Source: Propionivibrio soli
Lineage (GTDB): Bacteria; Pseudomonadota; Gammaproteobacteria; Burkholderiales; Rhodocyclaceae
DNA length: 64,000 bases
NCBI RefSeq assembly: GCF_025770765.1
Contig: NZ_JANZKY010000003.1
Span: 62,001-126,000, forward strand
Direction: 5' to 3'
This document shows, one piece after another, positions 1 to 64,000 of the stretch. Made by a program: the position numbers and the translations under genes. The notes beneath the pieces are model-generated. The model worked only from the letters and a program-made list of their open reading frames with translations. It had not been told where the DNA came from and ran no database searches. The stretch's first letter is position 1; every line of letters begins with the position of its first letter.

Positions 1-88
1 CGGTGGAACTACACTGTCGCCGTCCTGCCGTTTTTCCATGTACCAAGGCGCGACGACAATTCAATCAGCATGAAGGAGGAAAACTATC

Positions 89-982
<894 letters not shown>

Positions 983-1310
983 GATATTTCTCCAAGCCCC
1001 CCGCCTTTCTTGATGACGGGGGAGCGCAAAGTGGCGGGGCGCCGAGCGCCAACGGTGTCCGATTTCTTCCGACCTTGTCGACAACCCTCGCGCTGGTATG
1101 AGCCCGAGCCGAGGTGCCAGCCGAAGCCGAAAAACTATCAACCGGGGTTGCGCCTCCAGGTAGCGCTTGAAGCTCGTCTTGCAGGCAAAGTTGGGACAGC
1201 GGCTCCTCGGGGCGCCCGTCTCTCGGTCTATCGGTGTTCGTCGCCTCCGACGCGCTTTAGGTGCTCATCGGTTCCGAGCGTTTTCCCCGGATGAGTTGCA
1301 TCCCAACGGC
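983..1310. other. Intergenic, convergent
   Basis: 328 bases between two convergent genes. A weak C-rich/G-rich hairpin (about 998-1022) lies just after the poly-Gly gene. I see no supported gene; the open frames here lack coding character. Confidence 0.6.
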
Positions 1311-1874
1311 TTACTCATTTTCCGTCACGCGTCGAATAACGCGGCACGGATTCCCGGCGGCCAGAACGCCAGATGGGACATCTCGCGTGACAACACTCCC
1401 TGCGCCGATCACCGCGCCAGCACCGATCCGCACGCCGGGACAGACGATCGCCCCGCCGCCAATCCATACGTCATCCCCGATCGTTATGGGTCGGCCGAAT
1501 TCCAACCCGGTTTTTCTTTGCTTGGCCGAAAGCGGATGGCAGGCGGTATACAGATGTACACCGGGGCCGATCAACACATCGTTCCCGATGCTGATCGGCA
1601 TGACGTCGAGGAGCACGCAATTGACGTTGAAATAGACGTTCGAACCCAGGCGCAGGTTATAGCCGTAATCGCAAACGAATGGGGTGTTGATCTTGACTGA
1701 GACCACAGCACCAAGCAGAGCTTCCAGCAGCCGCGCTTTTGCTTGGGTGGCTCCGGGAGACAGGCTGTTAAGTCGTTGGCAGATTGCGCGCGCTCGGACC
1801 CGGTCGGATTTCAGCTCGGGATCGCCAGGGTCGTATAACTCGCCGGCGAGCATCTTTTCTTTTTCGGTAGACAT
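1311..1874 (-). CDS. Sugar O-acetyltransferase (Maa/LacA/NodL type)
   Basis: 187 aa left-handed beta-helix acetyltransferase using acetyl-CoA to acetylate a sugar hydroxyl. The N-terminal Mac domain begins with STEKEKMLAGELYDPGDPEL, and the C-terminal half has hexapeptide repeats, including the family block VWIGGGAIVCPGVRIG and the acetyl-CoA-site ending GNPCRVIR. The start is the ATG at 1874 (GGAG 8 nt upstream); the longer frame starts at a TTG. Length matches maltose/galactoside acetyltransferases. The acceptor sugar cannot be told from sequence. It stands alone, convergent with the poly-Gly gene. Confidence 0.9.
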   Translation of the reverse strand: MSTEKEKMLAGELYDPGDPELKSDRVRARAICQRLNSLSPGATQAKARLLEALLGAVVSVKINTPFVCDYGYNLRLGSNVYFNVNCVLLDVMPISIGNDVLIGPGVHLYTACHPLSAKQRKTGLEFGRPITIGDDVWIGGGAIVCPGVRIGAGAVIGAGSVVTRDVPSGVLAAGNPCRVIRRVTENE

Positions 1875-2003
1875 CTTCAACGCTCCAACTTCATGCGTCG
1901 TGAAATGCAGCGAACAATGGCAGGCGAACGATGACAGAATAGTTGGTCATATGTCGCTTCGGCCATCAAGTACGAGGGATTGTTGACGTCCGTGCGCATG
2001 GAT

Positions 2004-2282
2004 TCATGCGAGCCCCCACAGTTCCTGGGCGGCTTCTGAAGATGCCGCGCATTGCCCGACTTCCCGCTCGGTTTCGGCTATGAACTCCGCCGAGGCGGCT
2101 CCGGACTTCACGATCGCGATACGTTGTATGAGTTCGCCTACGGCGTACCAGTCCCGGTCCGAGATGACGCGATGCTCTGCCGGCGTGCCCAAGCGGGCGA
2201 ACGCATCCGCTTCGCCCGCGAAACGCGCATAGATTCTCAGCATCGCCTCCGTAATCACCATTGCACCATCACTTTTCTCCAT
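2004..2282 (-). CDS. Small hypothetical protein
   Basis: 92 aa, start ATG at 2282 with GGAG 5 nt upstream. Predicted mostly helical and soluble, no signal peptide or cysteine cluster. It lies 40 nt downstream of the tautomerase gene on the same strand and could be the last member of that operon. I do not recognise the family. Confidence 0.55.
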   Translation of the reverse strand: MEKSDGAMVITEAMLRIYARFAGEADAFARLGTPAEHRVISDRDWYAVGELIQRIAIVKSGAASAEFIAETEREVGQCAASSEAAQELWGLA

Positions 2283-2322
2283 CGGCGCTCCAGCTTGCCG
2301 GGGCAATGCCTACATTAAATGA

Positions 2323-2712
2323 CTACACGTGCACCGTATAACTCAATGTCAGTTCATCGCCCGGCTGGCCACGGATACCCCAGTTTTCTCTCGGCGTTTC
2401 GAACAGAGTGATTTCTAGATCCTGTGGTCCGATACCGCAGGCTTCGTTGACGTTACGGTAAAGTGCCCCGATCAGAGCCTTCTTGGCCGCGGTCGATCGC
2501 CCGGCGAACATCGAAATCTCGATAATCGTATAGCTCGGTGAGCGATCGCTGGGGTAGATGAAGTCCGCTTCTTCCAAGGCGATGAAGCGTTGGAAGCGCT
2601 TTTCCGTAGGATAGTCGAGCGCTTCCACGATGGCTTGGTGGATTGCCTCTGAAAGTTTATATCTGTGCGTATCGAGCGATGCGCGGAGACCGAATACTTT
2701 CACTTGGGCCAT
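2323..2712 (-). CDS. Tautomerase-superfamily protein
   Basis: 129 aa, with the length and shape of the single-chain tautomerase / MSAD-like family (two beta-alpha-beta units). It ends in strand segments containing ETPRENWGIRGQPGDE, the block seen in tautomerase_2-type proteins. The usual catalytic Pro1 is not exposed here: Met1 is followed by Ala-Gln, so classical 4-oxalocrotonate tautomerase chemistry is doubtful. RBS AAGGAA precedes the ATG. It is 68 nt downstream of the transglutaminase gene on the same strand, probably in the same operon. Confidence 0.75.
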   Translation of the reverse strand: MAQVKVFGLRASLDTHRYKLSEAIHQAIVEALDYPTEKRFQRFIALEEADFIYPSDRSPSYTIIEISMFAGRSTAAKKALIGALYRNVNEACGIGPQDLEITLFETPRENWGIRGQPGDELTLSYTVHV

Positions 2713-2780
2713 GCTTTGTTTCCTTGTTGCGATTCGTTGGTCTGTGTCCTCTATCTATCTGGCCGCTGCTTCGGCGGTTG

Positions 2781-3368
2781 TCAGGCGGCGACGTCCGGAA
2801 GGTGCCGCAACATCTCCTCGATGGTGGTGTGGGCTTCGAGAGTTTCGACTACGCAGGGCAGCGGATTCGGCAGAATCTGGGGAAAGTCGTGCTCCGTCGG
2901 TGGGCGAACGGCGAAGGCCAACGCTTCGGCGGGCGGCGTAAAAGCGGCGTTGATGCCCGGCTTGTTGCCGCGCGCGTCGATCCGGTACCAGCCGTATCCG
3001 TCAAGATAGACCGCGTTCAGCCCGTGCAAGCAATACGGAGCACCTTGCTCTCCGATGGAGAGCCGCTGATAACAAAGGCCGGCCGGTAGACCGTTCGCGC
3101 GCAACAGCGCGGCTAGCAGATGGCTCTTCGCGTAGCAGAAGCCGGTCCCGTGGCGTAGGACGTCCGAAGCCTTGCATGTGATCGGGCCGAGCATGAAATC
3201 GACGCTGTGCTTGATTTCGTCGCGGACGAATTCGAAACAACGCCGCGCGATTTCCGTGCGCGACGAAGCGCTGTGGGCGAGCGCGGCGGCCTTCGCCGCA
3301 ACGGCCGGGTCGTCGAAGTCGACATACTTGCTGACGGATAGGAACGGGCCTGCGTCAACAAGGCTCAT
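2781..3368 (-). CDS. Transglutaminase-like cysteine protease family protein
   Basis: 195 aa. The papain-like triad is visible: Cys78 in GTGFCYAKSH, His115 in YCLHGLNAVY and Asp131 in YRIDARGN. No signal peptide, so probably cytoplasmic. The start chosen (3368) overlaps the methyltransferase stop as ATGA, which implies translational coupling; six codons further upstream is another possible start. Members of this family act as peptidases, amidases or transamidases. The partner genes (MOSC, methyltransferase) suggest a small-molecule or peptide modification unit, which is an inference only. Confidence 0.85.
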   Translation of the reverse strand: MSLVDAGPFLSVSKYVDFDDPAVAAKAAALAHSASSRTEIARRCFEFVRDEIKHSVDFMLGPITCKASDVLRHGTGFCYAKSHLLAALLRANGLPAGLCYQRLSIGEQGAPYCLHGLNAVYLDGYGWYRIDARGNKPGINAAFTPPAEALAFAVRPPTEHDFPQILPNPLPCVVETLEAHTTIEEMLRHLPDVAA

Positions 3369-4285
3369 GGCGTTTGTCCGGTGCATATCGCTCGGTAGGT
3401 GTTGAGTTTGCCGGCGAAGACTTCGCCCGGCGGCCAGTCTGCCTCGTCGATCTTGCTGATGGACCCGAAGCCGTACGCCTGGAGCATGTCGCGGAACTCG
3501 TTTTCGCGATAGGCCTTCGATGACGACCCGTATTCGGTGACTCTGCCCGTTGTTTCAACGATCAGGTAGCGGGTCGTCGCTGTGGTCGACGCTTCGTCCC
3601 AAAAATGTTCCTGCAGGCAAAGATGCGGCGCCGGGCAGAACAAACCCGAGGAGAGCGCTTCCCAGGTTGCCGGTTGTCGTCCTTGCTCGGCGATGGTTTC
3701 GAAGGGACTGAATTCGAGCAGCAGGGTACCGCCCGGCATTAATGCTCCGGCTGCTTTGGCTAGCAAATCTTGTGCGTCGCTTTTTCGGAAGACGTTGAAT
3801 TCGCCGAACAGCATCATGACGAGATCAAAACGACCTTCAGGAACGTAGTCGCGAATGTCGGCCAGCATGTACTGAACGGAGAGCTTGTCTCTTCGCGCCG
3901 TCTCCTGAGCGTGAGCGATGGAGGCGGGCGAGAAGTCGACCCCTACGCAGTCATGGCCGAGTTGGGCGAGCGCCTTTGTGTAGAGCCCCGGACCGCAGCC
4001 GAGGTCGAGCACTCGGGAAGCTCTCTCAAGAAACCGGTCGATACAGGCGATATGGCGACTGACCAGCGCTTGGCGGCGACTCGCCCAGTCGTGCTCTTGC
4101 GATAAGTGATACCGCAGCATCCGCCCGCTGAAGGCCGCATCGTTCCAGGGAATCTTCTCGCCGCATCCCCATGGTGCGGCGGGGATTGTTCTCGAAATGA
4201 TGTTGCCGAGTTCCATGGCGTGATTGTCTTCTGCCGTAGGAGGCATGTACCCGCCAGTGTTCTTTTGTTCCGTATGACCGCTCAT
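3365..4285 (-). CDS. Class I SAM-dependent methyltransferase
   Basis: 306 aa. Motif I VLDLGCGPG is clear, followed by the acidic ribose-binding position in VGVDFSP and a motif in FDLVMMLFGEFNVF. The N-terminal ~70 residues precede the Rossmann core. The start at 4285 overlaps the MOSC stop by ATGA; the frame is open further upstream but only inside the MOSC gene. The stop overlaps the transglutaminase start the same way, giving three coupled genes. The substrate is not identifiable. Confidence 0.88.
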   Translation of the reverse strand: MSGHTEQKNTGGYMPPTAEDNHAMELGNIISRTIPAAPWGCGEKIPWNDAAFSGRMLRYHLSQEHDWASRRQALVSRHIACIDRFLERASRVLDLGCGPGLYTKALAQLGHDCVGVDFSPASIAHAQETARRDKLSVQYMLADIRDYVPEGRFDLVMMLFGEFNVFRKSDAQDLLAKAAGALMPGGTLLLEFSPFETIAEQGRQPATWEALSSGLFCPAPHLCLQEHFWDEASTTATTRYLIVETTGRVTEYGSSSKAYRENEFRDMLQAYGFGSISKIDEADWPPGEVFAGKLNTYRAICTGQTP

Positions 4286-5064
4286 GCCGGCGGTGTCAGC
4301 CGGTCGTTGTTCCTCACTGTCCCTCCGCCAATTACCTGCGCATAAATTCCCATGTAGTTGTGGCCGAACTCGCGCACGAGCAGTCGAGGGATGTCGAGGT
4401 CGCGCTCGGCGGTGGCCGGGTTGACGGAGGTGGCCGGGCAACGCGTAATCGGGGAGACGACTTTCAAACGCGCTTCACCGACGACGATCTCTGCATCGAC
4501 CCAGCTCAACTCGTTCCAGGCGGGAGCGCCGTCGAAGTAAAAATTGGCGCGAAACCGGAGCGGGTCCACGCTCATTTGCGCCGGTTCTTCGAGGGCTCGC
4601 ACGCTGGCGAGGTTTACGAGTGAGATGTACTTGTATGTCGTCGAATTTGGTTTTTGCTTTGCGTCCGAAAAGGTGTGGCCTGGAGCTTCGACAATATGTG
4701 GCCGCCCGCCCGGGTGGTTGGCCAAGAATTCGGCAAAGAACGCTTCAGCTTTCTTCCGTCCCTCGGGCTGGACGAGGCTTGCATCGAGTACGGCGCGGCC
4801 CGCCTGCTCGATCCTCAAATGGCCGGTGGTGTCGTCAAAGCGTGTGTTGAGCTGCGCCAGCTTTTCGTCCTGCATCAACATGAAGAAGCGCGTTTTGGGC
4901 AGCCACACCGGGTTGTTCGGATCGATATGCGTCGCCGTGTGGGCGATCGCAAAGCGTCGATCGTGAGGCAGGGCTTCTCCGGCCTTCAGTTCGGTCTGGC
5001 TTAGCGACTCGGCACTTAGTCCTTTGATCGGGTAACGGTAAATGGCGTCGATGGCAATTGGCAT
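4282..5064 (-). CDS. MOSC-domain protein (MOSC N-terminal barrel plus MOSC domain)
   Basis: About 260 aa. The N-terminus IDAIYRYPIKGLSAESLS is the MOSC_N barrel signature. The MOSC core carries the conserved cysteine in SPITRCPATSVNPAT, the residue that binds molybdenum cofactor or transfers sulfur in mARC/YcbX-type enzymes. Expected role: Moco-dependent reduction of N-hydroxylated compounds or sulfur transfer. Start taken as the second of two adjacent ATGs because GAGG is then 6 nt away. First gene of the coupled MOSC-methyltransferase-transglutaminase set. Confidence 0.88.
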   Translation of the reverse strand: MPIAIDAIYRYPIKGLSAESLSQTELKAGEALPHDRRFAIAHTATHIDPNNPVWLPKTRFFMLMQDEKLAQLNTRFDDTTGHLRIEQAGRAVLDASLVQPEGRKKAEAFFAEFLANHPGGRPHIVEAPGHTFSDAKQKPNSTTYKYISLVNLASVRALEEPAQMSVDPLRFRANFYFDGAPAWNELSWVDAEIVVGEARLKVVSPITRCPATSVNPATAERDLDIPRLLVREFGHNYMGIYAQVIGGGTVRNNDRLTPPA

Positions 5065-5282
5065 CATGGTCCTCGTTCAGAACAGCGGCAACGTCACCGC
5101 GAGAAAATCTCGGTATCCCTGATCAGACGTAAGTGTCATCGCAATGCTGTAAAGATGGCAAGTCGCGTTGATGACAGCGCGTGACGATCGTGAAGTTGTC
5201 CCTCTTGATGAAGAGGTGACCTTTTCCGTCTTGTCATCGCGGGCCGCAGAAAAACTCAAACTCGATAAACCAGAAGGTCTGG

Positions 5283-5765
5283 ATGAAAAAACTGAAGATT
5301 GTGTGGGTTGTGACTTGCTCTCCAGCATCATTGTCGACGCTTGGCGCGGCGGTCTGCTCGACGAGTTGGAATTCTTCGGCTGCGTGAGCCGTACGGCGGC
5401 TCCAGCCAGAAGCTCTGGCGACCAAGGCGAGGTGTGGACTGTGCGCAGACGTTGAGGATCTGCTCGCGAAGAAGCCGGACTGTGAAGCGAAGACCGAGGT
5501 CTTCTTCGGTACCGCCAAGGATGCTATCGCGCCTTTCCCGACCAAGGGCACTGTCGCGGTGGCAACCGTCCTATGTACGGCGGGTGTGGATAAGACGGCG
5601 GTGACGATGCACAGCGTCCCAGGATTCGAAGGGGACGATCACCGCATTGAAGTAGTTGGCGATGAGGTACGAGCCGTTGTCGATATCCATTCGCGGACAA
5701 GCGTGATCGCGGGTTGGAGTGTCGTCGCCTTGCTGCGCAATCTGGCCTCACCGATCGTTTCTTGA
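5283..5765 (+). pseudogene. Degraded L-aspartate dehydrogenase (NadX-like) gene
   Basis: The + strand holds fragments in more than one frame that together resemble aspartate dehydrogenase. A MKKLKIV-type Rossmann start at 5283 soon loses its frame. A segment near 5410-5480 reads EALATKARCGLCADVEDLLA, then the central ~130 residues are missing. The reading continues as TEVFFGTAKDAIAPFPTKGT and on through a C-terminal domain with HRIEVVGDEVRAVVDIHSR, ending at the stop at 5763-5765. The order matches NadX, but the middle (including the catalytic His region) is gone and the fragments are out of frame. No intact gene is present. Homology is judged by eye. Confidence 0.65.
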
Positions 5766-5895
5766 CCGGCATAACGACGAGGACGGAGTTCGCGACGATG
5801 AAGACCGAAGGCCAAGGCTGGCTTTGCGGGAGGATTGGAAAACACCTCGGGAGTTTGCGCACCCGAGATGATTTCCTGCTGCCATCGTTTGCGCC

Positions 5896-7020
5896 TTAGC
5901 GCTCCAGGAGCGGGGCTGAACGATAGCTCCATAGGCCATAGGTGCGCAGGGCGTCGCGGTAGATGCCGAGGAGTTCGCCGGCGCTTGCTTTAGCCAGTTC
6001 GGGTAGTGGCTTGTCAGGATAGCTCACGCTTTGAATACGGATGTTTGCGGGGCCGCTTTGCCAGCAGGCGATTTCCAGCAGGGCTTGTCCGCGGCGTACG
6101 TGGCTGGCCGAGCTCACCAGCGTGGCGCTGTCGATCCTGTGGCGCGCGAGGGCGTAGGCGCTGAAGAGCGCATTGTCTACGGTGCTTGTGGCGTAGTTTT
6201 CCTCGATGACCCGATCCCGGCCGATACCGTGTTGTACGAGCCAGTCGGCCATCAGCTTGCCTTCCGTCTTGCGATTCTGAGGTACGCCGCCGGTCACGAT
6301 GATCAATGCATCGGGATCCGCCTTGGCCAGGGCAAGGGTGGTCTCGAGGCGGCCGACCAGAATTTCGTGCATGCTGCCATCCGGGTTGAGCGCGTAACCC
6401 AAAGCGACGATGGCCCGCCGGCCTTTCTCGGTTGGACCGGCTTGCGTCGTGAGTGGGGTGCGGACGATGCGGTCCACCGTGTCGAAGATGCGCTGCAGAT
6501 CCGCCGCGCGGCCGGCATTCAGCTCGCTCACCCGCTTCAAGTAAGCCGTCGCCGCCTCGTTCTGCTTGAAACGTTGCCACACGGCGAGGTAAGAGTTGAC
6601 GTCCACATCGTCCGGCGCGACCGACAGCGCTTTTTCGAACAGGGAGATCGCTCTCTCCACGTTGCCGTTATAGATCTGGGCGTTGGCGGCGGAGATCAGG
6701 AGATCCGTCCGGTAAGGTTCGAGCTGGTAGGCCTCCAAAAGACGATCGGTAACCAACTCCATGTTGCTTGGCATCTTGGCGGTGAAGCCGGCGGTGGAAA
6801 TGCGGGCCGGTGCTTTCAGGGATTGCAAGGCGTCGGCCAACAATTGATCCACTATCTGGCGCCTGCTGATCAGGCGACCGTAATCCGCGGTATCCGCCTG
6901 TACCTGTACGCTGTGGCTCGGTGCCGCGACGTCGGACTCGGAACGAGCAAACGAGAGGTTCGGTGCGAACGCGAGGAGGGCGCTCAATGCGAGCGCGATC
7001 AGCCCATTTTTCTTGTTCAT
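5896..7020 (-). CDS. Exported TPR and DUF218 (YdcF/ElyC/SanA-like) protein
   Basis: 374 aa. Start ATG at 7020 has AAGGAG 6 nt upstream. A signal peptide covers residues 1-26 (ends FARSES). Residues about 70-190 look like TPR-type helices (LLISAANAQIYNGNVERAIS). The C-terminal half is DUF218: VALGYALNPDGSM, LIIVTGGVPQNRKTEG, ENYATSTVDNALFS and VSSASHVRRG, the conserved Asp/Glu/Ser-rich positions of that fold. DUF218 proteins are implicated in envelope and cell-wall processes; the exact activity is unknown. Monocistronic by context. Confidence 0.82.
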   Translation of the reverse strand: MNKKNGLIALALSALLAFAPNLSFARSESDVAAPSHSVQVQADTADYGRLISRRQIVDQLLADALQSLKAPARISTAGFTAKMPSNMELVTDRLLEAYQLEPYRTDLLISAANAQIYNGNVERAISLFEKALSVAPDDVDVNSYLAVWQRFKQNEAATAYLKRVSELNAGRAADLQRIFDTVDRIVRTPLTTQAGPTEKGRRAIVALGYALNPDGSMHEILVGRLETTLALAKADPDALIIVTGGVPQNRKTEGKLMADWLVQHGIGRDRVIEENYATSTVDNALFSAYALARHRIDSATLVSSASHVRRGQALLEIACWQSGPANIRIQSVSYPDKPLPELAKASAGELLGIYRDALRTYGLWSYRSAPLLER

Positions 7021-7392
7021 CAGCATCTCCTTGGGATAAGAAACTTGGTGTGGGCCGGCGCAGGTTCCATGTGACACGCCGCCGCGATATATCTGGGGTT
7101 AAAAGTAATACCAGTATCGTACCAGTGTTCTTCGGGTGTCAAGGGAGCATGTAACGGTGCGCAAGCAGTCTGATCCGAAGGTCGCGTTTGTTGCGGAGAG
7201 TGTCGGCGAGTCGCCGCCGCCGCGCCTTGTGCTTGCGGCTCTTACTGGTACTAGAGTGGTTTTTTTGCGACAGAGGGCAACAGCGTGGGCCCCGCACTGG
7301 AGGGATATCGCGACGCGAGCGAGTTATGAGTGCTTGTGGCGGCGGGTGCCTCGTCACTACGAGGCACCCTTTACCTGCTTCTTCCGTAACGA
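7021..7392. promoter_or_regulatory. Intergenic region with repeated TACCAGT
   Basis: Bases between two minus-strand genes. Around 7111-7129 TACCAGT occurs twice at a 12-bp period, placed as an upstream element for the DUF218 gene. A GGGTGCCTCG / CGAGGCACCC hairpin (7344-7369) lies just after the ridA-like stop and may end that transcript, though it lacks a U-tract on that strand. No gene seen. Confidence 0.4.
7344..7369 (-). terminator. Stem-loop after the RidA-family gene
   Basis: Perfect 10-bp stem with a 6-nt loop. No U-run follows on the minus strand, so termination efficiency is uncertain. Confidence 0.5.
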
Positions 7393-7737
7393 TCATCGAG
7401 CCGCGATGACGACGATCTCGACCCGCATGTTCGGTGCGGCGAGCTTCGCTTCGATGCATGCACGCGCCGGGGCCGTGCCTGGAGGAACCCAGGCGTCCCA
7501 GACGGCATTCATGCCGGCGTAGTCTGCCATGTCGCGGAGGTAGATCGTGGTCAGCAGGAGGCGAGATTTGTCGCTGCCGGCCTGAGCAAGCAGGTTGTCG
7601 ATGCTGGCCAGGACTTCACGCGTTTGTACGGTGATGTCCGCTTCCAGCGTTTGCGGGACTTCGACGAGATAGACGGTGTCGCCGTGGGCGACGACATCCG
7701 AGTAGCGGGTGGTGGTGCCGTGGCGTTCGATGCTCAT
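7393..7737 (-). CDS. RidA/YjgF family protein
   Basis: 114 aa, the usual RidA length. Family features: the YSDVVAHGDTVYLVE opening, the QTREVLASIDNLLAQAG helix, and the C-terminal block CIEAKLAAPNMRVEIVVIA in place of the classical R-x-C-V-E segment. Starts at 7737 just after the fumarase terminator. RidA proteins deaminate reactive enamine/imine intermediates; this one belongs to a divergent subfamily because the arginine normally at about position 105 is replaced, so deaminase activity is not assured. Confidence 0.85.
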   Translation of the reverse strand: MSIERHGTTTRYSDVVAHGDTVYLVEVPQTLEADITVQTREVLASIDNLLAQAGSDKSRLLLTTIYLRDMADYAGMNAVWDAWVPPGTAPARACIEAKLAAPNMRVEIVVIAAR

Positions 7738-7754
7738 GGTGTTCTCCAAGGGTG

Positions 7755-7783
7755 AGAAAAAGCCGGCGCATGGCCGGCTTTTG
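7755..7783 (-). terminator. Rho-independent terminator of fumarase gene
   Basis: AAAAGCCGG / CCGGCTTTT stem (7758-7766 with 7774-7782), followed on the minus strand by a run of T. It separates the fumarase gene from the RidA-like gene, whose start is only ~18 nt away. A second GC-rich palindrome (7791-7810, GCACCGG / CCGGTGC) lies just upstream of it. Confidence 0.8.
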
Positions 7784-7822
7784 GTGTTTTGAAGCACCGG
7801 TGGTTACCGGTGCGACGGAGGA

Positions 7823-9385
7823 TTAGTGCTTGTTGGCGAAGAGCGTCTCGACCGGGATCTTGCCGATTTTCTGGCACCATTCCTGGGGGCCGGTGGTATG
7901 CACTGAGGTTCCGTTGGAGTCGACCGCGACCGTCACCGGCATGTCCTGCAGGTCGAACTCGTAGATCGCTTCCATGCCGAGGTCTGCGAATGCCACGACC
8001 TTGGCCGCCTTGATCGCTTTCGCTACCAGATAGGCCGCGCCGCCGACGGCCATCAGATAAGCCGACTTGTTGTCCTTGATTGCGGCAATCGCCGTCGAAC
8101 CCCGCTCGGACTTGCCGACCATGGAGATGAGACCCGTCTTCTCGAGCATCATGCGGGTGAACTTGTCCATGCGAGTGGCGGTCGTCGGGCCGGCCGGGCC
8201 GACCACTTCGTCGCCGACTGGATCGACCGGGCCGACGTAGTAAATCACGCGGTTGGTGAAGTCGACCGGCAGCTTCTCGCCCTTGGCCAGCATGTCCTGG
8301 ATGCGCTTGTGTGCGGCATCGCGGCCGGTGAGCATTTTGCCGTTGAGCAGCAGCTTCTGGCCCGGCTTCCACGCGGCGACCTGTTCCTTGGTCAGCGTGT
8401 TGAGGTCGACGCGCGTAGCCGACTTGAGGTCGGGCGTCCAGGTGACGGCAGGCCAGTCGGAGAGCTTCGGCGGTTCGAGCTTGGCCGGGCCGCTACCGTC
8501 GAGGTGGAAATGCACGTGGCGCGTCGCGGCGCAGTTCGGCACCAGGGCAACCGGCAGGTTCGCCGCATGGCACGGGTAGTCGAGCACCTTGACGTCGAGC
8601 ACGGTGGTTAGGCCACCGAGCCCTTGCGCGCCGATACCGAGCGCATTTACCTTTTCGTAGATTTCCAGGCGCAGTTCTTCGGCGCGCGTGAGCTTGGCGC
8701 CTGTCTTGGCAAATTCGGCCGCCTTGGCTTTCAACTCATGGATGTTGCACGGCGCCATGATCGATTCCTTGGCCAGCAGCATCGCCTTTTCCGGCGTGCC
8801 GCCAATGCCGACCCCGATGATGCCGGGCGGACACCAGCCGGCGCCCATCGTCGGCACCGTCTTGAGAATCCAGTCGACGAGGTCGTCGGACGGGTTGAGC
8901 ATGGCGAACTTGGACTTGGCTTCCGAACCGCCACCCTTGGCGGCGCAGATGACTTCGACGTGGTCGCCCGGAACGATTTCGTAATGCACGACAGCCGGGG
9001 TGTTGTCCTTGGTGTTCTTGCGGGCGCCGGCCGGATCGGCGAGAACCGAGGCGCGCAGCGGGTTGGCCGGGTCATTGTAGGCGCGCTTGACGCCTTCGTT
9101 CACCATCTCCTGCAGGCTCATCGTGGCGTCGTCCCAGCGCACGTTCATGCCGACCTTGAGGAAGACCATGCCGATTCCCGTGTCCTGGCAGATCGGGCGA
9201 TGTCCTTCTGCAGACATGCGCGAGTTGGTCAGGATCTGGGCGATGGCGTCCTTGGCCGCGGGCGATTCTTCGCGCTCGTACGCTTCGCCGAGCGCCTTGA
9301 TGAAGTCGAGCGGATGGTAGTAGCTGATGAACTGAAAGGCATCGGCGATGCTCTGGATCAGGTCTTCCTGTTTGATGGCAGTCAT
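7823..9385 (-). CDS. fumA: Fumarate hydratase, class I (Fe-S dependent)
   Basis: 520 aa single-chain enzyme with the alpha (about 1-290) and beta (about 320-520) domains fused, as in FumA/FumB. It interconverts fumarate and L-malate in the TCA cycle. Likely 4Fe-4S ligands are the cysteines in ICQDTG (Cys66), GWCPPGIIG and VPNCAATRH. The beta domain begins with the DLNTL segment and contains VDFTNRVIYYVGPVDPV and GPAGPTTATRMDKFTRMM, conserved in class I hydratases. Followed by its own terminator. Tartrate dehydratase-type relatives share the fold, but full-length similarity favours fumarase. Confidence 0.93.
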   Translation of the reverse strand: MTAIKQEDLIQSIADAFQFISYYHPLDFIKALGEAYEREESPAAKDAIAQILTNSRMSAEGHRPICQDTGIGMVFLKVGMNVRWDDATMSLQEMVNEGVKRAYNDPANPLRASVLADPAGARKNTKDNTPAVVHYEIVPGDHVEVICAAKGGGSEAKSKFAMLNPSDDLVDWILKTVPTMGAGWCPPGIIGVGIGGTPEKAMLLAKESIMAPCNIHELKAKAAEFAKTGAKLTRAEELRLEIYEKVNALGIGAQGLGGLTTVLDVKVLDYPCHAANLPVALVPNCAATRHVHFHLDGSGPAKLEPPKLSDWPAVTWTPDLKSATRVDLNTLTKEQVAAWKPGQKLLLNGKMLTGRDAAHKRIQDMLAKGEKLPVDFTNRVIYYVGPVDPVGDEVVGPAGPTTATRMDKFTRMMLEKTGLISMVGKSERGSTAIAAIKDNKSAYLMAVGGAAYLVAKAIKAAKVVAFADLGMEAIYEFDLQDMPVTVAVDSNGTSVHTTGPQEWCQKIGKIPVETLFANKH

Positions 9386-9468
9386 TTCGGATTTCTTTCG
9401 AAGGTTGAGAAGAACAGATTAAAAATCAATGTCGTTATTCGGTGGGGCGGGCCGTCAAAGCAGGCCGG

Positions 9469-9490
9469 GCGGCGCCATAAATGGCGCCGC
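9469..9490. terminator. GC-rich palindrome after the CapA gene
   Basis: GCGGCGCCAT / ATGGCGCCGC with a 2-nt centre, between the stops and starts of two minus-strand genes. Terminator-like stem without a U-run; it may instead be a regulatory palindrome. Confidence 0.35.
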
Positions 9491-9525
9491 GATCAACGGG
9501 GGATTCTACCATCAAGGCCGCTTCG

Positions 9526-10503
9526 TCAAGGGCTCGCACATTCCCTGACGCGTTCGTCGCCTGCTTTGCCGCAGGGTGTCGCAGTCCCCGGCTTGGGGTG
9601 CGGCGTACCGGCTTCGTCCATCTCGGCGGCGACGGTGTCCCACTCCACCAGACCTCGCGGGTCGAGCGTAAGACGCAGCAGCCAGCCACGCTTGGCCTCC
9701 AGGTAGTCGAAACCGTCGAAAACGAAGTTGCCGAGGCTATACACGATCAGCTTGCCCCGGTAGTACTCGGCGGTCTGCGTGACGTGCGGATGTCCTCCGA
9801 CGACGAGGTCGGCGCCCGCATCGATCATCCGGCGCGCCAACTGGCGTTGCCGTTCACTGGGCGTCGTTTCGCGTTCCCAGCCCCAATGCATGAAAGGGAT
9901 GACGAGATCGGCCCCCGCGGCTCGAGCGGCGCGGATGTCGCTGACGACGTGGCTGTCTTCGCTCCAGGCTACGCCGGGGTAATCGGCACCGGCTTCGAAC
10001 GAGCGGGGTTTGAATTCGTTGTAACCCAACACAGCGATGCGCAGGCCGCGGCGCTCGATCCACAGCGGAGCGTGGGCTTCGCTCAGGTTCTTGCCGCCGC
10101 CGAAGTGGTGGATGCCCGCGGATTCGAGGTGGCCGAGCGTTTCGACGAACGCCTGCTTGCCGTAGTCGCTCGAATGGTTGTTCGATACCGCCATGGCGTC
10201 GAAGCGTCCTTTGAGGACGGAAACCGAACGTGGGTCGGCCCGGAAGGCGAAGAGCTTGCTCTCGTGCGCCTTGCCGGTGCTCGCGATCGGGCATTCGAGA
10301 TTGCCGATCGTGTAGTCGGCATCTCGCAGATAGGCGGCGAACGGAGCCAGCGGGTCGCCGCCTGCGGCGATCGTTTTCCCCGGGCCATCGTCAAGCATCA
10401 CGTCGCCAGCAAAGATCAACCGGATGGACTCGGCGTCGGCCGGTCCGGCGAGCATGCTCGCGCACACGCAGGCCAGGAAGAATCGTGACAGGCGGCGCGT
10501 CAT
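9526..10503 (-). CDS. CapA-family metallophosphatase-like protein (exported)
   Basis: 325 aa. Signal peptide at residues 1-24 (ends GPADAES). The PGA_cap calcineurin-like fold is shown by FAGDVMLDDGPG, IGNLECPIAS, AVSNNHSSDYG, VIPFMHWGWE and GGHPHVTQ, in the expected order. CapA proteins act in poly-gamma-glutamate capsule export or attachment, but no capB/capC lies nearby, so this is more likely a stand-alone periplasmic phosphoesterase-like protein. Start ATG at 10503 (GGAGGG upstream) overlaps the preceding stop as ATGA, so it is coupled to the upstream small exported protein. Confidence 0.88.
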   Translation of the reverse strand: MTRRLSRFFLACVCASMLAGPADAESIRLIFAGDVMLDDGPGKTIAAGGDPLAPFAAYLRDADYTIGNLECPIASTGKAHESKLFAFRADPRSVSVLKGRFDAMAVSNNHSSDYGKQAFVETLGHLESAGIHHFGGGKNLSEAHAPLWIERRGLRIAVLGYNEFKPRSFEAGADYPGVAWSEDSHVVSDIRAARAAGADLVIPFMHWGWERETTPSERQRQLARRMIDAGADLVVGGHPHVTQTAEYYRGKLIVYSLGNFVFDGFDYLEAKRGWLLRLTLDPRGLVEWDTVAAEMDEAGTPHPKPGTATPCGKAGDERVRECASP

Positions 10504-10997
10504 CGAGTCCCTCCGTTCAGGCGGTGTTTCGACGTAGTTGAGTGACGGCTCGCCTCGCACCAATACTGAAGTTCGCCATCGCGCGTCGGTTCGTACACGG
10601 CATGCAGTCCGGTAAAGCCGTGCGGTGCATTGGGCGATTGCCTTGGCGGATAGGGATAGGTTCCCTGGTGGATCAGCACCGGGCCGTCATCGCGGTCGGC
10701 GTAGGTGTAGACCTTGACCGAGGCAATGTCAGCAGGCCGGTCCTGGACCACCACGCGAAACTGAAAATACGACCCCACCTGAATGCTCTTGACCGTATAT
10801 GGCGAGGGAACAGGCGATGCCTCGATTCGTTTCGTTTCCCCGCCGTAGGTGTAGTGGCAGGTAACGGGCTGGCTCGCCGCCTGAACGGAGAATACGAACA
10901 GGCACAGCGTGCCGGCAAGCGCGGTAAAGAGGTTTGAGCGATGCGGTCGCGGCCCGTATCCGGTCGGCGACGCACGGAAGATTCGTGATGATGGCAT
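10500..10997 (-). CDS. Hypothetical exported protein coupled to CapA-like gene
   Basis: 165 aa. A hydrophobic stretch at about 24-41 followed by VQAASQP looks like a signal peptide; the true start may be later than the ATG chosen. The mature part has VTCHYTYGGETKRIEASP and a predicted beta-sandwich with two cysteines. No known domain recognised. It overlaps the CapA-like gene by 4 nt, suggesting a joint periplasmic function. Confidence 0.65.
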   Translation of the reverse strand: MPSSRIFRASPTGYGPRPHRSNLFTALAGTLCLFVFSVQAASQPVTCHYTYGGETKRIEASPVPSPYTVKSIQVGSYFQFRVVVQDRPADIASVKVYTYADRDDGPVLIHQGTYPYPPRQSPNAPHGFTGLHAVYEPTRDGELQYWCEASRHSTTSKHRLNGGTR

Positions 10998-11298
10998 GGC
11001 GCGATCAATACGGTGAATGCTCGCCCGATTCAGGGCTGGAGAGGGTAAGGCGCAAGTATGTCGGCCAGCCTGCGTACTGGCAAGGCCGTAGCGCAGGGAG
11101 TCCTCCCAAGAAGCGCTTTGCTTCCGAGGCCAAACTACCGATAGTCAGCGGAGCCGCGCCGAAATCGGTTGCCACGGGTTGTCGCGTAGAGGCCGGGTGC
11201 GGGTCGGCGCGCATGGGAATTCAAAGGCAACAAACGGAGTGTTCGGCCCGCCGCCGATCACTAACCTGTATCTCTCTGGCAACCAACAGGAGATGCAA
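10998..11298. promoter_or_regulatory. Divergent intergenic region
   Basis: About 300 bases between the divergent small exported protein and the SDR gene. Promoters for both must lie here but I cannot name convincing -35/-10 pairs. No gene seen. Confidence 0.4.
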
Positions 11299-12069
11299 AT
11301 GAATGTGCTATCGGGAAAAACGGCGATTGTGACCGGGGCGAGCTCGGGAATCGGTTGGGCAACGGCACGTATGTTCGCCGAAGAAGGAGCGAGGGTCGTC
11401 GTCAGCGGGCGGCGAGCCGAAGCATTGGACCGCCTCGTGGCGGAGATCGAGCGCTTTGGGGGTAAAGCGGCCGCCGTTTGCGGCGACGTGAAGGACGAGT
11501 CGCTGGCAAAGGAGCTGGTAGAGGTTGCCGTTGGTCGTTTCGGCGGTCTGGACGTCGCCTTCAATAACGCTGGAATCGTGGGGGAAATGAAACCGGTGAG
11601 CGAGCTTACTTTTGCGGATTGGAACGCCACCTTGGCGACGAACCTCACCGGCGCGTTTTTCGGGGCGAAGTACCAAGTGCCCGCGATGTTGGCTCGCGGC
11701 GGCGGCTCGATGATCTTTACCTCGAGTTTCATCGGCCATACGGCGGCACTGCCGGGAATGGCCGCCTACGCCGCGAGCAAGGCCGGCTTGGTGGGCTTCA
11801 TGCAGGCGCTTGCTGTCGAGTTGGGCGGAAAGGGAGTTCGCGTTAACGCGATCTTGCCGGGAGGGACCGATACGCCGGCCAACCCAGTCAATGCGCCTGG
11901 CGCCACGCCGGAAGTGAAGTCCTTTGTTACCGGGCTCCATGCCTTGAAACGACTGGCGAGCCCGGAGGAGATCGCACGTTCGGTGCTTCATCTCGCGTCG
12001 GACGCGGCCAGCTTTATTACCGGAAGTGCCTTGATCGTCGATGGCGGCGCCTCGATCAACCGAAGCTGA
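11299..12069 (+). CDS. Short-chain dehydrogenase/reductase (classical SDR)
   Basis: 256 aa. NAD(P)-binding motif TGASSGIG (residues 12-19), the structural NNAG motif, catalytic Ser in FTSSFIGHT, and the YAASK active site Tyr/Lys. Arg in GRR after strand two suggests NADP(H). The C-terminus ends with the family block ASFITGSALIVDGGASI. Start chosen at the second ATG, 6 nt after AGGAG. The substrate is unknown; close relatives are annotated as 3-oxoacyl-ACP or sugar/alcohol dehydrogenases. Confidence 0.92.
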   Translation: MNVLSGKTAIVTGASSGIGWATARMFAEEGARVVVSGRRAEALDRLVAEIERFGGKAAAVCGDVKDESLAKELVEVAVGRFGGLDVAFNNAGIVGEMKPVSELTFADWNATLATNLTGAFFGAKYQVPAMLARGGGSMIFTSSFIGHTAALPGMAAYAASKAGLVGFMQALAVELGGKGVRVNAILPGGTDTPANPVNAPGATPEVKSFVTGLHALKRLASPEEIARSVLHLASDAASFITGSALIVDGGASINRS

Positions 12070-12083
12070 ACCGAAGATGAGAC

Positions 12084-12114
12084 GAAAGGCGGATGCCTCC
12101 GGCAGCCGCCTTTC
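12084..12114. terminator. Bidirectional terminator between SDR and AEC carrier
   Basis: GAAAGGCGG / CCGCCTTTC stem with T-rich flanks on both strands, between two convergent genes. Confidence 0.75.
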
Positions 12115-12120
12115 TCCGCC

Positions 12121-12993
12121 CTACAACCGCAAGGCGAGAGCGATCGGAACGAAGATGATCGCCGATGCGTTGCCGATCATCACGATCGATGCCACCTTGT
12201 CCGGTTCCTGGCCGTAGCGCTCGGCGAGGATGAAATTGGAGACGGCGGAGGGTAGGGCGCTGAAGAGCAGCAGGTAGTCCATGTCCGTGGACGAGATTCC
12301 AGCGAGTTCGCCGAAACCCCAGGCGGCAAGCATGCCGCTCACCGGGGTGATCGCTGCTCCGGCGATGCCGATTCCCCAGGCGTTCAGTTTCGCCATCGAA
12401 AGGCGCACGCCGAGCGAGAAGATCATCAGCCCGAGCGAAATGTCGCCCAGAATCTTTACCGCCGCGGTGATCGGCGGCCAGAGCGCGATGCCGCTCATGC
12501 TCACGGCGACGCCAAGGACGGAGGCGACGACGAAGGGCTCGCGCACGATATCGCCGATGCGCGAACGCCCATTGATCAGCCACGGACTGAGACCGAACTG
12601 CAGCAATGTGACGATCAGCATGAAGACGACCGAGGCGCCTAACGCCGGTTCACCGTAGGCGAGCAACATCAGGGGCATGCCCATGTTGCCGACGTTCTTG
12701 AACATTGCGGTAGGAACCAGGGTGCGCGCGTTGTAGCGCAGCGCCTTCGCGAAGGGCCAGCAGAGGAGTCCGGAAACAAGGGTGACGACAACGGCCCCAA
12801 CGCCGAGAGCGAGATGATCGCCGATGTTGAACGACTTGCTAGAGAGCGCCGAGAACATCAGCGCGGGGAGGAATATCTCGATGTTCAGACGGTTCGCCGC
12901 CAGCATCTCCGGTCGGTGCCTCCGGCCGTAAATAAACGCGAGAAGAACGATGATGAAGATCGGGAATACGATGCCGACGATGCGTAGCAGCAT
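12121..12993 (-). CDS. AEC family transporter (auxin efflux carrier/malate permease type)
   Basis: 290 aa, about ten hydrophobic segments. It opens with VGIVFPIFIIVLLAFIYGRR and has the symmetric FKNVGNMGMPLMLL and FSALPSAVSNFILAERYG segments typical of the family's two crossover helices. Members move dicarboxylates or related organic anions. It lies immediately after the terminator of the catabolic operon on the same strand, so it is probably a separate transcript though possibly functionally linked. Confidence 0.88.
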   Translation of the reverse strand: MLLRIVGIVFPIFIIVLLAFIYGRRHRPEMLAANRLNIEIFLPALMFSALSSKSFNIGDHLALGVGAVVVTLVSGLLCWPFAKALRYNARTLVPTAMFKNVGNMGMPLMLLAYGEPALGASVVFMLIVTLLQFGLSPWLINGRSRIGDIVREPFVVASVLGVAVSMSGIALWPPITAAVKILGDISLGLMIFSLGVRLSMAKLNAWGIGIAGAAITPVSGMLAAWGFGELAGISSTDMDYLLLFSALPSAVSNFILAERYGQEPDKVASIVMIGNASAIIFVPIALALRL

Positions 12994-13009
12994 GAATGGG
13001 GCCTCAGAA

Positions 13010-13050
13010 CAAAAAACGCCGCCTCGGCCGGTGAGGCGCGAAGGCGGCGT
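13010..13050 (-). terminator. Terminator closing the eight-gene catabolic operon
   Basis: ACGCCGCCT / AGGCGGCGT stem followed on the minus strand by six T residues. It defines the 3' end of the operon that starts at 23289. Confidence 0.9.
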
Positions 13051-13076
13051 GAAGCGGATCGATGAACCGCGGTCGG

Positions 13077-14030
13077 TCAGGCGTTATTTTGGGCTTTCGC
13101 CTTTTCCTTGACGAGGTCTTCGCAGCGTCCGGCCTTGAGAACGGCGCTCGCTGCCGGGTGGCCGACAAACTCGGCGGCCAGGCGTGCCGTTGCCATCGCC
13201 TTCAAGAGGTCGATGCCGGTATCGATGCCCATCTCGTGCAACATGTGGATCACGTCTTCCGAGGCCACGTTACCGGAGGCCCCCGGCGCGAACGGGCAGC
13301 CGCCGAGGCCGGCGAAAGCACCGTCGAACAGCCGCACGCCGGCCTGGATGCCGGCCACGATGTTGGCCAGCGCCATGTCGCGCGTGTTATGGAAGTGCAT
13401 GACCCATTGCACTTGCGGAAACTTGTCGATCATGTACGCCGCCAGATCGAACACCTGACGCGGGTTTGCCATGCCGGTGGTATCGGAGAGCGACAGCTCG
13501 GTGATACCGAGTTTGACGAAACTCCTCACGACGTTTTCTACTTGTTCGACCGGCACCCGACCTTGGAAGGGGCACCCGAACGATGTCGAGATGGCGCCGG
13601 AAAGCGTCATGCCGTTCTTGGCCGCAAACTCGGCGCAATCGGCAAAGCCTTCGACCATCTTGACCGGCGAACTATTGAAGTTGGCGAGGCAGTGCGCCTC
13701 GCTTGCGGAAACCGTGAGCTTGGCCTTGGTCAAACCCGCGTCGAACGCGCGTTGCACGCCTTTCGCATTCGGGACCAAAGCGCGGTATTCGACGCCGTCG
13801 ACCTTTTTCATGGCGCGGCAGAGCGCGTCGGTATCGGCCATCTGCGGCACGGCCTTCGGATGAACGAAGGCACCGACTTCAATGATCTTTACTCCCGACT
13901 CGACCACGGCGTCGAGAAGCTGCAGCTTCTGTTCAACGGTGGGAATCGTCTTTTCGTTTTGCAGGCCGTCGCGCAGACCAACCTCGCAGAGGGTCACTTT
14001 GGCCGGCCATGCCGGGATCGTATTGGGCAT
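13077..14030 (-). CDS. HMG-CoA lyase-like (pyruvate carboxyltransferase-domain) aldolase
   Basis: 317 aa. TIM-barrel lyase with the HMGL signature EVGLRDGLQNE (metal-binding Asp and Arg), HFHNTRDMALANI (metal His pair variant: classical members read HCHDTYGQALAN) and the glycine-rich loop with catalytic Cys, GGCPFAPGASGNVASED. Such enzymes split a 3-hydroxy-3-alkyl acyl-CoA into acetyl-CoA and a ketone or oxo-acid. The altered metal-loop residues after the His suggest a substrate other than HMG-CoA. Start ATG at 14030 has AAGGA upstream. Last gene of the operon; would release acetyl-CoA or a C-C cleavage product. Confidence 0.85.
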   Translation of the reverse strand: MPNTIPAWPAKVTLCEVGLRDGLQNEKTIPTVEQKLQLLDAVVESGVKIIEVGAFVHPKAVPQMADTDALCRAMKKVDGVEYRALVPNAKGVQRAFDAGLTKAKLTVSASEAHCLANFNSSPVKMVEGFADCAEFAAKNGMTLSGAISTSFGCPFQGRVPVEQVENVVRSFVKLGITELSLSDTTGMANPRQVFDLAAYMIDKFPQVQWVMHFHNTRDMALANIVAGIQAGVRLFDGAFAGLGGCPFAPGASGNVASEDVIHMLHEMGIDTGIDLLKAMATARLAAEFVGHPAASAVLKAGRCEDLVKEKAKAQNNA

Positions 14031-14247
14031 CTTGAATCGTCCTTCAAGTGAGTGAATCAAGCACCGGTGTGAGAGCAAGAAGCTCTTTTGCCGGCTTGGG
14101 GCGAAGGTCGGGAATCGCTGCGCGCAAACGCGAGCCGTTTCCCTTCCGTCAGCCCCGGAATCCGGGTGTTACGCGATAAAAGCGCTGGCAAAGCGGGTGA
14201 TTGCTCACACGCCATGCCAGCCAAGTTACAACAGCACCTAGTTATTC

Positions 14248-15741
14248 TTAGAACGGAGAGTATTGAATCTTTTCCAGTTCCGGATCGAAGAACTCGCCGA
14301 AGAGCTCTTCGTCCGTCATCCAGTCAGGCTTGTCGTACTCGCGCGAAACCCAGGTCACGTTCATGTAGTGATGCAGGTGAATGTTCTCGCTGGTGGCGTT
14401 GCCGGCCCAAGTGCCGCAACCGATCGAGGAGGTCATCGGCATGCCGTTGTTCATGCTGCCGGCATTGGCCTTCGATTGCGGCTGGCGCACCATGATGCGG
14501 CCGACGCGCGCGACCATCGCCAGGCGATGGATGTGCTCGTCGTCGAACGAGAAGATGCCGACCGAGTGCCCGATGCCACCGACTTCATGGATGGCCATGA
14601 TGGTGTCGATCGCGTTCTGGAACTCGCCTTTGTACTTATGGACCGCCAGCAGCGTGGTCAGCTTCTCGCGGCACCAGATGCCCTCAGGCGACTCGTTGTA
14701 GATGCACGTGCCGTGCGAAGCGATGAGGAACTTGCGGTCTTCTCCAATCTCGAAGCCGGCCGCCTTCGCCATGGCTTGCGGGGACAGGGCGACGGTGTCG
14801 GGCAGGCGGTGAAGTTCTTCGTCCCACATGACCTTCTTCACGGCTTCCTGTTCGCTCGGGTTCAGCATGTAACCGCCGACCGCGACCAATTCCTTGAGCG
14901 CGGCATCCCAGATGCTTTCGTGGATGACGATGTTGCCGTCGGCCGAGCAGCCAGAACCGTAGTCGGAAGTCTTCGAACGCATGGTGTTGAAGGCGGCCTT
15001 GTTCAGATCCTTGGCAGCCGTTTCGTCCCAGATCATCGTCGCGTTGCCGGCGCCGACAGCGTAGGCCGGCGTACCCGACATATAGGCACGGCGCACAACG
15101 CCTTGTCCGCCCGTGGCGATGATGAGGTCGCACTTGGTCATCAGTGCTTCGGAGATACCCTTGTTGATCTTGGCCTTGTAGCCGAGGATCTGCACCAGGT
15201 CTTCCGGCGCGCCGACCCGACGCAGGCCTTCGCGCATCAGTTCGCAAGTGCGGCGGCTGGTCTTCAGCGTGCGCGGATGCGGGGAGAAGATGATCGCGTT
15301 GCGCGCCTTGATGGCGTAGATGGCATTGCCGGCCGGGGTGAGGTCAGGGTTCGTCGCCGGGATCACGCAGCCGATGACGCCGACGGGCTTGGCGTACTTG
15401 ACGATCTTCTTCTCGGGGATTTCTTCGATGATGCCGACCGATTTCTCGCGCAAGCAATCGCGCAGAATGCCGCGGATCTTGAAGCGCTTGGCTTCGCGGC
15501 TGATCGGGTCACCGAAGTCGCTTTCCTGGATGCCCATTTCGACGAGTTCATGGAAGGTCTTGGAGTTGGCGACCATCTGAGCCACGGAACGGATCGCGCG
15601 GTCGATCGCTTCCTGGTCCCATTTTTCGAACTCGCGCTGCGCCTTGTCGGCGCGTACGAATGCCTGTTCGACTTCGTCGATCTGGTCCTGGTTAAGCTTC
15701 AGCTCAGCGTAGCGTGCTGGCATGTCGTTCTGTCTGCTCAT
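14248..15741 (-). CDS. CoA-acylating aldehyde dehydrogenase (SauS-like)
   Basis: 497 aa. Aldehyde dehydrogenase fold of the acylating branch related to sulfoacetaldehyde dehydrogenase SauS and the AdhE/EutE group. Seen: PVGVIGCVIPATNP, the Rossmann-side ATGGQGVVRRAY, and the nucleophile Cys265 in DYGSGCSADGN. Oxidises an aldehyde to an acyl-CoA with NAD(P). Start ATG at 15741 with AGAGG 7 nt upstream; ten codons upstream is an alternative without RBS. No SauT ligase or sulfonate gene lies nearby, so the substrate need not be sulfoacetaldehyde. Confidence 0.88.
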   Translation of the reverse strand: MSRQNDMPARYAELKLNQDQIDEVEQAFVRADKAQREFEKWDQEAIDRAIRSVAQMVANSKTFHELVEMGIQESDFGDPISREAKRFKIRGILRDCLREKSVGIIEEIPEKKIVKYAKPVGVIGCVIPATNPDLTPAGNAIYAIKARNAIIFSPHPRTLKTSRRTCELMREGLRRVGAPEDLVQILGYKAKINKGISEALMTKCDLIIATGGQGVVRRAYMSGTPAYAVGAGNATMIWDETAAKDLNKAAFNTMRSKTSDYGSGCSADGNIVIHESIWDAALKELVAVGGYMLNPSEQEAVKKVMWDEELHRLPDTVALSPQAMAKAAGFEIGEDRKFLIASHGTCIYNESPEGIWCREKLTTLLAVHKYKGEFQNAIDTIMAIHEVGGIGHSVGIFSFDDEHIHRLAMVARVGRIMVRQPQSKANAGSMNNGMPMTSSIGCGTWAGNATSENIHLHHYMNVTWVSREYDKPDWMTDEELFGEFFDPELEKIQYSPF

Positions 15742-16034
15742 TACATTTCCTCTCAAAAAAATGCCAACCAAAGAAAAAAACCGATTTGATCCTCCGCCGG
15801 GTTCAGCGCCTCACCGAAACGATACCGGTGACGGGCCGGCCAGAGCCGGCTTTCGCGACGGGTCCCCCTTGCTTTTGTTGTTCCAGCCCTTGTTGCTTCA
15901 TGACCAATGTCCTGCTCATCTGGCCAAATTCCCTAAACGCGGGCGGCAAGCGACTCTGCCGGTGGCGAAACCTATGTGGCGCCGCCCTGGCTGGTGGTCG
16001 CGGCATTGCGGTGCCGCCCCTCAAAAATCAGAAA
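15742..16034. other. Intergenic spacer inside the catabolic operon
   Basis: 293 bases between the shikimate-dehydrogenase-like stop and the aldehyde dehydrogenase start. It contains imperfect GC palindromes near 15835-15855 (GGGCCGGCCAGAGCCGGC). No gene. Confidence 0.4.
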
Positions 16035-16868
16035 TCAGTACGCGATCTTTGCCACCGATCGGAGCTCGTCCGGCGTTGATGTGCCGAAACCAAAGAACTC
16101 GAGATAGGCCGGAATCATTTCAAACAACATGTCGGTGCCGACCTGCGTCGCACAGCCGATCTCGCGCGCCGCTTTGATCAACGGCGTTACTTCCACTTTC
16201 ATCACGACTTCGCCCACGAAGGTCGTCGGCGCCACTCGCGACATGTCAAAAGGCAACGGATCGCCGGGCGTCATGCCGAGGGGAGTTCCGTTGACGATGA
16301 GGTCGTACCCCGTCGGGTCGTTCGATACGAGCGCGACGTCGATATTCGGGTAGTACTGCTTGATTCGAGAGGCCAGGCCATCGGAGGCGGCCAAGTTGGT
16401 GTCGGATAACGAGAGGGCAGCTACGCCCTCGGCGGCCAGTGAAGCGGCGATCGCGCAGCCTACGCCGCCGGAGCCGAGCACGAGGCATCTTGCGCCCTTG
16501 AACTTGAATCCCTTACGGCCCAGGCCTCGCGTGAAACCGGTGCCATCGAACATGTCGGCGAGCAGGGTTCCGTCGGCACGTTTGAGGATCGCATTGGCCG
16601 AGCCGGCGATCTTTGCCGTTGTGGAGACTTCGTCCACCAGGCTGATCGTCGTCACTTTGTGCGGCATGGTGACAAGAGCGCCGTGGACATTGGTAAACCT
16701 GAAAATTACTTTCAGCGCTTCCGCGTAGTCTTCAGCCTTTACCCCCATAGGTACCACCGCGGCGTCGATTCCGTGCTTTTCGAACCATGGGTTGTAAACC
16801 ATCGGGGCACGGAAGCTCTCGGTCGGGTAGCCGATATGAGGAATGAGTTTTGTCTTGCCGCTTATCAT
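16035..16868 (-). CDS. Shikimate dehydrogenase-family oxidoreductase of altered specificity
   Basis: 277 aa. AroE-like two-domain protein: VTMPHK carries the catalytic Lys (about residue 71), DMFDGTGF matches the conserved Asp region, and VLGSGGVGCAIAASL is the NAD(P) Rossmann loop; NGTPLGM is the family's C-terminal signature. The N-terminal Ser-x-Ser-Pro that binds the shikimate carboxylate in AroE is replaced by ESFRAP, so it is probably not a biosynthetic shikimate dehydrogenase. Start at 16868 with GGTAGG upstream. Within the operon it likely oxidises or reduces the imported acid or an intermediate. Confidence 0.82.
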   Translation of the reverse strand: MISGKTKLIPHIGYPTESFRAPMVYNPWFEKHGIDAAVVPMGVKAEDYAEALKVIFRFTNVHGALVTMPHKVTTISLVDEVSTTAKIAGSANAILKRADGTLLADMFDGTGFTRGLGRKGFKFKGARCLVLGSGGVGCAIAASLAAEGVAALSLSDTNLAASDGLASRIKQYYPNIDVALVSNDPTGYDLIVNGTPLGMTPGDPLPFDMSRVAPTTFVGEVVMKVEVTPLIKAAREIGCATQVGTDMLFEMIPAYLEFFGFGTSTPDELRSVAKIAY

Positions 16869-16978
16869 TGTTTTGCCTACCAGTAATTTGATCTGTATCG
16901 ATGAATCCCTGCTCCGGGAGGTCGCGGCGTCCGGTTCTGCAGACGCCGCGATCACCTTTATCGTCCTAGCTCACGGAC

Positions 16979-17986
16979 TTACTTGCGGCCCTTGTCAAGT
17001 TCGGTCTGCAACTGCTTGACGAGATCCGGACCGACGTTGGCGCTGAACTTGTCGATGACCGGCTTGATCTTCGCCCGGATCTTCGCGAGTTCTTCCGCCG
17101 GCAGCACCGTTACCTGCATCGACTTCTTCAGGTTGGCGAGCGACTGGTCGGCCATGGCACGTGCCGATTCACGCTGGAACTTGGTCGCCTCGGCCACCGT
17201 CGACATCAGCATTTCCTGCTCGTCCTTCGTCAGCGCGTCCCACTTCTTCTTGCTCATCACCACCGATTGCGGGTTGTACATGTGGTTGGTGACGGTGAGG
17301 TTCTTCTGCACTTCGTTGAACTTGCTGGTTTCGATCACCGAGAAGGGGTTTTCCTGACCGTCGATGATCTTCTGCTCGAGCGCCGTATAGACTTCGGTGA
17401 AGGGCATCGGGACGGCGTTCGCACCCAACGCGTTGAACGTCTCGATGTAGATCGGCGACTGGATTACGCGGATCTTGAGGCCGGCGATGTCTTCCGCCTT
17501 GTTGATCGGACGCTTGCTGTTGGTCAGTTCGCGGAAACCGAGTTCCCAGTAGGCGAGGTTGATCATGTTTTTCGGCGGCATGAGATCAGCCAGCTTCTTG
17601 CCGAAGGCGCCGTCGAGAATCGCATCGGCTTCCTTGCCGCTTTCAAACATGAACGGGAAGTCGAAAATCGCGAATTCCTTGAGCTGCGACTGCATGATTC
17701 CCGAGTTCATCACCGTGAGGTCGATCGTTCCACCCTGAACGGCGGACAGAACCTGCACGTCACCACCGAGAACGCCGGCCGGGAAGACCTTGAGCGTCAG
17801 CTTGCCGCCGCTCTTCTGCTTCAGGATTTCCGCCCACTTCTCGGCCCCGACGACAGCGGGGTGCCCGGGCGCGCCGGCAGTTGCAAGTCTGAACGTGTGC
17901 TCGTTTACCTGTGCTTGACCCGACGTTACGAGGAACAGACCGAAAAGCGCGGCTGATACCTGTCCAACCAATTTCCTCATTTTCAC
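16979..17986 (-). CDS. dctP: TRAP transporter solute-binding protein
   Basis: 335 aa. GTG start at 17986 (AAGGAG 6 nt upstream) fits better than the ATG two codons on. Signal peptide to about residue 25 (SGQAQ). DctP features: LATAGAPGHPAVVGAEKWAE, the GLKIRVIQSP motif whose Arg forms the salt bridge to the ligand carboxylate, and DGQENPF. The Arg means the imported solute is very probably a carboxylate. Encoded with its membrane subunits. Confidence 0.95.
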   Translation of the reverse strand: MKMRKLVGQVSAALFGLFLVTSGQAQVNEHTFRLATAGAPGHPAVVGAEKWAEILKQKSGGKLTLKVFPAGVLGGDVQVLSAVQGGTIDLTVMNSGIMQSQLKEFAIFDFPFMFESGKEADAILDGAFGKKLADLMPPKNMINLAYWELGFRELTNSKRPINKAEDIAGLKIRVIQSPIYIETFNALGANAVPMPFTEVYTALEQKIIDGQENPFSVIETSKFNEVQKNLTVTNHMYNPQSVVMSKKKWDALTKDEQEMLMSTVAEATKFQRESARAMADQSLANLKKSMQVTVLPAEELAKIRAKIKPVIDKFSANVGPDLVKQLQTELDKGRK

Positions 17987-18104
17987 GTTTCTCTCCTTAT
18001 ATAAAGGTCCCCGAGGAGACCGACTTACAACACGACCACTTAACGTTGCTGCCTTCGTTATCGCGTGCCGATTGGCAACCTCTTCGGCTTTCGCTATTTG
18101 TGAC

Positions 18105-19388
18105 TTAAGACAGGAACCACTTCATCGGTAGCAGCACGAGGTCCGGGAAGATGACCAGCAGTGCCAGCACGACCAATTGGGCGCACATGAAGGGCCAGAC
18201 ACCGACGATGACGTCGTCCATCTTGACCTTGGAGACGCCGCATACGACGTTGAGCGTGGTACCTACTGGAGGCGTGACCAAACCGATTGCGTTGTTGATG
18301 ATGAACAGCACGCCGAAGTACACCGGATCGATACCGGCGGCGACCATTACCGGGACGAGCACCGGGGTCAGGATCAGGATGGTCGGCGTCATATCAAGCG
18401 CTGTGCCGACGATCACCACGATCACCATCACGGCAACCATGAGCAGGATCTTGTTGCCCATGAACGGCTTGAGCATCGCAATGACTTCCTGCGGGATCTC
18501 GGCGATGGCGATCAGCCAGGCGGAGACGAGAGCGGCGGCGACAAGGAACATGACGATGGCCGCCGTTTGTCCGGCTTGTGCGAGCACGCTGTACACCTGT
18601 GACCACTTCAACTCCTTATAGACATAAATGGAGACGAAGAGGGCATAGACGGCGCAGACGACACCGGCTTCGGTTGGAGTAAAGATGCCGAACTTCAACC
18701 CGAAGACGAGGATGCCAGGCATCACCAGCGCCCACAGACCTTCGCGGACCGCTTGGGCGACTTCCTTGGCCGAAGCGCGCTTGCTTACTTGCAGGTTGGT
18801 ATGACCACGGGCCACCCACCACCAGGCAACGGTCAATCCGAGCGCGATCATGATGCCCGGGACGATGGCGGCGACGAACAGCTTGGTGATCGAAAGGCCG
18901 GCGGTGACGCCGAACAGGATGATGTTCGGGGATGGAGGAACCATCGGACCGATGATGCTGCCTGCCGCAATCAAGCCCGCTGACTTCTCGGGGTTGTAGC
19001 CCGACTTGACCATCATCGGGAAGAGCAGAGCCGACATCGCGGCCGCATCGGCCGCGGCGGAGCCGGACAACGAGGCAAGAATGCACGAAGCAACGATGAC
19101 CACATAGCCCAAACCGCCCGGGATGTGGCCGACGAGCGTGACGGCGACGCGGATGATGCGCTTGGACAGGCCGCCGGCGTTCATCGTCGTTCCGGCGAGC
19201 ATGAAGAACGGAATGGCCATCAGCGGGAAGCTGTCGGCGCCATTGATGAGGTTCTGGGCAATGATCTGCGAGTCGAACATGTCCAGGTGCCACATCAGCG
19301 CGACGCCGCAGGCGATCAGGGAAAACGCGATCGGCATGCCGAGCGCCATGGCACCCAAGAGTGCCGTGATGAATACTGTTACGGTCAT
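18105..19388 (-). CDS. dctM: TRAP transporter large permease subunit
   Basis: 427 aa, about 12 transmembrane segments. DctM signatures: FSLIACGVALMWHLDM, PLMAIPFFMLAGTTMNAGGL, the SGSAAADAAAMSALLFP motif and PPSPNIILFGVTAGLS. Forms the sodium-coupled transport channel with DctQ and receives the solute from DctP. RBS GAGGGGA. 16 nt after dctQ. Confidence 0.95.
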   Translation of the reverse strand: MTVTVFITALLGAMALGMPIAFSLIACGVALMWHLDMFDSQIIAQNLINGADSFPLMAIPFFMLAGTTMNAGGLSKRIIRVAVTLVGHIPGGLGYVVIVASCILASLSGSAAADAAAMSALLFPMMVKSGYNPEKSAGLIAAGSIIGPMVPPSPNIILFGVTAGLSITKLFVAAIVPGIMIALGLTVAWWWVARGHTNLQVSKRASAKEVAQAVREGLWALVMPGILVFGLKFGIFTPTEAGVVCAVYALFVSIYVYKELKWSQVYSVLAQAGQTAAIVMFLVAAALVSAWLIAIAEIPQEVIAMLKPFMGNKILLMVAVMVIVVIVGTALDMTPTILILTPVLVPVMVAAGIDPVYFGVLFIINNAIGLVTPPVGTTLNVVCGVSKVKMDDVIVGVWPFMCAQLVVLALLVIFPDLVLLPMKWFLS

Positions 19389-19403
19389 GACTTCCCCTCT
19401 AGC

Positions 19404-19997
19404 CTAATTCTTGCCGTCGCTGGACAGCTTCGTGTTTTTCATCTCCAGTTCCATCTCGTTCTGGAGTTCCCTGATTTCGTCTTCTTCGAGGTCTTCTTGC
19501 GATTCCTTGACCTGGATGAGTTCGCTGTCCTTCACCTTGCCGGCCAGCATCGCGTACAGGTCGTAGAGCAGGATCAGGAAGGCGGTACCCGAGAAAAGGA
19601 TGCCGGTGCCGTAGAAGAATCCGGAGGAGAGGCCCGTGGCGGGCGCTTCAACGTCAATGTTGATGATCGTTTGCAACCAGGCTCCGCGCATGAACAACAC
19701 GCAGCAGCCGAGCATGATCAGGTTGCTCAATACATAGCAGATCTTCTTGCCGATGACCGGCAGGCGGGACACGATGGTGTCCATACCGAGGTGAGAGTGC
19801 TCGCGCAATGCGGTCAGGGCGCCGATGAAGGTAAGCCACACGAAGCACCATCGGGACAGTTCCTCGGAGGCCGTGATCCCCGAATTGAACCCGTATCGCA
19901 GGACAACGTTGCCGAAAACAAGCACCACCATCGTCGATATGCAGACGACGACGGCAAACTTGAGCAAGCGGAAATACCAATCAACCAGGCCAGTCAT
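19404..19997 (-). CDS. dctQ: TRAP transporter small permease subunit
   Basis: 197 aa with four predicted membrane helices and the DctQ markers RYGFNSGITASEELSRWCFV and REHSHLGMD. The C-terminal ~35 residues are an unusually acidic cytoplasmic tail (QVKESQEDLEEDEIRELQNE). RBS AAGGAAG before the ATG. First of the three TRAP genes. Confidence 0.93.
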   Translation of the reverse strand: MTGLVDWYFRLLKFAVVVCISTMVVLVFGNVVLRYGFNSGITASEELSRWCFVWLTFIGALTALREHSHLGMDTIVSRLPVIGKKICYVLSNLIMLGCCVLFMRGAWLQTIINIDVEAPATGLSSGFFYGTGILFSGTAFLILLYDLYAMLAGKVKDSELIQVKESQEDLEEDEIRELQNEMELEMKNTKLSSDGKN

Positions 19998-20538
19998 GTT
20001 GTCTTCCTTGAGTTTGAGAACTGCTTACAAAATGGGCGTTGCCGACGTCCGGCCAGCCGGGCATGACTGAACGCTGGCGCGACGCGTTTCCGCGCTGAGC
20101 CAGTTGCTCCTGCCATGCCGGTTGGTGGGCGCTGGGTGCTGGTTGCTTCCTGATTTCGCTGGGCCGATCTCCTTTTGGCCCGCGTTCATGTCGGGGTTCG
20201 CCCTGGTCTTGCGGCCAGGTGTCCCGCCAATGATGCAATCCGGCATCCCACCGGGAATGCTACTCCCAGAACCGAAATACGGGTGGATTGACGGATGCCG
20301 CGGGTGGTTGGCGGCCGACGGGCGGCCTGCCTGGTGTCCACCGTTATACGATGTGCCACTCGAATTGCATGCTTCAGCCATTTTTGATAGCGCGCAGTGC
20401 ATCGTTTTGCTCCCTCGTCCTGCCGTCAGGCGCGGCGCTTGGCCGGCCCCCGGTTCGAAGTGCTGGCACGTTTTCCTGGCTTTGATCTACAGGAAAAGTC
20501 CCATTCCATCGAACCACCCTCCGTCTCGTTGTTTTTTT
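19998..20538. other. 540-base gap inside the operon
   Basis: Between the isomerase stop and dctQ. Open frames exist on both strands but none shows coding character. No terminator seen, so read-through is possible; the length suggests a second promoter for dctQMP, though I cannot locate it. Confidence 0.5.
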
Positions 20539-21360
20539 CTAGACGTGTTTTATATGTGCTGCCGCATACTTCTTGGCCGATTCGATGCAACGGAATGCGT
20601 GCTCGGCGTAGCCGAATTCCTTGGCTCGCGCGATGTTCGGCAATTCAATCGAATAGACCATTTTCGGCAGGCGATTCAGAATGTCGGCCACATCGATTCC
20701 TCCTTCGCCGACATACAGACGCGCTTCGCGAAGCACACGCTTGATCTCTTCAATGTCTTCGGGAATCTCGGCCGACGCGTCGCACAGATGGGCGAAGTGG
20801 AACCACTCACGCGGCAGGCCGTCGAGATCCGTCGCCTTGTCGCGTGCGCGATGGAAGTGATGGACGTCGATCATGAGTCCGGCATTTGACCGGTTGGCCG
20901 TACGCAATACATCCACGGAACCAGCCAAGGTCCGGACGCCGGCGATAGGCACAAATTCAAGATCGACGGTCAGACCGAAGGGCTTCGCCAGATCGCAAAT
21001 GTCACCGAATTTCTCGATCGCGTACTCGCGGTTGGTCGTCCAGATGCTGGACAAGACCGCCTTGGCGCCGAGCTCTGCGGCCACTTCCATGGCCGGGAGA
21101 TACTTGGTCGGATACATGTCGTCGTAGACGCGCGCCAATTCGATGTCATGCACTTTGACGCCGGTATCTGCGAGCGCGCGCTTGGTCTGGCGCAACATCT
21201 CGGGATTGTCGGCGAGCGCGTAGTTGGGTTCGCCGGGAAGCCCCATATAGATCAAGCGCGGACTGATGTAGTCGTATCCGGCACGCGCTGCCACATAGAC
21301 CATCTCCGGCGGTGGACACCCGAGCACCGTCAGGTGAGCGAGTGAGAATTCCAAGGCCAT
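20539..21360 (-). CDS. Sugar phosphate isomerase/epimerase (AP-endonuclease-2 TIM barrel)
   Basis: 273 aa. Xylose-isomerase-like TIM barrel: VDLEFVPIAG (metal Glu), IDVHHFHRA (metal Asp/His), FAHLCDASAE and VGEGGIDVADIL (terminal Glu). Enzymes of this fold isomerise or epimerise hydroxy-oxo compounds or dehydrate acids (for example 3-dehydroshikimate dehydratase, hydroxypyruvate isomerase). Start ATG preceded by AGGAG. Second gene of the operon. Confidence 0.88.
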   Translation of the reverse strand: MALEFSLAHLTVLGCPPPEMVYVAARAGYDYISPRLIYMGLPGEPNYALADNPEMLRQTKRALADTGVKVHDIELARVYDDMYPTKYLPAMEVAAELGAKAVLSSIWTTNREYAIEKFGDICDLAKPFGLTVDLEFVPIAGVRTLAGSVDVLRTANRSNAGLMIDVHHFHRARDKATDLDGLPREWFHFAHLCDASAEIPEDIEEIKRVLREARLYVGEGGIDVADILNRLPKMVYSIELPNIARAKEFGYAEHAFRCIESAKKYAAAHIKHV

Positions 21361-21522
21361 GCATTCTCTCCTATTATCCTTGTTGCTGCAGTGCGCTATG
21401 AGACGTCCGCGCAGTCCCTCTTTCTTGCGCTTTGTTGCGGTCCCGGTGTCTTGTGCGGCCCCACGACAAGCCGTACTCGGACCGGGACCGTTCCACCAAC
21501 AAAACGCCCCGTACCGACGAAC

Positions 21523-23289
21523 TCAGTCGTCGGTCGAAACGTGATGCACCTTCTTGCCCGGCGAGTAGATGTCCATGATGTTCCAGTGCCCGGCGGTTGG
21601 CGTCGGGATGTTCTTCATGTACACGTCGATGACCACCGGCTTTTTCAAGGCAATCGCTTTTTGGATTGCCGGAAGGAGTTCTTCCGCCTTCTCGATCGTG
21701 ATGCCCTCAATACCGTAGGCACGGGCGATCGCGGCATAGTCTGGCGAATAGGTTTCGCCGTCGACTTCGAAGACGGTGCCGAACGTTGTGTTGTAGTGGG
21801 CCTTTTCGAGACCGGCGATGGTGCCGAAGGCGTGGTTGTTCATGATCACCCAGATCACCGGGATGTTGCTTTCCTTGGCGGTCGCCAGCACGGCGGGGTT
21901 CTGGCCCCAGCCACCGTCACCGACTAGGGCAACGACAACCTTGTCCTTCAGCGCGATCTTGGCGCCCATGGCCGCCGGCGATCCGAAGCCCATGGTGGCA
22001 AAGCCGCCCGGGGTGAAGATCGAGCCCGGCTCGTACACCGGATACTGCTGGGCGAGGCCGTTCTTGTTCCAGCCGACATCGGTACAGATATACGAGTCAT
22101 GCGGCAGCGCCTTACGCAGATCGGCGAGGATGCGCTGCGGCGTCATCGGGAACGCGTTGCTTTCGACCCATTCCGTGTTGCTTTCGACGAAGGCCTTGCG
22201 GTTCGCCGCCATCTCGGCGACCAATTGCGGGCGCTTGACGCCTTGCGGGCAGAGTTTCTTGGCCACGCGCAACAAGACCGTCAGGGCTTGTTTCAAGTCG
22301 GCGACGGCGCCGATTGCGGCCGGATAGTTGCGGCCGATCTCGGCCGGGTCGATGTCGATGTGAATGAGCTGCGTGGGTGGGAAGTTGAACGTGAATTCGG
22401 GCTCCCAGGAGCTGCAGTCGGCTTCGGAGAAGCGCGTGCCGAGTCCGAGAATCCAGTCCGCGCCCTTGCACTTCTCGTTGATGAACTTGGTGCCCCAGAA
22501 ACCGGTCATGCCGAGGATCAGAGGGTGGTCGTCGGGCAGGGCGCCTTTGCCCATCAGGGTATGGGCGACTGGCAGTTGCAGATGCTCGGCAAACTCGCGC
22601 ATTTCGGTCGTCGCATCGGCCAGCATGATGCCGCCGCCTACGTACATGACCGGCGTTTTCGCGGCGAGAAGCTGCTTGACGATCTTCTCGGCCGTTTCAT
22701 CGTCCATCGACGGCTTGGCCAGCTTGCGCGTGTTCTTCAGCACGCGATCGAACAATTCGACGTCGATCTCCTTCGAGAAGATATCCATCGGAACGTCGAT
22801 GAGCACTGGGCCGGGGCGGCCGCTCTCGGCGAGAATGAACGCTTTTTCCAGGATTTCCGGGATCAGATGCACGGAATCGACACGCCACACGCGCTTGCAG
22901 AACGGACGGTAGATCTCGCACTGCGAGGCATCGGCGTGCAGGTTGACTTCCTGGTGCGGATGCTTGCCGTAATAGTGTGTCGGAACGTCCCCGGCGATGA
23001 CGACCAAGGGGATCGAATCGAGCGAAGCATTGGCCACGCCGGTACAGGCATTGGTCAGACCCGGAGACAGGTGGGATAGCACGACGGCCGCCTTCTTGGT
23101 GGCGCGGGCATAACCGTCGGCCATGTGGGCGGCGATTTGTTCATGACGCGTATTGACGAAGCGGATCTTCTTGCTCTTTTCGAGCGCCGCGAGCACGGCA
23201 ATGTTGGTGTGCCCGCACAGACCGAAGATGTGCTCGACGCCGCGTGCTTCGAGATAACGCACCAGCTGATTGGATACCAGGTCTTTCAT
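21523..23289 (-). CDS. Thiamine-diphosphate enzyme (acetolactate synthase-like family)
   Basis: 588 aa three-domain ThDP enzyme. Catalytic Glu50 in NTRHEQIAAHMADGYARA; ThDP/Mg site GDGGWGQNPAV through NN in the C-terminal domain. The usual FGYPGG loop is FGLCGHTNIA, a variant shared by an uncharacterised subgroup. Could decarboxylate a 2-oxo acid or join/split C-C bonds to give an aldehyde for the acylating dehydrogenase. AAGGAG precedes the ATG at 23289. First gene of the operon. Not IlvB: no small subunit is present and the active-site loop differs. Confidence 0.85.
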   Translation of the reverse strand: MKDLVSNQLVRYLEARGVEHIFGLCGHTNIAVLAALEKSKKIRFVNTRHEQIAAHMADGYARATKKAAVVLSHLSPGLTNACTGVANASLDSIPLVVIAGDVPTHYYGKHPHQEVNLHADASQCEIYRPFCKRVWRVDSVHLIPEILEKAFILAESGRPGPVLIDVPMDIFSKEIDVELFDRVLKNTRKLAKPSMDDETAEKIVKQLLAAKTPVMYVGGGIMLADATTEMREFAEHLQLPVAHTLMGKGALPDDHPLILGMTGFWGTKFINEKCKGADWILGLGTRFSEADCSSWEPEFTFNFPPTQLIHIDIDPAEIGRNYPAAIGAVADLKQALTVLLRVAKKLCPQGVKRPQLVAEMAANRKAFVESNTEWVESNAFPMTPQRILADLRKALPHDSYICTDVGWNKNGLAQQYPVYEPGSIFTPGGFATMGFGSPAAMGAKIALKDKVVVALVGDGGWGQNPAVLATAKESNIPVIWVIMNNHAFGTIAGLEKAHYNTTFGTVFEVDGETYSPDYAAIARAYGIEGITIEKAEELLPAIQKAIALKKPVVIDVYMKNIPTPTAGHWNIMDIYSPGKKVHHVSTDD

Positions 23290-23922
23290 CAAATGCTCCT
23301 TCAGTCGTAAGTCTCGCGGCCGTCATGGCCGATTCTTTGTGTTCTAGTCCTACAACCGGCATGGCGTGCCGCGTGATCGCGCTGGCGGCGTCGTGTCGGA
23401 CGGCTTTGGGGACGGGTCGATGAAGCGAAATCGGAAACGACCCGGCTCCTTCTGTCTCAGTGCGGCCTTCTCGAACGCTGAAATGGACGGGGCTATTGAT
23501 TTTGTATCCCCGGTTCCCTCTTTTCGTCGTTCCCGGTAATCCCGGTGCGCCGTTCTTGTTTGCACTGGATGATAGGCCGCGCCATGGGGACGTCCAGACA
23601 GCCGTTCTTGCTTTTGCGCGATATTCGCGCGTACTTGGGCGATTATCGCGCGTATTTAAGGCTGGTCGCGGAACGTTGGATTTTGTGAAGGAGCCACCCT
23701 AACCCATTCTTGAAAAAGGGTTTTTGTTTGGGCGACGGCTGGCAGGCGAACTGTTCCACGTAAGCGAGACGTAAGACTGGCGCCGTCAAATCCTCGGGCC
23801 GCATATGGCTTTTACGGCCGGTGGAGAACTTCCGGGCGGCGTCGAGAGTCAAGTAGCCGTCGCGACGTGGCTCGCGCTGCGCCGCCAATACGCCGTCAGG
23901 CATCGCACAAGGAGAAGAGACT
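23290..23922. promoter_or_regulatory. Divergent promoter region with tandem palindromes
   Basis: 633 bases between the catabolic operon and acs. A perfect 15-base palindrome GCGCGATATTCGCGC (23616-23630) is followed by a related GCGATTATCGC (about 23640-23650); each is followed by a CGCGCGTA-type sequence, giving two phased copies. They are placed to control acs, the operon or both. A weak AACCC/GGGTT hairpin with T-run is near 23701-23725. No gene seen. Confidence 0.5.
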
Positions 23923-25887
23923 ATGTCCGAGAACGGGTCAACGCAGCTGTTTCAACCGCCAGTCGATTTCGTCAAGCAGGCGACGATTTCCGGCATGGGG
24001 GCTTACGAGGCGCTTTGCGCCGAAGCACGTTCCGACTACACCGGTTATTGGGCGCGTCTGGCGCGCGAGCATGTGACGTGGAAAGAGCCGTTTACACAGG
24101 TCCTCGACGAAACGAACGCTCCCTTCTTCAAATGGTTTGCCGACGGCAAGCTGAACGCTTCGTATAACTGCCTCGACCGGAACATCGAGGCCGGTCTGGG
24201 TGACAAGGTCGCCATTCTTTCCGAGACGGATGACGGCGCCTTGCGCAGCGTCACCTACAAGCAGCTTCTCGCGCGCGTTTGCCAGCTTGCCAACGGCCTG
24301 CGGGCGCGCGGCATCAAGAAGGGCGACCGCGTCATCATCTACATGGCGATGGGTATCGAGGGCGTCGTCGCGATGCTGGCTTGCGCCCGCATCGGCGCCA
24401 TCCATTCCGTTGTCTTCGGAGGCTTTTCTGCGCAATCGGTTCGCGACCGCATCAACGATGCCGGCGCCGTCGCCGTGCTGACGACCGATGAGCAATGCCG
24501 TGGCGGCAAGAAGCTTCCGCTGAAACCGGCGGTCGACGAGGCTATCGCGCTCGGCGGTTGCGAAACGGTGAAAACGATCGTCGTCTTCAAGCGCACCGGC
24601 GGTGAGTGTGCGATGGTGCCGAGTCGCGACGTGTGGTGGGACGACGTCGTTGCCGGCCAACCCGAGCAGTGCGACCCCGAATGGGTCGAAGCCGAACACC
24701 CGCTGTTCCTGCTCTACACGTCGGGTTCGACGGGCAAGCCGAAAGGGGTTCAGCACTCGACGGCCGGCTATCTGCTGCACGCGATCGTGACCACCAAGTG
24801 GACCTTCGATCTCAAGCCACACGACATCTTCTGGTGTACGGCCGATATCGGCTGGATTACCGGACACACTTACGTGACGTATGGTCCGCTGGCGTGCGGC
24901 GCCACACAAATGGTTTTCGAAGGCGTGCCGACCTATCCCGATGCGGGACGTTTCTGGAAGATGATCGAGACGCACAAGGTCAGCATCTTCTACACCGCAC
25001 CGACAGCGATCCGCTCGCTGATCAAGGCGGCCGACACGACTCCGGCGGTGGCGCCTACCAACTACGACCTTTCGTCGTTGCGCCTGCTCGGCACGGTGGG
25101 CGAGCCGATCAACCCGGCCGCCTGGCTCTGGTACTACAACAACGTCGGCGGAGGACACTGCCCGATCGTCGATACCTTCTGGCAAACCGAGACTGGTGGG
25201 CACATGATCACGCCGCTTCCGGGCGTGACACCGATGGTGCCGGGGTCATGCACGCTGCCGTTCCCCGGCATTGCGGCGACAATCGTCGACGAAACCGGCA
25301 CCGAGGTGCCTCCTGGTAAAGGTGGGCTCTTCGTGGTCACCAAGCCGTGGCCGTCCATGATCCGGACGATCTGGAACGACCCGGAGCGTTTCAAACGCTC
25401 GTATTACCCCGACGACTTCCAGGGCCGCTATTACCTGGCCGGCGACGGCGCCGTGCGCGATGCGACGACAGGTTACTTCACGATCACCGGGCGTATCGAC
25501 GACGTGCTCAACGTGTCGGGACACCGTCTGGGAACGATGGAGGTCGAGTCGGCGCTCGTTTCGCATCCGATGGTGGCCGAGGCTGCTGTGGTTGGCCGCC
25601 CCGATGACCTAACGGGGGAAGCGATCTGCGCGTTCGTCGTGCTCAAGGGCGCGCGCCCGGTCGGAGAGGCGGCGGCGAAGACCGTCAAGGAACTGCAGGA
25701 TCACGTCGCGAAGGCGATCGGCGGCATCGCCAAACCGAAGGACATCCGCTTTGGCGAGAACCTCCCGAAAACACGTTCGGGCAAGATCATGCGGCGCCTG
25801 TTGCGTGCCCTGGCCAAGGGTGAGACGGTGGCACAGGACGTGTCCACGCTCGAGAATCCAGCGATCCTCGAGCAACTGCGTGCCTGA
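23923..25887 (+). CDS. acs: Acetate--CoA ligase (AMP-forming)
   Basis: 654 aa. Activates acetate to acetyl-CoA via acetyl-AMP. Adenylation motifs: [11 protein letters not shown] (A3), [28 protein letters not shown], and [15 protein letters not shown]. The C-terminal catalytic lysine lies in [11 protein letters not shown], the normal acetylation site for Acs. Full usual length. Ends in a strong terminator; divergent from the catabolic operon and followed by the acetate-symporter module. Confidence 0.96.
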
Positions 25888-25907
25888 CGGGGTTTAGGCT
25901 ACCACCG

Positions 25908-25955
25908 AGGCATAAAGGGGCAGGGCGGAGAGCCCAGCCCCTTTATGCCTTTGCG
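25908..25955 (+). terminator. Rho-independent terminator of acs
   Basis: Perfect 14-bp stem AGGCATAAAGGGGC / GCCCCTTTATGCCT with a 15-nt loop, followed by TTTG. Confidence 0.85.
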
Positions 25956-26147
25956 TAATAGGCAGGAGCACAACAGCGGTATGCTCGCTGCTGTTTGCGA
26001 CGGTTGAATCGGCGAGACACAAGCCTCGGAGAAGCGGCGCTGAAATACCGACGCGAGCCAGCGGAATCCGTAAAATGTGGGGGCATCCTTGCCAACGAGG
26101 GATGCTGTGACGGGTTGGGTCGAAGTTCCTCGGCATCGAGAACAACC

Positions 26148-28058
26148 ATGAGCCAGAGAACAACGGAAATGCTGGTTTCGGCAACGGTCGAGTTCCTGCG
26201 CGCGTATCCGCCGTTCGATCGCATGGAGCAGGAAGCCCTCGGCTTTCTTGCCGGGCATGTCAAACTTGCCTACTACCCCAAGGAAGCGCTGCTCGTTACG
26301 CCGGAATCAGGAGCGGTTGAAGTATTCCGCATCATCCAGCGCGGCAAGGTGATGGCACGGCAATCGGGCGACGTCAGCGTCATGGAGCAGGTAACGATGA
26401 CGCTGGGTCCCGGCGAGGGATTCCCGATCGGATCGGTCACGGCGCAGCGATCTTCCACCAATCTCTACACGGCTCTGGAAGACGTTTTCTGCTACGAGCT
26501 CGCGGCGGAAGATTTCTTTGCCCTGCTGCAGATGAGCCCGGTCTTCAACCTCTTCTGCACACAGCACATCGCCAGCCTGCTCAGTCAGTCGCGTCAGCAA
26601 TTGCAACTGCAGTTCGCCCAGCGCGTTGCCGAACAGCAGACGATGAACTCGCCGCTGTCGACGATCATCAAGAAAGGTCCAATCTCCGTTACCGCCGAAA
26701 CGCCGGTACGCCAGGTGATCGAGGCCATGGTCGAGCGGAATATCGGGTCGATGATCGTCGTCGACGCCGACCAGCAGCCGATCGGCATCTTCACGCAGTC
26801 CGACGTGCTGCGCCGTATCGTCCTCCCCGGCGTGGCCCTCGAAACGCCCATCCGCAGAGTCATGTCGCCCGACCCGCATACCCTGCCCGCCGCCGCGCAC
26901 GCTTACGACGCGGCGCTGGCCATGGCGGAGTATGGCGTACGTCACGTGCTGGCCGTCGACGAAGGCGGCAGGCTCAAAGGGGTCGTTTCCGAGCGCGATT
27001 TGTTTGCGCTGCAGCGGGTGGGGCTGCGTCAGATACGGCAGACGATCGATGCGGCAACCTCGATCGATACGTTGATGCAGGCCAGCCACGACGTGCGCGA
27101 CCTCTCTCTCAACATGCTCGCGCAAGGCCTCGGCGCCGAGCAGATTACCCAGTTCATTTCAGCGCTCAACGATGCGCTGACGCGTCGCATCATTCAACTC
27201 AACCTCGACCGGCACGACCTCTTCGGCATCGAATGGGCCTGGCTGTCTTTCGGGTCGGAGGGGCGCGATGAACAGACGTTCAGTTCGGACCAGGACAACG
27301 GGATTGTCTTCCTGTGCACCGATCTCATGGACCGTGAACACACGCAACTCCGGCTTCTCGAATTCGCGCGCGACGTGAACGACGATCTCGACCGCTGCGG
27401 CTTCCCCCTCTGCGTCGGCGACATCATGGCGCGCAATCCGAAGCATTGCCTGACGCTTGAGGAATGGGAAGAGCAGTTCGAGCGCTGGATACGGACGCCG
27501 GAACCGGAGGCGCTCCTCAACGCGACGATCTTTTTCGATTTCCGCCCCCTGTTTGGCCGCTCCAACCTCGCCAGCCGTTTGCGCCGCACGCTGCTGCAGC
27601 AAACCGGAGACAATCCGCTGTTTCTGCGCATGCTCGCCGAGAATGCGTTGGGTGCGGCCCCGCCGCTCGGGCTGATCCGCGATTTCGTCACGGACGTTGA
27701 CCCCGCGCACCCGGGAACGATCGACTTAAAGAAATTTGGCGCGCGGCTTTTCATCGACGCGGCACGTGTTTTCGCGATGGCTCACGGCGTGACCGCGACG
27801 AACACTGTACAGAGGTTGAAGCTGGCCGCCGCGCAAATGAATTTGCCGCAGGATGAAGTAGGCGCGGCCGTGGACGCGTTCAACTTCATTCAACTGATGC
27901 GGCTGCGGCGGCAGCATTCCGAGCAGACAGCCGAACGCGAGGCGCGCAACCTCCTGCGCCCCGAGGACTTGAATGAGGTCGAGCGGCGGATGCTGAAAGA
28001 AGCGTTCAATCAGGCGCGCAAGCTGCAGCAGCGCCTGCGCATTGATTACCGCCTGTGA
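26148..28058 (+). CDS. cNMP-binding / CBS / DUF294 nucleotidyltransferase-like regulator
   Basis: 636 aa. Domain order: cyclic-nucleotide-binding fold (about 20-130, VFRIIQRGKVMARQ), two CBS motifs (about 165-285), DUF294 nucleotidyltransferase core (about 340-470, motif GSEGRDEQTFSSDQDNG with the two Asp), DUF294 C-terminal helical domain (about 510-630). Related to proteins that control carbon or acetate metabolism through nucleotide sensing. The chosen ATG (26148) is where similarity begins; the frame is open upstream. Its stop overlaps the start of the exonuclease gene (GTGA). Confidence 0.88.
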   Translation: MSQRTTEMLVSATVEFLRAYPPFDRMEQEALGFLAGHVKLAYYPKEALLVTPESGAVEVFRIIQRGKVMARQSGDVSVMEQVTMTLGPGEGFPIGSVTAQRSSTNLYTALEDVFCYELAAEDFFALLQMSPVFNLFCTQHIASLLSQSRQQLQLQFAQRVAEQQTMNSPLSTIIKKGPISVTAETPVRQVIEAMVERNIGSMIVVDADQQPIGIFTQSDVLRRIVLPGVALETPIRRVMSPDPHTLPAAAHAYDAALAMAEYGVRHVLAVDEGGRLKGVVSERDLFALQRVGLRQIRQTIDAATSIDTLMQASHDVRDLSLNMLAQGLGAEQITQFISALNDALTRRIIQLNLDRHDLFGIEWAWLSFGSEGRDEQTFSSDQDNGIVFLCTDLMDREHTQLRLLEFARDVNDDLDRCGFPLCVGDIMARNPKHCLTLEEWEEQFERWIRTPEPEALLNATIFFDFRPLFGRSNLASRLRRTLLQQTGDNPLFLRMLAENALGAAPPLGLIRDFVTDVDPAHPGTIDLKKFGARLFIDAARVFAMAHGVTATNTVQRLKLAAAQMNLPQDEVGAAVDAFNFIQLMRLRRQHSEQTAEREARNLLRPEDLNEVERRMLKEAFNQARKLQQRLRIDYRL

Positions 28059-28780
28059 GCATGGGCTGGCTGTCCTGGCTCACCGGTGCGACGGCCACGC
28101 GGGCGGCGGAGCGGCTCTCTCCTGAGCAACGTGAAGCATTGGAAGCATGGCAACGTGTGCCGGAGCCCGACCTTCGCTATTCGCACCGCCAGTGCCGCTA
28201 CGTCGTGGTGGACGTCGAGTCGAGTGGGCTGGACACTCGCAAGGACCGGCTGATTTCGATCGGCGCCGTGTCCGTCGAGCGCGGGATGATCGACCTCGCG
28301 AGTGCTTTCCAGGTGGTCTTGCGCCAGGACCGCGCGAGCACTACGGAAAACATTCTGCTGCACGGGATTGGCGCGTCGGCGCAGATGGAAGGGGCCGAAC
28401 CGGTGGAGGCGTTGCTTTCCTTCCTCGACTATATTGGCAAAGCGCCCCTGGTCGCCTATCACGCCTTCTTCGATCGGGCGATGATCGATAAAACGATGCG
28501 CACGTATTTGGGGGCGGCACTGAACAGGACGTGGATCGACCTGACCTGGGTGCTTCCGGAGTTTTTTCCGGCCCGCATGGATGGTCGCGTGCCGCTCGAC
28601 GATTGGTTGAACCGCTTTGATATCGAGGTGATCGCTCGGCACAATGCCGTTTCGGACGCGTACGCGACCGCCAAGCTCTTGCAGATCGCGATGGCGCGGG
28701 GCGCGCAAAGGAACGCCGATACCCCGGCGAGTTTCATCGAGATCGAAAGCGCGCGCCGATGGATGTTCGAGAACCGCTGA
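28055..28780 (+). CDS. DnaQ-like 3'-5' exonuclease
   Basis: About 241 aa (GTG start overlapping the previous stop; an ATG two codons later is possible). DEDDh exonuclease motifs: VVVDVESSGLD (ExoI, Asp-x-Glu), the helix AYHAFFDRAMID (ExoII) and HNAVSDAYATAKL (ExoIII, His and Asp). Resembles the PolC/epsilon-type exonucleases that travel with CBS-DUF294 genes next to acetate symporters. The substrate is unknown. Confidence 0.88.
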   Translation: MSMGWLSWLTGATATRAAERLSPEQREALEAWQRVPEPDLRYSHRQCRYVVVDVESSGLDTRKDRLISIGAVSVERGMIDLASAFQVVLRQDRASTTENILLHGIGASAQMEGAEPVEALLSFLDYIGKAPLVAYHAFFDRAMIDKTMRTYLGAALNRTWIDLTWVLPEFFPARMDGRVPLDDWLNRFDIEVIARHNAVSDAYATAKLLQIAMARGAQRNADTPASFIEIESARRWMFENR

Positions 28781-28799
28781 GGGAGACCACGGGACTGCG

Positions 28800-30839
28800 A
28801 TGAAGCCTTCCTTGTCACGCGTCGGGCGCTACTACATCGCCTACATGGCGGCGTTCTTTTCTTTCATTCTCGCGCTCGGGGTTCTCGAACGTTACGGCAT
28901 GCCGGCACGCTGGATCGGCTACGCCTTCCTGTTTCTCACGCTGATTCTCTACGCCGCGATCGGGGTCGCCGCGCGTACATCGAACGTTGCCGAGTACTAC
29001 GTCGCGGGCCGCCGCGTCCCCGCGGTGTTCAACGGTATGGCGACAGCGGCCGATTGGATGAGCGCGGCCTCGTTCATGGGTCTGGCCGGTACCTTGTATC
29101 ACACGGGCTATCAAGGGCTGGCGTATGTCATGGGGTGGACGGGCGGTTTCGTCCTGGTGGCGCTGTTGCTTGCCCCGTACCTGAGGCGTTTCGGGCAGTA
29201 CACCATTCCCGATTTTCTGGCGGCGCGTTATGGCGGCAATGCGGCGCGGCTTGTGGGCGTATTCGCGACGGTGCTGGCGTCGTTCGTTTATGTCGTCGCT
29301 CAGATTTACGGGGTGGGCGTCATCACCAGCCGTTTCGTCGGTTTGCAGTTCGAGATCGGCGTCTTCGTCGGCCTCGCCGGAATCCTCGTCTGTTCTTTCC
29401 TGGGCGGCATGCGCGCGGTCACCTGGACGCAGGTGGCGCAATACCTGATTCTGATCGTCGCCTACCTCGTTCCGGTGACGATGCTTGCTTACAAAGCGAC
29501 CTCGGTACCGTTGCCGCAAATCATGTATGGCCGTGTGCTGCAGGAAGTACGTGCGCTGGAGACATCGATTGCCAGCAACCCGGCCGAAATCGATGTACGC
29601 CGCCTCTACAGCGAGCGTGCGCAATCCTTCGCGACCCGAATCGCCGGCTTGCCGGAGTCCCTCGTTGAAGAACGCCGCCAACTGTCCGAGCGGATCGACG
29701 AGCTGAAAAACAGTAACGCGCCGATGCGAGAAATCCTGCAGGTTGAGCGCCAGCGGCGCGAACTGCCAAAGACGGCTCCCGCCGCACGCGAATATTGGGC
29801 AGCGCAACAGCAGCGAGCGGTCGAACACGGCAGCGAACTCGTCCGTCATGACGAGCCGTTCCCCGGTACGCAAGCGGCGAGCAACACGGCGCGCCTGAAT
29901 TTCATGACGCTCGTTTTCTGCCTGATGGTCGGCACCGCTTCGTTGCCGCATGTCCTCATGCGTTATTACACGACGCCAAGCGTGCCCGAGGCGCGGCGTT
30001 CGGTGTTCTGGTCGCTGCTGTTCATTTTGGCGCTTTACCTGACGGCGCCGGCGTATGCGGTGTTTGCCAAATTCGAAATCTACGGGAACCTGATTGGCTC
30101 GACGATCGCGCAGTTGCCGAGCTGGATCGGTGCGTGGGGCCGTGTGGGGTTGATCTCGATCGAGGACATCAACGGCGATGGCATTCTGCAACTCGCCGAG
30201 TTGTCGCTCAATCCCGATGTCATCGTGTTGGCGACGCCCGAAATAGCCGGCTTACCGTATGTCGTTTCCGGCCTCGTGGCTGCCGGTGCGCTGGCGGCGG
30301 CATTGTCGACCGCAGACGGACTCTTGCTGACAATTGCCAGCGCGCTATCGCACGATGTGTACTACAAGGTGTTTCGCCCGGGAGCGACGACGCAATGGCG
30401 TCTTGTCGTGTCCAAGGCGCTGCTGCTCGTCGTCGCTGTTCTGGCGGCAATGGTCGCATCGCAAAAACCGGCGACCATTCTCTTTATGGTCGCCTGGGCG
30501 TTTTCGCTGGCCGGCGCGGCGTTTTTTCCCGCGTTGGTGCTCGGTATTTTCTGGACGCGAGCCAACAAGATCGGTGCCGTGAGCGGCATGATCACCGGGC
30601 TCGCGGTTACTTTGTACTACTTGCTGCGCGTGCAGTTCGATACGATCCCCTGGCTGGGCTTGCATGGCATCGGCATGGAGCCGTGGTTCGGAATCCAGTC
30701 GACGTCTGCCGGTGTGTGGGGTGTGGCCGCCGGTTTCGTGACCATCGTCTTGGTCAGCCTTCTTACGCCGCCGCCGGATCCGGAAACCCAGGAGTTCGTT
30801 GCCAGTGTACGCGTTCCTTTTCTACGCAGGAACGAGTAG
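28800..30839 (+). CDS. Sodium:solute symporter, ActP-like, with EF-hand loop
   Basis: 679 aa. SSS family: EYYVAGRRVPAVFNGMA, AADWMSAASFMG, GQYTIPDFLAARYG and EIAGLPYVVSGLVAAGALAAALSTADGLLL match the acetate permease branch. Two peculiarities: a hydrophilic Glu/Arg-rich insert of about 115 residues (243-360), and a perfect EF-hand-type loop DINGDGILQLAE at residues 456-467 between membrane helices. Probably imports acetate or another short carboxylate with Na+. 19 nt after the exonuclease gene. Confidence 0.9.
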   Translation: MKPSLSRVGRYYIAYMAAFFSFILALGVLERYGMPARWIGYAFLFLTLILYAAIGVAARTSNVAEYYVAGRRVPAVFNGMATAADWMSAASFMGLAGTLYHTGYQGLAYVMGWTGGFVLVALLLAPYLRRFGQYTIPDFLAARYGGNAARLVGVFATVLASFVYVVAQIYGVGVITSRFVGLQFEIGVFVGLAGILVCSFLGGMRAVTWTQVAQYLILIVAYLVPVTMLAYKATSVPLPQIMYGRVLQEVRALETSIASNPAEIDVRRLYSERAQSFATRIAGLPESLVEERRQLSERIDELKNSNAPMREILQVERQRRELPKTAPAAREYWAAQQQRAVEHGSELVRHDEPFPGTQAASNTARLNFMTLVFCLMVGTASLPHVLMRYYTTPSVPEARRSVFWSLLFILALYLTAPAYAVFAKFEIYGNLIGSTIAQLPSWIGAWGRVGLISIEDINGDGILQLAELSLNPDVIVLATPEIAGLPYVVSGLVAAGALAAALSTADGLLLTIASALSHDVYYKVFRPGATTQWRLVVSKALLLVVAVLAAMVASQKPATILFMVAWAFSLAGAAFFPALVLGIFWTRANKIGAVSGMITGLAVTLYYLLRVQFDTIPWLGLHGIGMEPWFGIQSTSAGVWGVAAGFVTIVLVSLLTPPPDPETQEFVASVRVPFLRRNE

Positions 30840-30920
30840 CGGGTAGTCCGACAAAAACCCTTCAATAAGTCTGGTTTTTATCTGTAAGGGTGGTGTAAGC
30901 ATCGGGTTTCTATTCTTTAT

Positions 30921-30960
30921 CGGCCTCGAACGGCGGCGCGCAACGCCGCCGAGAAGGCCG
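30921..30960 (+). terminator. Stem-loop after the first symporter
   Basis: CGGCGGCG / CGCCGCCG stem extended by outer CGGCC / GGCCG pairs. No T-run, so possibly a processing or attenuation hairpin before the DUF4212 gene. Confidence 0.5.
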
Positions 30961-31066
30961 GGTCAAAAGAGCCTGCATCACTTGAAAGGGAGGAGTGTTT
31001 GCGGAACGTCCGCGAGGCGCCGGGTTAAGCCGGCTTCTTTCAAGAACGACACAGGAGGAAGGTCAG

Positions 31067-31330
31067 ATGCAGCTTACTCAGAGACACCGGGAGTACTGGC
31101 GGCGAAACATACGCATCACCGGCATTCTGCTCGCCGTGTGGTTCGTCGTTACCTTCGTCGTCAGCTTCTATGCCCGCGAATTGAGCGGGATTACGATCCT
31201 CGGCTTCCCGCTTGGTTTCTACATGGGGGCGCAGGGCTCCTTGATTGTTTACGTCGTCATCATCTGGTATTACGCGCGTTACATGAACACGCTCGACCAG
31301 GAATACGGCGTTCACGAAGGAGACGACTAA
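31067..31330 (+). CDS. DUF4212 small membrane protein
   Basis: 87 aa, two membrane helices (about 16-38 and 50-72). Matches the DUF4212 pattern: HREYWRRNIR at the start, FPLGFYMGAQGSLIVYV, and the ending RYMNTLDQEYGV. These proteins are encoded beside VC_2705-type sodium:solute symporters and are thought to be their small partner. AGGAGG upstream; stop overlaps the next start (TAATG). Confidence 0.92.
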   Translation: MQLTQRHREYWRRNIRITGILLAVWFVVTFVVSFYARELSGITILGFPLGFYMGAQGSLIVYVVIIWYYARYMNTLDQEYGVHEGDD

Positions 31331-33417
31331 TGGCCACTCAGTCCTCCAACGCCCTGTTCTTCAGGCAGCTTTCGCGTTACTACGCGTTCTACACGGGCGG
31401 TTTTATCGCCTTCATCATCTTCGTGGGTATCCTCGAGCAGATCGGCGTTCCGAACAAGATACTCGGTTACCTTTTTCTGGCAGCGACGGTGCTGCTGTAC
31501 GCCGGCATCGGTGTCATGTCGAAGACAGCCGACGTCAGTGAATACTACGTGGCCGGGCGGCGCGTACCCGCGTTATTCAACGGCATGGCCACCGGCGCCG
31601 ACTGGATGTCGGCGGCGTCGTTCATCGGCATGGCCGGCACGCTGTACCTTTCGGGGTACGACGGGTTGGCCTTCGTCATGGGGTGGACGGGGGGCTATTG
31701 CCTGGTGGCGCTGTTCCTCGCTCCTTACCTGAGGAAGTTCGGGCAGTTCACGATTCCGGATTTTCTCGGGGCACGCTTCGGCGGCCATATCCCGCGCATG
31801 ATCGGCGTGCTGGCGGCGATTCTGTGCTCCTTCACGTACGTGATTGCGCAGATCTACGGTGTCGGCATCATCACCTCGCGCTTCACGGGGCTCGAGTTCA
31901 GCGTGGGCGTGTTTGCCGGCCTCGCGGGGATTCTCGTCTGCTCATTCCTCGGTGGGATGAAGGCGGTCACATGGACGCAGGTAGCGCAGTACATCATCCT
32001 GATCGTCGCTTACATGATTCCGGTCGTCTGGCTCTCGGTTCAGCAGACGGGTAATCCGATCCCGCAAATCGCCTACGGCCAGCAGTTGCAGAAGATCGGC
32101 GAGCGCGAAAACGTGCTTAACGACAAGACATCCGACCTTGGTGCGAAGGAAGAATCGGTACGCGCTATCTTCCGCGAACGAGCCGCGGCGGCCGACGCGC
32201 GCTTGAAAGGGCTGGAAACGGGCGGCGAAGCGTTCCTCGCCGACGAACGGGCAAAGGCCGAGGCCAAGGTCACCGAGCTGCGGGCATCGAACGCCTCCGA
32301 CACCGCAGCGATTGCGGCGGCAGAAAAGGCGGTGGCCGATTTCCCGAAGGATGTAGCGGAAGCCAAGAAAGCGTGGACCGCCGCGAAGGCTGGCGCCGCC
32401 GCCCGGGCCGCACCGGTGAAGCCGCATGCTGAAGCGTTCGCCGGCAAGGACGAGAAAGCCCAAGGCATCGCCAAGAAGAACTTCCTGGCGCTCGTTTTCT
32501 GTCTGATGGTCGGCACCGCGGCGCTCCCGCACATCCTGATGCGTTTCTACACAACGCCCTCGGTGAAGGAAGCGCGGCGCTCGGTATTCTGGTCGCTGTT
32601 CTTCATCTTCCTGTTGTACTTCACGGCCCCGGCGCTCGCCGTTCTCACTAAGTACGACGTCTATCACAACCTCGTCGGCTCGGCGTTTGCGCAGCTGCCG
32701 GCTTGGGCGGCGAACTGGGCGGCCGTCGACAACACCTTGATGAACATCTCCGACGTGAACATGGACGGTATCGTGCAGCTAGCGGAGATCGTCATCGGCG
32801 GTGACCTCATCGTTCTGGCGACGCCGGAGATCGCGGGCCTGCCGTATGTCATCTCGGGCCTGGTGGCGGCTGGAGGCTTGGCGGCGGCGCTGTCCACAGC
32901 GGATGGCCTGCTGCTGACGATCGCCAATGCGCTATCGCACGACGTCTACTACAAGATGATCGACCAGAACGCTACCACCACGCGGCGCATCGTCGTCTCG
33001 AAGGTGTTGCTACTCGTGGTCGCCGTCGTCGCCGCGTATGTGACGTCGCTCAAGCCGGGGAATATTCTCTTCCTCGTTGGCGCAGCGTTCTCGCTTGCCG
33101 CTTCGGCCTTCTTCCCGGCGCTCGTCTGCGGCATTTTCTGGAAGCGGGCTAATCAGTTCGGCGCCGTCCTCGGCATGGTTCTTGGCCTCGGCATCTGTGT
33201 CTACTACATGTACATGACGTATCCGTTCTTCGGCGTCAATGCACCGCTGTGGTGGGACATCAACCCGATCTCGGCCGGCATCTTCGGCATCCCGCTCGGG
33301 TTTATCGGCATCATTGTCGGCTCGCTGGTGTCGCCGTCGCCGTCGCGCGAAGTCCAGGATCTTGTCGACAACGTGCGATACCCGAACCTCGAGTCCGGGA
33401 CGCCCCATCCAATCTGA
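31330..33417 (+). CDS. Sodium:solute symporter with EF-hand loop (DUF4212-linked)
   Basis: 695 aa, a paralogue of the symporter at 28800. Same signatures (EYYVAGRRVPALFNGMA, GADWMSAASFIG, EIAGLPYVISGLVAAGGLAAAL). Its hydrophilic insert (about 249-382) is Ala/Lys/Glu-rich and probably coiled coil. The EF-hand-like loop is DVNMDGIVQLAE (475-486). Coupled by TAATG to the DUF4212 gene, so the two are likely one transporter. Followed by a strong terminator. Confidence 0.92.
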   Translation: MATQSSNALFFRQLSRYYAFYTGGFIAFIIFVGILEQIGVPNKILGYLFLAATVLLYAGIGVMSKTADVSEYYVAGRRVPALFNGMATGADWMSAASFIGMAGTLYLSGYDGLAFVMGWTGGYCLVALFLAPYLRKFGQFTIPDFLGARFGGHIPRMIGVLAAILCSFTYVIAQIYGVGIITSRFTGLEFSVGVFAGLAGILVCSFLGGMKAVTWTQVAQYIILIVAYMIPVVWLSVQQTGNPIPQIAYGQQLQKIGERENVLNDKTSDLGAKEESVRAIFRERAAAADARLKGLETGGEAFLADERAKAEAKVTELRASNASDTAAIAAAEKAVADFPKDVAEAKKAWTAAKAGAAARAAPVKPHAEAFAGKDEKAQGIAKKNFLALVFCLMVGTAALPHILMRFYTTPSVKEARRSVFWSLFFIFLLYFTAPALAVLTKYDVYHNLVGSAFAQLPAWAANWAAVDNTLMNISDVNMDGIVQLAEIVIGGDLIVLATPEIAGLPYVISGLVAAGGLAAALSTADGLLLTIANALSHDVYYKMIDQNATTTRRIVVSKVLLLVVAVVAAYVTSLKPGNILFLVGAAFSLAASAFFPALVCGIFWKRANQFGAVLGMVLGLGICVYYMYMTYPFFGVNAPLWWDINPISAGIFGIPLGFIGIIVGSLVSPSPSREVQDLVDNVRYPNLESGTPHPI

Positions 33418-33436
33418 GTAACGTTAACTTCTCAAG

Positions 33437-33462
33437 GGACCCGCTGCGGCGGGTCCTTTTTT
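33437..33462 (+). terminator. Terminator after symporter module
   Basis: GGACCCGC / GCGGGTCC stem, 4-nt loop TGCG, then six T. Confidence 0.95.
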
Positions 33463-33508
33463 GGTTATTGCCCGCGAGGAGGAGACAGTCGCGAGGTAAG
33501 CCCGATAT

Positions 33509-34096
33509 CTAGAAAGGAATCTCGGTGAAAAGATGCGCGAGATCATCGCGCCCGGTATCGCGGATGAGTTGGTTGGCGCGCCGGGGATCGAACTCCTTGA
33601 GCTTTTCGACTACCTGCGCAACGCGTTGAGGACGTTGCGCGAGGTGACTCTCCATGCCCAGGCGATACCACGCTTCCCCATGCATCGGTTGCAGCTTGGA
33701 CGCGGTTTCAAAGGAATTTGCCGCATCATTGTGCTTTTCCTGCGCTGCGTAGGCCAAGCCCATGCCGAACCAGGCGCGATCGAGTTTCGGATTGAGATCA
33801 ACGGCTTTCTCGAAGGCGGCGATAGCCTGCGACCAGTCACCACCGCGCTCACAAGCGAAGCCGAGGTTGAACCAGGTTTCAGCGCTCGCGGGCTCAAGAC
33901 GCGCGGCTTCACCGAACCAATAGGCGCCCTCGCTGAGCTTGTTTTGCTGAGTCGCTATGAAGCCGAGATGGCGTGCAATCTTGGCGCTGGCCCCGTAACG
34001 GTAGGCCGCAGCATAGTGCTCGTAGGCGCGACGATTCTTGCCCGCAAAATGCGCCAACCAGCCACGAGTCGAATGCCGCCACTGTTCGAAGTTCAC
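33509..34096 (-). CDS. Tetratricopeptide repeat protein
   Basis: 195 aa of four to five TPR units: AAAYRYGASAKIARHLGFIA, ASAETWFNLGFACERGGDWSQA, AFEKAVDLNPKLDRAWFGMG, SFETASKLQPMHGEAWYRLG. No signal peptide or enzymatic domain; a protein-protein scaffold. Convergent with the symporter module. Confidence 0.85.
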   Translation of the reverse strand: MNFEQWRHSTRGWLAHFAGKNRRAYEHYAAAYRYGASAKIARHLGFIATQQNKLSEGAYWFGEAARLEPASAETWFNLGFACERGGDWSQAIAAFEKAVDLNPKLDRAWFGMGLAYAAQEKHNDAANSFETASKLQPMHGEAWYRLGMESHLAQRPQRVAQVVEKLKEFDPRRANQLIRDTGRDDLAHLFTEIPF

Positions 34097-34259
34097 GCTC
34101 GTCTTTCCTCAATTTGTAGGCACGGTGTTGCACGGAGTGGTGCCCTCGGAGAGCCGTCCAGCATCACCACGTGCATAGCATTCGTCAGGTCGTCGCACCA
34201 CGGCGTTTGCGGTTATCCTGATTTAGCCCATTAGAATAGCCTCTGATCGGAAAGTGCCC

Positions 34260-34565
34260 ATGGCCAACGTCGAAATCCAGATTCTTACCGTTCTGCGCGC
34301 GCTCGCCGAAGTGGCAGGGCTCTTTCTGCTCGCTCAGGGTGTGCTGTTCGTGCTTGCAGGAAGCACGCGCGAGAAAAACCCGATCTACCAGCTTTTTTGC
34401 GTCATCACCCGGCCGGCGATAAGGATGACACGGTTCATTACGCCGAAGGCGATTGTCGACAAACACGTCCCCTTCGTCGCGTTTTTCCTCCTCTTCTGGC
34501 TCTGGATACTTCTCGCGTACGTGCGTCAGGTGCTTTGCCAGCTGAACGGCCTCATCTGCCATTGA
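34260..34565 (+). CDS. Small membrane protein
   Basis: 101 aa, two hydrophobic segments (about 10-32 and 67-89) with a basic loop RPAIRMTRFITPK between them, an arrangement resembling YggT-type proteins. Function unknown. Ends about 90 nt before tRNA-Ser. Confidence 0.7.
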   Translation: MANVEIQILTVLRALAEVAGLFLLAQGVLFVLAGSTREKNPIYQLFCVITRPAIRMTRFITPKAIVDKHVPFVAFFLLFWLWILLAYVRQVLCQLNGLICH

Positions 34566-34656
34566 TAGGCATTTCGGAAGCCGAGCGGACCTCGCCCCTT
34601 GCCTTCCGGCTGCGTTTGTTGATCATTCCAGCTTCTGCTAGAATGCGCCCTCTTTC

Positions 34657-34747
34657 GGAGAGGTGGATGAGTGGTTTAAGTCGCACGCCTGGAAAGCGTG
34701 TTTAGGGTAATACCCTAACGCGGGTTCGAATCCCGCCCTCTCCGCCA
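34657..34747 (+). tRNA. tRNA-Ser (anticodon GGA)
   Basis: 91-nt class II tRNA. Acceptor stem GGAGAGG pairs with CCTCTCC, discriminator G then encoded CCA. Anticodon stem CACGC/GCGTG with loop CTGGAAA, anticodon GGA. Long variable arm TTAGGGTAATACCCTAA. T-arm GGGTTCGAATCCC. The 3' end serves as the attachment site of the integrative element. Confidence 0.97.
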
Positions 34748-34748
34748 G
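34720..34748 (+). repeat. attL (29-bp direct repeat, tRNA 3' end)
   Basis: Begins GCGGGTTCGAATCCCG and ends CTCTCCGCCAG; identical to 40108-40136. Covers the T-arm, acceptor 3' strand and CCA of tRNA-Ser. Confidence 0.93.
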
Positions 34749-34760
34749 TAGATATATCGT

Positions 34761-34792
34761 AAGCCGCTGAAGTTTAGCGGCTTTTTGTTTTT
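34761..34792 (+). terminator. Element-borne terminator for tRNA-Ser
   Basis: AAGCCGCT / AGCGGCTT stem, 7-nt loop, then a T-rich run. It lies just inside the element, 13 nt after the CCA. Confidence 0.85.
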
Positions 34793-34859
34793 ATGTTGCC
34801 GTGATGCTGCCGTGAAATTGGCATGGTTTTGCGCCGATATGGCAGCTTCTTGGCAGCCT

Positions 34860-35180
34860 CTACCTTCCCTCTTGTGACCATACTGGTGCTGCTATTGACT
34901 CGTATCCATAGGTACCAGGGGAAGTGATTTCCTGGTCCTTCCCGCTCCCTCCTGAAGCCCAAGCCATTTTCCCCGAGAGTGCGTGGTAGACATCACCTCG
35001 AACCTTCTGATTCTTGAAATAGGGGGCTACCCCGTCTAAGGGGCCGTCTTGGTTCCCTCCAATCGAGGTGATTTGTGCAATGTTGTACGACCAGGAATTG
35101 CGTCTGACCCAGAATCCACAGCGATTGCCGTTTTGGACGTACATTTCGTAAATGTTCTTCGATCCATTTGCTCCTGTCAT
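34860..35180 (-). CDS. Unknown protein of the integrative element
   Basis: 106 aa from the ATG at 35180 (an in-frame start four codons upstream is also possible). Composition and segments such as GNRCGFWVRRNSW, YNIAQITSIGG and DVYHALSGKMAW look like a real small soluble protein with aromatic-rich strands. No domain recognised. Located between attL and the integrase gene, the position where accessory genes are often carried. Confidence 0.5.
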   Translation of the reverse strand: MTGANGSKNIYEMYVQNGNRCGFWVRRNSWSYNIAQITSIGGNQDGPLDGVAPYFKNQKVRGDVYHALSGKMAWASGGSGKDQEITSPGTYGYESIAAPVWSQEGR

Positions 35181-35259
35181 GCTTTCCTCCAACTGGTTCT
35201 CATCGACACGAAAGATTCGATTCCATTGGCTGTCATCGCAGCGTTAGGCGTTTTGTCAT

Positions 35260-36423
35260 CTACAACGTCTGTCGCCCAAACATCGCTACGGCTCGATTTC
35301 CGGCCTCTGGTGCTGCATCGGTAATCCATCGCCCGTATGTTCTTGCAATCATGGTTAGGTCGCTATGCCCCATTTGCTGAGCCAACCACACCGGCGACTC
35401 ACCGGCCGTTAGCATCATCGAGGCGAACGTGTGCCGTGTCTGGTATTGGCGCCTATAGCGTACTCCTGCGCGTTTCAGTGCTGGTACCCATGCGGAATGT
35501 CGAATTGGCTGATCACCTTCCCACGGCTCGCCGGTACGCGGATTTAGAAAGACCTCCCTTCCTATCAGCAAGCTAAATTGCTTCTGCGCTTCAAGTGCAT
35601 TGAGGGCAGGGGTAAGCAGCTTAACGTCTCTTGTTCCCCGGCGTGTCTTTGTCCCCTCTGGCTCGTCGGCAGCCTGAGTTTTTGCACGACTGACCCGAGC
35701 GATGCCGCGCCGCGTATCGATGTCTCCCCACTCAAGCGCAGCCAGTTCCGAGGTTCTCATGCCAGTCCAAAACGCGAATTGGAACAAGTTTCGGTGTTGC
35801 GGCTCAGCGCATGAATCGAGAATTGCTGCCTGCTCGTCAGCGGTGAATGGATCAACGTCATCCAGAGGTTTCGGAGCCTCCTTCCTCGCAAATTTCCAAC
35901 CGAAGAGCGGGTTGAGTTGAATCAGGTCATCATTAACAGCATCCTGCAATGCGGCTCGCAGAACGCTTTGCACGTTTGCTAATCGCTTGTTTGTGACGTT
36001 CTGGCTCTCACACCATTCTCTAATATGCGAGCGTTTCAGGTCGGTCAAGCGATGCCTTCCGAGAGCCGGTACCAAGGTGTTGAAGACGATCTTCTTGTAG
36101 TCATCCCACGTACTTGCTTTCAGGTGTTGCCGCTGCCTGTTAAGCCATGTTTCTAAGTAGTCTTCGAGTCGGTACCCGGCGCCCTGATAGTCCGCAAACG
36201 CAAATCGACGAGGCGAGTCAGGGAATGTGGTTTCGTAGTCGAACGTCCCACGCTCGATAGCGTCGATAATCGCTGCACGGTGGAGTTCGGCTCGCTTTAG
36301 ATTTGTAGGGGTGGGGGGGAGTTTGATGCGTTCGCGGCACCTTTGACCACGGTAGGTAAAGTCGATCTGGATCGACGAATCTGAGATGGCGCGCACGCCA
36401 AGCCGTTGCCGTTTTCCACCCAT
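35260..36423 (-). CDS. int: Tyrosine recombinase/integrase
   Basis: 387 aa. N-terminal arm-binding segment (1-60), SAM-like core-binding domain (85-180), catalytic domain (195-380). Catalytic residues seen: Arg223 in TGMRTSELAALEWGD, Arg330 in YQTRHTFASMM, His352 in QQMGHSDLTMIARTYG and nucleophile Tyr363. Start at 36423 is chosen for similarity; it overlaps the 3' part of the excisionase gene. Its 3' end faces the tRNA attachment site, the usual orientation. Catalyses integration at tRNA-Ser(GGA). Confidence 0.95.
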   Translation of the reverse strand: MGGKRQRLGVRAISDSSIQIDFTYRGQRCRERIKLPPTPTNLKRAELHRAAIIDAIERGTFDYETTFPDSPRRFAFADYQGAGYRLEDYLETWLNRQRQHLKASTWDDYKKIVFNTLVPALGRHRLTDLKRSHIREWCESQNVTNKRLANVQSVLRAALQDAVNDDLIQLNPLFGWKFARKEAPKPLDDVDPFTADEQAAILDSCAEPQHRNLFQFAFWTGMRTSELAALEWGDIDTRRGIARVSRAKTQAADEPEGTKTRRGTRDVKLLTPALNALEAQKQFSLLIGREVFLNPRTGEPWEGDQPIRHSAWVPALKRAGVRYRRQYQTRHTFASMMLTAGESPVWLAQQMGHSDLTMIARTYGRWITDAAPEAGNRAVAMFGRQTL

Positions 36424-36581
36424 TGGTGATACCCCTCGATATCGATTAGCACGTGCCCATCCGGTGCGCGCTTCCATACACGGCCTTCTAGCCAAACACC
36501 GTCGCGAATTTTTCCCCGAATGGCGTATTCCGTATAACCGGATTCCGTAGAGAATTGGTGTATGGTCTTGTAGCGGATCAT
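36297..36581 (-). CDS. Excisionase-like DNA-binding protein
   Basis: 94 aa. The N-terminal half is winged-helix excisionase-like: TEYAIRGKIRDGVWLEGRVW, then HVLIDIEGYHQWVENG, the pattern of Xis proteins beside tyrosine integrases. Starts 2 nt after the Rep stop and overlaps the integrase start by 127 nt, so the three are co-expressed. The C-terminal ~30 residues overlap int and are low-complexity. Confidence 0.8.
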   Translation of the reverse strand: MIRYKTIHQFSTESGYTEYAIRGKIRDGVWLEGRVWKRAPDGHVLIDIEGYHQWVENGNGLACAPSQIRRSRSTLPTVVKGAANASNSPPPLQI

Positions 36582-36583
36582 GG

Positions 36584-37450
36584 CTAAGCCGGCCCGTCAT
36601 TCGGCTGTCTGATTAGGTCGGCTAAGGAGACGCCCATATCGGGTAGGTTCAACCGTTTTGGAACTCCGGGGCGACGCAGTTTTTCAATTACAGCCGCGGC
36701 GTCACCTTCAACAAACATCATCACGTTGATAAGGTCGCCATAAGCGACGCTCGCATAATGCTGTAGGCATGCGTAGCCGATTTGACCCGTACGAGCCACC
36801 GTACGAATACGAACTGCTTCTTCACAAACCCAGCTCATGCAGTCGTACGCCGCAGCAACGTATGGTCCCGGCTGGATCAGGACTTCCAGCGGTATTACTC
36901 GGTCTCGGTTTCCAAACTGAACCTCCCACCGAACCCAAGGGCTGTTCTTGTCTCCGAGTTGCTTGCCCTTTTCGTAGACGCGGAGCATCTTGCCGTTCTC
37001 GCTCTTGCCTACATAGAGTGTTCGCCCGTTCCCATCCGGTTCTGCCCAATTTCCGGCCTGCCTCATTGATGGGCGATTTCCGCCTGTCCCAAATCGGCCA
37101 TTCAGGTAACATGCCATCGCCATATCAACTGAGTGCGTGCCTAAGTAGTCGTCCACGGCACCATCCCAACGAGAAATGCGGGCGTGCAACACGTCTTTGA
37201 GAAAAATGTAAGCCCGGCCCCAATCGGACACCAAGGCGCATGCGGAACCGGGAAGTGAGAGAAGGGCGGTACCTCGTTGGCCCCCGTATGCGAACTTCGC
37301 GCCGCCGTGGTCGAAGTCGAAAGAGTGGGCATATCCGTGCATGCCTCGACCTCGATCCTTCAAACCTCCCAGCTTATGGGTGAGATGAGTTTCAACGTGT
37401 CGAACAAGCTCGCCTATCGCGGAGGGCGATCCCTCGAACGGGAACGTCAC
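36584..37450 (-). CDS. Replication initiation factor (RstA/Rep_trans type), frameshifted 5' end
   Basis: 288 aa from the first legal start (GTG at 37450), which has no good RBS. Rep_trans-type initiator: FPFEGSPSAIGELV, RISRWDGAVDDYLG, GNGRTLYVGKSENGKMLRVYEKG (the conserved YvG-Yekg block) and WVRWEVQF. Such proteins nick DNA for rolling-circle replication of plasmids and filamentous-phage-like elements. The same frame stays open for about 65 codons upstream (to 37651) with Rep-like sequence (for example FAALTDWLNV) but without ATG, GTG or TTG; see the 78-aa reading frame entry. Confidence 0.8.
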   Translation of the reverse strand: MTFPFEGSPSAIGELVRHVETHLTHKLGGLKDRGRGMHGYAHSFDFDHGGAKFAYGGQRGTALLSLPGSACALVSDWGRAYIFLKDVLHARISRWDGAVDDYLGTHSVDMAMACYLNGRFGTGGNRPSMRQAGNWAEPDGNGRTLYVGKSENGKMLRVYEKGKQLGDKNSPWVRWEVQFGNRDRVIPLEVLIQPGPYVAAAYDCMSWVCEEAVRIRTVARTGQIGYACLQHYASVAYGDLINVMMFVEGDAAAVIEKLRRPGVPKRLNLPDMGVSLADLIRQPNDGPA

Positions 37451-37539
37451 GTTGAGCCAGTCGGTCAGAGCGGCGAATGGAAGAACGTCTGCTAGCGGTT
37501 GAGGGGTGCTTTCTATCCAGGCGCGATGACCATTAGTGA

Positions 37540-37776
37540 CTAACTGGTAACTTTCGGCACCATGTACGGGATAGGGGGTGAATAAACTTTCCCCCCGTGT
37601 TCCCGTGTTACCAGACGGGGGGACGAGCCATCTTCTACGGCTTCTGCGGACTCAAGCGCTACAGTTCCGGCCTCGTTTGACCGTACGGTTGCCGCTCGCG
37701 CGGCAATCCGTGCGGTCAGCCCGAGGCCGGTTGTTTTTTCTGGTGAGTCCGACGCGGCTGGAGAAGGATTTTCCAT
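37540..37776 (-). CDS. 78-aa reading frame, probable out-of-frame N-terminus of Rep
   Basis: Starts at an ATG (37776) placed at the predicted transcription start, ends GKVYSPPIPYMVPKVTS. The Rep frame overlaps it at -1, and the two together read like one initiator protein: this frame gives the N-terminal part to about PYMVP, and the Rep frame continues ESYQLVTNGHRAWIE. Either a single-base deletion near 37545-37560 broke rep, or a programmed -1 shift (a G6A3 run lies at 37588-37596) joins the two. Alternatively an independent small protein. Confidence 0.55.
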   Translation of the reverse strand: MENPSPAASDSPEKTTGLGLTARIAARAATVRSNEAGTVALESAEAVEDGSSPRLVTREHGGKVYSPPIPYMVPKVTS

Positions 37777-37831
37777 ACCCCTCAATATAGGGGTATGTAT
37801 TCTCCTTTGTCAAGGGTATCTATTTACCCTT
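37776..37831 (-). promoter_or_regulatory. Promoter with two operator palindromes for the rep-xis-int genes
   Basis: On the minus strand TTGACA (37808-37813) is 18 nt from TATATT (37784-37789). One perfect palindrome, TACCCCT-N6-AGGGGTA (37776-37795), covers the -10 box; a second, AAGGGTA-N6-TACCCTT (37812-37831), abuts and overlaps the -35. The ATG lies 7 nt past the -10, so the mRNA may be leaderless. Confidence 0.75.
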
Positions 37832-38219
37832 ACGCGATTTCTCGGCGTTGCGCCTTTAATTCGTCACTCTTGATGTCGCCACTCACGGCCTTCCAGAAAT
37901 TGCCTATCTTCGTGGCAATTTTGTACCCCAAAGATCGTTCAGCGCTTGGCCCTTCTTCCGGAAAGAAATCGCGGATTTGGATGCCAAGAATTTCTTCGTA
38001 TTTGCGAATGGTTCGTTTGTTGTGAATTAAGACTAACGGCTTCCACCCGATATGGTCGCCTAAATGAAGCATTCCAATCGCCGCTTCTAACTCGTCAATT
38101 TGGCCTGAAAACCGAGCAGTAGCTTGCCGTTCTATGTCATAGAGTTGTTCCGCTCGCTCGCGACTGGACGGAGCAAGGCGGTGCAGGTTCTTTTGAACCT
38201 CAGCTTGGGTAAGGGGCAT
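37830..38219 (-). CDS. 129-aa protein of the element, candidate regulator
   Basis: 129 aa, largely helical, charged; segments SSRERAEQLYDIERQATARF, IDELEAAIGMLHLGDHIGW and RTIRKYEEILGIQIRDFFP. No domain recognised with confidence. The start at 38219 agrees with a predicted promoter (TTGATA-N17-TATCGT on the minus strand) whose -35 box is overlapped by an operator-like palindrome (38260-38280). A longer upstream extension of the frame would be antisense to the cargo gene and is rejected. Position and the shared operators make it a candidate repressor of rep; this is inference. Confidence 0.6.
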   Translation of the reverse strand: MPLTQAEVQKNLHRLAPSSRERAEQLYDIERQATARFSGQIDELEAAIGMLHLGDHIGWKPLVLIHNKRTIRKYEEILGIQIRDFFPEEGPSAERSLGYKIATKIGNFWKAVSGDIKSDELKAQRREIA

Positions 38220-38246
38220 GGCGTTCAATGCAAATTTGGTTACGTA

Positions 38247-38280
38247 ACGATAACTCATGAAGGGGTAACTATCAACCCTT
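38247..38280 (-). promoter_or_regulatory. Promoter and operator of the 129-aa gene
   Basis: -35 TTGATA (38270-38275) and -10 TATCGT (38247-38252), 17-nt spacer, minus strand. The imperfect palindrome AAGGGGT-N7-AACCCTT (38260-38280) covers the -35; it resembles the two operators before rep. Confidence 0.6.
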
Positions 38281-38370
38281 TTCCTGCCGTCAGGGACGTT
38301 TGCCCGCGTACGTTGATCGCTACTATCTTCGTACTTCCGCGTAGAATTCTGTCGCCGATACATCAGAAAA

Positions 38371-39888
38371 ATGACATACGCAATGGCAATCGAATCCTCG
38401 CCAATCAAACTCTGTTCATTTTCCACCCCTGAAGGCAATAAATGCTGCAGGCCAGCGCGGGAGGGCTTCGACCATTGCACCTTCCACGTCGGATATGAGT
38501 TGCCCGAGGGAGCCGCTGCCCTGGATGCCCCTTCTTTTGCGGACGAGTTTTCCGCGCTGATCGCCGCTAAGGATGGTAATTGGTACGGATTCGCGTTTCC
38601 TGAAGGGGTCACGCTGCCGCCGGAGGTTGATTTTCCTATAAACGCTCAGCGGTGCCGCTTTAACGGTTGCCTAACCTTAGACAAGGTGATGTTCCGGGAG
38701 CCAGTAGATCTTTCCAATACTGTATTTGGCAGCGGGGTAACGTTAAAGAACGTAACATTTTGCAAGGCAGCAAATTTCGCTCAGTGTCGTTTTGATGGCT
38801 CAGTTCTCTTCCAACAAGTCTTTTTTAGGTCTGTAGCCTCGTTTCCTGGCGCAGAATTCCACGGACAAGCCACTTTTCGCGCGAGCTTTTCTGGGCTTGC
38901 CAATTTCAACAGCACAATTTTCCACGATAGCGCCACTTTTGCCGGCTGGAGAAATACAGCGCTTCGGATTGACTCCGTGGTTGCTTTCAGTATTTGCGGC
39001 AGCGCGACGATTCACGTGAACGGCGCACAGCCTCGAAAACTACTTGATATCGCTCGGTCCGAGTTGTTGCGTGCCCGATCGTGGCTTTCGCGAGAATGGG
39101 CGGCTTCTTCGCATAAGCTTCAATCTAACATGAAGACACTTGGGAAAAAGCTCAGAGGAATTAAACGTAAGTTCGCGACGCGTGACCCAGATACAACGGT
39201 TTTCAGAGTGTTCGACGGGGAGGCGCAATTCCAAAACTCTCTGTTCTTGCGACCGGAGCGAACCGTTTTCTCTCAAGTCAATTTATCAAACGTTCTTTTT
39301 CTTGGAACCAATCTCCGAGGAGCGATGTTTATCGATACTACGTGGTGGCAACCTGCGTTTCGAAGAAACGGCATTCGCGACGAAGAGTTTGTTAGGTTTT
39401 CAAATGATGGGCCGTTCAGATACCAAACGCTACCAGCTCTTGAAGAGACCTGCAGAAACGTTCGGGTTGCTCTGGAAGAGAATCGTAGCTTCGATAAAGC
39501 AACTGACTTTTATATTGGCGAGATGGATGCCGCGAGGTTACAACTTGGCTTCTTGCGCCGGCATATATTCAGTGTTCTTGCACTCTACAGCAGCGTTAGC
39601 CGCTACGGATCTAGTGTTGGGGTGGCATTCCGCTTTTTGGTGTTACTAATACTGATGTACTTAAGTCTTACGCTTCTGCTTCAAACACCCAACGGATCGC
39701 TTCCCTCGTTATCTGATATATCCCAGACAGGGCTAGCTTCTTTTAAGACTCTTCTGTTTCAAGCCGGTGCTGCCGGTGATAATCGCGGTTTGGTGCAAGG
39801 CTGGCTTGACGCTGTCTTCCGAATCCTAGGCGTCGTTCAAGCCACAATGGTAACCCTTGCGTTTAGAGCAAGAACAAAACGGCATTAA
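38371..39888 (+). CDS. Zinc-knuckle / pentapeptide-repeat / two-helix membrane protein (cargo)
   Basis: 505 aa. N-terminal Cys/His cluster Cys15, Cys25 (26), Cys36, His39 spaced like a small zinc knuckle. Residues about 85-200 and 280-325 are pentapeptide-type repeats (ANFAQCRFDG, ATFRASFSGLANFNSTIF), a right-handed beta-helix. Between them is a basic linker. The C-terminus has two membrane helices (about 417-441 and 477-498) with a pore-loop-like stretch between, and the ending VVQATMVTLAFRARTKR seen in pentapeptide-ion-channel-like proteins. Base composition is AT-richer than the flanks. Weak RBS. Possibly a membrane-acting defence or stress effector. Confidence 0.72.
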   Translation: MTYAMAIESSPIKLCSFSTPEGNKCCRPAREGFDHCTFHVGYELPEGAAALDAPSFADEFSALIAAKDGNWYGFAFPEGVTLPPEVDFPINAQRCRFNGCLTLDKVMFREPVDLSNTVFGSGVTLKNVTFCKAANFAQCRFDGSVLFQQVFFRSVASFPGAEFHGQATFRASFSGLANFNSTIFHDSATFAGWRNTALRIDSVVAFSICGSATIHVNGAQPRKLLDIARSELLRARSWLSREWAASSHKLQSNMKTLGKKLRGIKRKFATRDPDTTVFRVFDGEAQFQNSLFLRPERTVFSQVNLSNVLFLGTNLRGAMFIDTTWWQPAFRRNGIRDEEFVRFSNDGPFRYQTLPALEETCRNVRVALEENRSFDKATDFYIGEMDAARLQLGFLRRHIFSVLALYSSVSRYGSSVGVAFRFLVLLILMYLSLTLLLQTPNGSLPSLSDISQTGLASFKTLLFQAGAAGDNRGLVQGWLDAVFRILGVVQATMVTLAFRARTKRH

Positions 39889-40107
39889 CAGTGCGCAGGA
39901 CATTACCGCACCCAACTGGCGCTGAAGTCACATTGCGCCTTTGCACGACCGTTCTGGTCTACGAGGGTTCTGGTCATATTGGGTAATTTGCGTACCCTCC
40001 GTCTGAGAGCATAGAAGTTGATTGGCCGACTCCTGCTCGTGTGTTGTTTCCGCTTAGGCAGCATTTCGGCAGTCTGCCGTGACAACGATTGCGCCGAACG
40101 TCCTTTT

Positions 40108-40136
40108 GCGGGTTCGAATCCCGCCCTCTCCGCCAG
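40108..40136 (+). repeat. attR (29-bp direct repeat)
   Basis: Identical to 34720-34748; reproduces the 3' end of tRNA-Ser without the rest of the gene. Confidence 0.93.
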
Positions 40137-40147
40137 GACACATTAAG

Positions 40148-40183
40148 AAACCCGCGAGCCAAGAAGCTTTGCGGGTTTTTTTA
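40148..40183 (+). terminator. Original tRNA-Ser terminator
   Basis: AAACCCGC / GCGGGTTT stem (40148-40155 with 40171-40178), followed by T-run. Lies 12 nt after attR, where the tRNA transcript would have ended before insertion. Confidence 0.85.
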
Positions 40184-40317
40184 TTCAGAGGCGATCAAGG
40201 AAGGTCGCTGCTAAGCGCTTCAAGTTTTCTTAATTCCGTGAGGCGCGATGGGATGTTTTAGCCAATTGTGCTGGATGACACGGTCGGCCGAAAACAGGAC
40301 TCGCTGGGCATTAGTTG

Positions 40318-41634
40318 CTAGTGCGGCGTCGCATCAATGGGTAGTTCAACGGTCGCTACAAAGCCACCACCGTTCCGGTTCTCTGTTTTCAACGAGCCGC
40401 GGTGCAGTGCAGCGATCCGCTCGACGATGGCCAGACCCAGCCCGGTACCCGGCGAACCTTCGCGCGCGGCCGTCACGCGCGTGAAAGGTTGCCGGATACG
40501 GCTCAGTTCGGATTGGGGGACGCCCGGGCCATGATCCAGCACCGAAAAGAGCGCGTGCCCGTCCCGGCTTTCGAGCCGCAGCGCAATTTCTCCCCCCGCA
40601 TAGCGACAGGCGTTCTCTACGAGATTCGCGATGGCACGACGCAAGGCGACGGGTCGGACGAACACCGGGTGAACCGGATGGATGTCTGCGGTCACATGGC
40701 ACCCGGGCTTGCCCTTGTATTCCCGGGCGACCGATGTGACAAGCTCCGCTGGATCGCACCATTGTGGTTCCTCGTCGCTGCCGATCCGCGCGAAATCCAC
40801 GAACTGACCGATTACCGCGTCGGCCGTATCGATGCTGCGAACCATGCTCTCGATGAGTGTCGGGTCGGCGCCATTGCGCAGCATTTCGATACACAGGCGC
40901 AGCTTGGACAGCGGGGTGCGTAAATCATGCGAGACCCCAGCGAGCATGAGGGTGCGCTCCTGTTCGGCACGAGCGAGGCTCTTCGTCATCTGGTCGAAGC
41001 TGACGGCGACGGCGGCGATCTCGCTTGGCCCCGCGGTCGCAAGCGGCGGCGGGGTTTCTCCGCACGCCACGGCGGAGGCTGCTGCGGCGAGCTCGGTCAA
41101 TGGTTTGTGTAGCCGCCGATGGATCAGGTAGGCACCCAGCAGGGAGAGTGCGAGCGTCGCGAGCGAGCCTGCCACGAGCAATCTGCCGGCTGTCGGAATA
41201 AGGCCTGCGCTGGGAAACCCCATCCAGTAGTCGTGCCCGTCCAGTTGGGTTTTGACCCAGAGACGGTGTTCGCCGTCACGCTGCCAATACACGGGATGCT
41301 GCGGGCCGAGTGCCCGGCTCATCGGGGAGAAAAGCCGTGCGATTCGGTTGTCGGACCGTTCTGCAAAACGAGCGTCTGCTTCACTCGCCGGTAGTAGGCG
41401 GGTCTCGCCTTGAGCCGATATGTCAGCCAGCACCTCTTGCCGTTCGGCGGGTGGAGTGCGTTTCAGGGTGATCTGAAGCAACCTATCCTGTTCCAGCACG
41501 TAGCTTGCCAACCGCTCCAGACGCGGGACTTGCACCATCACGCGGAACAGTGTGAGCCAGGCGATCTGGCTGGCGATCAGCAGGCTGACGAGCAGGAGAA
41601 CGTTTCTGCCGAAGAGGGAGCGGGGCCAGGGCAT
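40318..41634 (-). CDS. Sensor histidine kinase, EnvZ-like
   Basis: 438 aa. Two membrane helices (about 8-28 and 151-173) bracket a periplasmic domain. HAMP near 175-225, then the H-box LAGVSHDLRTPLSKLRL with the phospho-accepting His, N-box AIANLVENACRYAGG, and G boxes LDHGPGVP and GSPGTGLGLAIVERIAALH. Matches EnvZ-type osmosensor kinases. Lies 9 nt downstream of its response regulator gene and ends at the element's right flank. Confidence 0.9.
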   Translation of the reverse strand: MPWPRSLFGRNVLLLVSLLIASQIAWLTLFRVMVQVPRLERLASYVLEQDRLLQITLKRTPPAERQEVLADISAQGETRLLPASEADARFAERSDNRIARLFSPMSRALGPQHPVYWQRDGEHRLWVKTQLDGHDYWMGFPSAGLIPTAGRLLVAGSLATLALSLLGAYLIHRRLHKPLTELAAAASAVACGETPPPLATAGPSEIAAVAVSFDQMTKSLARAEQERTLMLAGVSHDLRTPLSKLRLCIEMLRNGADPTLIESMVRSIDTADAVIGQFVDFARIGSDEEPQWCDPAELVTSVAREYKGKPGCHVTADIHPVHPVFVRPVALRRAIANLVENACRYAGGEIALRLESRDGHALFSVLDHGPGVPQSELSRIRQPFTRVTAAREGSPGTGLGLAIVERIAALHRGSLKTENRNGGGFVATVELPIDATPH

Positions 41635-41643
41635 CGGGAATCG

Positions 41644-42384
41644 TTAGTTAGCGGGTTGGCCGCCAGCGTCGTTACGCGCCGAGCCGTCGGGCGCAAAGAG
41701 GTAGCCGATACCCCAAACGGTCTGGATGTACCGCGGCGAACTTGGGTCTTCTTCGATCAGCCGGCGCAGACGCAGTACCTGCACATCGACGCTACGCTCA
41801 GTGGCTTCGTGATCGCGTCCGTGGGCCAACGTGCGCAGGCGTTCGCGCCCTAGTGGACGGCCAGGGTGCATAGCCAAGGCGGCAAGGACGGCGTACTCGG
41901 CCGAAGTCAGGGGGACCGGGTCCCCGTTGCGCGCGAGCTGCCGCGCAGCAAGGTCCAGAACGAACGGGCCGAAATTGACACGCCCGTTGCGCTGAGCCGC
42001 CGGAACCGCTCCTGCCATCTCCTGGCGCCGCAGCATGGCGTGCAGGCGGGCGAGGAGCTCACGCGGGTCAAAGGGTTTGGGCAGGTAGTCGTCGGCCCCC
42101 ATTTCCAGCCCGATGATGCGATCCACCGGATCACCCTTGGCCGTGAGCATCAAGATCGGAATCGTTTCTCCTCGCGCGCGCAGGCGCCGGCAGATGGAAA
42201 GTCCGTCTTCGCCTGGCATCATCAAGTCGAGGATCAGAGCGTCGAACGGCTCGCGGGCCAGCAGACGGTCCAGTTGCTCTGCGTCCTCGGCACTACGCAC
42301 CGTCAGACCATTGGAGCCGAGATAGCGCTGAAGCAAGGCCCGCAATTCGGCTTCGTCATCCAGGATGATGATTTTTCCTTCCAT
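41644..42384 (-). CDS. ompR: Response regulator, OmpR-like
   Basis: 246 aa. Receiver domain with acidic pocket (IILDDEAE), phospho-acceptor Asp in ALILDLMMPGEDG, Thr/Lys in LTAKGD and YLPKPFDPRELLARL. C-terminal winged helix with ALAMHPGRPLGRERL, SVDVQVLRLRRLIEEDPSSPRYIQTVWGIGY-type block (family hallmark). Partner of the downstream EnvZ-like kinase; likely controls envelope genes. Confidence 0.92.
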   Translation of the reverse strand: MEGKIIILDDEAELRALLQRYLGSNGLTVRSAEDAEQLDRLLAREPFDALILDLMMPGEDGLSICRRLRARGETIPILMLTAKGDPVDRIIGLEMGADDYLPKPFDPRELLARLHAMLRRQEMAGAVPAAQRNGRVNFGPFVLDLAARQLARNGDPVPLTSAEYAVLAALAMHPGRPLGRERLRTLAHGRDHEATERSVDVQVLRLRRLIEEDPSSPRYIQTVWGIGYLFAPDGSARNDAGGQPAN

Positions 42385-42594
42385 GACGCTCCGTCGTCGG
42401 TTAGTAAGGGCTGCGACGCATGCTATCAGGACGCGGGGTCAGTATCGGCGAAATGTTTACCAACGGTTACAAACACCGGGGCCTGTAACTATTGGCGTGA
42501 ATCTCATCATTGCTTGTTACGTTTCCGAAAAACCTCCGGCGATACAGTGCGGCCATCGGATCGGCTGGCGATCCGCCATTATCGAGGGACGAAT

Positions 42595-43119
42595 ATGAAG
42601 ACGATGGGTGCATTGTTTTCCGTGGCGGCTGCCATGGTGCTGCTGACCACTCCTGCTGCCGAGGCAGCGGGCAGGATTCATGGAGGGGGAGTGGTTGCCA
42701 ACCCAGAGGGCGGTTTTAGTGGCGGACGTGCTGCCGCTGCCCGTGGGCCGAACGGTGGTGCTTATGCCAGAGGCCGCGCTATTCAGACCGACGGGATGGG
42801 GAACGGCACGGTGGCGAGTGGTAGGGCTTTCCGCGGGCCGGACGGCGCGACAGGCGCGCGGACTGGAACGACGTCCCGGAGTGACGATGGCACGGTGACT
42901 CATCAAGGTCGTCTGGCAGCCAACGGCGCCAAGGGGAGCGTCGAGAGTAGCGGAGGTTTTACGAAGACCGAAGACGGCATTACGCAAAGCCGCACCACAA
43001 CAGCGACCGGCGCTAATGGCGGAACTTATCAAGGTAGCACCAGCTACGACAAGAACACGGGACTGACGCACAGTGCATCGTGTACCGATGCGTCCGGTAA
43101 CAGTGTGCCTTGTCGGTGA
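42595..43119 (+). CDS. Exported Gly/Thr-rich repeat protein
   Basis: 174 aa. Signal peptide 1-24 (ends AAEAAG). The mature chain is Gly, Ala, Thr, Ser-rich with loosely repeated GPNGGAYARGRA, GPDGATGARTGT, GANGGTYQGSTSY units, ending in a two-Cys segment CTDASGNSVPC that could form a disulfide. Divergent from ompR and followed 133 nt later by the exported hydrolase. Function unknown; extracellular or envelope location likely. Confidence 0.75.
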   Translation: MKTMGALFSVAAAMVLLTTPAAEAAGRIHGGGVVANPEGGFSGGRAAAARGPNGGAYARGRAIQTDGMGNGTVASGRAFRGPDGATGARTGTTSRSDDGTVTHQGRLAANGAKGSVESSGGFTKTEDGITQSRTTTATGANGGTYQGSTSYDKNTGLTHSASCTDASGNSVPCR

Positions 43120-43252
43120 AGCAGGAGGTGCTGGAATACGGCGGGTGGTGCGCTACTTCGGCAATAGCCCGACACAAGGCTACGGACCGGATCTAGCGTT
43201 CGTCGGTGTGGGGAGCTGGGCGGAATCTCCACGCAATTCGAGGGAAGCATCA

Positions 43253-44329
43253 ATGATGATCAAAAAACGTCTTTTCATGGCCTTGCTGGCGACACTGATC
43301 GCCGTTCCGTTGCCCGGTGTACAGGCCGGGCCGCTGCGGGACCGCATTCGAGAGCGTGTGCAGGAACGTCAAGTGCACCGTGAGGCGGGCAACGAAGGTA
43401 CGGACTCACAGATGGGCAACGGAAACGGCGAAATGGCCGACATGGGTGGCAATGCCCTGAGTTGCGCGGAATGGTCACAGAAAGTGAACCGCTTACAGAA
43501 ACGCGCCAAGGGCAGGAACCCCGGGCCGACTCCGGACGTGAAAGACGTGTCTTACGGGAGCGAGGCATTGCAGAAGCTCGACGTGTTTTTGCCGAAGAAC
43601 GGCGGTGGCAACGGTCAGGCGCCGATCATCCTGATGGTCCATGGCGGCGGGTGGTGCGTGGGCGACAAGGGCGGCGCGCAGTTAACCGAAAACAAGGTCT
43701 CGCGGTGGGTATCCAAGGGCTTCGTGTTCGTGTCCGCCAACTATCCGATGGTCGCCGATGGCAGCAATGCGTTGGCGCAGGCGAATCACATCGCTCGGGC
43801 AGCGGCCTTCGTGCAATCGAAAGCGCGGGAATGGGGCGGCGACCCGGCGCGGCTGATTCTGATGGGCCACTCGGCGGGCGCGCACCTCGTATCGCTGGTC
43901 AATGCTGACGCGTCGATTCGGCAGACCAACGGCATGGCGCCGATCCTCGGCGCGGTGTCGCTCGATGCTGGCGCGATCGATGTCGTCCGGCAGATGCCAA
44001 ACGTTTATCCGTCCCTCAGGGTGCGCTACCGCGAGGCGTTCGGCAACGCGGACGCGGAGTGGATCGCGGCCTCGCCGTTCCATAAGCTCGACCGCTCGGC
44101 CGCGCCCTGGCTCGGCGTCTGCTCGACCACGCGCAAAGACGACCCTTGTGGCCAGGCCCGTACCTATGCAGAGAAGAGCAACGGCCTGGGCATCAAGGCC
44201 GCCGTGTTGCCCGAGGCGAAGAACCATGGTGCGATCAACAAGGAATTGGGTTTGCCAGGCGACTACACCCGCGAGGTGGAGGCGTTCATGGCGGCGCTCG
44301 ATCCGGTCGTTGGCCGTTTGCTGAAGTAG
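43253..44329 (+). CDS. Exported alpha/beta hydrolase (esterase-like)
   Basis: 358 aa. Signal peptide 1-25 (ends GVQAGP). Oxyanion HGGGW, nucleophile Ser in LMGHSAGAH, catalytic His near KNHGAINKELG; BD-FAE/HSL-type fold. A polar N-terminal linker (RDRIRERVQERQVHREAG) precedes the catalytic domain. The start has GAGGGA about 10 nt upstream. Substrate unknown. Confidence 0.85.
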   Translation: MMIKKRLFMALLATLIAVPLPGVQAGPLRDRIRERVQERQVHREAGNEGTDSQMGNGNGEMADMGGNALSCAEWSQKVNRLQKRAKGRNPGPTPDVKDVSYGSEALQKLDVFLPKNGGGNGQAPIILMVHGGGWCVGDKGGAQLTENKVSRWVSKGFVFVSANYPMVADGSNALAQANHIARAAAFVQSKAREWGGDPARLILMGHSAGAHLVSLVNADASIRQTNGMAPILGAVSLDAGAIDVVRQMPNVYPSLRVRYREAFGNADAEWIAASPFHKLDRSAAPWLGVCSTTRKDDPCGQARTYAEKSNGLGIKAAVLPEAKNHGAINKELGLPGDYTREVEAFMAALDPVVGRLLK

Positions 44330-44568
44330 TCTGGACCGGACGTTTCGTCAGGCTGCAGCGATCAGAAAGTCACACCCGAGAAAAATCTGAGCACTCCATA
44401 TCCCCGCAACCGAGACGCCACTCTGCTTACGCCGACGGCGCCGCTCCGGTAGAGTTCGAAAAGCAGAATCTCAAACCGGCTGGCGAACGCCTACGAAGCC
44501 GGAATTCAGAATCAAAAACGGCATGCCTGCCGCCGAAACGGTCGGTTTTGCCGCGGGGAATTCGCGTA

Positions 44569-45438
44569 ATGCAGCTCGAGTATTTGTTGATGATCGTCGG
44601 CTCTGCCTTCATGCATGCCTCCTATAACGCACTCATGAAGACACGAGCCCGGGACTACTACCTCTTGTCTGGCTTTTTCGTAGTGGCCACCCTTGTCGCG
44701 TGGGGTAAGGTCTGGTGGGACGGAGGGCTGGGGACCGTGCCCTGGCAGGCACTTCCCATTGTTTTTCTGGCCGCGCTGTTTTATGTGATGTACCAGATGT
44801 TCTGTAACAAGGCCTACCGGATGGGCGACATTTCGTCGCTTTACCCTTTGACAGTCCTGGGTCCCGTGCTGATCCCCGTGTGGGCTGCCCTGTTCCTTTC
44901 CGAGCGGCTCGGTCTACAGGCCATTGCCGGGATTCTGCTCACTTTCCTGGGAGCGGGCTGCATCAAGCTCAACGCGCTCTCATGGAAGGAGGTGAGGAGA
45001 GTGTTCTCGCGGGCTGGCGAATACGCCGGCGCTCGTTGGGCGTTGGCGGCATCCTTTGTCTATTCGATCGGGGCGATCTTCGACAAGGCCTGCGTCGGGG
45101 CTTTTACCGGTTCGGCCTATCTGGGCTTCATCATTCTGTTCATGACGCTCAACATGCTGATCGCCCTGGGTTTTACCAAAGATCGGCCCTCTATCAACCT
45201 ATCCTCATGGCCGATTGTTCTCGTGGGCGGCGTCGCACTTTATCTTTCCTTCATGCTGTTCAGAACCGCCCTCAAGGAAGTCTACGTCAGCATTGCGACA
45301 CCGCTGCGGCAAGTGTCGATTCTGTTCGCGATGGCGTTCGGCGTGCTGATACTCAGGGAGCGGATTCGTGCGACGGCTGTCCTGGGGGCGTTACTGATTC
45401 TTGTCGGAGTGTCCTGCCTGGCACTTGCCAGGCACTGA
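44569..45438 (+). CDS. EamA/DMT-type membrane transporter
   Basis: 289 aa with ten predicted helices in two EamA halves; SLYPLTVLGPVLIPVWAALF and ATPLRQVSILFAMAFGVLILRE are the conserved fourth-helix ends of each half. Substrate not predictable. Overlapping longer frame upstream is not coding. Confidence 0.85.
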   Translation: MQLEYLLMIVGSAFMHASYNALMKTRARDYYLLSGFFVVATLVAWGKVWWDGGLGTVPWQALPIVFLAALFYVMYQMFCNKAYRMGDISSLYPLTVLGPVLIPVWAALFLSERLGLQAIAGILLTFLGAGCIKLNALSWKEVRRVFSRAGEYAGARWALAASFVYSIGAIFDKACVGAFTGSAYLGFIILFMTLNMLIALGFTKDRPSINLSSWPIVLVGGVALYLSFMLFRTALKEVYVSIATPLRQVSILFAMAFGVLILRERIRATAVLGALLILVGVSCLALARH

Positions 45439-45543
45439 CTGCCGGGCGGTTGCTTAGCGGACTTCAGCGATTCATGCACATCCGAAGTGTTCGGGGAAAT
45501 GCGTTTATGTTAGCATATGCCAAAAATAAAACGGAGAATGCGC

Positions 45544-45867
45544 ATGGCTCTCACACTCACAGTTCGCGCTGCAAAACAAATCCAGAGCGACCTTGTTGAC
45601 CGGGGCGGTGGCTTAGGTATCCGAGTCATTGTGCAGTCTTCGGAGTGCTCCGGTATGGCTTACCGGCTGGTCTTCGTCGACCACCAGGAAGCCGGCGATC
45701 AGGTCTTTGAAAGCAATGGCGCGAAGGTTTATGTCGACCCGAGATCCATGGTCTGGCTTGACGGCACTGAAATAGATTACCTCGAGATAGGAACGGCGAG
45801 TGGTTTTGCCTTTAACAACCCGAACGCGACGAAGCATTGCGGATGCGGCGATAGCTTCTATGTGTAA
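45544..45867 (+). CDS. iscA: Iron-sulfur cluster assembly protein IscA-like
   Basis: 107 aa A-type carrier. Conserved cysteines Cys35 (SSECSGMAY), Cys99 and Cys101 (KHCGCGDSF) and the FNNPNA segment. Delivers Fe-S clusters to apoproteins. It stands outside any isc or suf operon, so it is an orphan A-type carrier. Start at 45544, with CGGAGA upstream. Confidence 0.92.
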   Translation: MALTLTVRAAKQIQSDLVDRGGGLGIRVIVQSSECSGMAYRLVFVDHQEAGDQVFESNGAKVYVDPRSMVWLDGTEIDYLEIGTASGFAFNNPNATKHCGCGDSFYV

Positions 45868-45899
45868 GGCGCAATGATCGGATGGCGCAACCAGGAGGA

Positions 45900-46757
45900 C
45901 TATCCAAGAGTTCCGGCTTGGATCTTCATCCCCGCGAATCCTTTTCTGACCACATCTTTGCCCAACTCACTCTTGAGGCGCTCAACAACTTGTTCCCCCG
46001 TGCAATGGCAGGGAATCAGGAAGTCCGGTCGGCAACGATCGAGGAAACCGATGGTTTCCCTTAAACGTTCTTCGGAAGCCTGAAGAAGATGGAATCCGCC
46101 AATGATGCCGTGTACCCGCTCGACCCCGGACACGTCGCGAACGTACTGCACGGTGTTGATGACCCCAGCATGGCTGCAGCCACAAAGAATCACCAATCCG
46201 GCGTCGGTCTCGAACCATAGAGAAAGGTCGTCGTCGATCAGGTCGACTTGACGCTTGCCCGCATCCAGAAAGAACGGACCGCCCGTGTCTTCGAACGGAG
46301 TCGTTCTGGGAACAGGGCCCGTTGCGCCGACGTGTGGATACAGATAACACCAATCGGTGATTTCTTTACGACGAGAAGAGGCGAGGTTCTGGATAAGGCT
46401 CGAAACAGTATCGTCCATACCGATCGACCGAGGTGGCTGATCGGGGTGGCAACTAAAACGCCGTTGCGTTGCTCCTCGCCCAAAGCATACTGTCGCATGC
46501 TCATTGGATTCCAGAAACGTGGGGAGGCCTCCCGTATGGTCATAATGACCATGGCTGAGAACGAGTAAATCGGCGCAGGAAAGGTCGATGCCAAGTTGGG
46601 ATGCGTTGTGAGCCAGAGCAGCGGTTTGGCTGGTATCAAACAGAAGACGATCGTCGCCAATTGCCGCCCACGCCGCGAAGCCGTGCTCGGCCATCAGCCC
46701 GGGGTTGGCTTCGTTGTCGACGACCAAAGAGATCTCCACGTAATCTTTCTTTTTCAT
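45900..46757 (-). CDS. Metallo-beta-lactamase fold hydrolase
   Basis: 285 aa. MBL motif LSHGHYDHTGG binds the first metal ions; further metal residues in CGCSHAGVINTV and GGFHLL, and the C-terminal HCTGEQ. This arrangement is that of the dihydropteroate/ArnA-like MBL group (7,8-dihydropterin-6-methyl-4-aminobenzene-phosphate synthase type). The exact substrate is unknown. Start ATG at 46757. Confidence 0.85.
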   Translation of the reverse strand: MKKKDYVEISLVVDNEANPGLMAEHGFAAWAAIGDDRLLFDTSQTAALAHNASQLGIDLSCADLLVLSHGHYDHTGGLPTFLESNEHATVCFGRGATQRRFSCHPDQPPRSIGMDDTVSSLIQNLASSRRKEITDWCYLYPHVGATGPVPRTTPFEDTGGPFFLDAGKRQVDLIDDDLSLWFETDAGLVILCGCSHAGVINTVQYVRDVSGVERVHGIIGGFHLLQASEERLRETIGFLDRCRPDFLIPCHCTGEQVVERLKSELGKDVVRKGFAGMKIQAGTLG

Positions 46758-47258
46758 GCGTAACGCTCTCATTCCCTGAAACTGTTCTGTTTGCTAGAAG
46801 GTCGCCGTGCGGACGAATTCAGCTTCCACCAATCCGCTATCGTGCCGGAAACCTGAAATCATCTTCAATAACAATGCCGGGCGCGCTTTAAGGTCGAACT
46901 CCATCCAGCGGTCGTTTAATGCCATAACGCAGCGAACGCTGTTTCCACGTTGATTCCAAACCGCCTCCCGGCAAGCCGCCAAGGTGCTTCCATGAGCAGT
47001 ACGCTTGGTGGATAATCCGCAGCGTTCAAATTATCCGGAATTTCAATGAACTCAGGCCCAAGTCGCACGCCTTGACGATTCAAATGTACGCGTAGGCATA
47101 GCGCCTTCGCAATCGCTGGACGTCAAGGCTCAACTGTTTGTCGTCCAGCGAGCAGCCCCGGATTCGCCCGTTCCTGCTCCTGTTTCGTTACTTCACGGCA
47201 CTTCTCGTGCCTTTGATAGTCGATGCCGTAACCGTCGGCGAGACTCGCGGGAGCGCAA
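46758..47258. other. Intergenic with coding debris and an inverted repeat
   Basis: 501 bases before the Nramp-family gene. On the minus strand between about 47110 and 46794 two out-of-frame open stretches of 60-65 codons follow one another (VLLMEAPWRLAGRRFG, then ALNDRWMEFDLKARPALLLK), possibly a decayed gene; no family recognised. A perfect 9-bp inverted repeat CGCTGGACG / CGTCCAGCG (47114-47122, 47142-47150) lies about 110 nt before the Nramp start. Confidence 0.45.
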
Positions 47259-48536
47259 ATGAACTCGAAGAAAATCAATGGAATCGTCCGCCATCTCGGG
47301 CCGGGGTTGATCACCGGCGCCGCCGACGACGACCCGAGCGGAATTGCCACGTATTCGCAAGCGGGCTCGCAATTCCGCTTCGGTTTGGTTTGGACATTGC
47401 TGCTCACGACGCCCCTCATGATCGGAATCCAGATGCTTTCGGCGCGCATCGGATGGGCCACTGGCGAGGGCCTGGGCGCGAATATCGCCAAGGCCTGTCC
47501 GCGCTGGCTCACCGTGAGTCTGGTCGCATTGCTCGTCCTTGCCAACACCATCAACATCGCGGCCGATCTCGGCGCCATGGGCGAGGCGGTTCGCCTGCTC
47601 GTGGGCGGGCATGCCGCGCTGTATATCGTCGGCTTCGGTGTCTTGTCGATGGCGGGCCAGGTGTTCTTTTCGTACGAAGGCACGGTCCGTGGGCTCAAAT
47701 GGCTCACATTAGCGCTCTTTTCGTATGTGGCCGTCATTCTTTCGGTTTCTATCCCATGGAAGCAGGTGGTCGTCGAATCAATCTCGCCGTGGAATTTTCT
47801 ACCCGCGACGACATCGGTCAACGACTACGCCTCGATCGTGGTCGCCGTGCTCGGTACGACGATCAGCCCTTACCTCTTTTTCTGGCAGGCAGCACAGGAG
47901 GTCGAAGACGGCCTGCGCCGGCCTGATGCAAGGAACTTGCGACAAAACCCCGCCTATATGGCGGAGCATTTGTACCGAATCAAGCAGGACACGTACATCG
48001 GCATGATTTTCTCGAATGCGATTGCCTTGTGCGTCGTCCTCGCCACAGCCGTCACGCTTAACGAACACGGAGTCACCCAGATCCTTACAGCAGCCCAGGC
48101 GGCCGAAGCTCTCAAACCCATTGCCGGCGAATTCGCCTTCGCGGTGTTCTCGATCGGGATTGTCGGTACCGGATTGCTTGCCGTGCCTGTGTTGGCCGGC
48201 TCGGCGGCATTCGCGGTGAGCGACGTGTTCGGGTGGCGGGCGGGGCTGTCACGCGGTTTTCATGAGGCGCGGGGTTTTTACGGCATCATCATTGCGGCAA
48301 CGGCCATGGGGACGGTCATGGGGCTGCTGGAGGTGGACCCGATCCAGGCGCTTGTTTGGAGCGCGATTGTGAACGGAGTCATTGCCGTGCCGATCATGTT
48401 CGTGATGATGCGGATCGGTCAGTCTGCAGAAATCATGGGCCATCTCACAATGACCCCGCGCCACCGGTTCTTCGGCTGGTCTGCCACGGCAGTGATGGCG
48501 CTCGCCGTGGCTTTCATGCTCGTTACGGAACTATGA
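47259..48536 (+). CDS. Nramp-family divalent metal transporter, atypical metal site
   Basis: 425 aa, about 11 membrane helices. The helix-1 motif, DPGN in canonical Nramps, reads DDDPSGIATYSQAG; the helix-6 metal-binding MPH region reads GTTISPYLFFWQAAQEVED, with no methionine. Loss of the helix-6 Met is typical of Nramp branches that do not select soft transition metals. May move Mg2+, Mn2+ or another cation. RBS not obvious; start agrees with the family. Confidence 0.87.
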   Translation: MNSKKINGIVRHLGPGLITGAADDDPSGIATYSQAGSQFRFGLVWTLLLTTPLMIGIQMLSARIGWATGEGLGANIAKACPRWLTVSLVALLVLANTINIAADLGAMGEAVRLLVGGHAALYIVGFGVLSMAGQVFFSYEGTVRGLKWLTLALFSYVAVILSVSIPWKQVVVESISPWNFLPATTSVNDYASIVVAVLGTTISPYLFFWQAAQEVEDGLRRPDARNLRQNPAYMAEHLYRIKQDTYIGMIFSNAIALCVVLATAVTLNEHGVTQILTAAQAAEALKPIAGEFAFAVFSIGIVGTGLLAVPVLAGSAAFAVSDVFGWRAGLSRGFHEARGFYGIIIAATAMGTVMGLLEVDPIQALVWSAIVNGVIAVPIMFVMMRIGQSAEIMGHLTMTPRHRFFGWSATAVMALAVAFMLVTEL

Positions 48537-48719
48537 GCAACTAGGATCGTTTCCGTCGTGCGTTTCTACCGGCTGGCGGGTACGCGAAGGGGGAAAACGA
48601 CGGGTGAGCAAAAGCAATGCGAAGGGGGACACCACGCCAGGGAGGACGCCGCTGTCATCCTCCTCGCCATGGCGTTTGGGTCTTCCGTATTACTCCGTGT
48701 GTGTCCGTTCTCTCGTCAC

Positions 48720-49670
48720 TTACTTCGAGGGGCAGCCCTCGACCGCTAACTGTGGCGGCCGAACAGCGGGGGCCGCCGTTTTCTTCCGGGCCGCTGCCCA
48801 GCCGAACAATGAAAGCAGGGCGAGGCCGCTGCCGATAAGGAGGATGCCGGCGATTTCCGGGACCGAGAATTCCTCGCCGAGGCTCAGGCGAGACGAGAAG
48901 ATCGCGATGACCGGCGTGCCAAGTACCGAAAGGCTGGCTTCCCACGCGGGTACGCGGTCCAGGATGTAGATCCAAAGCAGCCAGCACAGCGCCATGCTGG
49001 CGACGGACATGAAGGTGAGGATCCCGACGTAGTGTGGCGTCCAATCGGTTGGCCTCTCCGGAACGAGGATCGCGAGCAGCGTCAACGGGACGGCACCGGC
49101 AACCATCTGCCATGTGGTCAAAGACAACAGATCGACCGCCCGTGTCGACCGTAGCCGCTTGACGAGGATTGAGCCGACCGCCCAGAAGATCGCGGCGGTG
49201 AGGCCGAGCACTTTGCTGAGCAGGCTGGTGTGCATGTTCCACGGCTCGATGATCAGGATCAGGCCGGCGAGTGTACTGGCCGCCGCGAGCCACTGCTTGC
49301 CGCGCACGCGCTCGCCAAGGATCAACCATGACATCAGCAGCGTCCAGATCGGCATGGTGAAGATGAGCACTGCGGTTTTTCCGGGGCCGCCTTCAACGAG
49401 AGCCCAGGTCTGGAAGACCATGAATCCCGCGACCTGAGTGAATCCGATGACGGTCGTCTCCCGCGGTGAGGGCATTTTCAGCGACCTACCGCTCAGCTTG
49501 AGTGCGATCAGGAGCGCTATGGCGGCACCGATGCTGCGTTCGGCGGCAAAGGCGAAGGGCGGCGCATAGCTCAGCCCTTGCTTAGCCAGCACCCAGGTGT
49601 ATCCCCAGATGGAAGAGAGAACAAGCAGGGCCAGCAACGGGAGCCAGCGTTGTTTGGTTTCGGCAGTCAT
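48720..49670 (-). CDS. EamA family transporter
   Basis: 316 aa, ten helices in two EamA repeats: SSIWGYTWVLAKQGL at the start, GGPGKTAVLIFTMPIWTLLM, and LGTPVIAIFSSRLSLGEEF. Possible amino-acid or metabolite exporter; substrate unknown. Separated from the upstream alkene reductase by a stem-loop. Confidence 0.87.
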   Translation of the reverse strand: MTAETKQRWLPLLALLVLSSIWGYTWVLAKQGLSYAPPFAFAAERSIGAAIALLIALKLSGRSLKMPSPRETTVIGFTQVAGFMVFQTWALVEGGPGKTAVLIFTMPIWTLLMSWLILGERVRGKQWLAAASTLAGLILIIEPWNMHTSLLSKVLGLTAAIFWAVGSILVKRLRSTRAVDLLSLTTWQMVAGAVPLTLLAILVPERPTDWTPHYVGILTFMSVASMALCWLLWIYILDRVPAWEASLSVLGTPVIAIFSSRLSLGEEFSVPEIAGILLIGSGLALLSLFGWAAARKKTAAPAVRPPQLAVEGCPSK

Positions 49671-49740
49671 GGGCAGTACTTTCCTCGATCAGTGGTGCGG
49701 AAGCGCTCTGTTTGCTGCGGATTCGGACACATCCGAAAAC

Positions 49741-49788
49741 CTTCCCCCGCGCGGCGCTTTGCGGCGCCGCGCCGAAGGGGGGAGGGAA
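49741..49788 (-). terminator. Large GC-rich stem-loop after the OYE gene
   Basis: Nested pairing: GCGCGGCGC / GCGCCGCGC inside CTTCCCCC / GGGGGGAG. Lies between two minus-strand genes; no U-run. Confidence 0.6.
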
Positions 49789-49793
49789 GGCGA

Positions 49794-50885
49794 TCAGGCC
49801 GCGGCAAGTGTTGGATAGTCGGTATATCCGTCCGCACCTCCTCCGTAGAGCCGGTCGGCACGGACTTCGTTCAATGGCGCGTTGTCATGCAGGCGTCTGA
49901 CGAGGTCCGGGTTGGCGATGAACGGCCGGCCGAAAGCGACGAGGTCGGCCTTGCCGCTGCCGACAACCTCCTGACCTTCGGAGCGCGTGTAACCGTTGTT
50001 GACCATCCAGGCACCGGAGAAGGCGCGCCGCAATGCGGCGTAGTCGAACGGCTTGGCATCGGCCGGGTAACGTACGCCCCCCGTCTCGCCCTCGATGATG
50101 TGAACATAGGCCAAGCTGAGCTGAGCCAGATGCTCGACCACGTAGCCATAGAGCGCCTGCGGGTCGCTGTCGCGCGGCGCGCCATTGACCGTAGTCATCG
50201 GGCTGAGGCGGATCCCGGTGCGGCCACCGCCGATTTCGTCGGCGATCGCTGTGGCGACCTCCAGCAGCAGGCGCGCACGGTTGGCGATACTGCCACCGTA
50301 CGGGCCTTCACGGTCGTTTACGCTGTCGCGCAGAAACTGCTCGAGCAAGTAATTGTTCGCCGCGTGGATTTCGACGCCGTCGAAGCCCGCTGCCATCGCG
50401 TTGCGAGCGGCGCGTCGGTAGTCTTCGACGAGACCCGGCAGTTCGTCGTCGCGTAGAGCGCGCGGCGCGGAGACGGGGACGAGGCCGTCACGATTGAACG
50501 TCTTGGCCTCGGCGGCCCGGTTAGTCGACGAGACCGGTTGGGCACCGCCCGGCAATAGCGATGTGTGCGAGATGCGGCCGACATGCCAGAGCTGGATCAC
50601 GATGCGCCCGCCTGCTTCGTGGACAGCGTCGGTCACCTCCCGCCAGGCGGCGATCTGCTCAGCGGTATAGATGCCCGGCGTGTCGATGTAGCCGTGCGCC
50701 ATCGGGTTGATCGGACTCGCTTCGCTGATGATCAGCCCGGCACTCGCGCGCTGCCTGTAATACTCGACGGTAAGGGGGCCAGGCTTCTGCCCGTCGATGG
50801 CGCGGTTCCGGGTTAGCGGTGCCATGGCAACGCGATTGGCGAGGGCGATGTTGCCGATGGTGATGGGATCGAAAAGAGTGGTCAT
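49794..50885 (-). CDS. nemA: Alkene reductase, Old Yellow Enzyme family (NemA-like)
   Basis: 363 aa FMN TIM barrel reducing activated C=C bonds of enals, nitro-esters and similar electrophiles with NAD(P)H. Opens LFDPITIGNIALANRVAMAPLTRNR; RIVIQLWHVGRISH; substrate-binding His/Asn in GVEIHAANNYLLEQFLRD; SIANRARLLLEV; terminal FGRPFIANPDLV. Lies downstream of the TetR gene with an identical operator just before it, so it is likely derepressed by electrophiles. Confidence 0.94.
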   Translation of the reverse strand: MTTLFDPITIGNIALANRVAMAPLTRNRAIDGQKPGPLTVEYYRQRASAGLIISEASPINPMAHGYIDTPGIYTAEQIAAWREVTDAVHEAGGRIVIQLWHVGRISHTSLLPGGAQPVSSTNRAAEAKTFNRDGLVPVSAPRALRDDELPGLVEDYRRAARNAMAAGFDGVEIHAANNYLLEQFLRDSVNDREGPYGGSIANRARLLLEVATAIADEIGGGRTGIRLSPMTTVNGAPRDSDPQALYGYVVEHLAQLSLAYVHIIEGETGGVRYPADAKPFDYAALRRAFSGAWMVNNGYTRSEGQEVVGSGKADLVAFGRPFIANPDLVRRLHDNAPLNEVRADRLYGGGADGYTDYPTLAAA

Positions 50886-50922
50886 GCACGTCTCCTTCTC
50901 AGGTTGTTCGTTTTCAAATGAT

Positions 50923-50938
50923 TAGACCGGTCGTCTAG
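50923..50938. promoter_or_regulatory. TetR/NemR-type operator before nemA
   Basis: TAGACCGGTCGTCTAG; inverted TAGAC/GTCTA arms. Identical 16 bases occur at 51614-51629. Confidence 0.88.
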
Positions 50939-50989
50939 TTTTTCGGCAAATTCGGAACCCGAAACATTTGAGTTGCCGAAGAAACAGGG

Positions 50990-51589
50990 TTAGCGGGGTG
51001 TGGCGGGGGTGGCGAGCAACTGCTGCGTTACGGCCATGGCTTCTTCGAACGGTTTGCCGTTGCGATGAATCTTGGCCAGCAGTCCGGCGCCCAGCCACAG
51101 TTGGTACAGCATTTGCGCGGTCGCCCGGGCTTCCGGGACGGCCAGCGAGCCGTCCTCTTTGCCGGTTTCGATGCAGTCGGCGATGCGCGCGATGACTCTG
51201 TCGGTGCCTTCGCGCAAGGTCACGCGCATGGCGTCGGAGAGATCGGAGACCTCGCCGCTCAGCTTGACCACGAGGCAGCGACGCGTATCGCAGCCGTCGT
51301 CGTGGCATTGCTTCCATTTCTCCCAGAAACGCATTAATCGTTCCCGAGCCGTGGTTCCGTCGTCCGCCATGTTGTTGTCCATCCGCGCCAGGAATTCACG
51401 GAAATAGTCTTCCAGGAGCGCCTGACCGAACTGTTCCTTGGACTCGAAGTAGTGATAGAACGAGCCTTTGGGGACACCCGCCGTAGTCAGGATTTCATTG
51501 AGCCCGACGCTGGCGAACCCCTTCCCGGCGATGATCCGGTAACCGGTATCGAGAATGTGCTGGCGGGTATCGTCGTGGCGTGCGCTCAT
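50990..51589 (-). CDS. nemR: TetR-family repressor (NemR-like)
   Basis: 199 aa. HTH TTAGVPKGSFYHYFESKEQF, classical TetR. The ligand domain has a cysteine cluster Cys95, Cys100, Cys105 (CHDDGCDTRRC), plausibly the redox/electrophile sensor as in NemR. Two copies of the same operator, one before this gene and one before the alkene reductase, fit autorepression and control of nemA. Start at 51589 preferred over four codons upstream. Confidence 0.92.
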   Translation of the reverse strand: MSARHDDTRQHILDTGYRIIAGKGFASVGLNEILTTAGVPKGSFYHYFESKEQFGQALLEDYFREFLARMDNNMADDGTTARERLMRFWEKWKQCHDDGCDTRRCLVVKLSGEVSDLSDAMRVTLREGTDRVIARIADCIETGKEDGSLAVPEARATAQMLYQLWLGAGLLAKIHRNGKPFEEAMAVTQQLLATPATPR

Positions 51590-51613
51590 GATGGTGGGCA
51601 CTGTAACGCAAAA

Positions 51614-51629
51614 TAGACCGGTCGTCTAG
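51614..51629. promoter_or_regulatory. TetR/NemR-type operator before nemR
   Basis: Same TAGACCGGTCGTCTAG as at 50923-50938, 25 nt upstream of the repressor start. Confidence 0.88.
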
Positions 51630-51829
51630 TAAAAGTTGCCGGGATGGAAGTTCCTGAAGTGAACTCTCGGTACGATTCACCTTCCAACTGGTCTTCAGCG
51701 CGCCGAAGTGGATTCTTTTGGCTTGGGCTCGATCACTGTACAAGCACAGTCTGTGCGCTGCTTCGATGTGTCGGCCGAACACCAGGAATCGTAGAAGCCT
51801 AGCGTTTTGCCATCAACCTGTCCTTCCCG

Positions 51830-52804
51830 ATGACCCTTTCGCCTCGAGCACGGCCTTCCGGCCCCAGCGGCCGTTTCTTGCTGACGTTCATGCTGTTGTC
51901 TGCTGCTCTTTTCGCCTACGGTTGGTATTCCGGATGGTTGCAGGTGGGCGTCTATCAATGGTTGCTGGCCGGCGAGAGCCGGACGCCGCCTTGGCAAGCT
52001 GGAGCGCCAAACGAAGAACGGAGCACGGGGCGGCGCCTCGCCCTCGAGGATTACCGCGTCGGCATCGATGCGCTGGCGTTGGCTGGAGTTGGTTCCGACC
52101 TTTCGGGGCTGACCTATCACCCAACGCGCCACACGTTGTTTTCTGTCGTCAACCGGCCGCCCCAAATCGTGGAACTGTCACTTGACGGGGTACCTTTGCG
52201 CACCATCCCGGTCGAAGGCGCGTTTGATCTCGAAGGAATTACTCATGTTCGAGGTAACGAGTTTTTCCTGGCCGACGAGCGCTCGCAACAGCTGATTCAT
52301 GTCGTTGTCGGCGAAGGACGTTCGCCCATTGACGTGCGCGGACGTCCTCGCATCGGCCTCACATTCGACCGCCCCGGAAATCTGGGCTTGGAAGGATTGT
52401 CGTGGGATCACGTGCGCCACCGGCTTTTCGTGGTCAGGGAGAAAAGACCGCTACGCTTGTTCGAACTTTCCGGCGTTTCGACGTTACTCGATGGCGGTCC
52501 GCTCGATCTGCAGATCGGCGAATGGCTCCCACGCGGGTCGGCCGCCTTCCTGCTGCGCGATCTTTCTTCACTCTCGTATCACGAGGAATCCGGCAACATG
52601 CTGTTGTTGAGCGACGAGTCGCGTCTCGTCATCGAGCTTGATTCGGCGCGGCGGCCGTCCGGACTCCTCGTATTGCGCAAGGGATGGCACGGGTTGAAAA
52701 ACGACGTGCCGCAGCCCGAAGGGCTGACGGTGGGGCCGGGCGGAGAGATATTCGTCGTGTCCGAACCGAATCTGTTCTATCGCTTTGATCCGCCGCGGCA
52801 ATGA
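51830..52804 (+). CDS. SdiA-regulated (YjiK-like) beta-propeller protein
   Basis: 324 aa. N-terminal membrane anchor (about 17-35), then a beta-propeller with repeated segments: LSGLTYHPTRHTLFSVVNRP, FDLEGITHVRGNEFFLADER, NLGLEGLSWDHVRHRLFVV, QPEGLTVGPGGEIFVVSEP. This is the SdiA-regulated domain family, periplasmic or membrane-attached, function undefined. Confidence 0.88.
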   Translation: MTLSPRARPSGPSGRFLLTFMLLSAALFAYGWYSGWLQVGVYQWLLAGESRTPPWQAGAPNEERSTGRRLALEDYRVGIDALALAGVGSDLSGLTYHPTRHTLFSVVNRPPQIVELSLDGVPLRTIPVEGAFDLEGITHVRGNEFFLADERSQQLIHVVVGEGRSPIDVRGRPRIGLTFDRPGNLGLEGLSWDHVRHRLFVVREKRPLRLFELSGVSTLLDGGPLDLQIGEWLPRGSAAFLLRDLSSLSYHEESGNMLLLSDESRLVIELDSARRPSGLLVLRKGWHGLKNDVPQPEGLTVGPGGEIFVVSEPNLFYRFDPPRQ

Positions 52805-52843
52805 ATTGTGCGGGATCGCTGCAGGCCGACCGCTAGGCGAGCA

Positions 52844-53653
52844 TTACGCAATCGGCTCGGCGATCATTTGCCGCCGTTCGAACCGGACGAGTTCTTTGAC
52901 GCCGGCCTTGCGCAGTCCTTCGAGTGCCGCGTCGAAATGCCGGCCGACGTTATGCGGGGCGTGGGCGTCCGAGCCGAGCGTGAGCGGCACGCCGCTCACG
53001 GCCAGCGCTTCGACGATGTCCCAGCCGGGCATGAAGGCGCGGGCGGGGTTGTCCATGCCCGAGGTGTTGATCTCCACCGCGATGTCGTTGGCCAGCAGGT
53101 CCGGAATCAGCGGTTCGACGTAGCGCAGCATGCCGCCGGCCGGCATGGCGCCCATCTTCTTCGGCAGGTCAAGGTGGCCGACGATGTCGCAGAAGCGCTC
53201 GCGGACCATCATGCCGACGCAATGGAAGTAGATCTCACACACATCCTCGATGTGCCAGAAGTTGTACATCTCCGGTTCCTGGAGTTTCTCGAAACCAATG
53301 TTGTGCACGGAGCCGATCAGGTAGTCCCAGTCGTAGCGCTTACGGACATCTTCCGCGACGTCGAGACGGCTCGGGATGTAGTCCATCTCCATGCCAAGAC
53401 GGATGCGGAACGGTTGGTCTCCGTCGCTGTTGTGGCGCTCCTGCAAGCGGCGCACGTCATTCACGTAATCGTCGAGTTCTTCGGCCAGCATCGCGTAACG
53501 CTGACCGCGAGCGTGGAGCATCCAGTGGCTGTGGTCCGAGAATCCGTAGTCGGTTATTCCCCGCTCGCGAGCCTTCTCGACGTAGGCTTCCATCGCGCCG
53601 GAGGCGTGACAACAGCGGGTAGTGTGGTTATGCAGGTCCATCAAGACAGCCAT
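52844..53653 (-). CDS. PHP-domain phosphatase (histidinol-phosphatase-like)
   Basis: 269 aa. PHP metal motifs: DLHNHTTRC, FSDHSHW, LGMEMDYIP, GSVHNI, DIVGHLDLP and GSDAHAPHNVG. Length and order fit HisK-type histidinol phosphatase, but the context (next to an ABC importer) does not support histidine synthesis; a general phosphoesterase is possible. Confidence 0.86.
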   Translation of the reverse strand: MAVLMDLHNHTTRCCHASGAMEAYVEKARERGITDYGFSDHSHWMLHARGQRYAMLAEELDDYVNDVRRLQERHNSDGDQPFRIRLGMEMDYIPSRLDVAEDVRKRYDWDYLIGSVHNIGFEKLQEPEMYNFWHIEDVCEIYFHCVGMMVRERFCDIVGHLDLPKKMGAMPAGGMLRYVEPLIPDLLANDIAVEINTSGMDNPARAFMPGWDIVEALAVSGVPLTLGSDAHAPHNVGRHFDAALEGLRKAGVKELVRFERRQMIAEPIA

Positions 53654-53749
53654 GAGGATTTCTTTCAGCTATTTAAAGTTTTCGGACAAAGCGACTCTGC
53701 CGACCGCGGCGCGGCGATCGGGTTCGGTGGCACGCCAGGCACCGGAGGA

Positions 53750-54799
53750 TTAATCGACGCGGACGACCGACACGCCGTGGTCGGCCAAGGATAGCCCGAC
53801 TTCGGCGCCGATATCGAGGACGTGGGCAAGATCGGGAGAGACGACGAAGATGTTGCCGAGGGCCGTCTCGAAAGTGTACTCGAACAGGCTGCCGAGATAC
53901 GAGCGCTTGAGCAGTTTGCCGCGCACGCCGCCCGCGCCCGAGCGGTCGATCTGCCACGCTTCCGGGCGTACGGCGACCTTCACCTTGCCCGGCGTCACGG
54001 CCTGCCTGGGAACGATCTGCAACGGGCCGAGGCTGACCAAGCCGTCGGCCTTCGCATCGCCCGGGAAGAGCATCGCCTCGCCCATGAAGCCGGCGACGAA
54101 TTCGCTGCCCGGGCGTTCGTACATCTCCTGCGGTGTTCCGCTCTGCGCGATGAGGCCGTCGTTCATGACGATGATCGTGTCGCTCACGGCCAGCGCTTCG
54201 CTCTGATCGTGCGTAACGTAGGCGACGGTGAGCTTGAGACGCTGCTGGATGGCACGTATTTCCTCGCGCATGTCGCGGCGCAGGCGCGCATCGAGGTTGG
54301 AAAGCGGTTCGTCGAAGAGCAGGATTTCCGGTTCGAGAATTAGCGCGCGGGCGAGCGCGACGCGCTGCTGCTGGCCGCCGGAAAGCTCACTCGGCATGCG
54401 TTCGTCGTAGCCGACTAGACCGACGTTCTTCAACGTCTCGACAGCGCGGGTGCGCGCCGTCTCCTTTGGTACGCCGGACATGCGCAGGCCGTAGGCGACG
54501 TTCTCGACAACGTTCATGTGCGGGAAGAGCGCGTAGCTCTGGAACATCATGCTCACGTTGCGCTCGGCCGGCCCCAACGTCGTTACCTCGCGACCTTCGA
54601 TGAAGATCTGCCCGGCCGTGGGCGATTCGAGGCCGGCAATCATACGTAGGACAGTGGTCTTGCCGCAGCCCGAGGGGCCGAGGATCGTCGTCAACGTGCC
54701 TTTCTCGATGCCGAAGCTGACCCCTTTGACGGCAAAGGGCGCTGACGGGTCCGTCCCGTAGCGCTTGGTGATGTCCTTGAATTCAACGCCGAAGCTCAT
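53750..54799 (-). CDS. ABC importer ATPase (ferric/polyamine type)
   Basis: 349 aa. Walker [19 protein letters not shown], signature [20 protein letters not shown] with Walker B, switch His in [15 protein letters not shown], and a C-terminal TOBE-like domain. FbpC/PotA group. Encoded with its permease (60 nt away) and binding protein. Confidence 0.93.
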
Positions 54800-54859
54800 G
54801 CCTGGTTTCCTCGTACCTTATGTCCGTTGCGTCTTTTCGCTTGCGCAGTTCCGCACGCA

Positions 54860-57070
54860 TTACGCCGGAGCGACCACGGCCGCCGTTGTCGCGCCTTTGC
54901 GCCGACCGAGCTTGCGTTCGCCGACGGTGAACTGGATCAGCGCGATGATCAGCGACATCAACACGATGAGCACCGTGCAGTAGGCAAGCGCCACGCCGTA
55001 ATCGCCGTTGCCGACGCGGCCGATGATGTACGTCGTGGCCAGTTCGTTTTCTGCCGTGACGAGGAAGATGACCGCGCTCACCGTCGTCATCGCGCGCGCG
55101 AAGCTGTATACCAGCGCGGCTACCAGCGCGGGCTTGAGTAGCGGCAGGATCACCGTGAACAGCGTCTGCGCCGTCGTCGCGCGCAACATCAGCGAGGCTT
55201 CGTCGAGCGCCTTGTCGAGTTGCTTGAACGCCGCGGTACCCGCCTGCACGCCGACCGGCAGGTTGCGGAACATGAAGCAGATGACGATGATCAATCCGGT
55301 GCCGGTGAGTTCGACCGGCGGCACGTTGAAGGCCAGGATGTAGCTCACGCCGAGCACCGTTCCCGGAATCGCGAAGGCGAGCAAGGCGACGAACTCGAAT
55401 GAATTGCGGCCCCGGAAGTCGGTCCGCGCGAGCAGGTAGGCGATCATCAGGCCGATGCCGGCGGTCAGCGGCGCCGAGATGCCGGCGAGCTTTAGCGTGG
55501 TGAACATCGAGTTCCACGCGGCGCCGGCCCACACGAGCCCGAAATCGCCCCATTCCAAGCCAAACGCCGTCTTGAAGTGAGCAAACGTGATCGTGTAGTC
55601 GCGCCCCCAGGTCTGGACGAAACCACCGATGAAGGCGAAGACGTAGACGATCAGGGTGAACCCCAGCCACGGGTAGACAACCGAGTACAACGTCCGCCGC
55701 AACCCGGCAGGCAAGGGCATGGGTATTCCCGAGTCGCCCTTGCCGCTCACCGTGGTGTAATTCTGGCGGCCGAGCAAGCCGCGCTGCAGCGCGAAAATGC
55801 CGAGCGCAAACAGCGTCAGGATCCAGGCGAGTGCGGCCGCCCGTCCCTGGTCGAACTGCGCGCCGACGATGGCGAAGAAGATGTCCGTCGACAACACCGA
55901 ATACTGGCCGCCGACGACGATGGGATTGCCGAAGTCGGCAATGCTCTCGATGAAGCCGACGAGGAAAGCGTTGGCCAGTCCGGGTTTCAGCAGAGGCAAA
56001 GTGACGGTAAAGAAGGTCTGCCGGCGGTCCGCGTGCAGGATTTGCGCGGCTTCCTCCAGGCTTGGGGCCAAACCTTGCACGACACCGCGCATGATCATGA
56101 AGGCTATCGGCGTAAACGCGAAAAGCTGCGCGAGCCAGGTGCCGAGCAGGCCGTAGAACCAGCGTGTCGGCTCAAGACCGAACGCGTACTCGAGAAACTG
56201 ATTGACGATGCCGGCGCGGCCAAAGAGCAGGATCAAGCCCATGCCGACGACGAAGGGCGGCGTGATGATCGGCAACAGCGCAACGACGCGCAACGGTGCC
56301 TGCAACTTGGGCCCGGCGCAACGCTCGGCGAGCAGCGCCATCATGGTGCCGAGCACTGTCGTCCCGAAGGCTGTGGCCAGCGCCAGAAACAGCGTGTTCC
56401 AGGCGACGCCGCACTGGTAGCCGCCGCGCAGACAGCCGAGCGTCCAGATACGTTCGTCGGCGATGCGCCCCACGAGCGCGGCGAGCGACCAGGCGCCGTT
56501 GTCGTCGAAGAACGCGCCCGAGAGCGCCTTGGTTACCGGGAAGGCGATGAATAGCGCGAGCAGCGCCGAGCAGCACATGACGGCCGAAGCGACAAAGAGG
56601 TCGCCCTTGAAATAGCCGCGCCGGGCAAGTCCAAAAGAAAATAGCACGATCAGACTGAGCAGGACGACGAACGCGCCCATGCCCATGCCGAACTGGTTGA
56701 CGGTGAGTTCGCCGAAAAGCTCATTGAGGCCGCGCACCGACCAGCCGACGGCGCCGATCGTGAAACCCGTGATGCCGAGTCCGGCCAGCCCCACGAAGCC
56801 GCCGGCGAGCAGCCAAGTGCTCTGAGCCTTGCCCGCGGTACGCAGGAGGCCGCAGGCGGCGATTACGAGACCGACTAGACCGGAGAGCAGCCAGGGCCGA
56901 TCGTTGACGAATGCCTGCACGAGGCCGTTCGCCGTTTCCGAGCCCTGGAAGATCTCCGGGAGGACGTAATACCAGGCTGTGTCCTGAATGGCATACCACG
57001 GGAAGGCGACGAAACCCGCCAACCCGATGGCCAGCCAGACGACAACGGCCTTGTTCGGATGCTTCGTCAA
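54860..57070 (-). CDS. ABC importer permease, fused double permease (FbpB-like)
   Basis: 736 aa: two BPD_transp_1 domains in one chain, each with an EAA loop (EEAAQILHADRRQTFFTVTL and DEASLMLRATTAQTLFTVIL). Ten to twelve-plus helices with an N-terminal extension of four. Typical of ferric-iron/AfuB-FbpB permeases. 12 nt after the binding-protein gene. Confidence 0.93.
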   Translation of the reverse strand: MTKHPNKAVVVWLAIGLAGFVAFPWYAIQDTAWYYVLPEIFQGSETANGLVQAFVNDRPWLLSGLVGLVIAACGLLRTAGKAQSTWLLAGGFVGLAGLGITGFTIGAVGWSVRGLNELFGELTVNQFGMGMGAFVVLLSLIVLFSFGLARRGYFKGDLFVASAVMCCSALLALFIAFPVTKALSGAFFDDNGAWSLAALVGRIADERIWTLGCLRGGYQCGVAWNTLFLALATAFGTTVLGTMMALLAERCAGPKLQAPLRVVALLPIITPPFVVGMGLILLFGRAGIVNQFLEYAFGLEPTRWFYGLLGTWLAQLFAFTPIAFMIMRGVVQGLAPSLEEAAQILHADRRQTFFTVTLPLLKPGLANAFLVGFIESIADFGNPIVVGGQYSVLSTDIFFAIVGAQFDQGRAAALAWILTLFALGIFALQRGLLGRQNYTTVSGKGDSGIPMPLPAGLRRTLYSVVYPWLGFTLIVYVFAFIGGFVQTWGRDYTITFAHFKTAFGLEWGDFGLVWAGAAWNSMFTTLKLAGISAPLTAGIGLMIAYLLARTDFRGRNSFEFVALLAFAIPGTVLGVSYILAFNVPPVELTGTGLIIVICFMFRNLPVGVQAGTAAFKQLDKALDEASLMLRATTAQTLFTVILPLLKPALVAALVYSFARAMTTVSAVIFLVTAENELATTYIIGRVGNGDYGVALAYCTVLIVLMSLIIALIQFTVGERKLGRRKGATTAAVVAPA

Positions 57071-57082
57071 AGCGCGGACCTC

Positions 57083-58114
57083 TTAACGCGGAAGCGAGTT
57101 GACCTCTTTCTCCCACTTCGCGATCAGCCGCTTGCGCTCGGCGCTGGCACCATACTTCGCATAGTCGTAATTGATGAACTTGATCGACTTGAAGTCCGGC
57201 ACGTTCGGATCGACCTTGGCGTTCTTGTTCGACGGCAACTGGAACTGCTTAGCCGCTGCGGCCATTTCCTGCGCAGCCGGCGTTAATGCCCACTCGTAGA
57301 ACTTCTTCGCCGCGGCGAGGTTACGTGCGCCCTTGATGATACTCATCGAGCCGATTTCGGCGCCGGTGCCTTCGCTTGGCGTCGATGTGGCAACCGGGAA
57401 CCCAGCCAGTTTTTCGCCCGGTGCGTCGTGGACGAAGCTGATCGACACGGCCGTTTCACCACGCGCCACAGCCTTGATCGGACCGGTGCCGGAACGGGTG
57501 TATTGGCCGACGTTACGGTGCAGCGCCTTGAGGTAATCGAACGCCTTTTCTTCGCCCATCAGTTGGACAAGCGTGGCGACCATCGTGTACGCCGTACCGC
57601 TCGATGCCGGGTTGGCCACCTGGATGTCGCCTTTGTATTCGGGCTTGAGCAGATCGGCCCAGGATTTGGGTACCGGCAGCTTTTTCTTCGCCAGCAACTC
57701 GGTGTTGTAGCCGAAGCCGAGCGGGCCGGAGTAGATGCCGACCGTCTTGTAGCCGGCCTGCTGCGCTTGTTGCTGGGCCCACGGATGCAGTTGCGCCAGG
57801 CTGGGCGACTTGTATTCGATCGTCAGCCCCTGTTCAGCCGCCTGCAGGTGCGGATCGCCCGTGCCGCCGAACCAGACGTCGGTCTTCGGGTTTTCCTTTT
57901 CGGCGATGATCTGCGCCAACGCCTCACCGGAACCCTTCATCGAGATGTTCACCTTCGTGCCCGTCGTGCGCCCGTAAACGCTGCCGATCATGTTGCACCA
58001 CTCGGCCTGGACCGAGCAGATGATATTGACCTGGTCGGCGGCCTGCGCGCCAAAGCCGATTCCCGCGGCAATGCTGGCCGCCACGATGTGCAAAGTACGA
58101 ACTGATTTTTTCAT
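57083..58114 (-). CDS. ABC importer periplasmic binding protein (AfuA/FbpA-like)
   Basis: 343 aa. Signal peptide 1-25 (ends GAQAAD). Binding-protein-type-1 features: NIICSVQAEWCNMIGSVY, TGTKVNISMKGSGEALAQI, GGTGDPHLQAAEQGL, YSGPLGFGYNTELLAKK, ANPASSGTAYTMV. Could bind ferric iron or, as AfuA proteins do, phosphorylated sugars. First gene of the three-gene operon. Confidence 0.92.
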   Translation of the reverse strand: MKKSVRTLHIVAASIAAGIGFGAQAADQVNIICSVQAEWCNMIGSVYGRTTGTKVNISMKGSGEALAQIIAEKENPKTDVWFGGTGDPHLQAAEQGLTIEYKSPSLAQLHPWAQQQAQQAGYKTVGIYSGPLGFGYNTELLAKKKLPVPKSWADLLKPEYKGDIQVANPASSGTAYTMVATLVQLMGEEKAFDYLKALHRNVGQYTRSGTGPIKAVARGETAVSISFVHDAPGEKLAGFPVATSTPSEGTGAEIGSMSIIKGARNLAAAKKFYEWALTPAAQEMAAAAKQFQLPSNKNAKVDPNVPDFKSIKFINYDYAKYGASAERKRLIAKWEKEVNSLPR

Positions 58115-58415
58115 GTCTTACCCCCGTTGGTCATGGTTGTCCCTCAATCCGGTCGCTGCCGGCTTTCTTCTTTGCTCGCCAAAGTCTTCGCCTCGGCGGA
58201 AAACCTGCTGATAAGCCTACATGGTTCCACTATCCCGTGGGCGGCTTCCGTTGGCAAATCACAAATCCTGATTGGGGGGATAAGAAAGCCTTGGGGAGGC
58301 CCGGGGCAGGGGTGAAACGGTGAGCTTGCCAGCGGAATTGCCCCGCTTTGGCCTTGAAAACTGCGGCTAACCCCCCATTTGGGCGTCATTCGATAGTAAT
58401 TCTATGGAGATCGCC
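58115..58415 (+). promoter_or_regulatory. Divergent promoter region with clpB heat-shock promoter
   Basis: About 300 bases between the ABC operon and clpB. At 58353-58359 CTTGAAA and at 58373-58380 CCCCATTT, 13 nt apart, match the RpoH (sigma-32) consensus; the start of transcription would be about 30 nt before the clpB ATG. The ABC operon promoter is on the other strand and not identified. Confidence 0.88.
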
Positions 58416-60995
<2,580 letters not shown>

Positions 60996-60999
60996 CAAG

Positions 61000-61028
61000 G
61001 GTGCTATGCGTTTTTGACGCATAGCACC
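61000..61028 (+). terminator. Stem-loop after clpB
   Basis: Perfect 12-bp stem GGTGCTATGCGT / ACGCATAGCACC with a T-rich 5-nt loop, 5 nt after the clpB stop. No trailing T-run; a second small hairpin with T-run (about 61040-61056) follows. Confidence 0.75.
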
Positions 61029-61562
61029 GGATAAGAGGTCCCCGAGCCGGGCTTTTTCATGCCCCTGGTCGGCGCGAAGGTTGTACCAGTTCATCTTCGG
61101 CAGAAGCCATCGAGAACGGTACAACCTTCGTCTTTTGTGCTTGAAGAAGAGAGATGAAGCACCCGTCCGTTGATGGACTCCTCTGGCTGCCGAACACTGT
61201 CCGTCACATTTCGATCGACTTCTAAAGCACTCGTGTGCACTCCTCGTCGCGTCTTGCCGTTAGGTTGGGCTGATCCCATTCCTGGTTCGTGACATCGTTG
61301 AATCTATCCGTTTTTCCCGGGTGAAAATTTTATTAACTATTTAATTATAAAATATAAATAAAACATTTTCTGTACAAATCAAAAGAGCAACTGGTTTCTA
61401 TTAAGTAAAATTACGGGAAAAATATTTCTATTTAAGCCTGTTATTCCTTATGGTCTTGCTTATAATTGTGTGCACACGAGTGCAATTCCAGCCCTTCCAT
61501 GGTCTTGCTGGCATGGAATAGGGCGAGGCAACACGCAGATCAACTAAAGGGAGCGAATTCCA
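61029..61562. other. AT-rich, structured intergenic region
   Basis: A 13-bp inverted repeat CGAAGGTTGTACC / GGTACAACCTTCG (61075-61087, 61118-61130) encloses a smaller hairpin and is followed by TCTTTTG. A 14-bp inverted repeat GCACTCGTGTGCAC / GTGCACACGAGTGC (61227-61240, 61470-61483) flanks a markedly AT-rich tract (about 61315-61465). TATAAT (61461-61466) directly precedes the palindrome GTGTGCACAC (61468-61477), suggesting a regulated promoter for the phosphoesterase gene. No gene seen. Confidence 0.6.
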
Positions 61563-64000
61563 ATGGACGTGTTTGGGCGTTTGCGGCAGTACGGGTACTT
61601 GGCACTTCGGGCTGTGTTGCTGGTTACCATGGCTTGCCCGTTGATCGTCGCAGCGGAAGGTTCCGTTTTTGTTAATGGCCCATACCTCCTGGCACCCAAA
61701 ACGGACAGCATGATCATCGCCTGGGAAGGTTCGCAGAGCGTTCCTGCAACGGTTTGGTACGGTCCGGACAAGGACAGGTTGGACGCGAAGCTTACCGTTT
61801 CCCCTGACCCGAATGCTCCGCTGTTTCAGGGCTCGCGGATGAATTTGTATTACGCAAAACTGGATAGGCTGACTGCTGCGGAAAAGGGCACGCGCTACTT
61901 CTACCGGGTTGAGCTGGAAGGTGGCCAGTCGATCAGCGCGAGTTTCTCAACCCTTGGGACAAATCCCGGTGCCACGAAAATCGTGTCGCTCTCGGATTCG
62001 CATGTCTTCTCGACTCGTGCCAAGTTCGATGCCGACGTAAAAGCGATCAATCCGGCACTGATCATCCATACCGGAGATCTGGTGGAAGGTACCGGCGCGC
62101 AGACGGATCAGTTCACGTTCTGGTTCAAAGGCAAGCTGGCCAACGACTTCATCCACAACTTTCCCGTCGTGTATTCCGCCGGCAACCACGATCAGGGCGG
62201 TGATTACTTCAACGCGTATGTTTATGGCATTCAGGATGCGGAGTACGGTGGGACGGTTAAAGGAAACAGTTCGTTCGATTACGCCGGAGCCCATATCAGC
62301 CTGATGAACAGCAACCCTTGGGGGCTGTTCCAGATGAACTCGGAGGCCACCGGAAAAACGGCGGATGCGGAAACGATTCGCGCCATCCAAGATTCTCTTG
62401 CTTGGTTGAAGAGCGATCTGGCGAGCGAAAAGGCCAAGAGTGCGGCGTTTCGCATCCTCACGATGCATCATCCGGTGTCCGAGGCCTACACCAAACGCTA
62501 CATTCCTCCAATCGCCGAACCGGGCAAGGTTGATCTGCTATTGGGAGGGCATTGGCATGCTTACTCAAGGCAAGTCTCGGAGAACCCGGAAGTAGGGGCT
62601 GGGACCGTTTACCTTACGCATCAGGATGCACGAGTCCATAGCAAGAAAGGCGATTATTTCGTGATCGACCTCGATGCCGCGAACGGCCTGATGACCGTCA
62701 AGAATTTAGGCAGCGAGAGTACAGAGGCCAAAACGGAGTTGGCCAATACGACGATCATTGCAAAGGACAAGCAACAGCTTTCCTGGTCGAACATTTCGAT
62801 AACCCCGCGAGACATTCTTAGCAACGGTGAAGTGACCGTATCGGCTGTGGTCAAGAATGAGGGCAAAGGAATTGCAGCGGCGGTGCTCCCGGTCGAGGAT
62901 AACGGCCAGCAGAGGTACATCTACAAATTTGACGGCGCCGTTACGTTTCTTGAACCCGGCAAGTCGGCGACTCTCAAGGGAAGCCTGCCGCTTGCCGCAT
63001 TGGGTGTTCATAAGCTCAGCTTGGCGGGCACGTCCGCCGAGATAAATGTCGCATTCAGAAAGGCGACATTCGAGTATTCGCGCTTGCGTACTCGCCTCGG
63101 CGACGGTCCCGTGAGCGATGTTCTGGGAAACGCCCTGTTTGTAAAAGCTGACGTCAGGAACATCGGCAACGAGGCGGGTACCGCCACTGCCGAACTCATT
63201 GTTGCCGGAAAAGCGGTCGGGTCGAAGAGATACTCGCTACAAGCCGGCCAAAGCAAGACCATTGAGTTCTCTCATGTCTTTGATCGTGCGGGGAATTATG
63301 ACGTGAGAATCGGCAATTCGGAGAGTCAAACCGTCTTCATCGACGGTTCGATCCAGGGAATGCCGATAGTCAGGGATAAATCCGGGAACGCCAACGACGC
63401 CTATATTCACGGTGCGCCTGAACTCGGTGTCGACGGAAACGGCAAGACGACGCTGATCCTCGATGGCAAGCGTGACTATCTCGAAATCCCGGATACGGGC
63501 CGGTACAAGGTCACCGATGCCGCCACTGGAATGGTATGGGCCAATCTGCCGAGCAAAGGCACGACAAAAGGTGGGCTTACAGAGTTGGTTGAGCCGTACA
63601 CGGACGGCAAAGGGGCCGTTCACGATCACAATCCGCTGATGCTAAAGGGTATAGGGCTTGGCTGGGGAACTCCGTACTTGTTTCGCATGGCGGTCAGAGA
63701 AACAGGAAAAGTGACCTACGGCGTGTGTCTAGACGACGACAACGGGGAGTTCTCATGGAACGACGGCAGCGACCCGCAGTTCGGTATCAAGAAGGACACC
63801 TGGGTTCAGTACACAAGCGCCTTCGACTTTGAATCCGGAGGAGATTCGTACCAGAACGGTGTCCGCAGCGCGGGTGTTGCCAAACCGGTATTTGGCAATG
63901 CTCCCGTCAAGAACTGGGAAGGCTCGCCGATGCGGATCGGACACGGGTTCAAGAACACTCTGCTGACCAACCGCAACCGCGGGATGTACTACACCATGCT
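61563..64000 (+). CDS. Large exported metallophosphoesterase (partial, runs off window)
   Basis: At least 812 codons, open to the window end. Signal peptide to about residue 31 (LIVAAE). A fibronectin/PAP-type N-domain (about 35-130), then calcineurin-like phosphoesterase motifs: SLSDSHVF, IHTGDLVEG, YSAGNHDQGG, MHHPVS and GGHWHAYSR. Then CARDB-type beta-sandwich repeats (about 410-590: TVSAVVKNEGKG, FVKADVRNIGNEAG) and a LamG/ConA-like domain (about 600 on, LDGKRDYLEIPDTGRY). Extracellular phosphatase with binding modules. Start at 61563; weak RBS. Confidence 0.86.
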   Translation, partial: MDVFGRLRQYGYLALRAVLLVTMACPLIVAAEGSVFVNGPYLLAPKTDSMIIAWEGSQSVPATVWYGPDKDRLDAKLTVSPDPNAPLFQGSRMNLYYAKLDRLTAAEKGTRYFYRVELEGGQSISASFSTLGTNPGATKIVSLSDSHVFSTRAKFDADVKAINPALIIHTGDLVEGTGAQTDQFTFWFKGKLANDFIHNFPVVYSAGNHDQGGDYFNAYVYGIQDAEYGGTVKGNSSFDYAGAHISLMNSNPWGLFQMNSEATGKTADAETIRAIQDSLAWLKSDLASEKAKSAAFRILTMHHPVSEAYTKRYIPPIAEPGKVDLLLGGHWHAYSRQVSENPEVGAGTVYLTHQDARVHSKKGDYFVIDLDAANGLMTVKNLGSESTEAKTELANTTIIAKDKQQLSWSNISITPRDILSNGEVTVSAVVKNEGKGIAAAVLPVEDNGQQRYIYKFDGAVTFLEPGKSATLKGSLPLAALGVHKLSLAGTSAEINVAFRKATFEYSRLRTRLGDGPVSDVLGNALFVKADVRNIGNEAGTATAELIVAGKAVGSKRYSLQAGQSKTIEFSHVFDRAGNYDVRIGNSESQTVFIDGSIQGMPIVRDKSGNANDAYIHGAPELGVDGNGKTTLILDGKRDYLEIPDTGRYKVTDAATGMVWANLPSKGTTKGGLTELVEPYTDGKGAVHDHNPLMLKGIGLGWGTPYLFRMAVRETGKVTYGVCLDDDNGEFSWNDGSDPQFGIKKDTWVQYTSAFDFESGGDSYQNGVRSAGVAKPVFGNAPVKNWEGSPMRIGHGFKNTLLTNRNRGMYYTM

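Follow-up and report, generated by a model that had tools for sequence, protein, structure and literature searches.

A conserved gene cluster of Propionivibrio soli proposed to degrade quinate without aromatisation

Plants contain quinate and shikimate in abundance, and chlorogenic acid releases quinate in the gut. In the catabolism of another hydroxylated ring, myo-inositol, a ring hydroxyl is oxidised (IolG), a metal-dependent TIM barrel dehydrates the product to a 1,2-dione (IolE) and a TPP enzyme opens the ring hydrolytically (IolD). Cyclohexane-1,2-dione hydrolase likewise opens the ring of a 1,2-dione by hydrolysis. We know of no established pathway for fermenters that degrade hydroaromatic compounds. 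Such bacteria were described in 1992 and 2002, according to titles in reference lists (PMC4462926, PMC11966751), one of which names a Propionivibrio species, P. limicola, as specialised in hydroaromatic compounds (PMC11966751), while a passage of a further paper predicts quinate use solely as a chorismate precursor (PMC10054779).

The window analysed here, a stretch of 64,000 nucleotides from P. soli, contains all eight minus-strand open frames that an earlier interpretation of the DNA letters (the sequence-only reading) had placed in one unit at 13077-23289 (Table 1). That reading had the unit start opposite acs, and the divergent neighbour is indeed acs (AcsA, 944 bits against a cut-off of 725). 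We set the start of the AroE-like gene at ATG 16868, which matches the start of close relatives; its frame (P0003) begins at 16955.

Table 1. Features of the cluster, with the roles that we propose for them
Feature	Proposed role	Position	Strand	Evidence
TPP-dependent enzyme	1-hydroxy-3,4-dioxocyclohexane-1-carboxylate hydrolase (ring opening)	21523..23289	-	three TPP-enzyme Pfam domains
Xylose-isomerase-like TIM barrel (P0007)	3-dehydroquinate 5-dehydratase giving the 3,4-dione	20539..21360	-	PF01261
DctQ, TRAP small permease		19404..19997	-	PF04290, 89.8 bits (cut-off 28.3)
DctM, TRAP large permease		18105..19388	-	TIGR00786, 462 bits (cut-off 268)
DctP, TRAP solute-binding protein	quinate/shikimate binder	16979..17986	-	TIGR00787, 263 bits (cut-off 175)
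AroE-like dehydrogenase	NAD(P)-dependent quinate to 3-dehydroquinate dehydrogenase	16035..16868	-	PF08501
Acylating aldehyde dehydrogenase (ALDH)	homocitryl-CoA former	14248..15741	-	SauS model, 393 bits (below cut-off 600)
HMG-CoA-lyase-like enzyme (HMGL)	homocitryl-CoA lyase giving acetyl-CoA and 2-oxoglutarate	13077..14030	-	PRK05692, 325 bits (cut-off 246)
Candidate intrinsic terminator 3' of the last gene		13020..13038	-	6-pair stem, then T6

We think it probable that these genes form an operon that breaks down quinate without aromatisation, and shikimate too where a dehydroquinate dehydratase is added; we infer the substrate, the order of the steps and the product of every step. The TRAP system would import the acid and the AroE-like enzyme would oxidise C3 of quinate to give 3-dehydroquinate, with shikimate entering through a dehydroquinate dehydratase. 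The TIM barrel would then remove the C5 hydroxyl of 3-dehydroquinate to give 1-hydroxy-3,4-dioxocyclohexane-1-carboxylate, which could not aromatise as such; we model this dehydration on the 3-dehydroshikimate dehydratases, which act on the sister compound, and on IolE, which acts on a keto-inositol. Hydrolysis of the C3-C4 bond by the TPP enzyme, in the manner of IolD and cyclohexane-1,2-dione hydrolase, would yield 2-hydroxy-2-(2-oxoethyl)glutarate, whose aldehyde the acylating dehydrogenase would convert to the thioester homocitryl-CoA, and the HMGL-like enzyme, which is related to homocitrate synthase, would cleave this to acetyl-CoA and 2-oxoglutarate. The regiochemistry of IolD would put the aldehyde where the β-hydroxy thioester is required. 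The net reaction would be quinate + CoA + 2 NAD(P)+ -> acetyl-CoA + 2-oxoglutarate + 2 NAD(P)H, with no need for O2, ATP or a CoA ligase, and the carbon balance of the proposed route closes (7 C = 2 + 5). To our knowledge there is no EC entry for a dehydroquinate 5-dehydratase, a hydrolase of the carboxylated dione, an acylating dehydrogenase of the resulting aldehyde or the lyase (three to four activities).

The HMGL-like enzyme, the ALDH, the TPP enzyme, the TIM barrel and the AroE-like enzyme recur together in other genomes, often with a TRAP importer, and their hosts, Proteobacteria and Clostridia, belong to distant phyla. The order of the five varies. Of the 18 loci flanked by 8 kb on either side, 15 contain all five; the others are L031, whose remaining module genes lie about 39 kb off in the same genome, L042, with no TPP or AroE match, and L075. 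The ALDH is 71-89% identical to that of the window in 42 of 50 loci (a count that includes L075, whose ALDH is 40% identical and falls outside the clade), and a relative of the TPP enzyme was found in 37 of the 50. Genomes G143, G152, G733, G750 and Propionivibrio dicarboxylicus (G868) gave no module-type HMGL, the best matches being 41-46% identical. The cluster is common to many oxygen-avoiding bacteria of gut, rumen and sediment, and many of the named hosts are presumably anaerobes. Strains that bear the module include Acidaminobacter hydrogenoformans DSM 2784, Sedimentibacter acidaminivorans DSM 24004, Anoxynatronum buryatiense Su22 and Lutispora thermophila DSM 19022. The sequence-only reading had drawn a path that takes an imported acid to CoA esters, and the conservation of five enzyme families across distant phyla supports it; the chemistry of that path is revised here, and for the substrate, which the reading had left unidentified, quinate can now be proposed, as can shikimate via a dehydroquinate dehydratase.

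The link of the module to quinate and shikimate is well supported. A 3-dehydroquinate dehydratase is encoded in 9 of 56 loci, as type I AroD in four (L029, L049, L060, L068; each passes the TIGR01093 cut-off) and as the non-homologous type II AroQ in five (L033, L076, L079, L080, L092; all three of those tested exceed the TIGR01088 cut-off). We rely on this linkage because it involves two families of separate origin and about six lineages; adjacency by itself is poor evidence, since nine loci of the Lachnospiraceae/Clostridiales group also have a HisF motif. In P. dicarboxylicus (L033) AroQ sits between AroE and DctQ. Searching the 56 loci by tblastn with E. coli AroA, AroB and AroC gave no match, and AroK gave two. 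Since a shikimate-kinase-like gene adjoins AroD in L060 and L068, these two AroD proteins may be biosynthetic rather than catabolic. Neither dehydratase is seen in 47 of the 56 loci, many of which end short. No AroD or AroQ match was found on the contig of the window; the AroD and two AroQ of this genome are located on other contigs.

The AroE-like position is occupied by proteins of differing character. The window protein scores at best 137.8 bits against an aroE cut-off of 252 and lies below all aroE cut-offs listed, the module protein of L060 passes TIGR00507 (213 against 200), and in L079 a canonical shikimate dehydrogenase fills the slot, as near copies do in L092 and L094. Residues K100, N121 and D137 (P0003 numbering), which we take to be the catalytic Lys, Asn and Asp, are invariant in 18 sequences. 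The serines of the S-x-S-P motif, presumably the carboxylate binders of shikimate dehydrogenase, are both kept in 15 of 37 module proteins, and one or both are lost in the other 22, including that of the window, which has SFRAP at this place and so lacks the shikimate serines, as had been noted from the sequence. These losses, together with the 47 loci that show no dehydroquinate dehydratase, would suit an operon serving another hydroxylated carbocyclic or branched acid. Such an acid would undergo reactions of the same types, namely oxidation, dehydration, C-C cleavage, acylation and retro-Claisen cleavage, and the AroD, AroQ and AroE neighbours would reflect shared ancestry of the enzymes or a side substrate. 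We regard this as unlikely, if still worth serious attention: two non-homologous dehydroquinate dehydratases have been recruited in about six lineages, S-x-S-P is retained in 15 of 37 proteins of the very same slot, and the lyase requires a tertiary β-hydroxyacyl-CoA, exactly what the carbons of quinate give.

The TIM barrel P0007 matched no NCBIfam model at E <= 0.001, including the QuiC model NF042435, and matched in Pfam only. The AF2 model of the barrel (pLDDT 95.7) has as Foldseek neighbours Lmo2234, IolI (TM 0.82) and 5hmq (TM 0.76), a fusion protein that we take to be the 3-dehydroshikimate dehydratase QuiC1, and AsbF is also alike in fold. Residues E135, D165, H191, E239 and R214 are invariant among 30 barrel sequences, from whose alignment L080 and L094 were excluded; in L094 Gln serves as the third metal ligand, which is also the case in 5hmq. 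Barrels of the IolE/IolI/QuiC type presumably bind their metal through two Glu, one Asp and one His/Gln, and the predicted barrel shares both the fold and these ligands (E135, D165, H191, E239). It is more likely to be an IolE/QuiC-type dehydratase than the isomerase that had been proposed. The resemblance to 5hmq and AsbF would also fit the conventional route from quinate through 3-dehydroquinate and 3-dehydroshikimate to protocatechuate, in which the barrel would dehydrate 3-dehydroshikimate while the TPP, ALDH and HMGL enzymes would serve another purpose, and L080 does carry a QuiC-like barrel and a PcaR-family regulator alongside AroQ. L080, however, has the module barrel as well, and therefore the latter is not simply QuiC. 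The TPP, ALDH and HMGL genes accompany the barrel across phyla, and cleavage of the ring by a dioxygenase is unavailable to anaerobes, which many of the named hosts presumably are. The combination of a dehydroquinate and a dehydroshikimate dehydratase that marks the aerobic quinate-protocatechuate cluster was not found in the window. We consider this route improbable and reject the formation of protocatechuate as the principal path, as it leaves the TPP, ALDH and HMGL genes without a role.

The TPP enzyme scores below the cut-off of every NCBIfam model among the best 25 of 53, with 439.5 bits on the acetolactate synthase large subunit model (TIGR00118, cut-off 538) and 250.1 bits on the IolD model (TIGR04377, cut-off 715), on which three other TPP enzymes of the order score 256-261 bits. 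The motif FGLCGHT is found in 10 of 10 aligned module enzymes, compared with FGHGN in IolD (rows L095-L097 and L004; row L098 was left out) and GG in two ALS-like paralogues, such that the module enzymes share GH with IolD and retain the His of its N-terminal motif. We consider a ring-opening hydrolase more likely than the decarboxylase suggested by the sequence-only reading. That reading's family names 'SauS-like' and 'HMG-lyase-like' are correct. The HMGL-like enzyme passes PRK05692 (325.3 bits, cut-off 246), and its residues R36, D37, D199, H228, H230, C261 and N270, which we take to include the catalytic Arg-Asp, the metal His pair and the loop Cys and Asn, are invariant in 26 sequences; 21 of 22 module lyases form a weakly supported group separate from four non-module lyases (82/63). 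An Arg after the lyase HxHxT was considered as the mark of an extra substrate carboxylate and rejected, because 1ydo and 6nds share HxHxTR. Among named families the ALDH scores best on SauS, which would fit sulfonate metabolism by a sulfoacetaldehyde dehydrogenase and an Xsc-like TPP enzyme, but the scores lie well under the cut-offs for SauS (NF047625; 393.1 bits against 600) and sulfoacetaldehyde acetyltransferase (314 against 620). We noticed no sulfonate or leucine genes among the partly named neighbours of the modules, and reject sulfonate metabolism on these scores as very improbable.

The sequence-only reading had ended the unit at a strong terminator; the hairpin and T6 are present, but sites of this class are no more frequent than chance in the region scanned (14 against 13.8 +/- 4.1 in shuffles), which makes it a candidate only. 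Across 12000-26000 no Rfam element scored as high as its gathering threshold. Promoter-like sites are fewer than in shuffled sequence (1 against 3.6). With neither promoter nor terminator sites above chance, and with intergenic gaps of 217, 293, about 110, 118, 15, 541 and 162 bp, the eight might be separately transcribed genes brought together by chance, an idea that is scarcely credible given that 15 of 18 fully flanked loci in other genomes contain all five enzymes.

On balance, and by a less assured judgement, we lean towards a wider reading: a non-aromatising, inositol-like route for quinate and shikimate that ends in homocitryl-CoA and a homocitryl-CoA lyase, needs neither oxygen nor ATP, and has been passed on horizontally among anaerobes of gut, rumen and sediment and some proteobacteria. 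If this is true, these bacteria would use both acids by ring opening without prior aromatisation, and many gut and rumen genomes would need new annotations for genes otherwise labelled as acetolactate synthase, shikimate dehydrogenase, HMG-CoA lyase and sulfoacetaldehyde dehydrogenase. The cluster offers a gene-level, step-by-step and testable answer for the fermentation of hydroaromatic acids. In the literature searched, with its scant coverage of subscription journals, no title or abstract opening described a pathway with this gene set, in keeping with the sequence-only reading, which knew of no named pathway with it, and the term 'homocitryl-CoA' was not found.

Compared with known systems, the module ALDH shares family and reaction type with SauS, although it falls below the SauS cut-off. 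Cyclohexane-1,2-dione hydrolase (2pgn) belongs to the same superfamily as the TPP enzyme (171.7 bits) but is not its closest solved relative, BbmA and acetolactate synthases scoring higher, and it acts on a compound without the carboxyl and the tertiary hydroxyl of the proposed dione. The aerobic quinate/shikimate pathway (quinate dehydrogenase, AroD/AroQ, QuiC/AsbF, Pca) resembles the module in a first step to 3-dehydroquinate, in the accessory AroD/AroQ and in a related barrel fold; the module, in contrast, would form no aromatic intermediate and would yield acetyl-CoA and 2-oxoglutarate, and there is no oxygenase among its eight genes. HMG-CoA lyase and homocitrate synthase share family and catalytic residues with the module lyase, whose proposed substrate, unlike that of HMG-CoA lyase, is homocitryl-CoA and whose reaction would be the condensation step of homocitrate synthesis reversed. 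Myo-inositol catabolism differs in that the module imports an acid by TRAP, has an AroE-like enzyme in place of the Gfo/Idh dehydrogenase, has a TPP enzyme that is not IolD (250 bits, cut-off 715) and would pass from the aldehyde to a CoA thioester and a retro-Claisen cleavage rather than through IolB, IolC and IolJ; what the two would have in common is the logic of oxidising, dehydrating and then hydrolysing the ring.

The eight minus-strand genes lie as the sequence-only reading had placed them, starting opposite acs (AcsA model, 944 bits), the divergent neighbour of the TPP gene, and reading them as a catabolic operon is upheld. Given the sizes of the intergenic gaps (from the HMGL end: 217, 293, about 110, 118, 15, 541 and 162 bp), a single transcript of all eight genes is plausible. 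The strong terminator proposed for the operon end stands only as a candidate: one is present, but terminator-like sites in the region scanned occur at chance level compared with shuffled sequence. Promoter-like sites there are rarer than in shuffled sequence, and no Rfam match in 12000-26000 attains the gathering score. Among the NCBIfam models shown, curated cut-offs are passed by the HMGL-like protein, DctP and DctM only, and no NCBIfam model matched the TIM barrel.

Features of the operon, of related loci (L-numbers) and of the window's genome (G000)
Feature	Location	Strand	Remarks
TPP enzyme	window, ATG at 23289	minus	588 aa; first gene after divergent acs
Xylose-isomerase-like TIM barrel	window	minus	273 aa; next after TPP gene
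541-bp gap	window 19998-20538		between TIM and DctQ genes; about 5 bp in close relative L029
DctQ, DctM, DctP	window	minus	in that order between TIM barrel and AroE-like genes
AroE-like	window, ATG at 16868	minus	277 aa; next after DctP
Acylating ALDH	window	minus	497 aa; next after AroE-like gene
HMGL-like	window	minus	317 aa; last of eight; candidate terminator follows
AroD, window genome	L078 8552-9334, G000:C13	plus
AroQ (two), window genome	L081 1501-1914; L082 1501-1914
Shikimate-kinase-like gene	L060 5218-6039; L068 1328-2203		next to AroD
Gfo/Idh/MocA-type oxidoreductase	L050 1386; L053 1364; L055 19195; L062 5281; L065 1; L068 5506; L071 1
Esterase-like protein	L030 6392-8491		699 aa; between AroE and HMGL
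PrpB-like gene	L073 18996-19865		after module
ETF-like genes, GlcD-like FAD dehydrogenase	L100 6476-10086		beside Sedimentibacter module
ALDH copies, P. dicarboxylicus	L033 7313-8790; L034 9959-11487		each reaching contig end

A single scan of genome contigs with the ALDH as query gathered 50 loci, whose ORFs were compared with the eight window proteins by Blast. HMGL lies near the ALDH in 39 of these, TPP in 37, TIM in 38 and AroE in 31, with all four partners present in 28, many contigs ending early. Where at least 8 kb was available on both sides, all four were found in 15 of 18 loci and at least two TRAP subunits in 12 of 18. The three exceptions are a Sedimentibacter locus whose genome carries TIM, TPP, TRAP, AroE and HMGL some 39 kb from the ALDH, an outgroup ALDH locus (L075, 40% identical), and L042, without TPP or AroE match. 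The families recur together across genomes in an order that varies between groups, and the co-occurrence is therefore not simple synteny. Going by record titles, the hosts are Sedimentibacter, Acidaminobacter, Lutispora, Anoxynatronum, Peptoniphilus, [Eubacterium] yurii and Propionivibrio dicarboxylicus, from genera that are mostly anaerobic, along with 'Astr-EGSB', an isolate of Xanthobacteraceae, and numerous MAGs, several of gut or rumen origin, of Lachnospiraceae, Oscillospiraceae, Tissierellia, Accumulibacter and other groups. Among 101 genomes of the window's family, and likewise among 369 drawn from across the class, only the window's own has a TPP match at E ≤ 1e-150; in the families of host genomes G143 and G152 such matches occur in 4 of 98 and 1 of 28. 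The module is real and patchily distributed, and from this patchiness we infer horizontal spread. Nine Lachnospiraceae/Clostridiales loci (L036-L039, L041, L043-L046) show a HisF motif upstream; these neighbours are probably histidine biosynthesis genes, one group's shared neighbourhood that is probably unrelated to the module.

A link to quinate or shikimate is, in our judgement, quite likely, and these are the most likely substrates. By tblastn (E ≤ 1e-6) of 56 loci totalling 866 kb (the 50 plus L079, L080, L092, L093, L094 and L100), we found type I 3-dehydroquinate dehydratase (AroD) in L029, L049, L060 and L068 (172-226 bits; TIGR01093 cut-off 139), immediately before the TPP gene in the first two, and type II AroQ, unrelated to AroD in sequence and fold, in L033, L076, L079, L080 and L092. 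The AroQ of L080, L033 and L076 exceed the TIGR01088 cut-off of 170 (181, 190 and 174 bits), and those of L079 and L092 share 72-78% identity with a tested AroQ or with one of their own genome. Either kind thus occurs in 9 of 56 loci from about six lineages; a rough estimate of chance expectation, assuming two or three copies per 3-4 Mb genome, is about 0.5 loci. As controls, E. coli AroA, AroB and AroC gave no match in the same loci, and AroK gave two, in L060 and L068 (both Clostridia), where a shikimate-kinase-like gene whose start resembles chorismate mutase lies immediately upstream of AroD. Both of these genes score below curated cut-offs; the AroD of the two loci may therefore be biosynthetic. 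The window's genome holds one AroD, with no quinate genes seen alongside, and two AroQ genes on contigs other than the window's. Judged by eye, the gene ahead of AroQ is DctP-like in one case and AroE-like in the other. One or more of these dehydratases may serve the operon in trans.

In L079 the gene in the AroE slot encodes a shikimate dehydrogenase (416 bits on PRK12549, cut-off 235); L092 and L094 carry copies 98% identical to it. The carboxylate-binding S-x-S-P motif is kept in 15 of the 37 AroE proteins of the module, 36 of which come from loci and one from the window, and absent in 22, the window's included; its absence from the window's protein does not speak for the proposed link. The catalytic Lys, Asn and Asp are kept in all 18 aligned, namely the window's and 17 from loci, among them the additional AroE of L060. 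L080 carries an IclR-family regulator that passes the PcaR/PcaU/PobR cut-off of 285 bits with 294, and a QuiC-like TIM barrel whose match covers the N-terminal part of the QuiC model; its 134 bits fall far short of the cut-off of 1200, which is set for a 635-position model. Seven loci have a Gfo/Idh/MocA-type oxidoreductase near the module (one ORF cluster; Pfam check on the L068 member), which could stand in as the first dehydrogenase on a related substrate. The esterase-like protein of L030 (weak PHB-depolymerase/esterase match, 43 bits against a cut-off of 150) is perhaps a quinate-ester hydrolase.

The most likely route is non-aromatising and inositol-like, ending in homocitryl-CoA. Quinate bears its carboxyl and one hydroxyl on C1 and further hydroxyls on C3, C4 and C5; it would be oxidised at C3 to 3-dehydroquinate, which the TIM barrel would dehydrate at C5 in the manner of QuiC/AsbF, enzymes that take the C4 proton of 3-dehydroshikimate and then remove the C5 hydroxyl. 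The predicted product, 1-hydroxy-3,4-dioxocyclohexane-1-carboxylate, has a quaternary C1, which keeps it from aromatising as such. Consistent with this assignment, the nearest solved folds to the TIM barrel model (high confidence, pLDDT 95.7) are Lmo2234 (TM 0.84), IolI (0.82) and 5hmq (0.76), the last of which we take to be QuiC1; IolE ranks 21st and AsbF, titled probable 3-dehydroshikimate dehydratase, 47th. A profile search aligns E135, D165, H168, H191 and R214 with residues of 5hmq that presumably are the metal ligands, base and carboxylate contact of QuiC1, and among 30 module TIM barrels E135, D165, H191, E239 and R214 are invariant and H168 nearly so.

The TPP enzyme would then open the dione hydrolytically to 2-hydroxy-2-(2-oxoethyl)glutarate, if, by the IolD rule, the acid forms at the carbonyl next to the newly made CH2 and the aldehyde at the second carbonyl. 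Its CoA thioester would be homocitryl-CoA, a tertiary beta-hydroxyacyl-CoA that an HMGL-type enzyme could cleave to acetyl-CoA and 2-oxoglutarate; with the regiochemistry reversed, such a lyase would have no substrate. That the chemistry closes in this way speaks most strongly for the detailed route, as an argument rather than a measurement, and we lean slightly towards the full route as written. The GlcD-like dehydrogenase beside the Sedimentibacter module (L100, genes named by eye) could act on the 2-oxoglutarate branch as a 2-hydroxyglutarate or lactate dehydrogenase. The PrpB-like gene of Peptoniphilus faecalis (L073) matches the methylisocitrate lyase family at 212 bits, below the cut-off of 354.

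Module lyases keep the HMGL catalytic residues, and a tree built from 26 lyases unites 21 of the 22 from the module, with weak support (82/63), L035 lying on a long non-module branch. The best HMGL match is only 41-46% identical in hosts G143, G152, G733, G750 and P. dicarboxylicus (G868), where the last step would proceed in trans or be done differently. Of four surroundings read by eye, a CaiB-like gene lies near the match in G868 and G152, that of G143 is among leucine-degradation-like genes, and that of G750 is near neither. The two ALDH copies of P. dicarboxylicus suggest an assembly break as if from a repeat, in which the module lyase may have been lost.

A Propionivibrio species is named in print as a specialist for hydroaromatic compounds. 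P. dicarboxylicus is of that genus, and its L033 contig carries TIM, AroE, AroQ, TRAP, a TPP gene truncated at the start of the contig, and ALDH, at which the contig ends; AroQ lies inside the module between AroE and DctQ. Hydroaromatic fermenters reportedly form acetate and propionate (or butyrate) without aromatic intermediates, which acetyl-CoA and 2-oxoglutarate as end products would explain.

Cyclic 1,2-diones are hydrolysed by two known TPP enzymes, IolD and cyclohexane-1,2-dione hydrolase. The window's TPP enzyme scores 439 bits on the acetolactate synthase model against 250 on IolD, which does not fit such a role or is neutral; three other TPP enzymes of the order reach 256-261 bits on IolD, yet are not IolD. 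The ten aligned module enzymes carry Gly-His, in FGLCGHT, as IolD does in FGHGN, whereas two acetolactate-synthase-like paralogues have Gly-Gly at that position.
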